The translations under genes and the position numbers were made by a program. 43,200 nt of DNA from a virus, in IMG/VR virus record IMGVR_UViG_3300044800_000007, positions 1-43,200 of that record; one strand, 5' to 3'. A model generated the notes under the pieces. That model was given only the letters and a program-made list of their open reading frames with translations, did no database searches and had not been told where the DNA came from. This document shows positions 1 through 43,200 of this stretch, piece by piece; position 1 is the stretch's first letter, and the number at the start of each line of letters is the position of its first letter.

Positions 1-145
1 CGATCCCCAAGACTTTGTCAAGGGGATTGTCTGGTTTAGGGGAGTATAATATATATTCCCAACCCGGCTGAGGCTTTCGCGAGTAGTAGGCGGGGTTGGT
101 TTTTGTTTATTGAGGCTTTCCCTGAACAAATTTCTTAATCAGGGC
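1..145. repeat. Terminal direct repeat, left copy
   Basis: Bases 1-145 recur at 43056-43200 with one difference (C at 127, T at 43182). The repeat holds the end of the holin-like gene (stop at 107), a hairpin (59-99) and a TTGACA box (17-22). It is either an assembly overlap of a circular or permuted genome or a true short terminal repeat. The single mismatch suggests population variation or a sequencing or assembly difference. Confidence 0.95.
59..99. terminator. Hairpin after lysis block, possible terminator
   Basis: CCAACCC at 59-65 pairs with GGGTTGG at 93-99, 8 bases past the stop of the holin-like gene. Read on the minus strand it is followed by an A/T-rich stretch without a clean T-run. 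Read on the plus strand it is followed by TTTTTGTTT. It probably closes the leftward lysis transcript but is not a textbook intrinsic terminator in that direction. The same hairpin is at 43114-43154. Confidence 0.4.
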
Positions 146-349
146 CGTTACTTCTGCCAAGCCATAGGACACCATAGCACCCTGTACGAACAAATTTGGC
201 ACAAAGTCACTCCATTGAAAACCATTGGTATCCACCTGTTGTTCAACGAAAGTAAAGTAAATCAAAGTCATTGGAGCCAAAAACAAAGCAGCCGTTGTGA
301 GACAGCTTTTAACATCCGCCCCATTTAAAGTAAATCTTTTACTATCCAT
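107..349 (-). CDS. Holin-like membrane protein
   Basis: 80 residues from the ATG at 349, chosen because a perfect AGGAGGTGA lies 6 bases before it; an upstream in-frame start (373) has no such site. A short polar N-terminus (MDSKRFTLNGADVKS) is followed by a hydrophobic stretch at about residues 18-35 and a weaker one at about 50-70, with a basic C-terminus. Size, membrane character and position after the endolysin fit a holin or lysis accessory protein; the family was not confirmed. The gene spans the terminal repeat, and the right-hand copy carries a Val-to-Ile change in its C-terminus. Confidence 0.6.
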   Translation of the reverse strand: MDSKRFTLNGADVKSCLTTAALFLAPMTLIYFTFVEQQVDTNGFQWSDFVPNLFVQGAMVSYGLAEVTALIKKFVQGKPQ

Positions 350-362
350 AAATCTCACCTCC

Positions 363-467
363 TTAAAATACAAACACTAAGAGAATCAAAAGCAACCAAA
401 ACGGATTTTTCTGCCAGAGAGCAACTCCGATTGCAACAAGCGCGATAATAACTTTTGTAGTAAGCAT
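363..467 (-). CDS. 34-aa membrane peptide, lysis block
   Basis: Small open frame with start ATG at 467 preceded by a GGGGTGA Shine-Dalgarno. The product is almost entirely hydrophobic: a first segment (about residues 5-17), a short turn with Gln-Lys-Asn-Pro, then a second segment (about 23-34). Its stop is 13 bases before the next start and it shares the ribosome-site region with that gene. Lying between the endolysin and the holin-like gene, it may be a holin partner or antiholin, but nothing beyond membrane insertion can be read from the sequence. Confidence 0.5.
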   Translation of the reverse strand: MLTTKVIIALVAIGVALWQKNPFWLLLILLVFVF

Positions 468-469
468 AT

Positions 470-1369
470 TTATTTCACCCCTCTCTTAAAAAATCTACCA
501 AGTATGATATTGAAAAGTGTCCCTGTACTGAGGTCGTCAACAGAAGCCCCCTCTAAGGCCACCACATCGATTTTCAACCCCTTTATGGTCTCATCCCGAT
601 CACCTATGCCTTTCTGCAGACTTTCATTGTTTGTTGTGAGTAATTCAACCTGAGCGGTTAGCTTCTTATTTTCAAAAGAAAAATCATCCCGTTCCGTTTT
701 TGCGTCATTGTAAAGTTTCTGAAGTTCATCAACCTTTGAAGCGAGGGTTTGATTTTTACCCGTTAGGTCTGAAACCTCAAGAGATTTGTCCGCCAAGTTT
801 TGATTAGCCGACTTAACCTGTTCCTGCAAAGCCGGAACATCATCGTTGTATTTCTTAGCTTTATCGAATATAGCACGGATTTCAGTTTCATTTTGGGTGG
901 TTAGGTTTTGTTCCTGAAGCAAGGTTGTAAGCCATTGAGGAACGCCATCTATTATAACATTTTTAGGTCGGAGAAACCCTAGAACGCTGGTATAAGGGCG
1001 ATCCTGGATGTGGGCATTCGTACCCAGAGGGTTGTTCTGCTCGAACACTTTCATCTTGGACTTGGTAGCCTCGATGACTACTGCAATATGCCCGGCCGGT
1101 CCGTATTTGTTGCTCCAAATACAAAGATCTCCGGCCTGGGGAATAGTCTCTATTTTATTTTCAATGACTTCAAAAAACTGGCGGGTAAAATCCGAGGCTT
1201 GAGTATAAACCTCGAAAGCGGAGCCGTGCTGGATAGTTGACTTGGGGAAACCTAAACAAAAAACCCAAAGGTAAGCAAGGTCCATGCACTGATAAATTGC
1301 TTCTTTATAGGAAACTTCTATAAATTCGCCGTTAACATTGTTTATAAACTGATTTAATTTATCTTTCAT
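470..1369 (-). CDS. CHAP-type endolysin with coiled-coil tail
   Basis: 299 residues. The N-terminal 130 residues look like a CHAP/NlpC-P60 cysteine amidase-peptidase: Cys28 in a QCMDLAYLW context, a GDLCIW strand near 80-85, His94 in GPAGHIAVV, and a KVFEQN segment near 107-112 that would supply the polar third residue. Such enzymes cut peptidoglycan peptides or the Mur-Ala bond. Residues about 150-270 are a long predicted coiled coil, unusual for an endolysin, and the C-terminus ends in a hydrophobic-basic tail (LFNIILGRFFKRGVK). The start overlaps the previous stop by one base (TAATG), showing translational coupling. The tail may oligomerise or anchor the enzyme. Lytic activity is inferred from motifs and from the neighbouring holin-like genes. 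Confidence 0.75.
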   Translation of the reverse strand: MKDKLNQFINNVNGEFIEVSYKEAIYQCMDLAYLWVFCLGFPKSTIQHGSAFEVYTQASDFTRQFFEVIENKIETIPQAGDLCIWSNKYGPAGHIAVVIEATKSKMKVFEQNNPLGTNAHIQDRPYTSVLGFLRPKNVIIDGVPQWLTTLLQEQNLTTQNETEIRAIFDKAKKYNDDVPALQEQVKSANQNLADKSLEVSDLTGKNQTLASKVDELQKLYNDAKTERDDFSFENKKLTAQVELLTTNNESLQKGIGDRDETIKGLKIDVVALEGASVDDLSTGTLFNIILGRFFKRGVK

Positions 1370-1674
1370 TATTTCTTCAACTGCACCACAATACCATAAA
1401 TCTGATCAACTCGATTACTGATATGGCTGACCCTCTCATCCAAAAGATTGAATGTTGAAACTGGAACAAGTTTATCGTGTTCCTCTTGATTTTCTTGTTC
1501 GTAAGCCTTGACATGAGTCACCCAGTCATTTAAACTAGCTGCCACAGGCTCCAAGCGAGCAGCAATAACAACATTAACAATAGTAATCGAAGCAATAATA
1601 AGCGTAAGGACAAGTTGTAGTAAAGTCCCCGGGCCTGACGAAAAGAATTTAGACCTTGGTATTTGAGCATTCAT
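1369..1674 (-). CDS. Single-pass membrane protein with coiled coil (spanin-like?)
   Basis: 101 residues: about 15 polar residues, one transmembrane helix (about 17-39, LLQLVLTLIIASITIVNVV), then a charged helical region (about 45-100) suited to a coiled coil. This N-in single-pass layout with a helical outer part is like inner-membrane spanins or phage lysis accessory proteins. The position directly before the endolysin supports a lysis role. I see no overlapping outer-membrane lipoprotein partner, so a spanin pair is not shown. Confidence 0.6.
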   Translation of the reverse strand: MNAQIPRSKFFSSGPGTLLQLVLTLIIASITIVNVVIAARLEPVAASLNDWVTHVKAYEQENQEEHDKLVPVSTFNLLDERVSHISNRVDQIYGIVVQLKK

Positions 1675-1709
1675 AAGAGTTTATCAGAAACCTAGTCTAA
1701 CATCTAGAA

Positions 1710-2006
1710 CTAAGCAACCGCCGGCACACCTCCTCCCACTGGATTCTTCTTGAGTCGATCGACAAGAGCCTTAAGAATCAAACTAACCTCACCCGTCATT
1801 GAATTTTTGAGTTGATCAATCCCTGGTTGTGACATAGAAGTAGGTGCAGGAGCCTGAGTAGCAGGAAGATTATTCATAGCAAATGAAGCGAGGGGATTCT
1901 GAGTAGTGACTGCATTTGCAGCCGGCGCACCTCCAGGGATACCAGCCGAAGATGGTACCTGGCCTTGTCGTCTCCTGAATGCTTCTAGGGCTGCATCACG
2001 ATTCAT
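1710..2006 (-). CDS. Small Ala/Pro-rich protein, late operon
   Basis: 98 residues, rich in Ala, Pro, Gly and Asn in the middle (about 15-60), with a helical C-terminal third containing SLILKALVDRLKK. It is not recognised as a known family. The start is set by a TATAAT box ending 5 bases before the ATG and there is no Shine-Dalgarno. It sits between the giant internal virion protein and the lysis block, so it may be a minor virion or assembly component. Confidence 0.6.
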   Translation of the reverse strand: MNRDAALEAFRRRQGQVPSSAGIPGGAPAANAVTTQNPLASFAMNNLPATQAPAPTSMSQPGIDQLKNSMTGEVSLILKALVDRLKKNPVGGGVPAVA

Positions 2007-2011
2007 AATTT

Positions 2012-2017
2012 ATTATA
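2012..2017 (-). promoter_or_regulatory. -10 box of leaderless-type start (98-aa gene)
   Basis: TATAAT preceded by TGA (extended -10, TGATATAAT), 5 bases before the ATG at 2006. Transcription would start at or within the start codon. Confidence 0.6.
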
Positions 2018-2020
2018 TCA

Positions 2021-5000
2021 CTATTGGAACAAACCTTTAAATTTATCAAGAATGTTTACATTATTTGCCTTGTAACCAGCCTTTAGAACATCCTTCATGC
2101 TGGCAATAACATTATCAGTAATAAGCCCACGACTCTTAAGGTTCTGAATGACTGCAAGTCTTGCAGCCTGACCTTGCACCGCCGTAATTTTATCTAGAAC
2201 AAACTTAGCCTGATCAACGTCGTTAAGTCCGGCAATAGAAGATTCCAAGGGTCCGGTTCCTTTTCCTTCCTCTGTAAGATATTGTTTCAACTTCGCCAAA
2301 GTGTTATCAGTAAGTTTGCCCTTGGCACTAAGATCAGTAAAGTAAGCCTTTCTCTCTTCAAATCCTTTGTGGGTATTAAGCCATTTGACAATATCAACAG
2401 CCTGCTGGGTTTCCTGGCTGGCAGTACCAGCTCTCTCGTTTGCCAACTTCTCTGCAGCCCCAGCCTCAGTCTTACCACCAAGAGTCCTACCCAAGATACT
2501 CGGATAGGCATTCTCGTATTGATCCAAAGAGGAACGACCCCAAATAAAAGTCTTAAGAGCATTCTGCCAGGTTCGATCAACAAAGAGGGGTCTACCGGAG
2601 GCGGTTTGCAAAACGCCAAACTTCGTAATATTTAAAGCATCATTAACCGCACTCAGCGATCGGACACTAAAGAACTGTTTGATTGCCGATTTAAGTTTGC
2701 TAACCGTATCAGCCGATGGGCTTGCTTGCCATTCAGCAATTGCGATCATTAAGTCCGCTGAAACAACTCTGGGAATTCCCGGCAAAGCTCTTGAGGCGAC
2801 GTTCCAACTTCGAGAAAGCGCATACAAAATAGCAACAGGAATAGCCATAGCAAGAAAAATCAGAAAGACGTTAGCCTTACTTCGAGGTGGAAGTTTATCA
2901 AAAGCCTCCATAACTTCAGGGGTAGCCCCACCCTCTCGCCCCATCATCTTCCAGAAATCCGCCGTTCCTTTATCTTTAAAGGTATATTCTATCTGTCGTT
3001 CGTAGACATTAAGTTGATTAATAGGGAATTGTCCAAAAGTATAAAGGAATCGGCCAACTGTGGATCTTTGTGCCAATGGAGCATAACCCTTACCTCCTAA
3101 GAAATTAATAAACGCCGAGAATTGAGCAGCAATATTCGACTTCTCCTCGGATGACATCTTAATCCCCATTGTTTTCTCTTGTTTCCCTAAGAAATATTCA
3201 GCCCCAGCCATACTCTCGATTCGATTCATAAACTCAGTAACGTCTCCTAAGAAATTTACTCCTCGATCAACAAAATTGAGAAATTTCTGATGGAATTGGG
3301 GAATAGTTTGACCCTCGATTACCCGACCGTATTCATACCCAGACTCTTCAAGTATTCTGACATAGTTCTTGCGGATCGCCCTATTCCAAGGGAACAGAAC
3401 CCCGGCAAGTTTGACCTTACCCGCAACCCAAGACTCTAACCCAATAAAAGGAAGTCCGGATGTAGGTTGAGTCAAATTAAGGAGGGGAAAAGAAAATTGC
3501 CAACCGAGTTTTGCCGGATAAAACACCTTATGGAAAACAGACCCGAGATTGGGTAGAGAAAGTCTGGGAACTGTTAAATAACCATTCTCGATATTCTCCC
3601 TCAACTCCTGACCGAAAGTTGTATTAAGTACCGATTTAGCCAGTGCTTCATCAACCTTGATCTTCTTGGGCCAGATAGCTCCAACATGGGCATTCATCGC
3701 AGCCCCAATGGATCTAGAGAATTTCTCGGATTCCGGAAGCATATCGTAAATATCCATCATTGCCATCTCCCTTGCATAAACCGCAGCAGGAGTCCCAACC
3801 TGATAAAGGGATTCAAACCTGTCAACTAAGAATGTGCCGTATAAATTCTTCTTGAGCCAACTGGATGTTGACTGTGACCAAATCTCAACAATCCGGCCAG
3901 GGTCTTTAGTAAAGAGTCCGGCAGCAAAATCCTCCGGAGTCTTGGTTCTCTGTTCCCAGAACTTAGCCCGGTCAAAGAGATTCGCAGCCTGAGCCAAATT
4001 CTCACTTATAATGTAAGGGATATATGGTTTCCTGACCGCCAGTGCAGGTTGCCCCTTGGCCTCCCTTAATCGATTTACGATGGCGATATTAGCTTCGGAC
4101 ACCTCTTGTATGTAGTCAGCAACTTCTCTAGCCTTATCGGTAATACTCCCCTTGAAAAGTTTCTCGGCTCCAGCCTGAAGATATATAACCTGTTGTTGTT
4201 CGTTTTCAGAGAGGTCTTTGAAAACATTTCCAAGATCGCGCTTCATTCGATTTTGGAGATTATTACTGATAATGATTATTCTTTTGAGAGGTGAGTGAAA
4301 GCTGTTTTTAATTCCAAGAATGTTGGAAGCAAAATCTTCCGAAATATATTCAGCCGGGTAAGAAGCAATGGTTCTCCAAAAACTGGGTTTCATTGGTTCT
4401 GGAGGTGGAGTCATGTCTAACATTCTGGATAAATTTTCTATATCATCAACGGTCTTATTTATTCCGGCAATGACCCTGAACTTATCCTCAAGACTGGTGT
4501 GTTTGGAAACAAACCGACCCCCCAGGGCTGCCTCGTGTCTTTCTTTAGTAAGCATCTGTCGGGTTTGGGCAATCTTATTCTCAATAACATCGAAGTTTCG
4601 GGGCTGGAGCCATTCAATCATTTTGATTCCATCCTCCTTAGTCATCTTTGCAAAAGAGGTATCGCCTAAGAGTTCGTTAAGTACCGGCTCCATTTCCCGA
4701 TTCTTAATCCTCAGACGATTCTTAAGACTACGGATAGTTCGAATCTGAAAGGCCGAGATTCTATCACCAGCAGGGATAAGATCGGTAGAACCCCTGATGT
4801 CACGGTAAAGTTTAAGCATGGCTTGTGGCGCAGTAGCCGGATCATCTTTAAGTTTCTCAATAGCCGAAACAACCTCTTTAAGATTAAGGAGTCTGCCAGT
4901 ATCCAAACCATACTTGAGGTTGGTAATCATCATTTCTTTCCTTGCAGTGGTTCCAATGGGATTGATTCCTTTAATGACAATCATCCCCTCCTCGGAAAGT

Positions 5001-8000
5001 TTATTAACCTTGCCCATGATATTATTGAGATGAACAGATTCCATCCCAGCCTTGGCAACCTGAACCTCTGGGTCATTATTAAAGAAAACGAATTTAACAC
5101 CCTTATTATTTAATTGCTCGAGCTGATCCAAGAGTTTCGTAAATCCGGGAGCCTTCTCCATCTCTGCGCCAACGCCGTACCCTGTGGACCAAAGATAAGG
5201 AGGATCAATCCAAAGGAAATCTTTCGGGGTTCCTTTCCTGATATATTTATCAATGAGTTTAAGTGCGTCAATATTCTTAATCTCAATCCCTTTAAAGACC
5301 TTAGAGAAACTAGGAATGGCCTTAATCAGATTCCTAAGTTTGAGTGGCGTAATCTCTGTACGGCCAGCTGCCGATTCGATAAGGTATGCTGCCGTTCTAA
5401 AGTTCTCATCGGTCTTATATACAAGATTGAAATGCCCCAACCAATCGGACCCGGGATGTTTATCAAGCCAGTAAGCAATCTCTGACACGAACTTCTGAAT
5501 AACCCTTGGTTCTTTCTGTGCCTTCTGGATAGCCTTGATAACGTGTGGGTCAAGTTCGTTGTAAGTAATCTTTGCATCAGGGAAAAACTTCTTAGAGAGA
5601 TTAGACATTAATCCGGAGCCTCCAAAAGTATCGACAACGTTGTTGATTTTACTTAACTGCTTCACATCCTCAGGCGCAATACTTCCGAGGTCTTTCTGTT
5701 TAATTCCAAGTACGTCTAAAATATATCCGAGCATTCCACGTTTGTTGCCCATTCTAAGAAGTGGGATGTTCTCCTGAACCCACTCACGGTTGCCTGTCCC
5801 GGCCGTAGAATACTTTCCATAAGTGATATGGTACTTTCCCTCAATCGGTAAGTTAAGATCGGTTCGAACTGTCTCAATCTGAACCTTGGCACGGTTACTT
5901 CCTATCGCTTCATCCAGTTTAATAACAAGGTCTTCCAAAGCTTTGGCAGAATCAGCAACTTCCGGATCGGCTTTCATCATCTCAAGCATGGCGTATCTTT
6001 GCTTCCAATGAACTAAATCCTGACCGGTTAATTTCATCAATTGACGCTGAACCAATGCCCTGACTTGACGGAGTTTAGTGGGATCAGAACGAAAGTCTGG
6101 TTTGTCCAGAACCTTAGACATGGTATTAACCCGTTTGACATAATCCGCTTGAGATGTGGATTGATTCAAATAGGAAGTAAATCGTTGTTCCACATCCGCT
6201 TTCTCGACTTGAGCAAGAGTAGTTTTTGACGATGGTTTGATAGCAACCGGAGTCTCCCCCACTCCGCTGGCGGTCACTGGCTGTTGAGGTTGAGGAGCCT
6301 GCGGTTGGACCGGGGGAGTCTCTATTGGGGCAATCTCCGCAGAAACCTGCGGATTAACCTCTACTCCTTTAGGTTGGGTAAGTACTTTAGGGGGTGGGGT
6401 AGAAATCTTGAATAGATGTTTGCCTCCGCCGCCACCTTCAAGTATAAGTCCGTCATAACCTCTTTCTTTTAATCCTTTAGATATAATAAAATCCATAGCA
6501 GAATCAATTTGGTTTTTCTTGGTAAGGGTTAAAATATTGTTAATTTGATTTCTTGTTGCCCCCGCCTTTATTAAACTATTAGAGATTGTTTTACTAGGAT
6601 TTGTAATTTTTCCCGCACCAATAGTCCATCTATATAAATCTTCTGCAATTTTCGAGTATTTCGATGGTATAAAGTTTTCATACCCAGAATTTATAACAGC
6701 AAATGAACCATCATCTAAAATTGCATCCTTAATAATTAGTGGGTTTTTAGGTTCACCCGTTAAAGGATATGAGTTACTTCCGCCAATGGTATCTACCCCC
6801 TCAATCGTTTGAACCCCTTGCTTATCAGCATACCAAGTCCCTCCTCGGATAGTATCAGTGTTTCGATTTGCTACATTAGCTTTTCTTATCCATGTGTTTT
6901 CCTCTCCCCCTACTCCTTTAGGTTGAACGGACAGTGGAACCTGCGGTTGAACAACAACCTTACCATTCTCAAAAGTAATTCCCTGATCTTTCAAATTCTG
7001 GGAAATGTCGCCAGTAACTGCAGCAACATCCGGACCCATTGATTTAGCAATTGCGTTAGCCTGTGCAACTCCAGCTGGACCTTGCCAACTTGCATACAAA
7101 ACGTCTCCAGCTTTAATCATAGACCTTTCTGCTATATCCAAGGCCTGTGCTGCTTCCGGAACTTTCTTGATCTCATCGACAATCGAAGTCTTGGGTGTTG
7201 CCGTAATTTTGTATTGCGTGGCAATCTCTTTAACTGCTGTCGAAAGGAATTTGGTCAACTCCTGTCGGCCGGCAACGTAAGCAACATCTTTCTCTTTACC
7301 CGCCGTCAATGCATTATTAGCAACATCAAAAGCCCTTTTAGTTAAAGAAGTTTCCAAATCAGCCGGCGTCTTAATTTCTGCTGGAGCCTCCAGTAAACCA
7401 CCCTTAGGAACAATAGCCCCCTCCTGAGGTTTAGCTTCCGCAGGTTTCTTCCTCCAAAGATTTCTAACCCAATTCTGTATACCCTCAAAACTAGACATCG
7501 CTTCTGCCGGAGCCTCAGCCGAGGTAGCAACCTTAAAATTGTTCATGAAAGTCTTAAACTCTTCGGGGTTTCCACCACGATCAGGATGCAAATCTTTAAC
7601 CGCTACGTTAAACTTTTGACGGAGAACAGTAGGATTAGCATAATCTTCCAACTTAAATCCATAGTCAGCAAGACCTTTTCTAGCTGCACCCAACTCTGTA
7701 ACAGAAGCACTCTCTAAAGGTGTAGGCTCGAGAAGTCCAAAAAAACCTCCAAGTAAAGCCGACCCCGCCAATTCAATAGGATTAATAGGTTCTCCCTGAA
7801 GTTTCCTTAATGTGACATTAAGGGCAGTTAATATCCCGGCACCCTTAAGTGCAGCTTTTGCAGAAAGAGCCGGAAGTCCTGTGGCAACACTTCCAGCCGG
7901 TAGATTCATCATAAAACCACCCAAAACTGCATTAATATCTGAAGCCAGAGCCTTGCCTACTTTGCCACCTTGATATGACTTTGGATCAAGAAAATCTTTA

Positions 8001-8368
8001 ACCTTTAACTGTTCAACTGGTGACTCTTCCGTTGAGCCAGGGGGGTAGTAATAAGTCTGGGGAGGTTTAAACAAATCCTCAAATCCCAAAGGTTGCGGAT
8101 TGCCCTGAGTATCTTTCTTGTATCCGACATTAAAAGCACCAGAACTTGGATAAAAGGGGAGTTCCTTAACTTTATTGATTCCCTGGATTGCCTTTTGTTT
8201 AATTGCCTGAGCCGGTTTAACAAAGAACTTCTGTTCAAAGTCCTGAAGTTTCTTTTGGTTATCTGCAAGAGCTTTCTTCCGTGCAGCCTCCTGCTGGGCC
8301 AAAGTATTCTTGACATTTGAAACTACACTTGCGCCGGTATTAAATAGATTCTGAAAAAAATTTCCCAT
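2021..8368 (-). CDS. Giant internal virion / polyvalent protein: J-domain, ADP-ribosyltransferase-like and Dam methyltransferase domains
   Basis: 2115 residues. Features in order: a hydrophobic Gly/Ala-rich stretch (about 150-215); a J-domain-like segment (about 230-290) with HPDRGG, the HPD at 261-263; a Pro-rich linker; an ADP-ribosyltransferase-like region (about 495-655) with GGTWYAD around Trp512 and a GYDGLILEGG end; a second Pro/Gln-rich linker; a Dam/D12-class adenine methyltransferase (about 870-1120) with RMGNK (motif X), DTFGGSG from Asp913 (motif I) and DPPY at 1055-1058; a long helical region; a strong membrane segment (about 1831-1850) and a helical C-terminus. Enormous size, late position and the adjoining virion lysozyme suggest that it is packaged and ejected with the DNA, as internal proteins of short-tailed phages are. 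The enzyme mix matches 'polyvalent proteins' thought to protect incoming DNA. The start overlaps the previous stop by one base. Activities are inferred from motifs. Confidence 0.8.
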   Translation of the reverse strand: MGNFFQNLFNTGASVVSNVKNTLAQQEAARKKALADNQKKLQDFEQKFFVKPAQAIKQKAIQGINKVKELPFYPSSGAFNVGYKKDTQGNPQPLGFEDLFKPPQTYYYPPGSTEESPVEQLKVKDFLDPKSYQGGKVGKALASDINAVLGGFMMNLPAGSVATGLPALSAKAALKGAGILTALNVTLRKLQGEPINPIELAGSALLGGFFGLLEPTPLESASVTELGAARKGLADYGFKLEDYANPTVLRQKFNVAVKDLHPDRGGNPEEFKTFMNNFKVATSAEAPAEAMSSFEGIQNWVRNLWRKKPAEAKPQEGAIVPKGGLLEAPAEIKTPADLETSLTKRAFDVANNALTAGKEKDVAYVAGRQELTKFLSTAVKEIATQYKITATPKTSIVDEIKKVPEAAQALDIAERSMIKAGDVLYASWQGPAGVAQANAIAKSMGPDVAAVTGDISQNLKDQGITFENGKVVVQPQVPLSVQPKGVGGEENTWIRKANVANRNTDTIRGGTWYADKQGVQTIEGVDTIGGSNSYPLTGEPKNPLIIKDAILDDGSFAVINSGYENFIPSKYSKIAEDLYRWTIGAGKITNPSKTISNSLIKAGATRNQINNILTLTKKNQIDSAMDFIISKGLKERGYDGLILEGGGGGKHLFKISTPPPKVLTQPKGVEVNPQVSAEIAPIETPPVQPQAPQPQQPVTASGVGETPVAIKPSSKTTLAQVEKADVEQRFTSYLNQSTSQADYVKRVNTMSKVLDKPDFRSDPTKLRQVRALVQRQLMKLTGQDLVHWKQRYAMLEMMKADPEVADSAKALEDLVIKLDEAIGSNRAKVQIETVRTDLNLPIEGKYHITYGKYSTAGTGNREWVQENIPLLRMGNKRGMLGYILDVLGIKQKDLGSIAPEDVKQLSKINNVVDTFGGSGLMSNLSKKFFPDAKITYNELDPHVIKAIQKAQKEPRVIQKFVSEIAYWLDKHPGSDWLGHFNLVYKTDENFRTAAYLIESAAGRTEITPLKLRNLIKAIPSFSKVFKGIEIKNIDALKLIDKYIRKGTPKDFLWIDPPYLWSTGYGVGAEMEKAPGFTKLLDQLEQLNNKGVKFVFFNNDPEVQVAKAGMESVHLNNIMGKVNKLSEEGMIVIKGINPIGTTARKEMMITNLKYGLDTGRLLNLKEVVSAIEKLKDDPATAPQAMLKLYRDIRGSTDLIPAGDRISAFQIRTIRSLKNRLRIKNREMEPVLNELLGDTSFAKMTKEDGIKMIEWLQPRNFDVIENKIAQTRQMLTKERHEAALGGRFVSKHTSLEDKFRVIAGINKTVDDIENLSRMLDMTPPPEPMKPSFWRTIASYPAEYISEDFASNILGIKNSFHSPLKRIIIISNNLQNRMKRDLGNVFKDLSENEQQQVIYLQAGAEKLFKGSITDKAREVADYIQEVSEANIAIVNRLREAKGQPALAVRKPYIPYIISENLAQAANLFDRAKFWEQRTKTPEDFAAGLFTKDPGRIVEIWSQSTSSWLKKNLYGTFLVDRFESLYQVGTPAAVYAREMAMMDIYDMLPESEKFSRSIGAAMNAHVGAIWPKKIKVDEALAKSVLNTTFGQELRENIENGYLTVPRLSLPNLGSVFHKVFYPAKLGWQFSFPLLNLTQPTSGLPFIGLESWVAGKVKLAGVLFPWNRAIRKNYVRILEESGYEYGRVIEGQTIPQFHQKFLNFVDRGVNFLGDVTEFMNRIESMAGAEYFLGKQEKTMGIKMSSEEKSNIAAQFSAFINFLGGKGYAPLAQRSTVGRFLYTFGQFPINQLNVYERQIEYTFKDKGTADFWKMMGREGGATPEVMEAFDKLPPRSKANVFLIFLAMAIPVAILYALSRSWNVASRALPGIPRVVSADLMIAIAEWQASPSADTVSKLKSAIKQFFSVRSLSAVNDALNITKFGVLQTASGRPLFVDRTWQNALKTFIWGRSSLDQYENAYPSILGRTLGGKTEAGAAEKLANERAGTASQETQQAVDIVKWLNTHKGFEERKAYFTDLSAKGKLTDNTLAKLKQYLTEEGKGTGPLESSIAGLNDVDQAKFVLDKITAVQGQAARLAVIQNLKSRGLITDNVIASMKDVLKAGYKANNVNILDKFKGLFQ

Positions 8369-8937
8369 TATTTAAAATAAGACAACAACTGTTCCATGTC
8401 AGCAACCTGTTTTTCCATCGATGGATTCCCAACCTTGGGATTAGAATAAACGTTGAAGAAATCCTTTAGGTCCCCTGTTTGTAAATACTTTGCGTAGCGG
8501 GGATCTGTTAAAACTCCTTTAAGTCCCCTCCTGGTCATACCCGTTAAATCAATTCCTCCAAGGATAGCCTGAGGAAGATTGTCATATTGAACAAAGCCGT
8601 TCTGGTCTTTAACATTAAAGGGATTGTTACGCTTTCTTGCCTTCTCAGAATCTCTTAATCCTCCACTCTCTTTTAGAGCCAATGCTGCAGGTAAGAATTT
8701 GTGAGGTAGGGATTCACCGACTTGTTTAAGTTCAGCAGCCATAGAAGCAATAGGTGGAGTCTCTCCATTACCCCAGGCAGTTAAACCGGAAACAATTTTC
8801 TGAACGACAGGGTCTGGTGTGGGAACAGGCATTACTTTAGGAGTCGGAACAGGAGTAGGGGTAGATTTGGGTTTAAACAATCCCCCGAAAAGATTCTTCG
8901 GTAAAGCGTTTACTATTTTCTGAAATAAGTTGTCCAT
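8368..8937 (-). CDS. Virion-associated lysozyme-like peptidoglycan hydrolase
   Basis: 189 residues. After a Pro/Thr-rich linker (about 24-42) comes a helical lysozyme-fold domain (about 62-189). Glu90 in ALALKESGG is the likely catalytic acid, followed by NNPFN at 104-108 and a Phe-Val-Gln-Tyr segment, the layout of the FlgJ/LytN-like glucosaminidase superfamily. There is no signal peptide. It is placed between two virion genes rather than in the lysis block, so its probable role is local wall opening during DNA ejection rather than host lysis. The giant internal protein follows with a one-base overlap, suggesting coupled synthesis of an ejection complex. Glycosidase versus lytic transglycosylase chemistry cannot be told. 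Confidence 0.7.
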   Translation of the reverse strand: MDNLFQKIVNALPKNLFGGLFKPKSTPTPVPTPKVMPVPTPDPVVQKIVSGLTAWGNGETPPIASMAAELKQVGESLPHKFLPAALALKESGGLRDSEKARKRNNPFNVKDQNGFVQYDNLPQAILGGIDLTGMTRRGLKGVLTDPRYAKYLQTGDLKDFFNVYSNPKVGNPSMEKQVADMEQLLSYFK

Positions 8938-8945
8938 TCATTTAA

Positions 8946-10115
8946 TTATTGTATAGTTATTGATCCATCAGGATTAACAGTTAAACCACTAGTTGCTGCC
9001 TTGGGCGTAAGTGACCATTGTTGGACTTGATTTTCACTTTCAGTTGCCGGCTTACCATAATAATTTTTGGCATTGTATTCCTGACGAATTTGATAGGTGG
9101 GAATTATGTCTGAATACCTTCGGATAGCATCCTCAAATGTAGTTCCTTGTGCAAGGTCATTCCTTAAAGCAGTAAGACTAGTTGCTTTAGATTTTGATGT
9201 TTCTGATGGTTTATTTGCCTGACTTCTAGAATAAGCAATTTGTTCCGCAGCTGTGGTTCCAATTATCCCTAAAAGGTCATCAGTAGATTCGCTTCCTGTG
9301 ACTTTGTATCCAGCCGAAGCAGCTGTGGTCTGCAATGTCTTAAGATAAGAACTTTCATCCGCAGCTAACGAATTTGCCAAAGCCCAATCTTGATCTGAAA
9401 GTGTTCTCTCCCTGTTTAATTTATCATAAAGAGCATTAAGAGTATTTTGAGAGTCCGCTGTAAATCCTGTGGTTAAGCGAGCGTCTCTGTCAACCAAAGC
9501 CTGATAAACCAAGGTAAGTGGCTCAATGTCTTGATTCTGTCCTTGAACTGCATAACCAACCTTTGTGTTAACCCCAGCCTCTCCTAGACTAATTTGATTA
9601 CCCACCCCTGTCAAACTAGATGCCAATTTAGTAAGTTTATCCAACCAAGGAGTTTTCTGAGTAGAAACCATTCCTTCCTTTTGAGATTGAGTAACCAAAG
9701 ACTCTCGAGTACGAGCAGCAATATTGGGTTCAATATTTGAAAGTGTGTCTTCTATTCCACCAATTTCTTTGGAAAGACTTGTAGCAGTATTCCTTAATTG
9801 GGGGAGTCCGGCCTCAGTTTCGTACTGATTGTAAAGATCAAGAGGATTGGCGCGGGCTTTCATAACATCAACAATATTCTGAAGTGCACTATTTTCGGCA
9901 GGGAACTGACTCTGAATATAACTAGTAATATTCGGAATCTGTGATGGATCAATTCCTCCAATAAGTCTACCATCAGAGGTGGTAGACGCCGAGGAAGAAC
10001 CACCACCAGAAACCTTAGATGTCCATCCCCCGTTAGCAATATCAGCATTAATGGCCGCTTCATCGTTCCAGCCTTGACTTTTATAAATGTCAACTATATT
10101 TGCAGGTGGTTGCAT
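8946..10115 (-). CDS. Internal virion / tail protein, unknown family
   Basis: 389 residues, mainly helical with Ala, Ser, Gln and Thr. The N-terminus (NIVDIYKSQGWNDEAAI) looks like a small helical module, then a Gly/Ser linker (about 35-47), and long amphipathic helices to about 340. It ends in a short beta-rich tail with NPDGSITIQ. Not recognised as a known domain. Placement just before the virion lysozyme and giant protein suggests one of the internal or ejected virion proteins typical of short-tailed phages. The start is defined by TATAAT 6 bases before the ATG, with no Shine-Dalgarno. Confidence 0.65.
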   Translation of the reverse strand: MQPPANIVDIYKSQGWNDEAAINADIANGGWTSKVSGGGSSSASTTSDGRLIGGIDPSQIPNITSYIQSQFPAENSALQNIVDVMKARANPLDLYNQYETEAGLPQLRNTATSLSKEIGGIEDTLSNIEPNIAARTRESLVTQSQKEGMVSTQKTPWLDKLTKLASSLTGVGNQISLGEAGVNTKVGYAVQGQNQDIEPLTLVYQALVDRDARLTTGFTADSQNTLNALYDKLNRERTLSDQDWALANSLAADESSYLKTLQTTAASAGYKVTGSESTDDLLGIIGTTAAEQIAYSRSQANKPSETSKSKATSLTALRNDLAQGTTFEDAIRRYSDIIPTYQIRQEYNAKNYYGKPATESENQVQQWSLTPKAATSGLTVNPDGSITIQ

Positions 10116-10121
10116 ATTTAA

Positions 10122-10127
10122 ATTATA
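10122..10127 (-). promoter_or_regulatory. -10 box of leaderless-type start (389-aa gene)
   Basis: TATAAT in a TGCTATAAT context, 6 bases before the ATG at 10115. Confidence 0.6.
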
Positions 10128-10130
10128 GCA

Positions 10131-10370
10131 CTAATGACTCTGCCAAGCGGAGTCATCCCAAAGATATAAAACATCAGTATCAGTCGCATAATAAGCTTTG
10201 ACTTCAGTTCCCCCACTAGGTAGATCTGCAGCCAAACCAAAGAAAATAATCACACCATCAATATGACGCTGTTTGATTGTCTTAGGCAAAATATCGAATT
10301 GAGATATAATCCTAATCCGCATGGCGTTTAATTCTTCTCTGATAATTGCCCTAATTTGATCTTCTTTCAT
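10131..10370 (-). CDS. Small tail-associated protein
   Basis: 79 residues. A charged helical start (MKEDQIRAIIREELNAM) precedes a beta-rich end containing FGLAADLPSGG and VLYLWDDSAW. That ending resembles short repeats seen in tail-fibre and collar proteins (value-plus-'DLP' and 'YLWDDSAW' phrases). The start has an AAAGGAGAACCTA ribosome site that lies inside the last codons of the upstream tail gene and overlaps it, so it is co-translated. Probably a small tail accessory; not assigned further. Confidence 0.6.
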   Translation of the reverse strand: MKEDQIRAIIREELNAMRIRIISQFDILPKTIKQRHIDGVIIFFGLAADLPSGGTEVKAYYATDTDVLYLWDDSAWQSH

Positions 10371-13300
10371 TAGGTTCTCCTTTCTCTGTCCAGATTATCG
10401 ATGTCGATTCCAAGTCCATAAAACTCAGGCGAAACAAGATTGGAAGTGGCAATATCGAGCGCTGCCTGAAACTCATTAAAACGGTTAGCCTTCATAGGAA
10501 ATGGGATTCTAGATTCTATCTTTCCCTCATCGGTTACGGCATCCCCATAAACCCAATTACTCTGACGATCGATCTTGTATTTAAGAGTCATTGAATCTCC
10601 TGTTACCAGAGCCTTGAAGTATCCACGCATATAGTTACTAGTTTTCGGTTGCCAAATCTTTGAGGCATCCGTAATCAAAAATTCACAGGTCCCGGTAGCA
10701 AACGGAGGATTTGTAGGGCTTACCTTATCAACCCCGAAGCTAGAACCATTCTGCCAAGATATGAACAAACTAGACCCCGCTGCCATCACTAAACCGATTT
10801 TAAGGTCGGTTGACTGAGTAATGCCTAGGGAGGTAGGATAATCAAACGAAAACGTTTCTGGAAGCCTTCTGTTAAGCGTGCCAAAAGAATAAACTCCTCT
10901 CTCGATCTCACTGGAATCAGAATCCCCGGCAATGCCAACATGAACGAGCGATCTCCACATGGCCATCGCCCCCGGTAAAACCTGAATAGTTTTATTATTG
11001 GTCATCTTCGGGAACCGAAGTAGTTTGACAGGGCCATAGGCATCATACCTCATCAGGAAGCCAGCATATCCAGCGACATAATACATCGGGTCGCCTGAGA
11101 GAATGGCGTTAACTCCTCCCTCCGGAATATCGATATAGAAGTTGTAGGTCGAATTATGTCCATCCCAGAAGAAGATTTTACCCTGATCGTTATCAGTAAG
11201 ACTCGATCCTTGAGTAACTCCGATGGCAAGATACTCCCTCCAAGTTCCCAAAGCAGTGACTCGGTAACCAGACGGAAAAACAAGGGCATGGGGGTTATAA
11301 GAAACTGCATCCCAAGTTGCTAAATATCTCTCATTTCCAATTGCAAGTAACCCCTCCTGTTGCCAAATAGGGTGAAATTGATCCTCAACTAAGAACTGGA
11401 AGTAGGTATGAAAATCAGCAGTTTCAAGATCGTCAGCCGTTGTAGAAACAACTTTAGGTGTTCCCCCGGTACTGGCCAGATGGAAATGGTAAGAAGCCCC
11501 TCTAACTGGTCTCCAAATATTGGTAAAAACAAACTCTATATCTCCTGTATGCATTGAGGCTGCTGCGATTGTAGCGGTAGCGATAATTCTATTAAGACCA
11601 TCGTGTACAGTTAGTACCCAAGCTCCAGAACCTTTATCTGAAACATTTATCTCAACAGACTTTTGGGGATCTTTATCAGGAACGAATGTTTGTCGGTTTG
11701 TAGCTGTTTCAGAAATAGCAGTTGGAACAGCATAAGTGTTTCCTGAAGTATTTAACTCCTGATCCAGGTCTTGCCTTGTTGTTGCAGCCGAAAACGGAAC
11801 ATCGGTAGCGTCATAAGTAGGGGTATTAACCAGCGTCAAAGTATTAGCATTTGAAGTGGAATCTGTTGCTGCATTATCAAGTTGCCAGTAAGCTTTGAAG
11901 TTATCTTCTGATCCGATTAACTCCGTTTCGTTAGAATTGTAAAGTTCGTTATCAGTACGGATGTCTCCGAAAACTCTTACATCATCGACTCTGGCATCAA
12001 GGAAATGTGCAGGGTTTCCGGAACCATCAAACCTAGCCCCAATCGCAAAGAGAGCATCGCTATCATAAATTGCTGTTAAAGCTCCCGTTGCCTGACCCAA
12101 AGAAACTCCGTTCTCAAAGAACACAGCAAGAGAAGCGGATGCATCCCAAGTAACCTGGAACCTGTTCCATCCATCAACGGCAAGGGAGGTTAAAGTCTTG
12201 GTCAAAAACTCCTCATTCGTTCCATTACTTGAAAGACATAAACGGAGTTGATAAGAAGTTGTCGTAACCAAATTATTATCTTGAGCATAATCAAGAGTAG
12301 GAGTGGTAGTACCTGTATAAGAAGTATAATAATCTAAATGAATACGACCACTTCCACCATTACCACCATCGCCTGCAAATCCTGACCCTCCACCTCCTCC
12401 ATCAGCAGTTATTAATCCTGTTCCCAGGGTTCCAACTTGTGTTTTTAATAAAATTGATCCACCACTTCCCCCACCTCCACCTTCGGCTGTTGACCCTACA
12501 CTTGTTCCATCTGCTCCGTTACTGGTAATTCCACCAGAAACGGTTAATTGTGTAGCAGTTAAAATTACTATGCCTCCACAATTTCCTCCCGCTCCGCCAT
12601 TAGTTGTCCACCTTGCCCCTCCACCGCCTCCGCCTCCAAAAATCAGAGTTGTTAAGTCTGCAGACCCTCCTACTATTCCACCTAAACCACCTTCAGAACC
12701 CGATCCCTGCCCTCCAACGGTTCCGTTTGCTCCACCCCCACCATGATCTCCTTGAGTACCAGGAATATTTCCCCCACCTCCGCCTTGTGCGTTATTGTTT
12801 CTCCCTTTACTCCCTACCCCTAAAGGCGAAGTTCCGGCAGTACCTCTCCTGTCACCAGAAGTTCCACCAGCACCACCAGAAAATCCACACCCATTGGCAC
12901 TTATATTCCCCTCTACTGTAACTGTTCCACTTGCCAAGTAAGCCAAAATACCCCCTACTGTTCCATTCCATGCTTTTGCAGTTAAAGTCTTTCCTGCTTG
13001 GATAGTAATATCGGTATATTCCTTTAGAACTAAAACCTGCGCTCCAGTGGCATAAGTATTTTGCAGAGCATTTGCAAGATTGATCGTTCCTGCAGTATAG
13101 GAAGAAATTTCATTTCTTTCCCACCGGCCAGCATTTGCTCCCTGACTTTGATGAATTAAAATCTTCTGGCCTGGAGCAAAAGAAACATTTGTAGCTGAAA
13201 GAACATAAGTAGCAACCGTTCCTGTAGCAGCAGAATCAACCGGAGCATCAGTGGTGTTACTGGAAATCGTCAAAGCCGCAACTCCAGCACCAAAATAAGC

Positions 13301-13939
13301 AGATACTCCATAAATCTCAAAAGAATAACTCCTCTTGTTCCCCTGTTCTTTCCATTTACTCATGAGAACCATGCTCCCTCCAACCGCAGGAAGTGTCTTA
13401 AGTTTAGCCTCAATCTCAAGGGTAAGATCACTAGTAAGGGAAAGGGATGCAGAATCTGCAGCCGTGGCGTACATAGAACTCGTAGCAGTCAAATTAAGGG
13501 AGTGTGTATTCTGGGGGATTCCCCCCTCCGCACCCATGAAGTTATCGGCAAATGCCTTAGTACCACCAAAGGGTCCATATCTTCCGATCGCAATATCGTT
13601 AGTGTAATAAAGATACCGATCTTCGCCGTAATATTTCATTCCGTTGCCTTGAGAATTTCCAACAGTATGTTCATTGGTCCAAACATCCGAAGCTGTAACT
13701 TTATAAATATTGCCGGTATCTCCATAAAAATAGTTGTCCGTATCCTGTCGATCCCCAGCCACGATTAAATCGGTAACCACAGTTCCGGAAGCTTTCATAG
13801 TTTTAGGGAGAAGCATTAGTTTGCGAGGGTCGGAACGATAATCAACAGACCTGGCCCAAAGGAAAGAAGATTGAAGCCCTTCCTTGTCCCCGTCACTGAG
13901 TCCTGAAAATCTGTCAATTGGTATTATTTGTCTTGCCAT
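10370..13939 (-). CDS. Large tail protein with nested LamG and glycine-rich insert
   Basis: 1189 residues. The first 140 residues (starting MARQIIPIDRFSGLSDGD) and about 840-1189 look like two parts of one beta-propeller-like tail protein, comparable in place and size to tail tubular protein B of T7-like phages. Between them lies a concanavalin/LamG domain split in two (about 145-225 and 545-720). Inside the LamG sits another insert: a beta-rich segment (about 240-345, with FAPGQKILIHQSQG) and an extremely glycine-rich stretch (about 346-533) of GGxGG repeats. The upstream gene ends 2 bases before the start. Likely roles are tail tube/nozzle plus host-surface contact through the inserted modules. 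Boundaries are approximate and the tail-tube role rests on context. Confidence 0.65.
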   Translation of the reverse strand: MARQIIPIDRFSGLSDGDKEGLQSSFLWARSVDYRSDPRKLMLLPKTMKASGTVVTDLIVAGDRQDTDNYFYGDTGNIYKVTASDVWTNEHTVGNSQGNGMKYYGEDRYLYYTNDIAIGRYGPFGGTKAFADNFMGAEGGIPQNTHSLNLTATSSMYATAADSASLSLTSDLTLEIEAKLKTLPAVGGSMVLMSKWKEQGNKRSYSFEIYGVSAYFGAGVAALTISSNTTDAPVDSAATGTVATYVLSATNVSFAPGQKILIHQSQGANAGRWERNEISSYTAGTINLANALQNTYATGAQVLVLKEYTDITIQAGKTLTAKAWNGTVGGILAYLASGTVTVEGNISANGCGFSGGAGGTSGDRRGTAGTSPLGVGSKGRNNNAQGGGGGNIPGTQGDHGGGGANGTVGGQGSGSEGGLGGIVGGSADLTTLIFGGGGGGGARWTTNGGAGGNCGGIVILTATQLTVSGGITSNGADGTSVGSTAEGGGGGSGGSILLKTQVGTLGTGLITADGGGGGSGFAGDGGNGGSGRIHLDYYTSYTGTTTPTLDYAQDNNLVTTTSYQLRLCLSSNGTNEEFLTKTLTSLAVDGWNRFQVTWDASASLAVFFENGVSLGQATGALTAIYDSDALFAIGARFDGSGNPAHFLDARVDDVRVFGDIRTDNELYNSNETELIGSEDNFKAYWQLDNAATDSTSNANTLTLVNTPTYDATDVPFSAATTRQDLDQELNTSGNTYAVPTAISETATNRQTFVPDKDPQKSVEINVSDKGSGAWVLTVHDGLNRIIATATIAAASMHTGDIEFVFTNIWRPVRGASYHFHLASTGGTPKVVSTTADDLETADFHTYFQFLVEDQFHPIWQQEGLLAIGNERYLATWDAVSYNPHALVFPSGYRVTALGTWREYLAIGVTQGSSLTDNDQGKIFFWDGHNSTYNFYIDIPEGGVNAILSGDPMYYVAGYAGFLMRYDAYGPVKLLRFPKMTNNKTIQVLPGAMAMWRSLVHVGIAGDSDSSEIERGVYSFGTLNRRLPETFSFDYPTSLGITQSTDLKIGLVMAAGSSLFISWQNGSSFGVDKVSPTNPPFATGTCEFLITDASKIWQPKTSNYMRGYFKALVTGDSMTLKYKIDRQSNWVYGDAVTDEGKIESRIPFPMKANRFNEFQAALDIATSNLVSPEFYGLGIDIDNLDRERRT

Positions 13940-13941
13940 AA

Positions 13942-14844
13942 TTAGGTCATGTTGCTCGGATAATCATTAGGATTAACTCTTGGTTGTTTGTTTTCATAGA
14001 TAAGAGGCGAGGAGTTAATATTGCTCCAATTTCTCTGAGATTCGGCAACACCCTCTTTCCACATTCTCTCAAACTCCCGGGCAAGTTGGACATCTTTCCT
14101 AAAGAGTCCGTATTTCCAGACTGCATAGAACACCGGCAATTCATGAGTTTCAGGAGGAGTTGCAGGAAACTCACCAATCGTATAAGTAGAAGTCCCGGAA
14201 GAAATTGAAATTCCCTGATAGGGAGAATCCAAAGTAATCGTTGCAGCCGTAGGGACCGCAGCGATTTTGTACCATTCCCCATCGTCATTGATTTTAAGAG
14301 ATCTTCCAACCATTGAGGAAGTCCAAGCTGGAGTATTACCAACAACGTTCATAGACGCGTTAGCAAGCGTCAGAATCGTTCCTGTATTGTAATCATCATG
14401 ACTGAGGGGTTTCGTAAAGGCATGGTAAACAAGGGTGGCCGTGTGCGCAGCAGCAGGGATAGGATAAAGTTCAACCCGATCTCTCCTTATGAAGCAAAAC
14501 TCTAAACAATCATCGGTACTGCCAGTGGTTCCGCTAATCATGTCTTGCCACATATTCTCGTCTTGAATGAGTTCCGCAGCATAGCGGTTGGAATCAACTG
14601 TTACATAAAGACTGACAAAATCCCTGAAGTTCTCCGGAATCTTGTAAGACATATTTGAAGTACCGGTAATTGCATCGGTAATCGTGGTAAAGGTTCGAGA
14701 AGTCTCCGTATAATAAACTCCGAGGATTGCATCAAGTCTGCGTTGACCTGCTCCGATAAGAACCTTAAGTGCATCCAAATTAACAGCCTCTAAATCTGAA
14801 GTTAAGGTCTGAGCCAATTCGTATTGGGATTGCCAAGATAACAT
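13942..14844 (-). CDS. Head-tail adaptor (tail tubular A-like)
   Basis: 300 residues. A helical N-terminus (LAQTLTSDLEAVNLDALKVLIGAGQRRLDAIL) is followed by a mixed alpha/beta body. The segment RRDRVELYPIPA and the later YHAFTKPLS phrase are typical of phage connector/adaptor proteins that interpret a small DNA-ring partner, and the gene directly precedes the propeller-type tail protein, the usual order for tubular A then B. An inserted beta module around residues 170-225 (GEWYKIAAVP...TITLDSPYQG) is typical of virion decoration segments. It docks probably on the portal; identity is by layout and short motifs, so moderate certainty. Confidence 0.6.
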   Translation of the reverse strand: MLSWQSQYELAQTLTSDLEAVNLDALKVLIGAGQRRLDAILGVYYTETSRTFTTITDAITGTSNMSYKIPENFRDFVSLYVTVDSNRYAAELIQDENMWQDMISGTTGSTDDCLEFCFIRRDRVELYPIPAAAHTATLVYHAFTKPLSHDDYNTGTILTLANASMNVVGNTPAWTSSMVGRSLKINDDGEWYKIAAVPTAATITLDSPYQGISISSGTSTYTIGEFPATPPETHELPVFYAVWKYGLFRKDVQLAREFERMWKEGVAESQRNWSNINSSPLIYENKQPRVNPNDYPSNMT

Positions 14845-14886
14845 ATATTTTCACGAAAACCTTGGGATTATGACCTCAATAGAAGT

Positions 14887-14892
14887 ATTATA
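14887..14892 (-). promoter_or_regulatory. Extended -10 promoter before adaptor gene
   Basis: TATAAT in a TGATATAAT context, 42 bases upstream of the ATG at 14844, so here an ordinary 5' leader of roughly 35 bases is expected. It lies in the gap between the acidic protein and the adaptor gene. No clear -35 box. Confidence 0.5.
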
Positions 14893-14915
14893 TCACTAAA
14901 TTAAAGGGGTTGTTT

Positions 14916-15770
14916 TCACTCTTCCAATTCAGCCTTCTTCTCTTCCAGAAGTGTATCCATACTCTTGCCATGAATATTGGTGTATACCGGCCTGTTGGTT
15001 TTTCCATCTGGAGAACTCCCGCTGGTTGCTACATTCCTGGCGAGTCTGTTCTTACTTTGATCACCTTCAACCGGCGTTCCTTTTGTAGTGGTCGCACTTT
15101 TACCACCTTTGCCGGTAAAGAGATCAGGATGTTGGGCTTTGTAAATATCAAAAGACTCGGTCATTGTGGTAATACCTTTGTGTTCGACTCCGATCTGGGC
15201 CAACTCCGCCTCAAATTTATCTCCCTCTTTTGTTCCTATAACGGGAAGTTGAGGATTGTCTTTTCTGATAGTAACAAGCTCTTTGTCAAACTCGGCATTA
15301 ATTGCATCAAGTTTTTTCTGGCGTTCCTGACCTTGTTTGCTCATCCAACCGACAACACCCTCAAGGATTGTAGGCCAAGCCTTTGCAAAAGCATCCTGCC
15401 AGTTAGAGGCCTTATATCCCTCAGGAAAGACCTTGGAGAAATCCGGCATTCCTGTATCTTCCTCTCCCTCTTTCTTCTTTCCGCCAAGAAGATTCTGTTT
15501 AAATTCATCAATCCCTTTTGTAACACCTTCGGTAACCTTGGTACCAATAAGAGCATCAAGTTCTTCCTGGGTTTTAGGAAGATCACTCTCTTCCTCTTTT
15601 CCCTTGCCACCTTCTCCTCCCTCGCCACCCTCCTCGGGTTTAAGGTTGGCAAAAGCGGATTGTTCATCATCGGTAAGATCATTCCAATTTTTAGTAACAA
15701 GAGCCTTCTCTTCCTTTGACAACTCACTTTCTTCTTTAAGCCGTACTTCATCAAAATCTAGGTCTGCCAT
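14916..15770 (-). CDS. Acidic scaffold-like protein
   Basis: 284 residues, rich in Glu, Lys and Gly. The first 70 residues are very acidic, with a GGEGGEGGKGKEEES tract (about 47-62). A helical middle (about 65-185) is followed by a disordered Thr/Ser/Lys-rich part and a short C-terminal helix (MDTLLEEKKAELEE). This composition and the helical ends are usual for phage scaffolding proteins, though the position, well after the capsid gene rather than just before it, is not the classic one. Starts 5 bases after the preceding gene. Could instead be an internal head protein. Confidence 0.5.
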   Translation of the reverse strand: MADLDFDEVRLKEESELSKEEKALVTKNWNDLTDDEQSAFANLKPEEGGEGGEGGKGKEEESDLPKTQEELDALIGTKVTEGVTKGIDEFKQNLLGGKKKEGEEDTGMPDFSKVFPEGYKASNWQDAFAKAWPTILEGVVGWMSKQGQERQKKLDAINAEFDKELVTIRKDNPQLPVIGTKEGDKFEAELAQIGVEHKGITTMTESFDIYKAQHPDLFTGKGGKSATTTKGTPVEGDQSKNRLARNVATSGSSPDGKTNRPVYTNIHGKSMDTLLEEKKAELEE

Positions 15771-15774
15771 ATTA

Positions 15775-16425
15775 TTAGTCTATTGGGTACTGCAACTCTT
15801 TAATTAACTCCGATATTTTCATTTTATCAAGTCTTGCCTTGGTTTTATCATCCAGAACCATATTCATACCCTTCGTGGCGTGTTCGTAAAGTTGGGCGCG
15901 GGTTGGCATGGCTTTGACCACATTTGGGGTTTGAGTCTCTTCTCCATCGGTTGTGTCAACTTCGGGTCCAGCCGTAGGACCCTTATCCTCATCCTGCCCC
16001 TCAAACTTCTCCTCAACCGGAGCAGGAGTAGAATCCGCAGGAGGAACCTCGATCGCGGGCGCGGGGCTTTCTTTTCTCTTCTTAAGAATAGTGTCAAGAT
16101 CGCTGGGTTTATTTAAAGTATCAACCTCTTTATTAAGTTTCTGGGCTGGAGTCTCAACAGTATCCGGCTGTAGATTTTCAACCTCAAGAACGATCTGACT
16201 AGCCAATTCTTCCCTGGCCTTCATGTTATTGGTTTTTATCTTGCCTTTATTAAGGATTTTATCAATCAAATGTTTTACAGCATGTTCGGCCAGGAAGCGG
16301 GGATAGCGTTTAACTGCTCCGGCAGGAATTGTATAAGGAGGATTGCCTTCACTACGAGCATATTCGAACACAAAATCCTCATCATCGATGTTTTGGATTG
16401 TAACTATATCGTTTGAAGATGCCAT
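15775..16425 (-). CDS. Acidic virion or assembly protein
   Basis: 216 residues. The N-terminal 70 residues form a beta-rich module (ITVQN-like start: SSNDIVTIQNIDDEDFVFEY, then YTIPAGAVKRYPRFLAEH), resembling a small capsid- or tail-associated domain. The middle (about 85-160) is Pro/Glu/Asp-rich and probably disordered, and the end is helical (RLDKMKISELIKEL). A promoter-like pair precedes it. Paired with the next acidic gene, it may act in head assembly. No family recognised. Confidence 0.55.
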   Translation of the reverse strand: MASSNDIVTIQNIDDEDFVFEYARSEGNPPYTIPAGAVKRYPRFLAEHAVKHLIDKILNKGKIKTNNMKAREELASQIVLEVENLQPDTVETPAQKLNKEVDTLNKPSDLDTILKKRKESPAPAIEVPPADSTPAPVEEKFEGQDEDKGPTAGPEVDTTDGEETQTPNVVKAMPTRAQLYEHATKGMNMVLDDKTKARLDKMKISELIKELQYPID

Positions 16426-16446
16426 GGTTTTATGAACTCTGAAGTC

Positions 16447-16475
16447 ATTATTTCAAATAAAAACAAGGATGTCAA
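16447..16475 (-). promoter_or_regulatory. Sigma-70-like promoter before acidic gene pair
   Basis: TTGACA (16475-16470) and AATAAT (16452-16447) with a 17-base spacer, 22 bases upstream of the ATG at 16425. Full -35/-10 architecture, unlike the bare -10 boxes of many other late genes. Confidence 0.6.
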
Positions 16476-16478
16476 GTT

Positions 16479-17036
16479 TTATCTTGGGAAAGGAATAATT
16501 CCAGGTTGAATAATATCTTTTAAGACTGAACTAACTACATCATCTTTATAGACATAGAAACCACAATCTTGGTCACTTACCGCATTCCAATCTGGACTCC
16601 AAAAAAATGCTGCATTCCCACCATGTTCGCTATTTAAGTATGATGCGATACTTATGAAATCAGACTGATTACCACCACTATATTCAAGAAGGACAAAGTA
16701 TTTTGTTCCGTTAACAAGCGTTATTTTATTTATTCCATTAAATATAAATGTTTGTTCTATATAGTCAGATGGGTCAAATGTAGAAACATCAATAGTTTCT
16801 GAAGTAGCTAAAGCTGAACCAGTAGGAATACCATCAACCCCAAATGTTCCAGTATGAGCATATATTTTAACAACCGCATTTCCAGTTGGGGAACCGTGTT
16901 TACTAAGAAAAAATTTCACACTATTAAGTGTTCCGCCATCTCCAGTAAATGATTGTCCTGCTTTTGTAATACTGACACTTGATAAAGAATAAGCGTTACT
17001 AAAATACTCTTCACTATAACTATCTACAATTTGCAT
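16479..17036 (-). CDS. Jelly-roll-like virion protein
   Basis: 185 residues, strongly beta in character. Phrases such as GQSFTGDGGTLNSVKFFLSK, AVVKIYAHTGT and KYFVLLEYSGG are typical of the beta-sandwich 'choice-of-anchor'/carbohydrate-binding modules found in phage and bacterial surface proteins. The start follows the upstream stop by two bases without a Shine-Dalgarno, suggesting coupled translation. Likely a virion surface or receptor-contact component; fold assignment is by pattern only. Confidence 0.55.
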   Translation of the reverse strand: MQIVDSYSEEYFSNAYSLSSVSITKAGQSFTGDGGTLNSVKFFLSKHGSPTGNAVVKIYAHTGTFGVDGIPTGSALATSETIDVSTFDPSDYIEQTFIFNGINKITLVNGTKYFVLLEYSGGNQSDFISIASYLNSEHGGNAAFFWSPDWNAVSDQDCGFYVYKDDVVSSVLKDIIQPGIIPFPR

Positions 17037-17038
17037 TT

Positions 17039-17665
17039 TTATACGCTGACGATGGCATAATCAAGCCAGCCGTCAACTTCTGAAGTCACTATATCCACCT
17101 CTAAATCTTTATTGGTGGCCAGTTTCCAAATAGGCATAGCAAAGTTTCCTGAAGTTGGAATACCTAAACCTGAATTAGCAGCAAAAGGCATTATTCCGCT
17201 AACTGCAGTATCATCTTCATCTTGAAATGAAACTGTACCTGCTGCATTTACTACAAAGGATACCCCGTATACCCAGATTTGTTTGTTGGCTGCTGAACTG
17301 ACTAAAACTTGGTTTGCCCCTGCCGCTAGATTTATAGGGAGGTGGGTATATGAGTCAATTGTGGGTGCCCCGGGACCATTGATGGAACCATTAGCAATAG
17401 ATAAAATATCAGTTTGTACATGCCCAGAAGCATCAACAGAAATAACCTGATAATGAGTGCTGTCGGTTCCCAAAATAAGAACACCTTGTTTATCGGCATT
17501 AACATCGTCTCCATCTTTAATTCCATCCTGACTAAATCCACCAGCGTCAACATAAAGTCTATGGGTGACAGGATCGGCATAAATAACAACCGGAACGTTA
17601 GAGGCCGAGGAACGACCTATTAAACTTACAACTCTGTTGGCAGTCCGGGTTTCTTTATCTGACAT
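17039..17665 (-). CDS. Virion protein, paralogous N-terminus with 28109-28708 gene
   Basis: 208 residues. The N-terminus (about 5-40: R-TANRVVSLIGRSSASNVPVV...ADPVTHRLYV in pieces) matches the layout of the 199-aa protein at 28109-28708: ANRV, LIG-SS, then a Val-x-x-Asp-Pro-x-T turn. The remainder is beta-rich with SAANKQIWVYGVSFVV, a form seen in phage decoration or baseplate proteins. Probably a virion component. The start is set by TATAAT 7 bases before the ATG; there is no Shine-Dalgarno. Confidence 0.6.
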   Translation of the reverse strand: MSDKETRTANRVVSLIGRSSASNVPVVIYADPVTHRLYVDAGGFSQDGIKDGDDVNADKQGVLILGTDSTHYQVISVDASGHVQTDILSIANGSINGPGAPTIDSYTHLPINLAAGANQVLVSSAANKQIWVYGVSFVVNAAGTVSFQDEDDTAVSGIMPFAANSGLGIPTSGNFAMPIWKLATNKDLEVDIVTSEVDGWLDYAIVSV

Positions 17666-17672
17666 TGGTTAA

Positions 17673-17678
17673 ATTATA
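17673..17678 (-). promoter_or_regulatory. -10 box of leaderless-type start (208-aa gene)
   Basis: TATAAT in a TGATATAAT context, 7 bases before the ATG at 17665; the box abuts the stop codon of the upstream coiled-coil gene at 17679. Confidence 0.6.
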
Positions 17679-18458
17679 TCATTTTTCGGAACCTTTAACT
17701 TCATGAACCAATCTTCTAAAGGCTCCCTCTTTGTCACTTAGAAGTCTTTCCCGTTCAGATAGCCTTTGTTTTTCTCTATCCATAGTTCTTTCTCTTGCCT
17801 TAAGATCAATGTCCTTAGACTTCAAACGCAAATCCTCGGACTTAAGACGTTCTTTCTCTTTATTCCATTTCTTCTCAAACTCTTTGGCAACTTTATCCGC
17901 ATCCTGATAACGAGAATCAGCCAAACCCTCTAACCGATTGGCATTTTCAAGGGCAACCGTTGCCCTCTTCTCAGACTTAAGGACCTGGTCGACCCCACGA
18001 TTGAGTGATAACTGCTCTCTTGAGTTTGCGACCCCTCTCAGGGCATTAAGCGAGGTCTCAGCCTCGCAAATTGCATGATATTCGATCAAATAAGCGAAAA
18101 ACTCATCAACAAAGGCCTCTAGTGAGTCCAAACCCTTAGACCGGATGTCCAAAGATTCCTCCTTTTCCTGCAAATCCTGAGATATTTCGGACCCGATCCA
18201 CTCAAGTGTATCCATCCGATCGTTTGCAAAGGCATCAAAACCTTCCTCCAGTCTAGACTTTGCACCCTTAATTTTTGTGTAAAGAGTAAAGAGGTCCTTG
18301 ATCTGTTTAATAAGAGTAAATTTGCGCCTGACAAGATTTGAGATTTCTGAAACCTGCTGAAGAACTTCTTGTTCGTGATCACTATTAGCTTTCTGAATAT
18401 CCCTGCGGAGATTTTCTTTTGAATCGTGTAGGTTCGTAAGACCTTGTGACTGTGGCAT
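17679..18458 (-). CDS. Long coiled-coil protein, late operon
   Basis: 259 residues, nearly all charged amphipathic helix. The last 90 residues (about 165-259) are dense in Lys, Glu, Arg and Leu with heptad character (KEFEKKWNKEKERLKSEDLR type). No catalytic motif. Another coiled-coil protein of similar character is at 28715-29116. It is surrounded by virion genes, so a structural or assembly role is likely. Start ATG at 18458 has no Shine-Dalgarno and follows the upstream stop by 4 bases. Confidence 0.6.
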   Translation of the reverse strand: MPQSQGLTNLHDSKENLRRDIQKANSDHEQEVLQQVSEISNLVRRKFTLIKQIKDLFTLYTKIKGAKSRLEEGFDAFANDRMDTLEWIGSEISQDLQEKEESLDIRSKGLDSLEAFVDEFFAYLIEYHAICEAETSLNALRGVANSREQLSLNRGVDQVLKSEKRATVALENANRLEGLADSRYQDADKVAKEFEKKWNKEKERLKSEDLRLKSKDIDLKARERTMDREKQRLSERERLLSDKEGAFRRLVHEVKGSEK

Positions 18459-18462
18459 AAAT

Positions 18463-18735
18463 TTAAGGTGTCGCTACAACTTTAACTGCTTCCTTAGCGT
18501 CAGCGTCAGTATAGGTAATATCTTTAATAATAATTGTCTTAATCCCCCCGGTTTGTGTTCGGAGAGTCTCAATAAGTGTAACTAATTTGGAGAAAGTATC
18601 TACAAAATCAAGGGTAAAAGGTTCGGAGGTTTTGACAATTTTAACCAAGGCTTTACCTTTATCATCGAAACCAAGATCAGCCGTAAGAAACAATCCGCCG
18701 TCTCCCAATTTGATAACAACTTTATGTGTGTACAT
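18463..18735 (-). CDS. Small virion-region protein, unknown
   Basis: 90 residues, alternating beta strands and one helix: KVVIKLGDGG, LFLTADLGFDD, KALVKIVKT, then a helix (DFVDTFSKLVTLIETLRT) and a final strand IKTIIIKDITY. Not recognised. Starts 3 bases after the upstream stop, so probably co-translated in the virion gene block. Confidence 0.55.
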   Translation of the reverse strand: MYTHKVVIKLGDGGLFLTADLGFDDKGKALVKIVKTSEPFTLDFVDTFSKLVTLIETLRTQTGGIKTIIIKDITYTDADAKEAVKVVATP

Positions 18736-18738
18736 AGG

Positions 18739-19245
18739 TTAAGTCGTGGTCGGAACGATTTTTGCATCCGAACTAATCGGCCTGTACTGACAATAGAAGT
18801 CCAAAACCCCTCCGGTTATATCCCCTGTCCCGATCTCCAAGAGAATATCGTTTCCATAAAGTAAATACTCCGGAAGATTATCTGCAGCAGCTTGCTCTTC
18901 CCCGGCAATAATATAAGTGGAATTGGCTGCATCGTTGACCCAAATCTGGTCTGCATCAATCTGGGTAGCGGTCTCAACAGGAAGAAAAATAGAAACTGCA
19001 CCAGCAATACCAACTGTGAGGGTTCCGTTAGAACTGGCAAGATCGGTTTTACAAACAGCCATAACTCTGGCAATAACAAGGCCGGTAACAGTAAAGAGGG
19101 CTGTGTCATCCAAAGCTCCGCCATTATCTCCCCAAGCATCGGTTGTTCCACCAAGGAAAGTAATAGTTCGTTTAACAGTACAGGGGAAATTACCTCCAAA
19201 GGCTGTGCGGTTAACGTCTCTATCAACGGCAACAGAATACTTCAT
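18739..19245 (-). CDS. Beta-rich virion protein
   Basis: 168 residues from the ATG at 19245 (MKYSVAVDRD). This start is preferred over one six codons upstream because a TATAAT box ends 6 bases before it. Beta-rich, with TVKRTITFLGGTTDAWGD, VMAVCKTDLASSNGTLTVG and FYCQYRPIS near the end. It resembles small decoration or tail proteins repeated in virion operons. Not assigned to a family. Confidence 0.55.
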   Translation of the reverse strand: MKYSVAVDRDVNRTAFGGNFPCTVKRTITFLGGTTDAWGDNGGALDDTALFTVTGLVIARVMAVCKTDLASSNGTLTVGIAGAVSIFLPVETATQIDADQIWVNDAANSTYIIAGEEQAAADNLPEYLLYGNDILLEIGTGDITGGVLDFYCQYRPISSDAKIVPTTT

Positions 19246-19251
19246 ATCAAA

Positions 19252-19257
19252 ATTATA
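19252..19257 (-). promoter_or_regulatory. -10 box of leaderless-type start (168-aa gene)
   Basis: TATAAT in a TGCTATAAT context, 6 bases before the ATG at 19245. It decides the start codon of that gene. Confidence 0.6.
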
Positions 19258-19281
19258 GCACAATTAGGAAAGTAAAGAAGA

Positions 19282-20274
19282 TTAAGTATTATGGATTGCA
19301 AGCCCTACATAAGCTGTGTCGGTGTTAAGACCCCACTCTTGGAACCAAAGTATATTAGATGCCGTTGCTTCCCAATCATCAAACGCAAAAGCCGTGCAAA
19401 CACCTTCCATTAATATATCAGCTGTGGTTGCCTGTGCTGACAAATTAAAGACTGCATTTACTTTCTGTGCATGGCTTTCATAAAATGCGTAGAAACTACA
19501 ATTCTTAAAAGTATTTTTACCCTGAATTCCGGTAGCTCCGGTAGACAAGAAATGCGTCGGGGTTTGTGCATCGGCTGACATAGTAAACTCACAATCTTCC
19601 CAAACGTTTCTTGAGGTTGCTGAAACAAACTCAACTGTAGCGTTAGCTGCGGAATGCATCGTGGAATCACTTCCGAAAGAACTTCCTCCGAAATAGTTAG
19701 CTACCGCTCCACTCATAACCAAACACCTCAAAGCGGTATCATCTCCAGAAGTGCTATTTTGAGAACCTTTAAAATCACAACCCAAGAATGAATTGTAATC
19801 ACCGGAAAGGGTAACTGTAACATTAGCATCGTCTGTACCATTGAAACATATGTTCTTAACAATACAACCATTTTCAGAGAAAGTTATCGAACTTGAGGCT
19901 GTCCCTGTAGTACCTGTAAAATTCATTCCGCTTCTCATCTCCTGAACTACTGGAGAAGAAGCTCCGATTAAATGAGTAAACCTCTTAGCCCAAGTAATAT
20001 CTGTAGTTTCCGAAGTTCTTCCTGTTCCGCCAGTAGGAACGAGCAAAACGATGTCATTTTTCCCAGAAGTACACTTATCATAAGCTGCAGCAACCGTTGC
20101 AAGAGCATTCTTCTCACTCTTCCCGTTATTAGCAGAGTCACTCCCCGCATAAGGATCAACATAGAAAATGTTCCCAATATAAGGCAAGCCCACTAAACCA
20201 GCAATATCCTCCGGGTAAATCTTATGCCCGAATCTCAACGGTTGACCTTGTGGATAATCTCTAAATTTTCCCAT
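19282..20274 (-). CDS. Right-handed beta-helix-like virion protein
   Basis: 330 residues. After a short N-terminal section, the segment IFYVDPYAGSDSANNGKS followed by a repetitive 'position-list' pattern (GCIVKNICFNGTDDANV, NSFLGCDFKGSQN, NVWEDCEFTMS, NTFKNCSFYAF) is typical of parallel beta-helix proteins in phage tails and surface proteins. Such folds often bind or cut surface polysaccharides; no clear catalytic set is visible. Begins one base after the stop of the 48-aa protein. Its position in the capsid block leaves open a head-decoration role. Confidence 0.65.
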   Translation of the reverse strand: MGKFRDYPQGQPLRFGHKIYPEDIAGLVGLPYIGNIFYVDPYAGSDSANNGKSEKNALATVAAAYDKCTSGKNDIVLLVPTGGTGRTSETTDITWAKRFTHLIGASSPVVQEMRSGMNFTGTTGTASSSITFSENGCIVKNICFNGTDDANVTVTLSGDYNSFLGCDFKGSQNSTSGDDTALRCLVMSGAVANYFGGSSFGSDSTMHSAANATVEFVSATSRNVWEDCEFTMSADAQTPTHFLSTGATGIQGKNTFKNCSFYAFYESHAQKVNAVFNLSAQATTADILMEGVCTAFAFDDWEATASNILWFQEWGLNTDTAYVGLAIHNT

Positions 20275-20275
20275 A

Positions 20276-20422
20276 TTATTTTATGCTCCCATATTCCTCT
20301 TCGTACTTTGCAACTAATTCATTTCCCGGATCTTTCTTCTTGAGTTCACGAATATTAACACCCTTATAAATTAAAGGTTCTTTCTTTGATACTTTGTTTT
20401 CTCGTTTAGTTATACCTAGCAT
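20276..20422 (-). CDS. 48-aa basic-acidic protein
   Basis: Small open frame, start ATG at 20422 and stop at 20276. The product begins MLGITKRENKVSKKEP, contains LIYKGVNIRELKKKDPGNEL and ends with an acidic helix (AKYEEEYGSIK). It lies between a terminator hairpin and the beta-helix gene, with the next ATG one base past its stop. Charged and helical; probably a small assembly factor. Function unknown. Confidence 0.5.
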   Translation of the reverse strand: MLGITKRENKVSKKEPLIYKGVNIRELKKKDPGNELVAKYEEEYGSIK

Positions 20423-20432
20423 ATTATTAAAA

Positions 20433-20452
20433 AACCCCTCGTAAAAGGGGTT
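20433..20452 (-). terminator. Intrinsic terminator after the 241-aa virion gene
   Basis: On the minus strand AACCCCT, a 6-base loop and AGGGGTT form a 7-bp hairpin followed by TTTTTT. It lies 41 bases past the stop of the 241-aa gene, so it should separate the abundant capsid transcript from the next virion genes. Confidence 0.8.
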
Positions 20453-20492
20453 AACCTCTTACGCCTCCTGAATATAGCTCGTCAAAGCGTAC

Positions 20493-21218
20493 TTAATCAA
20501 TTGTTAAAAATACCGGGTGGTGATAACCACTCGCACTTGCTTGAATCGCGTGTCCTATTGAAATCTCTTGATCGTATGTTCCGATTAGTGAAACATCTCC
20601 TGCCGTGCTTCCGTCATTTACGATTTCATAACCTGCCGTGATCGTAGAATCTGCCCTTGCTCCAAATACTCCTCTAGTCTGAAGCCATCCATAATAACCG
20701 GAAGTAAATGTCATTAAAGCTCCACCAGTCACGGTCGTAACCGAACTTGCCGTCATCATGACTCCCCTGTAAGGATTGTGAGCAAACTCAATCTTAGAAG
20801 AACTCGTGGCAAGAGCAATCTGAACCGGATCGATTAACTTAACAACTGCTCCTGTTTCAGCAGATGTCCAAGCTGCATGGCTGGCAACCCTCAAGGTTTG
20901 ACCAATTCCTGTTCCGTAAGAGATTATTGCATAACCTTCAGCGTATTCATTTGCGGTTGCGGTTGTTGCCGGCATGGTAAAGGTCACAGACGTTGCCCCA
21001 ATTGGAGCAGTAGCTGTAACCGCAGCGTTGATAAGAGTTGCATTGATAGCCGGAGCTACTGTCATACAACCAAGGTCAATGGCTTCTCCCATGTAAGCAT
21101 ATCTGAAAATTCTTCCGTCTCCAGTCTCACCCTTAGCACCAAGCTGGTGCTGTTGGACAGAACTTTCCTGAAACGGATTTAAGTCGTAAATTGTTGCTGC
21201 TGGTCCAAAGTTTTTCAT
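20493..21218 (-). CDS. Capsid-associated (decoration-like) protein
   Basis: 241 residues, following the major capsid gene. Beta-rich with many Ala, Thr and Gly. It starts with a helical, Gln-rich segment (about 15-27), then GDGRIFRYAYMGEAIDLG, and contains a TSVTFTMPATTATANEY segment and YGWLQTRGVFGARAD. Position, size and composition fit a capsid decoration/cement protein of HK97-fold phages. The start is defined by TATAAT 6 bases before the ATG and a terminator follows the gene, consistent with strong, separate expression. Confidence 0.6.
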   Translation of the reverse strand: MKNFGPAATIYDLNPFQESSVQQHQLGAKGETGDGRIFRYAYMGEAIDLGCMTVAPAINATLINAAVTATAPIGATSVTFTMPATTATANEYAEGYAIISYGTGIGQTLRVASHAAWTSAETGAVVKLIDPVQIALATSSSKIEFAHNPYRGVMMTASSVTTVTGGALMTFTSGYYGWLQTRGVFGARADSTITAGYEIVNDGSTAGDVSLIGTYDQEISIGHAIQASASGYHHPVFLTID

Positions 21219-21224
21219 GGTTTC

Positions 21225-21230
21225 ATTATA
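21225..21230 (-). promoter_or_regulatory. -10 box of leaderless-type start (decoration-like gene)
   Basis: TATAAT 6 bases before the ATG at 21218. It overlaps the stop region of the capsid gene (stop at 21226). Confidence 0.6.
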
Positions 21231-22296
21231 CTCCCTCTATTCCTGTTAATCTTCCGAGTCTCTTAGGATTCCAGGTTAAGAAATTTCCTAAAAGATACAT
21301 GTGTGCAACTTCACCGTACTGATTGATGGGTCTCATAAACCCTGTCCACTGGAATCCGATATTCTTGGAGGGAACTTCACTGTAAACTCCCTCAATGACC
21401 TCACCCTGATCGAATGAAATCTGCTCAAGGTCAGCGTCCTGCAATCCGTACCATTGTAGATAGTTTTCATTTAATGCCCAAAGAGTACCGGCGGGCGACT
21501 TCTCATCGGCGATCCAAGGAATACCTCTATAAGTGAGGGAAGAATATCCGGCTGCACCTTTAAGTTCAGCTTCCCTGATAGGTCCCTTTGATGTCATCGT
21601 AACCTGAGGAAGTCCAAAAGCTTGGTAGTTAGCCATTACGACCGGAGAAAGTAAACTCTCGTAGAAATCCCACTCGGTCTCGCTGGAAACAAAGACCGTT
21701 GGGCGATTCCTCATACCCGATCCTGCAGAAACTGTCGAAACTAAAGTTGCGAGTTTATCAAGATCAAGTGTCCCACCTGAAGCGGTCCTGGTGGACTTAA
21801 GGGTAGGATAGGTATTTCTGGAAAGTCCTCCAATTGTAACGACCGAGGTATTGTCATCATCCAAAGCATCAAGTCCCAAGAAATCCTTGTTAGAATTTCC
21901 AGTACCATCTGCATAAAGCATTGTTCCAAGGTCATCAAGAGCATCCTCTTGAGCTGACTCAACCTCAACCCTAACCAAATCAATAACTTGAGCTTCTGTT
22001 TTATTAACAGCTTTCTCAAGTCCGGGGATTGCGATTGGCATTTCATATCCGCGAGGATCGTAATACATAGTTACACGAGTTTCAGAAGTAGCGGTCGAAT
22101 GGGTATCAAGACCGGAGAATGAACCTCCGAGGGTTGATTTACTGACTTTGATAGGTCTCTTTACTTTCTCGCCCGACCATTTGGCTGCCTGTGAAAGAAA
22201 ACGAAAGGTAATGAAGTTTCCACCCAATATAGTATCAACAACTTTTGGAAGAATTGTGTCTTGTGTTATTCCTGTGACTCTTTCAGTAAATACCAT
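21226..22296 (-). CDS. Major capsid protein (HK97-fold type)
   Basis: 356 residues, about the usual size. Recognised from the layout: N-terminal arm (MVFTERVTGITQDTILPKVVDTILGG), an E-loop-like stretch with Gly/Ser/Thr (about 55-75), YYDPRGYEMPIAIPGLEKA leading into a long spine-like helix (EAQVIDLVRVEVESAQEDALDDLGTMLYADG, in parts), then a P-domain with PTVFVSSETEWDFYESLL and a strand IPWIADEKSPAGTLWALN, common in phage coat proteins. It follows the portal and two tiny genes and has its own strong promoter plus a leader hairpin. No Shine-Dalgarno is evident before its ATG. Confidence 0.8.
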   Translation of the reverse strand: MVFTERVTGITQDTILPKVVDTILGGNFITFRFLSQAAKWSGEKVKRPIKVSKSTLGGSFSGLDTHSTATSETRVTMYYDPRGYEMPIAIPGLEKAVNKTEAQVIDLVRVEVESAQEDALDDLGTMLYADGTGNSNKDFLGLDALDDDNTSVVTIGGLSRNTYPTLKSTRTASGGTLDLDKLATLVSTVSAGSGMRNRPTVFVSSETEWDFYESLLSPVVMANYQAFGLPQVTMTSKGPIREAELKGAAGYSSLTYRGIPWIADEKSPAGTLWALNENYLQWYGLQDADLEQISFDQGEVIEGVYSEVPSKNIGFQWTGFMRPINQYGEVAHMYLLGNFLTWNPKRLGRLTGIEGV

Positions 22297-22311
22297 GTTT
22301 TTAAAATAATA

Positions 22312-22337
22312 AAACCCGCTCTTTTAGTCGCGGGTTT
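22312..22337 (-). terminator. Hairpin in the capsid gene leader
   Basis: AAACCCGC and GCGGGTTT form an 8-bp stem with a 10-base loop, followed on the minus strand by TATTATTTT. It sits between the promoter at 22364-22393 and the capsid ATG at 22296, so it is either an upstream terminator for the portal transcript, an attenuator, or a 5' mRNA stabiliser or processing site for the capsid message. Confidence 0.6.
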
Positions 22338-22363
22338 GTATGAACCTCTTTAACTCTGCTATC

Positions 22364-22393
22364 AGTATATAACCTTTGTAAAGTCTCTGTCAA
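22364..22393 (-). promoter_or_regulatory. Strong promoter for the major capsid gene
   Basis: TTGACA (22393-22388) and TATACT (22369-22364) with an 18-base spacer, about 70 bases before the capsid ATG. Best -35/-10 pair in the head region. Confidence 0.7.
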
Positions 22394-22402
22394 GCCCCCT
22401 AT

Positions 22403-22552
22403 TTAGCCTCGATTTGGCGACATCCGACCGGCCATAACCATTTTTCGCATCTTGTCACCGGTCATATCTTTGGTGTCTCCAATCATTTTCCCCATATTCT
22501 TAAGGAGCATCTTTGCCCTATTTTCTTTAGGATTATTTTTAGTGTCTGTCAT
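22403..22552 (-). CDS. 49-aa Met/Lys-rich protein
   Basis: Start ATG at 22552 overlaps the previous stop (ATGA); stop at 22403. Very rich in Met and Lys with repeated short helical turns (AKMLLKNMGKMIGD, DKMRKMVMAGRM) and net positive charge. Lies between portal and capsid genes where small scaffold or head-maturation factors can sit. No family recognised. Real expression is supported by the coupled start and the fact that it fills the gap precisely. Confidence 0.5.
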   Translation of the reverse strand: MTDTKNNPKENRAKMLLKNMGKMIGDTKDMTGDKMRKMVMAGRMSPNRG

Positions 22553-22701
22553 TTTCGTGGTTTAAAATTAGGATCATGTTCAATTGCATTTAAAAGGCGT
22601 TTCTGGGCCAGCGCATTCCTCAAACTGGTCTTCTTGGCATGAACCTGATTAGGCGTACTGACCTGATAACCTCCATCTTTCTTTGTAACAGTTACTGGCA
22701 T
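22549..22701 (-). CDS. 50-aa basic protein after portal
   Basis: Start ATG at 22701 lies at the stop of the portal gene (2-base overlap region). MPVTVTKKDGGYQVSTPN forms a small beta hairpin, followed by a basic helix with KKTSLRNALAQKRLLNAIEHD. Similar short 'VTKKDGGYQVSTP' proteins are common in phage head blocks; role unknown. Translationally coupled to both neighbours. Confidence 0.55.
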   Translation of the reverse strand: MPVTVTKKDGGYQVSTPNQVHAKKTSLRNALAQKRLLNAIEHDPNFKPRK

Positions 22702-22702
22702 A

Positions 22703-24703
22703 TTATTCTTGACCAACTCCGGCAGCAGCAATCCCAGCCCTAACTCTCTCTAGTATACTACGTTTTGGCGGGGTACTTCCAGCTCCCCCCGGGGTAACCT
22801 TAAGACCACCTTTAGCTAAATCGATCGTTCCTTTAATATGTTCTACAATCAATCTTTGAACTTCAGGGTCTAATTGTTTGAACGCGGGTGATTGGATAAA
22901 CTGATTAAAGTAAGCGATATATTCCTTAGTCGGGTCCTTCATCGGAGGAACACTTTGACCACCCATTATCTGTTGAATTGTGGCCTGAGCCTTATTATCC
23001 CCACCTGGTTGTCCGATTCCCAAAACCTCGGAAGCGTACTTGTCAGGCATGAACAAGAAGTAGAACAGATTCTTAGCAGCCTCTCTGGGTTTCTCGATAT
23101 GCCACTTCTTAAAGAATGTAAGCGGATCAATTCTCCCACCGATCTTAGCAAGTTCAACGGCCTCGTTTCTATCAGTAAGTTTATCCTCAGGAGCGATAGA
23201 ACCAGCCTGTACACGGATCTCAACACCATCCTCGATCTTGTCAGACTTGAAAGCAAGGAATGAGGTCTTTCCCGTATCCGAACCAACATACCGGATAATC
23301 TGTTCCTCTGTAGCAAAAACCTTATAAAGTTGAGTAATACCTCTATATAATAGTGTTGCTCCGCGTTCGATGTCCTCAGAAAGAGCTTGAAGTCTTCCAA
23401 GGTCTGAACGTTGCGAGATAACCTCTTGTCCCAATGTTGGGACCTGACTCTGCTCACCCCGGAGCGGTTGATGGGTTCCAAAGATATTGTCAATCTCGTT
23501 TCTGGCATCGAGTTTATCCTCATAAACATATTTAGGAAGTTCTCGGGGTGGAATACGATTTGCAGCCATCCTCGCATCTCCCTTAACAGCAATAATATCA
23601 GAGGGATTATGGGCGTACTTTGTAGCTGCGGCTCCATCAATCATCTGAGTATTAAGAATAAGGGTAGACTTGGCATCATCACCATTCTCAACCAACTGAC
23701 GGCCTCTCTTCTCAAGAATGTCCTGTTGTGAAGAAGCCTGCTCAGTTAAGGAGGTATCGTCATAAATATACTTACCCTGATTAAGGAAGTTGAAAATGAT
23801 ATAAGGTTTATTAGGCCGGTCTAAGAAATTGGAATTTTGGGGAGTTGCATCATAATTGAAATAAGGATTTAAACCAGAGTCCATAAGAGTATCCATATAT
23901 TTGAAAGCCAACCCCTCCTGACAATTACCCTTCTTATCATAAAAGGTAAACCAGGCCTCGTAGTATTTAACCTTGGTGGTCATCTGGGGGGTAGACCCAA
24001 CAGCCGATTTATAGTTAGCCATCAAAGCATCTTTCTTGTCAGGGAATCGGTAACCCAACTCTTCGATTGATCCCTGCATACTCTCTGCAATAAAAGGAAT
24101 TTTCTCGGAGTTTTCGGTATAAGATTCAATAATTACATTGTGGGGTCTGACAGCGCGGACCTTGATGTCCCCGGTATAAGTACCATCCTCTTTAAGCCCT
24201 CCGGCCTCAAAATCCCAAGAGTACTTGGCAACACCGATTCTGTAACCCATAAGAAGATGCCGGGCAACCATCTGAAGCGTACCTTTAATATTAAGTTCGT
24301 CAGCTTTTGCATAAAGAACCTTTGAATAGTCATCAGCTAACTCCCGGGAAGCGTCAGAGTCTTGGGCTTCGATAACCTCAGGATAAGGAACCCTAGAAAC
24401 CAAAGTAGAAGCCAAAGTCTCAACTGAAAGAAAAATACGATTATCACGATAGGGAACCTGAAACTTGTAAAGTCTGACATCGTTAGCCTCAAGATTCTGG
24501 TTAAGCCATCGTTTCTCATTAAGTTCCCTGATCTTCTTAAGACCCAACTCTTTCTCCCACCAACCCTCGGCACGTTCAATCCTATGACCCAAAACGTTCT
24601 TCATGTTTTCCTCTGTTAAGGAAAGATCTAGAGCTTCCTGATCAGTAAGAGGTCCCTCCATTGTGGATGAGGCTGAAGTGTTAGTTTTATTAGGGCTTGC
24701 CAT
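22703..24703 (-). CDS. Portal protein
   Basis: 666 residues, typical for portals of short-tailed phages. N-terminal Ser/Thr-rich tail, then a helical WWEKELGLKKIRELNEKRW segment, VPYRDNRIFLSVETLAS (portal-like 'crown to wing' start), KPYIIFNFLNQGKYIYDDTSLTEQ, a helical stem with SQQDILEKRGRQLVENGD, and a C-terminal helix ending in Pro/Gly-rich sequence. It forms the dodecameric vertex through which DNA is packaged and ejected. It directly follows terminase and a small zinc protein and starts at an ATG 7 bases past a TATAAT box. Confidence 0.85.
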   Translation of the reverse strand: MASPNKTNTSASSTMEGPLTDQEALDLSLTEENMKNVLGHRIERAEGWWEKELGLKKIRELNEKRWLNQNLEANDVRLYKFQVPYRDNRIFLSVETLASTLVSRVPYPEVIEAQDSDASRELADDYSKVLYAKADELNIKGTLQMVARHLLMGYRIGVAKYSWDFEAGGLKEDGTYTGDIKVRAVRPHNVIIESYTENSEKIPFIAESMQGSIEELGYRFPDKKDALMANYKSAVGSTPQMTTKVKYYEAWFTFYDKKGNCQEGLAFKYMDTLMDSGLNPYFNYDATPQNSNFLDRPNKPYIIFNFLNQGKYIYDDTSLTEQASSQQDILEKRGRQLVENGDDAKSTLILNTQMIDGAAATKYAHNPSDIIAVKGDARMAANRIPPRELPKYVYEDKLDARNEIDNIFGTHQPLRGEQSQVPTLGQEVISQRSDLGRLQALSEDIERGATLLYRGITQLYKVFATEEQIIRYVGSDTGKTSFLAFKSDKIEDGVEIRVQAGSIAPEDKLTDRNEAVELAKIGGRIDPLTFFKKWHIEKPREAAKNLFYFLFMPDKYASEVLGIGQPGGDNKAQATIQQIMGGQSVPPMKDPTKEYIAYFNQFIQSPAFKQLDPEVQRLIVEHIKGTIDLAKGGLKVTPGGAGSTPPKRSILERVRAGIAAAGVGQE

Positions 24704-24710
24704 AGTTGAA

Positions 24711-24716
24711 ATTATA
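24711..24716 (-). promoter_or_regulatory. -10 box of leaderless-type start (portal gene)
   Basis: TATAAT 7 bases before the ATG at 24703; it overlaps the stop of the small zinc-ribbon gene (24712). Confidence 0.6.
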
Positions 24717-24975
24717 CTACCTTATAGATTATCTTGCACCGATCACAAAGTATTTCGAGTGTAGATTTTTCAATAGGGGTATCAGGTGAATCAACAATAG
24801 TAGCAATGGAATCCTGATACTGGAAAGTAACGCGCCCACAGTTAATGCAACGAAAATTTTTCTTTTCTCCTTGTTTAATATGACTTAAGAAAACAACAAT
24901 TACCCGATTCTCTCCATCAGAAATGATCGGTTGAAGTTCTTCGACTGAATTATTAAGGTAAATATTAAGCATCAT
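24712..24975 (-). CDS. Small zinc-ribbon protein after terminase
   Basis: 87 residues from the ATG at 24975, which overlaps the terminase stop (ATGA); a TTG start four codons upstream is possible but less likely. Two Cys pairs, CINC and CDRC near the C-terminus, form a probable zinc ribbon around residues 42-82 of the product. Between terminase and portal, it may assist packaging or regulate late genes. Not recognised further. Confidence 0.6.
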   Translation of the reverse strand: MMLNIYLNNSVEELQPIISDGENRVIVVFLSHIKQGEKKNFRCINCGRVTFQYQDSIATIVDSPDTPIEKSTLEILCDRCKIIYKVV

Positions 24976-26588
24976 ATTGATCCCCAACCTCTTCCAGTGG
25001 GTTCTCCTGACTTTCTGGCAACCTCTTCTAAATCAAGCGCGGGAACGGTTTCATCAGGTCCGATCTCAGGATGACTGTCTTTACCCTCACCCGGCTCCTT
25101 GACACTAATAATCTTTCCTACAGAAAGTGTTTGTTCTAAGGCAACCCTCCATAGTATTGTAGCATGAGCGAAATGGTCGGGGAAACCCTCCTTGGTTTTC
25201 CACTGTGGTTTTCGGATTCCTTGAGGAGTATCTACAACCACCCTGAACATATTCTCCCAATGTTTTATATAATCCTCCAAATCCTTCTCGGTAAGATTAA
25301 AAACGATGTCGTGGGAATTAAGTTCGGCCACTACATAATCGATAATTTTAGTGCGGTCTGATTTAACCAAACCCTGGTCCCACCTGATAACCCCGGTATT
25401 CTTCTTATCCTCCTGATAGTAATGAACATAAACCTTGCCCGAGTACTTTTCCGCCAGCTTTTGCGGATGCATCGGATATGGCAAGGCGTCAATTACCATC
25501 GAAGCATTGTATTGATTCCGCATCTTCTCGATCTCCTCCCAATCCTCGGTAACTCCAATCTTGAAAATCCCCAAACGGTTGCCGATGACATAATGCTTCT
25601 CGACTCCGTTATCGACTCCGATCGCAACATTGTTCCTAGGATTAAAGCCAGGGGAAATATCCTGCAAGATCGACTGCCGACTCATACTCTGATCTTTGGA
25701 AATATACTCAAGGCCAAGGGTGAAGTTATGGAAAACATCCTGATCCCCCAAAGAGTCATCAATTATCTTGGAAGCAGAAATCCAAGGAACGAACATCTGG
25801 CCTATCCAATAACCGGAAATCTCCCTGTTAAGGTACTTCTTAACCCACCTACCAGCGCGTAAGGCATCGTCAGACAAGGGTTTCTGGCATTTGGCACAGA
25901 TACGGATCTTTCGAACAAAATCGATGTTTTCGGGAAACTTGAGGTAAAAGTCATAACCGCAGTGGGGACACTTAACAAACCAATGCTTCTGGTCGCTTAT
26001 CCCCCACATGACATCGACTCCGTATCCGGGGATCGAGGGATTACTAAACTGCCACTCCCAACCAAGCTCCGGGTTTTCGCGTTTGGCATCATCTAAGCGG
26101 GACCGGTAAGTCTTAAGAACCAGTTGATTACTGCGGTCATATTCGTCATTCATTAATATATGGGCCGAAATTGAGATCGCCTCGGTCTGCTCGTAACTCC
26201 CTCTATAATAGATGTACCTATCCCCCACTTGTTTAATCTCGATCCTGTCCACACCGACAAGGTCTTTAAGGGCGGGATTTCTGGCGATCAAGGGATTGAC
26301 CTTAGGGATAACGAAATCCTTAGACATATTCCTTGAGGGAAAGGTGTGGATAATATTGGCTCCGGCATACCTGGCAAGATGGAAACTTCTAAGAATGGCA
26401 AGTGTAGAAAAACCAATCTGGGCACATTTCTTAACAACCAATTTAGGGGAATCATCCATGTAGGGATCGACCATAAAAGCGTGATCCCTAAACTCGATAG
26501 GGGAACCATTCTCGTTGACAATTCCTTTATTTATAATCCAAGCAACGCAATTAAAAGCTTCAGCCTGTTCTAGGTCTATTGGACTCAT
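24972..26588 (-). CDS. Terminase large subunit (GpA-like, with zinc ribbon)
   Basis: 538 residues. ATPase half: Walker A-like KKCAQIGFST (53-62) and Walker B ILMNDEYD (144-151; Asp148-Glu149). A zinc ribbon with Cys207, Cys210, Cys231 and Cys234 follows, a feature of the lambda GpA-type terminases. Nuclease half: Asp326 in AIGVDNG, Asp367 in MVIDALP and Asp471-His472 in FPDHFAHA supply metal ligands. It pumps DNA through the portal and cuts it. The gene sits apart from its likely small subunit (31871-32386) by the control region and several genes. The start is set by TATAAT 7 bases before the ATG. Confidence 0.9.
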   Translation of the reverse strand: MSPIDLEQAEAFNCVAWIINKGIVNENGSPIEFRDHAFMVDPYMDDSPKLVVKKCAQIGFSTLAILRSFHLARYAGANIIHTFPSRNMSKDFVIPKVNPLIARNPALKDLVGVDRIEIKQVGDRYIYYRGSYEQTEAISISAHILMNDEYDRSNQLVLKTYRSRLDDAKRENPELGWEWQFSNPSIPGYGVDVMWGISDQKHWFVKCPHCGYDFYLKFPENIDFVRKIRICAKCQKPLSDDALRAGRWVKKYLNREISGYWIGQMFVPWISASKIIDDSLGDQDVFHNFTLGLEYISKDQSMSRQSILQDISPGFNPRNNVAIGVDNGVEKHYVIGNRLGIFKIGVTEDWEEIEKMRNQYNASMVIDALPYPMHPQKLAEKYSGKVYVHYYQEDKKNTGVIRWDQGLVKSDRTKIIDYVVAELNSHDIVFNLTEKDLEDYIKHWENMFRVVVDTPQGIRKPQWKTKEGFPDHFAHATILWRVALEQTLSVGKIISVKEPGEGKDSHPEIGPDETVPALDLEEVARKSGEPTGRGWGSI

Positions 26589-26595
26589 GCTCTAA

Positions 26596-26601
26596 ATTAT
26601 A
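26596..26601 (-). promoter_or_regulatory. -10 box of leaderless-type start (terminase gene)
   Basis: TATAAT in a TGATATAAT context, 7 bases before the ATG at 26588. Confidence 0.65.
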
Positions 26602-26613
26602 TCACTCATTAAG

Positions 26614-28104
26614 TTAATCAAGATACTTTCCTATAATCACCGCCTCCAGCATTTTATTGCCGAGAGTAACAGCTAAATTATTTAATAGTTCAATTAAAGT
26701 TACTGTTGTAAAACTTATGGCTGTAGAATATGCAGACCAGTTGTCTGCACTATCCTGATATTTTACATGAGCGTAAAATTTACGCCCTGTATCTAATGAG
26801 GTTGCACCAATCAAGGAACCTGAGAAAGTACCATTGGTATCATTGACCGTTGTTGTTGTTTTATTTGTTGTGTCAGTTCCGCTATCCCAAACCACATTAA
26901 TAAAAGAATCATCCGTTGCTAGTTGCCACCTGGAAGCCTGGTGTGTATCTCCCTCATCATCATCTGAAAATGCTGAACTTATCAATGTGGGAGTAAGCCC
27001 AATACCTATGGCAGTATCGGTAGGACTTGTAATGCTGGGGGTATCTGGGGGAGCATTGGCTGGTATTGTAGTAAATTTACTAGCAGTAGCCCACTCACTC
27101 CAGTTGTCGGCACTGTCTTGATGTCTGACCGAAACATAATAATCTGTTCCTGCATCTAATAAAGTAAGGCCAGACAATACCCCAGCAAAGGTTCCGTTGG
27201 TAGCATTAACTACAATACTTTCAAGATTTGTGCCATCATCAGACTTACTCCAGACAACCGTAGTTAATCCACTATCACTACACACTTTCCAGTCGGAAGC
27301 TTGGTGGGTATCTCCAACATCATCATCACTAAAAGCCGAACTTTCAAGAGTTGGATTTCGGCTTACATTAGTAGCATTTGCAGTCGGTGTTGTAATAGTC
27401 GGAGTATCAGGGGGTACATTTGATAAGACAAAATATTTATTGTAAAGGTAATCTCCGATTGCCTGTCTATTTGCATCAGAGAGTTTAACATCGTAAAAGA
27501 CAACCTCCGCAATATAAACCTCATTACCAGCAGCCTGTCCTAAATTGTTTCCTATTCTTTGAAGATAACAGTTAATCCAATTAAACCTTCCACCGCTTCC
27601 TCTTGCCACTTCACTTCCACTCGTATAATCAAAGAACCTTGTAGTATCTACATTATTATTGTCTATGGCTATTATTTGATAAGCATCAAACGACCCCGTT
27701 AATTGGTCTGATACGGGAGTAGAAACACCTTCTTGAATGTCTATTTTATTTATCCAACCATAGTCGTACAACATTCTCATGTAGTAATCGTATGAAGAAC
27801 TAGGTGACATGATATAGGTTCCACCATGTATTACAGGTTTAACCAAAAGAAACATTGTGAAAGCATTAGGAGATAATGAAGTTCCTAAATCTAAGTTATC
27901 TCCATGAAAGTAAATTGAGGGAAGTGCGTTTGTTGTTAATTCGTTAGTTTTGAATACTGGTTGATAACCTGATGTCGCCTGAACTGCATCATTGTCTTGG
28001 CCGCTATCATCAGCCCATGTTGAAACAGCATCATTGTTACTTAGGGCTAAACTATCAGCCTTTAACCAGAGTTTTAAATTAGCTATGTCTGTAGGTATTG
28101 CCAT
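26614..28104 (-). CDS. Surface/fibre protein: LamG-like plus two Ig/FN3-type repeats
   Basis: 496 residues. The first 225 residues have a LamG/concanavalin-like layout (LKLWLKADSLALSNNDAVS, TFMLLVK-like strands, VYIAEVVFYDVKLSDANR, ending in IGDYLYNKY). Then two tandem beta-sandwich repeats (about 228-340 and 350-455), each carrying SAFSDDD-GDTHQAS and QDSADNWS phrases, and a short helical tail. This is a typical adhesin layout for binding host-surface carbohydrate or protein. It precedes terminase in the late operon. Repeats differ enough to be old duplications rather than recent ones. Confidence 0.65.
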   Translation of the reverse strand: MAIPTDIANLKLWLKADSLALSNNDAVSTWADDSGQDNDAVQATSGYQPVFKTNELTTNALPSIYFHGDNLDLGTSLSPNAFTMFLLVKPVIHGGTYIMSPSSSYDYYMRMLYDYGWINKIDIQEGVSTPVSDQLTGSFDAYQIIAIDNNNVDTTRFFDYTSGSEVARGSGGRFNWINCYLQRIGNNLGQAAGNEVYIAEVVFYDVKLSDANRQAIGDYLYNKYFVLSNVPPDTPTITTPTANATNVSRNPTLESSAFSDDDVGDTHQASDWKVCSDSGLTTVVWSKSDDGTNLESIVVNATNGTFAGVLSGLTLLDAGTDYYVSVRHQDSADNWSEWATASKFTTIPANAPPDTPSITSPTDTAIGIGLTPTLISSAFSDDDEGDTHQASRWQLATDDSFINVVWDSGTDTTNKTTTTVNDTNGTFSGSLIGATSLDTGRKFYAHVKYQDSADNWSAYSTAISFTTVTLIELLNNLAVTLGNKMLEAVIIGKYLD

Positions 28105-28108
28105 ATTA

Positions 28109-28708
28109 TTATATTTCTGTCCATACGGACACCCCTATTAAATCTCCTGCCGCATTATAACTCAAGGTTTTTGTGTAATCGGTTCCGTCAATTGTTTTAG
28201 TTAAAGTTTTTGTAGAAGCTTCAACCTCATCGTCATTGGAAAGAGCTAACGAAGAATTTACTTTAGTAGAATCTGTGGGTATAACTTCCTGAATCTTAGA
28301 AACCTGATCCCCGTTTGTTTGATTATCCTCAGTTGCAAATCCTGTTATGGCTGGGGGTGGGGTAAGTGTTTCAACTTGAGCGTCAGGTAAAGGATAATCG
28401 TCAGGCAAATTATTAACTTCCACCTGGTGTCCATCCGGTAGTTGTTTGGCGGCAGTAGCCAATCCATCAGGAAGCGCTTTTACCTCCACCTCAAGCCCAT
28501 TTGCACCAACTGTTGCCCTAGTATCACTACCTCCGTCTTTGATCTCTACCGCCCCGATCTCTATATCCGAACTCACAGTTACGGAAGCCTTAACCAAAAC
28601 TTCCCCCGTATTCGGATCAATCTCAACTAAGCGTGGGGTTTTCCCATCAGCAGAAGAAACACCAATTAAAGTAGGAACACGATTAGCATCCCGTTTAGCA
28701 TTTGCCAT
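28109..28708 (-). CDS. Virion protein with N-terminal module shared with 17039-17665
   Basis: 199 residues. N-terminus: ANRVPTLIGVSSADGKTP then VEIDPNTGEVLV, matching the module of the 208-aa protein. The middle has three short repeats with the pattern LPDG or LPDD (about 78-105), typical of spaced tail or baseplate linkers, and the C-terminus has a short beta unit (KTLSYNAAGDLIGVSVWTE). Likely a virion component. The start is set by TATAAT 5 bases before the ATG. Confidence 0.6.
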   Translation of the reverse strand: MANAKRDANRVPTLIGVSSADGKTPRLVEIDPNTGEVLVKASVTVSSDIEIGAVEIKDGGSDTRATVGANGLEVEVKALPDGLATAAKQLPDGHQVEVNNLPDDYPLPDAQVETLTPPPAITGFATEDNQTNGDQVSKIQEVIPTDSTKVNSSLALSNDDEVEASTKTLTKTIDGTDYTKTLSYNAAGDLIGVSVWTEI

Positions 28709-28713
28709 GATTT

Positions 28714-28719
28714 ATTATA
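28714..28719 (-). promoter_or_regulatory. -10 box of leaderless-type start (199-aa gene)
   Basis: TATAAT 5 bases before the ATG at 28708, overlapping the stop of the upstream coiled-coil gene (28715). Confidence 0.6.
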
Positions 28720-29116
28720 CCCTACTTCTTCTATCCCTCTCATCAAGGTCTTTCTCCCGGGCATCCATAACTGTGCGCCGGTTCTCCAAAACCTTGTGTA
28801 GAATCTGAAGATCTTCCGCCTCCTTGTCGTTTGCCAACTTCTTGGCATTAATATCATCCTCCAACTTCTTGAGAACATCTTTCTTTTCCTCCAAAGCTTT
28901 AACCTCAGTACGGATCGCCTCCCATTCAGATTTACTCTCAGCAATAAGTTTTTTATAATAATTTGCTTTATCAACAAATTTCTGAAGATTCAAACTGATA
29001 TTCTTAAGAAGTTTTTGGGTCTCAACCTCGAAGAACTTGGGTCCCTCACGGACAGCCAACCGGATACTCTCCTCTATCTCCTCGATTGTCTCCTCTTTCT
29101 GATCTGATGGATTCAT
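28715..29116 (-). CDS. Coiled-coil protein, late operon
   Basis: 133 residues of charged amphipathic helix from about residue 8 to the end, with an acidic N-terminus (KEETIEEIEESIRLAV) and a basic/acidic C-terminus (DAREKDLDERDRRSRV). Similar in style to the 259-aa coiled-coil protein at 17679-18458 but not an obvious duplicate. Unknown role, perhaps scaffolding or tail assembly. The start is defined by TATAAT 6 bases before the ATG. Confidence 0.6.
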   Translation of the reverse strand: MNPSDQKEETIEEIEESIRLAVREGPKFFEVETQKLLKNISLNLQKFVDKANYYKKLIAESKSEWEAIRTEVKALEEKKDVLKKLEDDINAKKLANDKEAEDLQILHKVLENRRTVMDAREKDLDERDRRSRV

Positions 29117-29331
29117 GGTTTTATTATACCATTTATTATATTAATAGTTTTCCTAAGTCTCATTGTAAACCTTTCGGTCTGCCTCCCACGAGAATCCACA
29201 GGATGAAGCACACCACAATCGCTACCATCACAAACTGATTCGTAGATGCATCTGTTGGAAATAGGTAGTTTGCGTTCATTGGCTAATTTTGATGCATTTT
29301 TCCATAATTCACAAGGGTTTTCTGCTGTCAT
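29113..29331 (-). CDS. 72-aa cysteine-containing protein, unknown
   Basis: 72 residues with four Cys (about 7, 28, 34, 39) in NPCELWKNASK and NRCIYESVCDGSDCGVLHP, possibly a small zinc site, then a basic tail. Unknown family. Start ATG at 29331 is 6 bases past a TATACT box. It follows the Phd-like gene, but neither size nor motifs match Doc, YoeB or another known partner toxin. Confidence 0.5.
   Translation of the reverse strand: MTAENPCELWKNASKLANERKLPISNRCIYESVCDGSDCGVLHPVDSRGRQTERFTMRLRKTINIINGIIKP
29123..29128 (-). promoter_or_regulatory. -10 box of leaderless-type start (133-aa gene)
   Basis: TATAAT 6 bases before the ATG at 29116. Confidence 0.6.
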
Positions 29332-29337
29332 TGCTAA

Positions 29338-29343
29338 AGTATA
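29338..29343 (-). promoter_or_regulatory. -10 box (TATACT) of leaderless-type start (72-aa gene)
   Basis: TATACT 6 bases before the ATG at 29331. Confidence 0.5.
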
Positions 29344-29652
29344 TTATTTGCATCCGAATTTGCAAAGCCCCGGTCCAAATCCGTGCTTACAAAGTTTGAG
29401 TCCCCTCTTGGTAGCTCTTTTCTCGATTTGGCGTGTTAACTTGGAATCCGGGGCTGAGGTAGCAAAATAGGTTTTCGGGGGTTTAAGTTTAATATCCCTC
29501 AGTTTTACAACCCCCACCTTGTTTTTATTAATAGACAAAACGACTGCAACAACTCTTCCGTGGCGGGTGATCTCCACAGAATCATTCTGCTGCTGTACTT
29601 GAGCAACATACTTCGAGATATTCGACCGAAACTCTCTGATAGAAACTTGCAT
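29344..29652 (-). CDS. Phd/YefM-type DNA-binding protein with Cys/His tail
   Basis: 102 residues. The first 40 residues follow the Phd/YefM antitoxin fold closely: MQVSIREFRSNISKYVAQV, then DSVEITRHGRVVAVVLSI. Proteins of this family bind operators with TGTACA cores and fold as dimers. After a Pro/Lys linker the C-terminus holds Cys88, His90, Cys97 and Cys101 (KLCKHGFGPGLCKFGCK), a possible metal site in place of the usual toxin-binding helix. No toxin gene is seen beside it. It is the first gene after the control region that carries the TGTGTACACA palindromes, so it is the best candidate for binding them, as a repressor or switch of late transcription. No Shine-Dalgarno before the ATG. Confidence 0.7.
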   Translation of the reverse strand: MQVSIREFRSNISKYVAQVQQQNDSVEITRHGRVVAVVLSINKNKVGVVKLRDIKLKPPKTYFATSAPDSKLTRQIEKRATKRGLKLCKHGFGPGLCKFGCK

Positions 29653-29664
29653 AATATTTCAAAA

Positions 29665-29842
29665 GGAAGCGGGCGGGGCTTTACACCCCTGCAACTCGGG
29701 TCCCTTCAGCAGTAGGCGCAGGACCTCACGTGTGGTGACCCTGGAGCCTAAAGATTGCGTGGAAGCATTATCCACACCCTGCTGTACTACATCCCTAGGT
29801 CAGCCTACACTTCCGTTGCGTCTATCTTCCGCCACCGCTTCC
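29665..29842. ncRNA. Candidate structured RNA closed by a 12-bp helix
   Basis: GGAAGCG (29665-29671) pairs with CGCTTCC (29836-29842) and GGCGG (29672-29676) with CCGCC (29829-29833), interrupted by two bases. Inside are further pairings: GGTCC/GGACC (29699-29703 with 29721-29725), a TCAC/GTGA hairpin (29726-29738), a GTGGA/TCCAC hairpin with a 7-base loop (29759-29775), and CAGCAG/CTGCTG and GTAGGC/GCCTAC, which would make long-range or pseudoknot contacts. The strand is undecided: minus would make it the leader of the Phd-like gene (13 bases away); plus has a TGCATAAT box at 29648-29655. No known RNA family recognised. Confidence 0.5.
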
Positions 29843-29870
29843 CATGACGAGAGGACTTATGAAAGGAAAA

Positions 29871-29886
29871 CTCCCCGGGCGGGGAG
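29871..29886 (-). terminator. GC hairpin terminator in control region
   Basis: On the minus strand CTCCCC-GCCC-GGGGAG is followed by TTTTCCTTT, a plausible intrinsic terminator for transcripts starting among the palindromic sites. It lies just upstream of the candidate RNA. Confidence 0.6.
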
Positions 29887-29933
29887 AAACCTTGGGCTGT
29901 CGCTTGGTGCAACCAATCCTCTGTACATTACAA

Positions 29934-30402
29934 TATGTACACAATCAGAATAATGAATTGTGTACACAAATGCAATAGACGAAAAAATCCAAAAAAAATT
30001 AAAAAACGGGGGTGGGTGTCAGGGAGCCGAACAATGAGTCAGAGAGAGAGCAGGGACCCACCGGGCCACCACCCTATCCTAGGGGGGTACGCCCCCTTTG
30101 TCTTTTGGGTTTTCGCATGCACAGACGGAGCGGGTAAAAGAATAGTATATACTGACTGACAAAAACACCCCTTAAGGCTGACACACAATGTGTACACAAT
30201 ACAGGGCATACAACTGACCGCACGTAATCGATTCTAAAGGCCTTACGCACAACTCAAGCACATCCTATACCTCTCTAGTTGTGTACACAATAAGCGTGTT
30301 ATGCGTCGCACATGATATAAAGTGCGACTAACGATTAACAGGCTCAATGTGTACACAAAAGGCCGGGGGAGGACCAAAAACGACTTGGAATTGTGTACAC
30401 AA
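29934..30402. promoter_or_regulatory. Array of TGTGTACACA palindromes (operator or iteron array)
   Basis: Perfect 10-base palindrome TGTGTACACA at 29959-29968, 30189-30198, 30280-30289, 30348-30357 and 30392-30401; three of these extend to TTGTGTACACAA. A near copy, TATGTACACA, is at 29934-29943 beside a TGTACA at 29922-29927. Centre-to-centre spacing shrinks towards the early side (about 230, 91, 68, 44). TGTACA cores are the known recognition element of YefM/Phd-family antitoxins, and such a protein is encoded at 29344-29652. Spacing is too irregular for CRISPR. Confidence 0.8.
30305..30328. repeat. Inverted repeat GTCGCAC/GTGCGAC
   Basis: GTCGCAC (30305-30311) and GTGCGAC (30322-30328) separated by 10 A/T-rich bases, between two palindromic sites. 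Possibly a second operator or part of an origin. Confidence 0.5.
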
Positions 30403-30518
30403 GTCGTAAGTCAATGAAGCGCAAACTCCGTCCCCAAAGCTACCAAAGGACCAAAAGGAGCAAAAACGCCCCAAGTCTAAGAAGTAACACCGATACGATT
30501 TAAGGGAACAAACGCAAA

Positions 30519-30545
30519 ACCCGCCCCTCGGAGAGAGGAGCGGGT
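30519..30545 (-). terminator. Intrinsic terminator of the early operon
   Basis: On the minus strand ACCCGC-x-CTC..-GAG-x-GCGGGT forms a stem of 10 pairs with one mismatch and a 5-base loop, followed by TTTTGCGTTT. It begins 13 bases past the stop of the last early gene. Confidence 0.8.
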
Positions 30546-30558
30546 CCAAAGAAAAGAA

Positions 30559-30753
30559 CTAAAAGTAAAGTGGGAAGTGCGATTCAATCGATTCCTCCGC
30601 CTCATCACGAATATGTAAATCCTCAGACCAATCACCTTCAACATCAAACATCGTCGGATCTTCAGCTTGCCAAGAAGCGATCACCCCATCAATCTTAGCT
30701 TGCTGAAGCTCTTCCGGCAATTCGTTCCATTCAAGATTAAAAGAATAAGTCAT
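30559..30753 (-). CDS. Very acidic 64-aa protein (DNA-mimic candidate)
   Basis: 64 residues with 17 Asp/Glu and only two Lys/Arg, net charge near -15. Acidic residues are spread along the chain (NELPEELQQ, AEDPTMFDVEGDWSEDLH, RDEAEESIESH). A GGGGGTGA ribosome site precedes the ATG. Last gene of the early operon, with a terminator 13 bases on. Small, highly acidic early proteins of phages often mimic DNA to block host enzymes (Ocr, ArdA and several anti-CRISPRs have this character), but no family match is claimed. Confidence 0.65.
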   Translation of the reverse strand: MTYSFNLEWNELPEELQQAKIDGVIASWQAEDPTMFDVEGDWSEDLHIRDEAEESIESHFPLYF

Positions 30754-30821
30754 TTGATTTCACCCCCTTCCGCGTGAGCTTGAGTCCTTACGAAATCAAG
30801 CCCACCCGCAAGGATTAACCT

Positions 30822-31061
30822 TTAAGCAGATTCCTTAAGAGTTTCCAAAAAACGGATTACCTTGGCACATTCAGGGAAAACCTCGACGACCTCAACACAA
30901 TCTTTTACTTCGCCGATAAGATCATTCAAACGGAGCCGGAACTCTTTTGATCCAGAGTAATGACTCAAAACCGAGTAAGCAGTAAGAGCATCCAGAGCCA
31001 AGCGCAGACAATTTAAAGCAGACATCGCGCAATCAGATTTGTTAACATTTACATCGCTCAT
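30822..31061 (-). CDS. 79-aa helical protein, unknown
   Basis: Start ATG at 31061 chosen for its GGGAGGTGA site; a GTG three codons upstream is possible. Mostly helical with Cys at several positions (SDCAMSALNCLRLALDALTAYSVLSHYSG, in parts) and a second helix VEVFPECAKVIRFLETLKES. Unknown family; early operon with a good promoter just upstream. Confidence 0.6.
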   Translation of the reverse strand: MSDVNVNKSDCAMSALNCLRLALDALTAYSVLSHYSGSKEFRLRLNDLIGEVKDCVEVVEVFPECAKVIRFLETLKESA

Positions 31062-31094
31062 AATTTTCACCTCCCTTCAATTCAAAACAATCCG

Positions 31095-31123
31095 ATTTAA
31101 GCTTAGAACCAAGACAATGTCAA
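31095..31123 (-). promoter_or_regulatory. Early-type promoter (TTGACA-N17-TTAAAT)
   Basis: TTGACA (31123-31118) and TTAAAT (31100-31095), 17-base spacer, 34 bases before the 79-aa gene's ATG at 31061. Same form as the promoters at 32948-32976 and 43048-43076. Confidence 0.65.
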
Positions 31124-31151
31124 GTCCCATAGCATTTTGCTAACTACAGGA

Positions 31152-31370
31152 TCAATTCGATTCAACACAATAACCAACGCGCAGATCGCCGGTAACAAAG
31201 AGATCGCCGGTCGCATTGACCAGGGGATCAACAATCCGGGGACTGGCGAAGAAATAGGTACGGACAGCAGGGACACGCGAGTCCTGCACAGCTTGGTACC
31301 AACGACCCCAATGCCAGACAAGATAAAGAACGGCAAAGCAAGCAAACAATTTGATTAAGAAACGTTCCAT
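31152..31370 (-). CDS. 72-aa single-pass membrane protein
   Basis: Start ATG at 31370 is set by a GGGAGGTGA site 7 bases upstream. N-terminal membrane helix (about 3-22, RFLIKLFACFAVLYLVWHWG), then an outer or inner soluble part with TYFFASPRIVDPLVNATGDL. Could be a superinfection-exclusion or small lysis-type membrane protein; not recognised. Confidence 0.55.
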   Translation of the reverse strand: MERFLIKLFACFAVLYLVWHWGRWYQAVQDSRVPAVRTYFFASPRIVDPLVNATGDLFVTGDLRVGYCVESN

Positions 31371-31397
31371 AATAATCACCTCCCTTTTTGAAAAGAA

Positions 31398-31499
31398 CTA
31401 GAGCCACGCGGATACAACCGCAGCAACAACCAGGATCAACATAAAAACGCCACCAATCTCAGGTGTTAGATCATCCATAGGTTCATTTACGCTTAGCAT
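31398..31499 (-). CDS. 33-aa membrane peptide
   Basis: Short frame from ATG at 31499: an acidic N-terminus (NEPMDDLTPEIGG) and one hydrophobic helix (VFMLILVVAAVVSAWL). No clear Shine-Dalgarno; 5 bases after the previous stop. Weak evidence, but three small membrane frames in a row suggest a functional group. Confidence 0.35.
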   Translation of the reverse strand: MLSVNEPMDDLTPEIGGVFMLILVVAAVVSAWL

Positions 31500-31504
31500 T
31501 TGAT

Positions 31505-31648
31505 TTAAGTCAAGAGGTAAATAATAGCCATCACCGGAAACGCCAAAGCCAAAGCCAACATGGCAAGAGCAACAAAGATGGTCCACGCAATCAGAAGCCC
31601 GCCAAAGAGCAAACAGACTGCGCTCAAGATAAAATTAATAATTCTCAT
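31505..31648 (-). CDS. 47-aa membrane protein
   Basis: From ATG at 31648: 47 residues, nearly all hydrophobic, with two likely membrane helices (about 4-26 and 28-46: LSAVCLLFGGLLIAWTIFV and ALAMLALALAFPVMAIIYLL). No good ribosome site. Follows the tRNA-like hairpin region directly. Confidence 0.45.
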   Translation of the reverse strand: MRIINFILSAVCLLFGGLLIAWTIFVALAMLALALAFPVMAIIYLLT

Positions 31649-31874
31649 AGGCCAATTTTTCTGGTGGGGAGAGGCGAGTCGAACGTGACTTCTCCCCCGG
31701 GCTGTTTCCTCGGTTAAAGGAAGGCGGGAGGCTTTTGAGGACCCCCGAAGCCTGTTTGGACCGGCATTCGTATACCCAGACACCAGAACGGAAATACCAG
31801 GCTTGCGCCCGCTTACCAAGTGGATCAAAGAGGAATCGGACCTCAAGACATACGCTGCCCTCGCACGCCGTCAA
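31635..31874 (-). CDS. Doubtful 79-aa frame with TTG start
   Basis: Open frame starting at a TTG that overlaps the stop of the small terminase-like gene. No ATG or GTG inside and no ribosome site. The sequence holds AQAWYFRSGVWVYECRSKQASG and a Ser/Arg/Pro-rich end, which overlaps the tRNA-like hairpin. Either a weakly translated small protein or a stretch kept for its DNA/RNA structure. Confidence 0.25.
   Translation of the reverse strand: MTACEGSVCLEVRFLFDPLGKRAQAWYFRSGVWVYECRSKQASGVLKSLPPSFNRGNSPGEKSRSTRLSPPEKLAYENY
31662..31697 (-). other. tRNA-like minihelix (acceptor + T-loop motif + CCA)
   Basis: On the minus strand GGGGAGA (31697-31691) pairs with TCTCCCC (31672-31666), followed by ACCA (31665-31662). 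In the loop is GTTCGACTC (31684-31676), the standard T-loop sequence. No D-arm is visible and the inner T-stem pairs poorly, so this is not a complete tRNA. It could be a tRNA fragment, a tRNA mimic, or coincidence. Confidence 0.35.
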
Positions 31875-32386
31875 ACAGACTGACCCGCATTAGGATTAAA
31901 ATAACTGGCAAGAAAACCCTTCAGATTCTCGTTCCACTTCTTGCGCTCCTCCTGAGGCACAGAGAAGAAATTGAACTGAGTATTATTGATCGGAGGACCG
32001 GAAGCCCCGGCAGCATAAGGAGCGATACCCTTCTTAAGACCAAGGAACTCAGCCAGAGCATCCGCAGAGGATTTCCGGGCTTGCCAATCCTCGACAACCA
32101 CATCAGCATCACGCCCAACGCGCTTGTTCGCATCCAGACCATCGAAATAGGTCTTCATGACCTTATCCCCCAATGACAACCCATACTTGCGCTTGGAGAT
32201 CATGGAGAGCGTTTTAAGATATTCCTGAACACCCTTGGTTTCAATAAGAGCCTGACGCGGATGCTGGGCCGAAGTAATCGAATAACCGGCATCCATCATG
32301 GCTTCCTTCTTACTCTTAAACTTGCCGGAAATAATATTATTGACAGCATCGACTGCTTGCGGTGTAGGTTTAGGATGATTTGCCAT
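31871..32386 (-). CDS. Terminase small subunit-like protein
   Basis: 171 residues. The N-terminal part (about 8-60) has the helix-turn-helix layout of small terminases: PTPQAVDAVNNIISGKFKSKKEA, then MDAGYSITSAQHPRQALIET with the characteristic AGYS turn, then a helix. The middle is helical and the C-terminus Gly/Pro/Asn-rich. It would recognise the packaging site and feed DNA to the large terminase. It lies over 5 kb upstream of the large subunit, beyond the control region. A TAGAAT sequence lies 6 bases before its ATG. Assignment by pattern only. Confidence 0.55.
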   Translation of the reverse strand: MANHPKPTPQAVDAVNNIISGKFKSKKEAMMDAGYSITSAQHPRQALIETKGVQEYLKTLSMISKRKYGLSLGDKVMKTYFDGLDANKRVGRDADVVVEDWQARKSSADALAEFLGLKKGIAPYAAGASGPPINNTQFNFFSVPQEERKKWNENLKGFLASYFNPNAGQSV

Positions 32387-32395
32387 ATGTTTATT

Positions 32396-32917
32396 CTACT
32401 CTTTCGTTCCAAAATGTTGCACGACCAAAGAATGTTGCACTCCAGACATCAATCCACTACACTTGCCAATTCCCACTTCCTTATATTTAGAATTAAGGAT
32501 ATTGTCGCGGTGGGTAGGACTAGCCATTAACGCAACCATTGAATCATGATCTGTCGCATAATCCCGGGCTAGATTCTCCCCAGCGTAGCGATAATTATAG
32601 CCATTGGCAATAAAGAACTGCCAAGGCGAGGTTCCATCAGACGCGAAATGCGCCCAATAGCCACGTTTAATCATATCCAAACATTTAGCCTCAGCAGAAG
32701 CCATAAGTTTATCGTTAGGCACAATCAGCTTCACTCCAGCCTTAGCCCGCTCCGCGTTGATAAGATTAACCATATAAGACGGAGGAGTAACCTCAACAGC
32801 CTGAACAACCGGCGCGGGAGTAATAGCCGGATGAGGGGCTTGATGCACCAAAGGCTGACCAACCGCAGGATGGCTGGCCAAATAAATAAACCAGAATAAT
32901 AAGATTAAGTCTTTCAT
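32396..32917 (-). CDS. Secreted CAP/SCP-domain protein
   Basis: 173 residues from the ATG at 32917 (GGAAGGTGA ribosome site 6 bases upstream; a GTG three codons earlier is unlikely). N-terminal signal peptide or membrane anchor (MKDLILLFWFIYLASHPAVG), a Pro/Val-rich linker, then a CAP domain (about 47-173): NLINAERAKAG, His90 in YWAHFASDG, AGENLARDY with Glu114, ASPTHRDNIL with His136, and a VVQHFG end. These are the conserved CAP histidine/glutamate positions. Bacterial CAP proteins are secreted and of mostly unknown activity. It has its own TTGACA-N17-TTAAAT promoter. In a phage it might alter the host envelope or block further infection. Confidence 0.8.
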   Translation of the reverse strand: MKDLILLFWFIYLASHPAVGQPLVHQAPHPAITPAPVVQAVEVTPPSYMVNLINAERAKAGVKLIVPNDKLMASAEAKCLDMIKRGYWAHFASDGTSPWQFFIANGYNYRYAGENLARDYATDHDSMVALMASPTHRDNILNSKYKEVGIGKCSGLMSGVQHSLVVQHFGTKE

Positions 32918-32947
32918 GCTATTCACCTTCCCTTGATCGAATAAGCC

Positions 32948-32976
32948 ATTTAACCTTGCTTATTTGTATTTGTCAA
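32948..32976 (-). promoter_or_regulatory. Early-type promoter before CAP gene (TTGACA-N17-TTAAAT)
   Basis: TTGACA (32976-32971) and TTAAAT (32953-32948) with a 17-base spacer; lies within the last codons of the HTH gene. Confidence 0.7.
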
Positions 32977-33246
32977 GTCTTCCGGGACATTGGTAGTAAA
33001 AGGCTCGATTTTGACAGGACTAGAACTCATCCGATCAATGACAGGAGGGGTTTTAATAGCCACTGGTCTGCCTCTTTCGTTACCTTTCCATCCACCAAGA
33101 GATTTGACGATACTCGGCTGGTTGACCCCGAAGCGACGAGCCAGTTGCCGGATTGTGGGCTTTCTACCTTGGGGAGCAGAATCCATAATCTTGCGGAGTT
33201 CCTCCATTTCAAAAGGAGTCAGCCTTCTTTTATGCTTTAGTCCCAT
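32950..33246 (-). CDS. Small helix-turn-helix protein with AT-hook-like motif
   Basis: 98 residues. A helix (about 11-24) precedes a helix-turn-helix (31-50: TIRQLARRFGVNQPSIVKSL), then GNERGRPVAIK, an AT-hook-like RGRP. The C-terminus is disordered. Resolvase- or transposase-type small HTH proteins look like this; here more likely a regulator. It overlaps the upstream gene by 17 bases. Confidence 0.6.
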   Translation of the reverse strand: MGLKHKRRLTPFEMEELRKIMDSAPQGRKPTIRQLARRFGVNQPSIVKSLGGWKGNERGRPVAIKTPPVIDRMSSSPVKIEPFTTNVPEDLTNTNKQG

Positions 33247-33424
33247 ACTTTCTCTTTCTAAGCCAATACTTTAAACGCATAATATAATTGAGCGGAAACA
33301 ACCAACACTCGTAAGTAAATGAGAACAGACTCTTTCGCACGAACCCGTAACCAACCGGCACGCGGAAAGCGTTCGATCCGTCTTGAAAGGGCAATGCGGG
33401 AACTTCTATCTTTAGTTTGATCAT
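33230..33424 (-). CDS. 64-aa basic protein, unknown
   Basis: Start overlaps the previous stop (ATGA). Contains a beta start (MIKLKIEVPALPF), a Phe/Val-rich FRVPVGYGFVRKS, an amphipathic hydrophobic segment ECWLFPLNYIMRL and a strongly basic end (RKRKYGTKA). Possibly membrane-associated. No family recognised. Confidence 0.5.
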   Translation of the reverse strand: MIKLKIEVPALPFQDGSNAFRVPVGYGFVRKSLFSFTYECWLFPLNYIMRLKYWLRKRKYGTKA

Positions 33425-33708
33425 GTTTTCGCAAGCTCCTTTCTAACACCATAATTATCGATCTGCTCAGGATAGAGCTTAAAAAAATCAGCATTAACTT
33501 TACCGCTCGTAAAAGGCTGTACCATGTCTCCCCCATGCTGGTCACGCTGGCCTTGGACTCGATGTAGTTTTGTAAGACTGAGGAATTGCGGAAGTCTCCG
33601 GGTGGAAATAGTAGCGTCTTTGGCCTGACAACTTTCGCATGGAAGAACTCCGTAAATCCGGTGAATTTGAGCATTGTTAGAGCAACCTTTCCTTGGACAT
33701 TTGATCAT
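33421..33708 (-). CDS. Zinc-ribbon protein, 95 aa
   Basis: 95 residues. Starts MIKCPRKGCSNNAQIHRIYGVLPCESCQAK in parts: four Cys (4, 9, 24, 27) form a likely zinc ribbon within the first 30 residues. The remainder is basic and helical. Start overlaps the previous stop (ATGA). Probably a nucleic-acid-binding early protein. Confidence 0.6.
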   Translation of the reverse strand: MIKCPRKGCSNNAQIHRIYGVLPCESCQAKDATISTRRLPQFLSLTKLHRVQGQRDQHGGDMVQPFTSGKVNADFFKLYPEQIDNYGVRKELAKT

Positions 33709-33899
33709 ATTGCGATAACATTAATTCCTCTAAAAGTGTAAATATTTCTAACATTTTGCAACCCAGCTTTGTCATATACTCTCCAAACCACCCTCTGATA
33801 CTCATCAAAATCTTCTTGGTAAAGCTTAATGGGATTTTCCCCATTCTCAAATTTCTCTTTCATTAATTTGTACAGTTTGGTCTTAGCAAAGTCTTTCAT
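33705..33899 (-). CDS. 64-aa early protein, unknown
   Basis: Basic N-terminal helix (MKDFAKTKLYKLMKEKFENG) followed by helix DEYQRVVWRVYDKAG and a beta strand. The start overlaps the previous stop (ATGA), and a TAAAAT box lies 6 bases before the ATG. Not recognised. Confidence 0.5.
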   Translation of the reverse strand: MKDFAKTKLYKLMKEKFENGENPIKLYQEDFDEYQRVVWRVYDKAGLQNVRNIYTFRGINVIAI

Positions 33900-34123
33900 G
33901 ATTTAATTTTAGCACGTGCGTTCTTCTTTAATATTCCTGTCAAAGACAAGTCTTTGCTCTCCTCCTGCTGGATCTCCTCCTCGGCTGGAGTCGGTGGCGT
34001 GATAATACCAGTGGGTAAATCACCGAGTCTAAGGCTTAGACTTTCAAAACCGCCAACAGATAAGAGGTAATACTTACCATCCTCATCTTGGCAAACTATC
34101 CCTGTAAACTTTAAGTTCAACAT
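33896..34123 (-). CDS. 75-aa early protein, unknown
   Basis: Starts with a beta hairpin (MLNLKFTGIVCQDEDGKYYLL), then a Pro/Glu-rich stretch (TPPTPAEEEIQQEES) and a basic C-terminus. GGAGG precedes the ATG. Overlaps the HNH-like gene by about 40 bases. Unknown. Confidence 0.5.
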   Translation of the reverse strand: MLNLKFTGIVCQDEDGKYYLLSVGGFESLSLRLGDLPTGIITPPTPAEEEIQQEESKDLSLTGILKKNARAKIKS

Positions 34124-34465
34124 ATTTAGCCTCCAATTGGGTCAGATTCCACCGGCCATGCCTAATCTCCATTGCGCGGCTTTCAAGTTCAAGTATCTTC
34201 TTCTCTCCGAAATGTTCGATCAGAAACTTCCTCCACTCAACAGGATGATGAGTATAAAACTTGTGCAATCCACTCTTAAGTGACATCGCGTTATCCAAAT
34301 CCCATTTAAGTGAGGGGTACGAACCCTTCGCCATCAGATGAGCGCACTGACAATTCTTGTCGCCGGTAATCTCACACTTATAACCTGCCCGGGCCTTGAT
34401 GGTGTCAGAGAACAAAGTATCAATCTTTCCTCGAATTTCAGCTTTCTTCTGAGTATAATTTAGCA

Positions 34466-34466
<1 letters not shown>
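34083..34466 (-). CDS. NinG/HNH-like nuclease
   Basis: 127 residues from the ATG at 34466, overlapping the previous stop by one base (TGATG). Cys31-x7-Cys39-x-Cys41 followed by AH (His43) and then DNAMSLKSGLHKFYTHHPVEW (His68, His73, His74) is the layout of Rap/NinG-type and related HNH nucleases, where Cys residues bind zinc and His residues hold the metal for cutting branched or double-stranded DNA. The SLKWDLDNAMSL phrase is typical of that family. It may process recombination or replication intermediates along with the exonuclease and SSB. Confidence 0.65.
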
Positions 34467-36652
<2,186 letters not shown>

Positions 36653-36735
36653 AAGTTTGAGCCTTCCTTTTCTTTGAAAACCGCATAAGGGTTTCATCGA
36701 GCAGCCAATTAATTCTGAATTGCGCTACTGGATTA

Positions 36736-36764
36736 AGTTTGCCTAAAATTTGTGTATTTGTCAA
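36736..36764 (-). promoter_or_regulatory. Promoter-like pair before groES
   Basis: TTGACA (36764-36759) with a weak -10 (CAAACT, 36741-36736) after 17 bases. The first 12 bases, TTGACAAATACA, match the CAP-gene promoter. It lies in the gap upstream of groES, so the chaperonin pair may be controlled separately. Confidence 0.45.
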
Positions 36765-36781
36765 GTAGATCATCTTTTCTG

Positions 36782-37069
36782 TCATTTTTGTTTAAGGGTG
36801 TCTAAAATATTTAAGAAATGTCTAAGTTTTTCTTTATCTACGTACCTACCTTTTGTCCAGCGTCTTATTTTATTTCTTTCTTCTTTCCTTGCTCTATCCA
36901 ACTCTGAGGATAGTTTATTTTCAAACCAAGACCAAAGTTTATCTACGAGCACTTGACTTATACCAGTATCGTCGGCATACATTGACATATCATCCATCAA
37001 ATCATCAAATTCTTTTCTCCAAATGGGGGCCAGCGATTCCTTTTTCAATTTAGATAAAGATGGTTTCAT
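36782..37069 (-). CDS. 95-aa protein with ELDRARKEER motif
   Basis: Start overlaps the previous stop (ATGA). Helical N-terminus (LSKLKKESLAPIWRKEFDDLMDD), middle helix VLVDKLWSWFENKL, then ELDRARKEERNKIRRW, and a basic end. A 30-bp stretch encoding this motif is identical to one in the gene at 37671-37862. Unknown function. Confidence 0.55.
   Translation of the reverse strand: MKPSLSKLKKESLAPIWRKEFDDLMDDMSMYADDTGISQVLVDKLWSWFENKLSSELDRARKEERNKIRRWTKGRYVDKEKLRHFLNILDTLKQK
36876..36905. repeat. 30-bp direct repeat, copy 1
   Basis: Identical to 37702-37731. It encodes ELDRARKEER on the minus strand in both copies. Confidence 0.85.
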
Positions 37070-37674
37070 AGGTTTGCTTTGAAAAATGCGTTAGCGAATC
37101 CTTTAGGTGTAATTGCCCGGCGTGTTGCGATAGAACCTTTCCCGGGTAGTATGCGGTTGTTTATCTTTAGTCGTGCTATCGTGTCCGCATCTAGTTTAAC
37201 CGGATGTTTCTTCGGTTCATTGTAATAACCCCATAAATCAGTTTTCTTCGTATAAGGGTCGCCATAATCACAAGGGTTAAAGGTTAAGGGGGGTTTGCCC
37301 AAGAATTGCCGGAGATAGCCCATTGGGTTCTCCAAAGCCCAAAATGCTAGTTTTTTCTCTTCCCGGACTTTCCAAATAATATCAAGACAAGCCCTAACGA
37401 CTTCCATACCCTCATTAAAATCCCTCGGTTTCTTTGCCCTTGTTCTAGCTAAACTAAACATGGTGCAGGGCGGTGCGGCGAGAATCCCGTATATTTTGCT
37501 TATTTGTATGTTCATTTGTCCGTCATACACGAAACATACGTAATTGTCGGATGTAAAATAACAAGTGACATCCCACCTTGGTAATGTAATGTTCCGGACA
37601 TCGTATCCAGCCTCTTTATAAGGTCTGCTCCAAGCTCCTGTACCTCCACATAAGTCTAGTATTATCTTCTTCAT
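37066..37674 (-). CDS. Dcm-like cytosine methyltransferase domain
   Basis: 202 residues. SAM-binding motif LDLCGGTGAWSRPYKEAGYD (6-25), then GILAAPPCTMFSLAR (PPC at 68-70, the C5-methyltransferase catalytic Cys) and ALENPMGYLR (ENP at 115-117), followed by short target-recognition-like sequence. Compact compared with bacterial Dcm (over 300). It probably modifies phage DNA against restriction. Start overlaps the previous stop (ATGA). A role other than 5-methylcytosine is possible because the target-recognition region is very short. Confidence 0.7.
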   Translation of the reverse strand: MKKIILDLCGGTGAWSRPYKEAGYDVRNITLPRWDVTCYFTSDNYVCFVYDGQMNIQISKIYGILAAPPCTMFSLARTRAKKPRDFNEGMEVVRACLDIIWKVREEKKLAFWALENPMGYLRQFLGKPPLTFNPCDYGDPYTKKTDLWGYYNEPKKHPVKLDADTIARLKINNRILPGKGSIATRRAITPKGFANAFFKANL

Positions 37675-37862
37675 AGTTTCTTTATCGGAAAACCTTGTTC
37701 CCTTTCTTCTTTCCTTGCTCTATCCAACTCTTGGTGGAGGAAGGATTTAAGTTCCTTAGCGGTTGTTTCTCTAACAAACCATCTTTCCTCAAGTTCACCT
37801 GTACTGAGATTTTTCCTTGTAAACTTCTCATCAAATCGTTTGTCGCTATCTTTATTTGTCAT
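37671..37862 (-). CDS. 63-aa protein with ELDRARKEER motif
   Basis: Start ATG at 37862 overlaps the previous stop (ATGA). Basic N-terminus (MTNKDSDKRFDEKF), a TAKELKSFLHQELDRARKEER helix in parts, and a short tail. Shares the ELDRARKEER segment and its DNA with the 95-aa protein at 36782-37069. Confidence 0.5.
   Translation of the reverse strand: MTNKDSDKRFDEKFTRKNLSTGELEERWFVRETTAKELKSFLHQELDRARKEEREQGFPIKKL
37702..37731. repeat. 30-bp direct repeat, copy 2
   Basis: Identical to 36876-36905 and in the same reading frame, near the C-terminus of the 63-aa protein. Confidence 0.85.
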
Positions 37863-38053
37863 TTTAGCTTCGCTTTTTCCCATTTTAATATATCGTAATA
37901 GGCTTGCTCCCCATTCATCATAAGAACTAAGTAAGCAACTTGTATAACTTTTTTATGTTTCTTACAAGCCCCCAGCCCTTGAATATCTAAATCAGGACTG
38001 AAGAAAAATACTGCTTTCTTTCCGCATATTTCACAGACTATTTTATTTGTCAT
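37859..38053 (-). CDS. 64-aa zinc-binding protein
   Basis: CEIC (7-10), then Cys30 and His33 in ACKKHKK form a Cys3-His zinc site; a helical C-terminus follows (AYLVLMMNGEQAYYDILKWEK, in parts). One of several tiny zinc proteins in this stretch. Confidence 0.55.
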   Translation of the reverse strand: MTNKIVCEICGKKAVFFFSPDLDIQGLGACKKHKKVIQVAYLVLMMNGEQAYYDILKWEKAKLK

Positions 38054-38085
38054 TCCGTTTATATTCTTCTGTTTATTAGATTCAT

Positions 38086-38262
38086 TTAAGTAAAATTATT
38101 AAATGGATGCGAATAGATATGGTTTCCATCTCTATGCCATTCTAATCCACATTTTTTACAATGAGCGTGAGTTTTGAAATAGGCAACTTTTGGCAATTTG
38201 ATTCTCGCTCCGCATTTACAAGTTATCTTTGCAACTGAATGTTTTTTCTTTTCAATTCTCAT
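38086..38262 (-). CDS. 58-aa zinc-ribbon protein
   Basis: Start ATG at 38262, stop at 38086. Contains CKCG near residue 16 and CKKCG near residue 39, i.e. two Cys pairs about 20 residues apart, with His at several positions (HAHCKKCG, EWHRDGNH). A small zinc ribbon, probably nucleic-acid binding. AGAAGA precedes the start. Confidence 0.55.
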   Translation of the reverse strand: MRIEKKKHSVAKITCKCGARIKLPKVAYFKTHAHCKKCGLEWHRDGNHIYSHPFNNFT

Positions 38263-38273
38263 ATTCTTCTGTA

Positions 38274-38411
38274 TTACAAACTGTTGGGATTAGACTTATA
38301 ACACTTACAGGGATACCAAGTTCCATACTTTTTCATCCAAAACCTATCTTGCTCGGCTGTAATTACCCTACCGCATTTAACACATTTCCAAATACTAAGT
38401 TTTTTCTTCAT
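38274..38411 (-). CDS. 45-aa zinc-ribbon peptide
   Basis: Start ATG at 38411, stop at 38274. WKCVKCGRV (Cys10, Cys13) and WYPCKCYK (Cys35, Cys37) form a compact zinc ribbon. Very short, but the Cys spacing and its place in a run of similar genes support it. Confidence 0.5.
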   Translation of the reverse strand: MKKKLSIWKCVKCGRVITAEQDRFWMKKYGTWYPCKCYKSNPNSL

Positions 38412-38457
38412 ATATCTTTACCCTTTAGGTGGAATCAAAAACTTTAACTCCCCTTTC

Positions 38458-38652
38458 TCAAATCCTTTTCACCATTTTTCCATCAACATAATCCCAAATT
38501 TCAGGTTTCCACCCAATAATTCTGGCATTTTCTTCATTGTCCAGTAAGAGATACTTTCCTTTTTTATCATGAGTTCTGCCTACAACATAAAGCATAAAAG
38601 TATTGTAAATTCTTACTAAGTGAAATTTAATTAAAGCGTTCAAGTATTTCAT
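38458..38652 (-). CDS. 64-aa small early protein
   Basis: Good ribosome site (GGAAGTGA) before ATG at 38652. Hydrophobic first half (IKFHLVRIYNTFMLYVVG) and a charged second half (NARIIGWKPEIWDYVDGKMV). Unknown family. Confidence 0.5.
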   Translation of the reverse strand: MKYLNALIKFHLVRIYNTFMLYVVGRTHDKKGKYLLLDNEENARIIGWKPEIWDYVDGKMVKRI

Positions 38653-38703
38653 AATTCTTCACTTCCTTTCTCAAACTAACTACCCAATAAATCATTTCGG
38701 ATT

Positions 38704-38967
38704 TTAATATCTACCCATTCTGCGTTCTTCTCGCATTCTATTAAGTTCCGCAATTTTATCTGCCGGTACAAATATCATTTCAAGAACGTGCCTATACCAT
38801 TCAACCTCAGTCCACAATCCTTCTTTTTCTTTACGCATTATGCTTAATTGTCCTTGGAGGTCTTCGGATTCGTCTTTTACTTTTTTAATATCGTCATATT
38901 TATCACCCAATTCACTTAGGTCATCTTTTAATCTGTCAATCTCATCAAATAATTGTTTCTTTGTCAT
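38704..38967 (-). CDS. 87-aa coiled-coil early protein
   Basis: GGGGGTGA precedes the ATG. Charged heptad helix to about residue 52 (DRLKDDLSELGDKYDDIKKV, and later QLSIMRKEKEGL), then a short helix EWYRHVLEMIFV. Unknown. Confidence 0.55.
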   Translation of the reverse strand: MTKKQLFDEIDRLKDDLSELGDKYDDIKKVKDESEDLQGQLSIMRKEKEGLWTEVEWYRHVLEMIFVPADKIAELNRMREERRMGRY

Positions 38968-38982
38968 TTATCTTTCACCCCC

Positions 38983-39204
38983 TTAACTTCCGAGTAAATT
39001 AGTGTCAACCTTAATATCTGTTTCACTCGGTGGCTCTTGTGCTTGCTTAAACACACACCCACTTATAGGAATCTTTGATGTTTCAGGAATGGACATATCA
39101 GTAGGGTAACTTGTGGACATGATTACTCTCGTGATTCCTTTTTTGTCTTTAACCTCTACACATCTTTTACCAGGACAAAGGGTACATTCAGTTTCTTTAG
39201 TCAT
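38983..39204 (-). CDS. 73-aa Cys-containing early protein
   Basis: CTLCPGKRC near the N-terminus (Cys7, Cys10, Cys15) plus Cys51 in GCVFKQ give a possible zinc site. Otherwise beta-like. Unknown function. Confidence 0.5.
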   Translation of the reverse strand: MTKETECTLCPGKRCVEVKDKKGITRVIMSTSYPTDMSIPETSKIPISGCVFKQAQEPPSETDIKVDTNLLGS

Positions 39205-39303
39205 ATTTAGTTTCGTTTATCTTCCTATCAAGCCTACAAAAGAATAGTGAAAATTCCATTACATCTGAGTAAAAATAATTCCAAATGTTTAAGAGTAGTT
39301 TAG

Positions 39304-39492
39304 TCATTTCTTAAAATAAAATTGTAATCCATATTCTGTATCTTCTTCTTGGCCTTTCTTGATAGCAGTCCTTAAATTCTTATAAGGTTTGAGGGCTTTC
39401 AGGTAAAGGACTTCTGCTGTGTCTGCATCTCTAACAGCAACCTGCCATCCTCCGTTGACCTCTTGAACTGATACAAAATTATTTGCACTCAT
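39304..39492 (-). CDS. 62-aa early protein, unknown
   Basis: Start ATG at 39492 chosen for its GGAGGAAAG ribosome site. Beta start (FVSVQEVNGGWQVAVRDADT) then a helix (NLRTAIKKGQEE). The GGWQVAV layout resembles small DUF2188-type strand-turn proteins, but this is not firm. Confidence 0.5.
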   Translation of the reverse strand: MSANNFVSVQEVNGGWQVAVRDADTAEVLYLKALKPYKNLRTAIKKGQEEDTEYGLQFYFKK

Positions 39493-39565
39493 ATCTTTCC
39501 TCCATTTAAGGCAAGGTACCCATAAACTACTAAATGATAAATTAAAGTAATACAGGCAAAGTAAA

Positions 39566-39829
39566 TCATTTTTTATTCCAATCAATTCTTCTGTTTAACC
39601 GGGCAAGTCTTTTGTAAAACCTGTCCTGCTTGCCCTTCATTATTTTACGCAAGACATTTTTATCATAGCGTCTTTGATCTTCCTTAAAGCCAATCATCGC
39701 CCGGCAAAAGGAATCAGCCATTGCCATGCTCAAAACAATATTGTCCTGTGTCCGTTTATCAAATAACCGGACCTTCCGCCTTGCCGGATCATGCTCCCAC
39801 TGATTATATTCAAGATCTCTGAGTGCCAT
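39566..39829 (-). CDS. 87-aa basic early protein, unknown
   Basis: Rich in Arg and Lys (LEYNQWEHDPARRKVRLFDK, then RRYDKNVLRKIMKGKQDRFYKRLARLNRR). GAAGGAGGGAGC lies upstream of the ATG. The strongly basic helix suggests nucleic-acid binding. Not recognised. Confidence 0.5.
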   Translation of the reverse strand: MALRDLEYNQWEHDPARRKVRLFDKRTQDNIVLSMAMADSFCRAMIGFKEDQRRYDKNVLRKIMKGKQDRFYKRLARLNRRIDWNKK

Positions 39830-39831
39830 AA

Positions 39832-40020
39832 TTATTCAGCTCCCTCCTTCTTAACTTTCTCATAAGCCTCAATTGCTTTCTTAAGACGTTTCTCAATATA
39901 AAACTTCCCTGCTTCCCGGAAGAACTCGCTCCGAGAAAGATGCGCTCTCTCACAAACGACCCCAAAATAAGCATCCAAATCGTCAGGCAAACTGATATTG
40001 ACAATAACTAATTTAGGCAT
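39832..40020 (-). CDS. Ribbon-helix-helix DNA-binding protein
   Basis: 62 residues from the ATG at 40020 (GGAGG site inside the previous gene, which it overlaps). Short strand KLVIVNISLP (3-12), helix DDLDAYFGVVCERA (13-26), turn, helix SRSEFFREAGKFYIEKRLKK: the CopG/Arc-type fold. Likely an early regulator. Confidence 0.7.
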   Translation of the reverse strand: MPKLVIVNISLPDDLDAYFGVVCERAHLSRSEFFREAGKFYIEKRLKKAIEAYEKVKKEGAE

Positions 40021-40609
40021 CCGTGTCTTCCTCCTCTCCACCATCGACTCCTCCACCTAACTCACCGGAATCAATTTTTTCAATTAAAGTAGAAACATAC
40101 TCGATCTGCTTCTTGGTCCAACCGCAGTGACAAAGACCATCGAAATTAACACCCTTGACCCGGGCGCAAACGTTGCATAAATAAACCTTGGGAAGATTCT
40201 GATAAGCATTACCCGCCTTAACCATCTGCCGGACAACCAACTCATGGTCCAGATCGCTCTTTGAGTTTCCCCTGGCCAGAGCCAGAAGCTCCGTCTCGTT
40301 CTCTTTGTTAATATGAGGCGCAATGGCGATCAGTTTGCTGACAGGCACATCAGCAACGCTCTTCCACTCCGGCCACATCTCAACAACCTTGATCGCAGAG
40401 TACACAGAAGATTTAGCATACCCAAGCTCCGGGTCCGAGAAATAAGCAATAAAACTCTCGTAGCCGAGAACCTTCCAAAAATCATTGTCGCGGATCTCTT
40501 TTAATATCTCACCAAGCCGGAAGAAATGTGCCGTGGCTGACAGACCGAGTTTAATCAACTCCTGATGCAACTCGTTTGCTCTATCAGCCTGCACAATTTC
40601 GTTACTCAT
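40013..40609 (-). CDS. Helical protein with zinc ribbon, 198 aa
   Basis: Residues 1-135 are helical (WKVLGYESFIAYFSDPELGYAKSSVYSAIKV, in parts, reminiscent of ParB/DUF3102-type helix bundles). A zinc ribbon with Cys145, Cys148, Cys160 and Cys162 follows, and the tail is acidic. GGAGGAGT precedes the ATG, which overlaps the previous stop. Next to SSB and exonuclease, it may act in replication or recombination. Confidence 0.55.
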   Translation of the reverse strand: MSNEIVQADRANELHQELIKLGLSATAHFFRLGEILKEIRDNDFWKVLGYESFIAYFSDPELGYAKSSVYSAIKVVEMWPEWKSVADVPVSKLIAIAPHINKENETELLALARGNSKSDLDHELVVRQMVKAGNAYQNLPKVYLCNVCARVKGVNFDGLCHCGWTKKQIEYVSTLIEKIDSGELGGGVDGGEEEDTDA

Positions 40610-41171
40610 CTGACTCCTCCCCTCCGCGTTTATTCTTATAAAACGCCATCATTCTCTCCGTAGCTTTCTCAATATTATCCAAATTCTGCGGTCTTAAAAG
40701 ACTCATTTCAGAATCTGTTAATGGCGTATCCTTTCCCGGAAGTGTGGAATATTCGGTATCCTTGTCAGTACCAGTTCTGGAAATTTTGAGGTCGTAACCT
40801 CTAATATCACCATAGTCCGGATCTTTCGAAAGATTCAAAACATCCTTAAAAACCGACCAGCCCATCTCACAAACCTTAACTGCCGGAGGAATATAGGAAA
40901 TCTTCTTCTCCTTATTCTCGGGTTGCTCACGTCGAAGAACCAGATAGGACCAGCGTTGCCTAGGTTTATTTCCCAACTGACAATACTTACAGGTGGAAAC
41001 ATCCCCGAAACAATCATAAGTCTTATTTTCAGACTTAATATAATGGCTGCTGAAACTATCGGAATGGCTTAAAATCCTGATGACAGTAGTGCCTTCTGGG
41101 AATTTGAGCCAATCGCTCTCAGGCGGTGGCGGGTTGTATGAGGCTTCGTCTTTTACAATATTATGTACCAT
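40602..41171 (-). CDS. gp32-like zinc single-strand DNA-binding protein
   Basis: 189 residues from the ATG at 41171 (GGTGAGG site 6 bases upstream). An OB-like start (WLKFPEGTTVIRILSHSDSF), then His43, Cys54, Cys61 and Cys64 (CFGDVSTCKYC), the same His-Cys-Cys-Cys order as the T4 gp32 zinc site (His64, Cys77, Cys87, Cys90). Further beta strands (SYLVLRREQ, KVCEMGWSVFKDVL) follow, and an acidic C-terminus (GGEESDE) as usual for SSBs. It protects single strands during replication and recombination, and pairs with the exonuclease encoded just before it. Confidence 0.7.
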   Translation of the reverse strand: MVHNIVKDEASYNPPPPESDWLKFPEGTTVIRILSHSDSFSSHYIKSENKTYDCFGDVSTCKYCQLGNKPRQRWSYLVLRREQPENKEKKISYIPPAVKVCEMGWSVFKDVLNLSKDPDYGDIRGYDLKISRTGTDKDTEYSTLPGKDTPLTDSEMSLLRPQNLDNIEKATERMMAFYKNKRGGEESDE

Positions 41172-41961
41172 TGTTTTCCTCACCCCCTTCTAAGTCTAAG
41201 GATTTAGACAACTTTAAAATATCAATACTTAATTTGTCCGGGTAAACCATGTTCTTTGGCATGGGGTTAGGATTCTCTTCCTTCCAAATATCTTGCGCGT
41301 GTTCAAATAGTTTGTAGAGATGCTCGGGATCTTCAACCTCGTCAATCTTCCAACCTTTGCCCTGCATAACCTTGCCAGTCTTGTCCTGTCCTTTGGTCTG
41401 TGCGCGGAGATGGGCGCAACCAATTCGATTGATCTGCTCCTTTTCCTGCTTATTCCACATTTTCTGGTAAGCACTGATCTGAATCTTATTGCCTTTATAG
41501 ATGGCTGCGCCGGATTTCCAATCGATAAGCCAAACCTCATCCTTAATCTTGCAAACATAATCAAGGGTCCCTCCGAAACCCAGGTCCGAATCAACCATGC
41601 TACGCTCAATGGCGATAGTCTCCGGCTTGAAAACCTGGTAAAAATCAGCAAACTTGAGGAACATCAGCCATTCGTCAAGGGTGTAGTTATCCTTCTCCCC
41701 CTCGGTCCAGGCAACCTCTTTACCGGCAAGGAAAGATTCGATCATCTCATGGACATGGGTTCCCTGGTCCGAGGCGCGTTTAAGAACATCGTCGGCGTTT
41801 GATCCTAAATCCTTGAGCCAAAGTTGAAAGCCATAACCCTTGGGATAAACATCAAGGATTGTGGTAACTGCCGGGAAATAGAGATTCTTCTTGGTGTCAA
41901 GATAAAATCTCTCGTCAAGAAATGTGATTTGATCCAGATCAGGTTGGTGTATTATTTTCAT
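41161..41961 (-). CDS. PD-(D/E)XK exonuclease (RecB/Cas4-like)
   Basis: 266 residues. GTHVHEMI (His71), IAIERSM (Glu120), GFGGTLDYV (Asp134), VWLIDWKSG (Asp147, Lys149) and QISAYQKM (Gln161, Tyr165) follow the RecB/Cas4-type nuclease order, which uses these residues to hold Mg and cut DNA ends. It probably degrades or resects DNA for phage recombination. A GAGGAGGAATAAA site, lying inside a tiny upstream frame, precedes the ATG. It overlaps the SSB gene by 11 bases. Confidence 0.75.
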   Translation of the reverse strand: MKIIHQPDLDQITFLDERFYLDTKKNLYFPAVTTILDVYPKGYGFQLWLKDLGSNADDVLKRASDQGTHVHEMIESFLAGKEVAWTEGEKDNYTLDEWLMFLKFADFYQVFKPETIAIERSMVDSDLGFGGTLDYVCKIKDEVWLIDWKSGAAIYKGNKIQISAYQKMWNKQEKEQINRIGCAHLRAQTKGQDKTGKVMQGKGWKIDEVEDPEHLYKLFEHAQDIWKEENPNPMPKNMVYPDKLSIDILKLSKSLDLEGGEENNGT

Positions 41962-41962
41962 T

Positions 41963-42037
41963 TTATTCCTCCTCCGCCTCCTCGAAATTCTCCGGGTGGT
42001 ACATTTTCTCTATCCGATAATCGTAATTTGCAATCAT
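41963..42037 (-). CDS. 24-aa leader peptide before exonuclease
   Basis: Tiny frame whose start overlaps the previous stop (ATGA) and whose end supplies the exonuclease ribosome site. Acidic end (ENFEEAEEE). Possibly only a translational coupling device. Confidence 0.35.
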   Translation of the reverse strand: MIANYDYRIEKMYHPENFEEAEEE

Positions 42038-42234
42038 TTTAGAGTCTTACCAAAAACAATAATAGCCAAAGTGTCATCAATTTTTGTGATCATATTATAA
42101 AGACTCTCAATATCTGTAGAAGTAACCGGAAGTTTTCCGCGCTGTACCCGGAACCCCAAACTCCTGAGGTATCCCTTCATCTGTCCGATGGTTCCCCAAA
42201 GAGGCGTTAAGTTCATTGAATCTATTTGGCTCAT
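42034..42234 (-). CDS. 66-aa early protein, unknown
   Basis: No Shine-Dalgarno; a TATATA box ends 6 bases before the ATG (leaderless-like). Contains LWGTIGQMKGYLRSLGFRVQRG and helix DIESLYNMITKIDDTLAIIV. Unknown. Confidence 0.45.
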   Translation of the reverse strand: MSQIDSMNLTPLWGTIGQMKGYLRSLGFRVQRGKLPVTSTDIESLYNMITKIDDTLAIIVFGKTLK

Positions 42235-42299
42235 AGGCTTTATATATCTTGCACAAGTTTTACATAAAATTTAGCCTCTGTCAAGGGTCAAAATCAAGG

Positions 42300-42860
42300 C
42301 TAAATCGGTAGGGTATGCATGGACTCCATCTCTTTATACCGAACAGACCAGCGATCCGAGATAACGATGATCCCCGGCCGGAACTCCTCACCCTTGGCAA
42401 GGAACGTACCCAAGAGTTTGACATCCTCCTTACGAAGCCACCCTACAATATGAACCTGAAATGTTTTGAGGCTACACCAGCAACCGACATAGATGTCGTT
42501 AGGATTCTCTTCAAACTGCCGGGCGTTTACATCAAATTCATAATTCTCCTTAAAGCCGTTCTCCCCACCCTTAGTTTTAATCTCGTAAATAAAATTGTTC
42601 GGCTCGGGTCCGCGGAAGTCATGCTTGGTAGGATTGAAATGCTGGGTAATGGAAATCATCTGAGGGAAAGCCCGGGCAAAAGCCCATTCCCCAAGTTTTC
42701 CAATCCACCGATGAGGTGAGTCAAATCTTTGTTGGCCAGGAAGTTGATCCTCGCCGGCTCGGATTTTTTGAGCTTCAAGGAGTTCTTCGTCTGTAAAAGT
42801 AACAATGTAATGCTGATCTTGTCGAACCATAGTTTTAAAATCAGCCCCCCCCGCCCCCAT
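42300..42860 (-). CDS. PD-(D/E)XK restriction-endonuclease-like protein
   Basis: 186 residues, start ATG at 42860 with GGAGAGAGA before it. Asp81 (KHDFRG), then Glu93-x-Lys95 in IYEIKTKGG is the PD-(D/E)XK signature, and GKLGEWAFARAF (about 54-65) is the helix usually before it. First gene of the early operon, downstream of the early promoter. It may attack host DNA or serve phage DNA processing. Confidence 0.6.
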   Translation of the reverse strand: MGAGGADFKTMVRQDQHYIVTFTDEELLEAQKIRAGEDQLPGQQRFDSPHRWIGKLGEWAFARAFPQMISITQHFNPTKHDFRGPEPNNFIYEIKTKGGENGFKENYEFDVNARQFEENPNDIYVGCWCSLKTFQVHIVGWLRKEDVKLLGTFLAKGEEFRPGIIVISDRWSVRYKEMESMHTLPI

Positions 42861-43055
42861 TCTCTCTCCTCTCTCCAGACTCCCCCCTCCGGAACATGTT
42901 CTTCTCCCACCAGAATCTCGTCTGGTTCAAAGGTTACGTTCCGTATGGGTATCGCTGTGTCGAGTGTCGGTCAAAAGAAAAAAACGGAGAAACTTGTAAT
43001 TGAAAGTCTAAGGGTTTAGAATGGAGATAGATATTGAACATATCCCAGTTTAAAA
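42861..43055 (-). promoter_or_regulatory. Early leader region
   Basis: 195 bases without a convincing gene between the terminal repeat and the first early gene. It holds a polypurine/polypyrimidine run before the endonuclease start and a weak TTGACC box near 42970, but no open frame with start signals. Confidence 0.5.
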
Positions 43056-43076
43056 CGATCCCCAAGACTTTGTCAA
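43048..43076 (-). promoter_or_regulatory. Early promoter at the terminal repeat (TTGACA-N17-TTAAAC)
   Basis: TTGACA (43076-43071) inside the terminal repeat and TTAAAC (43053-43048) just outside it, 17-base spacer, about 190 bases before the first early gene. Same form as the promoters at 31095-31123 and 32948-32976. The left copy at 17-22 keeps only the -35 box unless the ends are joined. Confidence 0.65.
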
Positions 43077-43200
43077 GGGGATTGTCTGGTTTAGGGGAGT
43101 ATAATATATATTCCCAACCCGGCTGAGGCTTTCGCGAGTAGTAGGCGGGGTTGGTTTTTGTTTATTGAGGCTTTCCCTGAATAAATTTCTTAATCAGGGC
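43056..43200. repeat. Terminal direct repeat, right copy
   Basis: Second copy of bases 1-145. The mismatch at 43182 (T for C) would change a Val codon of the holin-like protein to Ile. If the ends are joined, the early promoter placed across 43048-43076 lies just after the late/lysis terminus, so lysis genes run directly into the early promoter region. Confidence 0.95.

Follow-up and report, generated by a model that had tools for sequence, protein, structure and literature searches.

Antitoxin-fold repressors are known almost solely as halves of toxin–antitoxin pairs. The locus described here presents the same fold and operator core with no toxin, with a Cys/His element, and at the terminase locus of unrelated phages. 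It lies in IMG/VR virus record IMGVR_UViG_3300044800_000007, analysed as a whole (43,200 bases) and referred to below as the window.

Palindromes in the largest gap of the record

The recognisable genes of the window are all on the minus strand. From right to left, they encode an exonuclease, a single-strand-binding protein, a Cpn60 chaperonin, a CAP-domain protein and a candidate for the terminase small subunit (TerS); then come small genes, a terminator-like hairpin, a 906-bp gap, the Phd-like gene, further small genes, a virion protein gene and the gene for the terminase large subunit (TerL). The 43.2 kb hold no tRNA and no Rfam family. The features used in what follows are:

24972..26588 (−), TerL (phrog_675, E 1.8e-88)
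29344..29652 (−), Phd/YefM-fold protein, 102 aa (MQVSIREFRSN...ITRHGR...), tail LCKHGFGPGLCKFGCK (PF02604, TIGR01552, AF2, Foldseek)
29347..29391 (−), C-terminal Cys/His motif C-x-H-G-x5-C-x3-C (CKHGFGPGLCKFGC), putative zinc site read from the sequence
29653..30558, gene-free gap with the array, 906 bp, the largest of the record
29871..29888 (−), terminator-like hairpin in the leader, between the array and the Phd gene (consensus match only)
29922..29927, seventh site, a bare TGTACA core
29934..29943, near copy TATGTACACA
29959..29968, TGTGTACACA site 1, exact match
30189..30198, TGTGTACACA site 2, exact match
30280..30289, TGTGTACACA site 3, exact match
30348..30357, TGTGTACACA site 4, exact match
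30392..30401, TGTGTACACA site 5, exact match
30517..30547 (−), intrinsic-terminator-like hairpin, 13 pairs (consensus match only)
31871..32386 (−), TerS candidate (phrog_641, E 0.005; Terminase_2, E 0.07), whose homologues precede TerL in relatives

The exact coordinates bear out the five perfect palindromes and one near copy reported in the initial annotation, which had missed the seventh, bare core. Among perfect 10-bp palindromes in the 43.2 kb, TGTGTACACA alone exceeds two copies. When up to one mismatch is allowed, it has 7 matches in the window versus 0.64 expected, a number reached in none of 100 shuffles. Of the 64 six-base palindromes, TGTACA shows the tightest clustering, with 7 copies within 500 bp. 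The core-to-core intervals are 14, 25, 230, 91, 68 and 44, and the helical phase is not constant. The spacing had been described as shrinking towards the early side; this is true of the four distal intervals (230 down to 44) but not of the two proximal ones.

The description of the gap as a gene-poor early/late boundary also holds in part. The gap is the largest of the record, but its "early" side carries the TerS candidate and the chaperonin as well; it separates a replication/TerS block from a structural/TerL block, with no clean early/late border. The hairpin at 30517-30547 closes the upstream gene (30559-30753), so that the genes past the array probably need a promoter of their own. A search of the window for sigma-70 promoters gave a best candidate no better than those of shuffled sequences (p 0.59). 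The leader hairpin (29871-29888) could serve as an attenuator. A structured leader element was considered too and dropped: its predicted fold is only slightly more stable than those of shuffled sequences (z −1.66 and −0.52), and Rfam has no match to it.

Two genes of the right-hand block are minor observations in their own right. The chaperonin gene (34797-36383, minus strand) encodes a full-length Cpn60/GroEL-type protein (PF00118, E 9e-54) and is kept in the relatives L025, L026, L030, L035 and L036. The CAP-domain (cysteine-rich secretory protein) gene lies at 32396-32926, also on the minus strand (PF00188, E 4e-13).

An antitoxin fold with a Cys/His tail

The assignment of the first gene past the array to the Phd/YefM type, made initially from the sequence, is supported by profiles and by structure. 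PF02604 matches aa 2-44 of the protein (E 6.8e-11, 42.2 bits for a cut-off of 29.8) and TIGR01552 matches it with an E of 1.2e-8 (34.2 bits, cut-off 20.8). In the AF2 model, residues 1-40 are placed with a pLDDT >90 in the order β–α–α–β–β, and Foldseek retrieves from the PDB, as its best matches, antitoxins of the Phd/YefM fold, among them P1 Phd both free (4zlx) and on its operator (4zm0, 4zm2). R6 and R9 are invariant across the phage Phd set, R9 occupying the position of the arginine in the Phd/YefM xxxRxNL motif; N-terminal arginines of this kind recognise the operator in the family (PMC3920265).

The rest of the protein departs from the family. The PF02604 match stops at profile position 45 of 74, and the C-terminal toxin-binding segment is missing; beyond the N-terminal fold, the AF2 model is disordered save for one helix, and the protein ends with CKHGFGPGLCKFGCK. 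A Cys/His motif does stand in place of the toxin-binding tail, as had been noticed, and the same tail is found in the Phd protein of another phage contig, L199. The C-x-H-G-x5-C spacing is present in the L199 protein as well as in a terminase-adjacent protein of L021. Note that in L021 (6962-7189), the tail of the window protein (SCPHGAGKGLCKHGCK) is carried by a different, Phd-less Cys protein encoded just upstream of TerL.

The claim that no toxin gene is present stands: none of the neighbours of the window Phd gene matched a toxin family in Pfam, NCBIfam or PADLOC. Two features of a type II toxin–antitoxin module, an adjacent toxin gene and a C-terminal toxin-binding segment, are absent from the window; with the Phd/YefM family it also shares the presence, near the gene, of palindromic operator-type sites with TGTACA cores. 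Such genes should not be annotated as antitoxins.

The initial statement that the family binds operators of this kind proves correct. E. coli YefM binds paired palindromes with TGTACA cores (PMC3920265), and a 2026 study describes a chromosomal Phd binding a 10-bp palindrome (PMC13034048). Upstream of 67 bacterial PF02604 genes, within 200 bp, TGTACA occurs at 1.57/kb versus 0.073/kb elsewhere (about 21-fold); 18 of the 67 genes have it upstream, and none has TGTGTACACA. TGTACA is the core of the Phd family; it is the clusters of the TGTGTACACA 10-mer that are special. As a side observation, a PHD_like antitoxin gene in a Clostridia MAG (L181, 1731-2324; PF12910, E 1e-20) has two TGTGTACACA copies 18 bp apart upstream.

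The gene and the array recur together beside TerL

We scanned 2.9 million IMG/VR viral contigs array-first, blind to gene content, for two TGTGTACACA copies separated by at most 58 bases. The yield was 15 and 32 stretches, a few common to both; the pattern was exact, hence blind to arrays with diverged sites. In seven further phage groups, a Phd-like domain starts 0-14 bp from a TGTGTACACA site with TerL adjoining, and the Phd-like proteins of all seven carry a Cys/His or Cys-rich segment. (i) In L017/L199, the Phd domain is followed by a tail of the window type, KLCPHGNSIGQCFDKKKDRRC, the sites reach the start codon and TerL (phrog_38) lies 2 kb downstream. (ii) In L098, identical to L100 and L103, a Phd domain with a CxxC...CxxC segment is encoded directly after TerL, with sites at the start codon and inside the gene. 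(iii) L104 and L111 encode, in the TerS–TerL interval, a Phd-like domain with a C-terminal Cys segment, and sites are found at or just before the start codon. (iv) In L009, L119 and L015, with TerL adjoining, the order is an N-terminal CRxC...H segment, a linker and a C-terminal Phd-like unit, and the sites in the linker translate as CVHK, CTQ or VYT. In some phages, operator copies are thus encoded within protein-coding sequence, as CVHK repeats.

When the sites of the Phd-array phages are aligned, they share [AT]TGTGTACACA[AT]. One directly abuts the start codon in L098, L104 and L199, as expected for an autoregulatory operator. In L104, the sites coincide with a TTGTAA/TATAAT promoter: one is located within its 17-bp spacer, the other overlaps the −10 element (p 0.0015). 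The in-gene sites exceed what synonymous-codon shuffles give: L015 has 5 versus 0.55 expected (0 of 5000 shuffles), and the p values are 0.024 for L009, 0.046 for L119 and 0.0008 for TGTACA in L098.

The TerL types at these loci differ (Terminase_3, Terminase_6N, phrog_2, 979, 38 and 675), indicating that the locus was not inherited as one unit, and the gene next to the Phd gene varies by lineage, TerL being the usual one. A Phd fold, a Cys/His element and a TGTGTACACA cluster are all present beside TerL in the window, in L199/L017 and in the L098 group; they are also present in L104, L111, L009, L119 and L015, where the Phd assignment is weaker. Judged by sequence, at least two other phage groups share the gene–array pairing, and as many as seven probably do. 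The co-occurrence in other phages that had been suggested as a check is therefore found, beside TerL, and the toxin-less Phd protein with its array looks like a recurring phage control element. In the searchable open-licence PMC full texts, queries for Phd with terminase, the 10-mer, pac-site palindromes and lone Phd regulators did not turn up any account of such an arrangement.

Strength of the Phd assignments

A profile made from seven array-locus proteins retrieved eight domains with E <1e-14 from 900 kb, all at most 14 bp from a site, a result to be read with the fact that the profile was built partly from the loci it scored. Two independent checks, a profile of 52 bacterial Phd domains and hhalign, both lower the claim for five contigs. 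Out of 21,702 reading frames, the bacterial profile scored the window gene best (E 1e-10), followed by L098 (1.6e-5), the bacterial gene L182, which lies 1.5 kb from a site, and L017 (0.006); L104 (E 1.8), L111 (E 11) and L009 (E 46) scored weakly, though near the top of the frames. With hhalign, L104 plus L111 aligned at P 1.3e-4 and the L009 group at P 1.8e-3, with the correct register. The structure model of the L009 protein had low confidence and gave no useful fold match. On these sequence comparisons, the Phd identity of the window, L098 and L017 proteins is solid and that of the L104, L111, L009, L119 and L015 proteins probable.

The converse question is whether the gene and the sites occur apart. 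Among 41 records with a related TerL, there is neither a PF02604 gene nor a TGTGTACACA site; in 41 array records, PF02604 Phd genes lie at arrays only; and across the 82 phage records, every Phd gene that the PF02604 profile detects is at an array. Within the TerL relatives, neither partner occurs without the other, so the pattern that had been named initially as a refutation (the gene without palindromes, or the reverse) did not turn up there, and this joint absence, together with the recurrence elsewhere, upholds the initial view that the array and the Phd-like gene belong together. Other viral contigs, L096 and L118 among them, have TGTGTACACA pairs but no detectable Phd gene; the presence of the 10-mer by itself does not imply a Phd protein. 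As a control, we used a palindrome of the same composition, TGGTTAACCA: it gave 11 stretches versus 32 for TGTGTACACA, none with a Phd domain. One of the 11 (L196) lies about 1 kb from a terminase match, which makes proximity to terminase alone weak evidence.

Homology searches added no member. The window protein has no relative in the viral contigs and none by tblastn among 50,697 phage records; five other Phd–Cys members had no tblastn match in the same 50,697 records, nor did one member searched against plasmids. Member-based searches of the viral contigs returned only members already known. Among TGTGTACACA array pairs in bacterial genomes, there was no Phd–terminase case, L181 alone being relevant.

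Some stretches with sites and no Phd gene have features of their own. In L096 (9710-9760), L109 (3200-3250), L120 (8837-8887) and L107 (5992-6030), the TGTACA sites are located at the 3′ end of a gene weakly similar to a phage transcriptional activator (phrog_248, E 0.006), upstream of differing TerL types. In L118 (4477-4504) and L110 (4577-4605), a TerS-position gene and TerL follow the TGTGTACACA pairs at a distance of about 0.4-0.6 kb.

A local autorepressor as the favoured reading

We consider it reasonably probable that the window encodes a toxin-less Phd-fold repressor, with a Cys/His tail that probably binds zinc, whose target is its own locus, where the structural/TerL block begins. 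The 102-aa protein would be a dimeric Phd/YefM-fold DNA binder with no toxin partner, its toxin-binding tail swapped for a small Cys/His element. It would bind the TGTGTACACA palindromes upstream of its own gene, and several bound sites would repress, or set the level of, transcription of its own operon, which would head the structural/TerL block. Phages would thus have retained an antitoxin-type autorepressor for local control at their terminase locus. What makes local autoregulation the most likely role is the biology of the family (PMC3920265, PMC4803016, PMC13034048), the start-codon sites of L098, L104 and L199, and the promoter overlap in L104. A master regulator, as proposed at first, fits poorly with the finding that in each of 8 Phd-array phage records the exact TGTGTACACA sites are all at the one locus.

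Several observations go against the autorepressor. In the window, the core nearest the Phd gene (29922) is 270 bp upstream of the ATG, and the promoter candidate is no better than chance. The L009, L015 and L119 sites lie inside coding sequence, where a simple promoter operator needs none; TGTGTACACA pairs occur near terminase without a detectable Phd gene (L096, L107, L109, L120, L110, L118); and sequence comparison gives weak backing to a Phd identity in L104, L111 and L009/L015/L119.

Known systems resemble the window in part. E. coli YefM (of YefM–YoeB) and the Axe antitoxins have the Phd/YefM fold and autorepress via palindromes with TGTACA cores (PMC3920265, PMC4803016). They use two sites 12 bp apart, whereas the window has five to seven sites over 0.5 kb; unlike them, it has no toxin gene, a Cys/His tail and a phage terminase locus. 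The Phd protein of phage P1 (Phd–Doc) is likewise a phage-borne Phd fold, among the closest in the PDB, and binds palindromic operators; it pairs with the toxin Doc, whereas the window has neither a Doc-like gene nor a Doc-binding segment. A combination of DNA-binding and zinc-binding domains is found in MqsA (MqsR–MqsA), an antitoxin and regulator that uses palindromic sites and whose DNA-binding domain is a helix-turn-helix unrelated to the Phd fold. HNH-like genes (read by eye) hold the TerL-adjacent place in L020 and L022, close relatives of the window; HNH endonucleases are nucleases and, unlike the window protein, have no antitoxin fold and no TGTACA array. The window and its kin offer a defined protein–DNA pair for asking how uncultured phages control terminase or late genes, or mark packaging sites.

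Alternative readings

The array might be all or part of the DNA at which packaging is started or licensed, the Phd-fold protein being an accessory that helps TerS/TerL recognise phage DNA. Pac sites within terminase genes are known, and the pac site of phage P1 has a repeat array. All the Phd-linked arrays found are no more than about 2 kb away from TerL (in the window, the distance is about 3.3 kb), mostly in the TerS–TerL interval, and their sites are confined to one place per record; the sites of L009, L015, L119 and L098 fall within terminase-operon genes, a location easier to reconcile with a DNA landmark than with a promoter operator. These in-gene sites and the constant company of terminase lend such a role some probability. 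We nevertheless regard it as rather unlikely: the phages have TerS-like genes of their own, the usual readers of such a site; start-codon sites and the L104 promoter overlap are typical of autoregulation; and both the gene and the sites are missing from 41 relatives that share the TerL type. There is a similarly small chance that the locus is a phage nucleoprotein element, in which Cys proteins of the Phd fold (of a ribbon-helix-helix-like fold in one relative) bind palindrome clusters, often in-gene, and either mark DNA for packaging or couple terminase expression to packaging. If so, phages would repeatedly have turned antitoxin folds into accessory proteins that read DNA for packaging.

Another host or phage protein could bind the array, with the Phd gene adjacent by coincidence, and the TGTGTACACA pairs in contigs without a detectable Phd gene, as well as beside other genes in bacterial genomes, would fit. 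This seems improbable in view of the seven further groups with a Phd-like start 0-14 bp from a site, the joint absence of gene and sites in the 41 relatives, the lack of off-array PF02604 genes in the 82 phage records, and the identity of TGTACA as the family operator core (PMC3920265 and the 67-gene control).

It is quite improbable that the gene encodes the antitoxin of an ordinary type II pair whose adjacent toxin went unrecognised, or that the phage uses it as an antitoxin to neutralise a host toxin. The fold and operator core are those of antitoxins, two genes without assigned function (72 aa and 133 aa) come after the Phd gene, and other phages have lone Phd-like proteins (PHROG 375; the S-CAM1 "PhDYefM tox-ant domain protein"), which are Phd-fold proteins like that of the window but had no tblastn match with it or the other Phd–Cys proteins tried among the 50,697 phage records. 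Against this, no neighbour belongs to a toxin family, the Pfam match ends at aa 44, short of the toxin-binding segment, the Cys/His tail is common to L199, and the neighbour of the Phd gene differs per lineage, TerL being the usual one.

That the locus is a replication origin, its palindromes being iterons and its protein an initiator or the origin binder raised initially, is very improbable: the gap does have repeated palindromes, a DnaA box (29768) and an A/T-rich stretch, but DnaA boxes are at chance level (3 found vs 3.9 expected), the GC skew does not turn there, and in other phages the pairing tracks terminase genes rather than replication genes.

A parallel case in a close TerL relative

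In L035, a close TerL relative of the window, the TerS–TerL interval encodes (7537-8142) a protein with, as read by eye, a domain like that of ribbon-helix-helix antitoxins and a Cys segment; searches of Pfam and PHROGs gave nothing firm for it. Three copies of another palindrome, TGYGTCAAAAWGACRCA, are found before, at and inside the start of this gene, which suggests that one antitoxin fold may have been replaced by another at the same place. The L035 TerL gene (8129-10705) is itself split by an apparent intein (CFDTDTKILTFKGWENCETIHTGDEIVTV...). In L030, the TerS–TerL interval encodes (8456-9135) a Cys-rich protein with three in-gene repeats of AAGTTAGCGTTCCA, translated as SVP repeats, and a weakly Phd-like ORF comes next.
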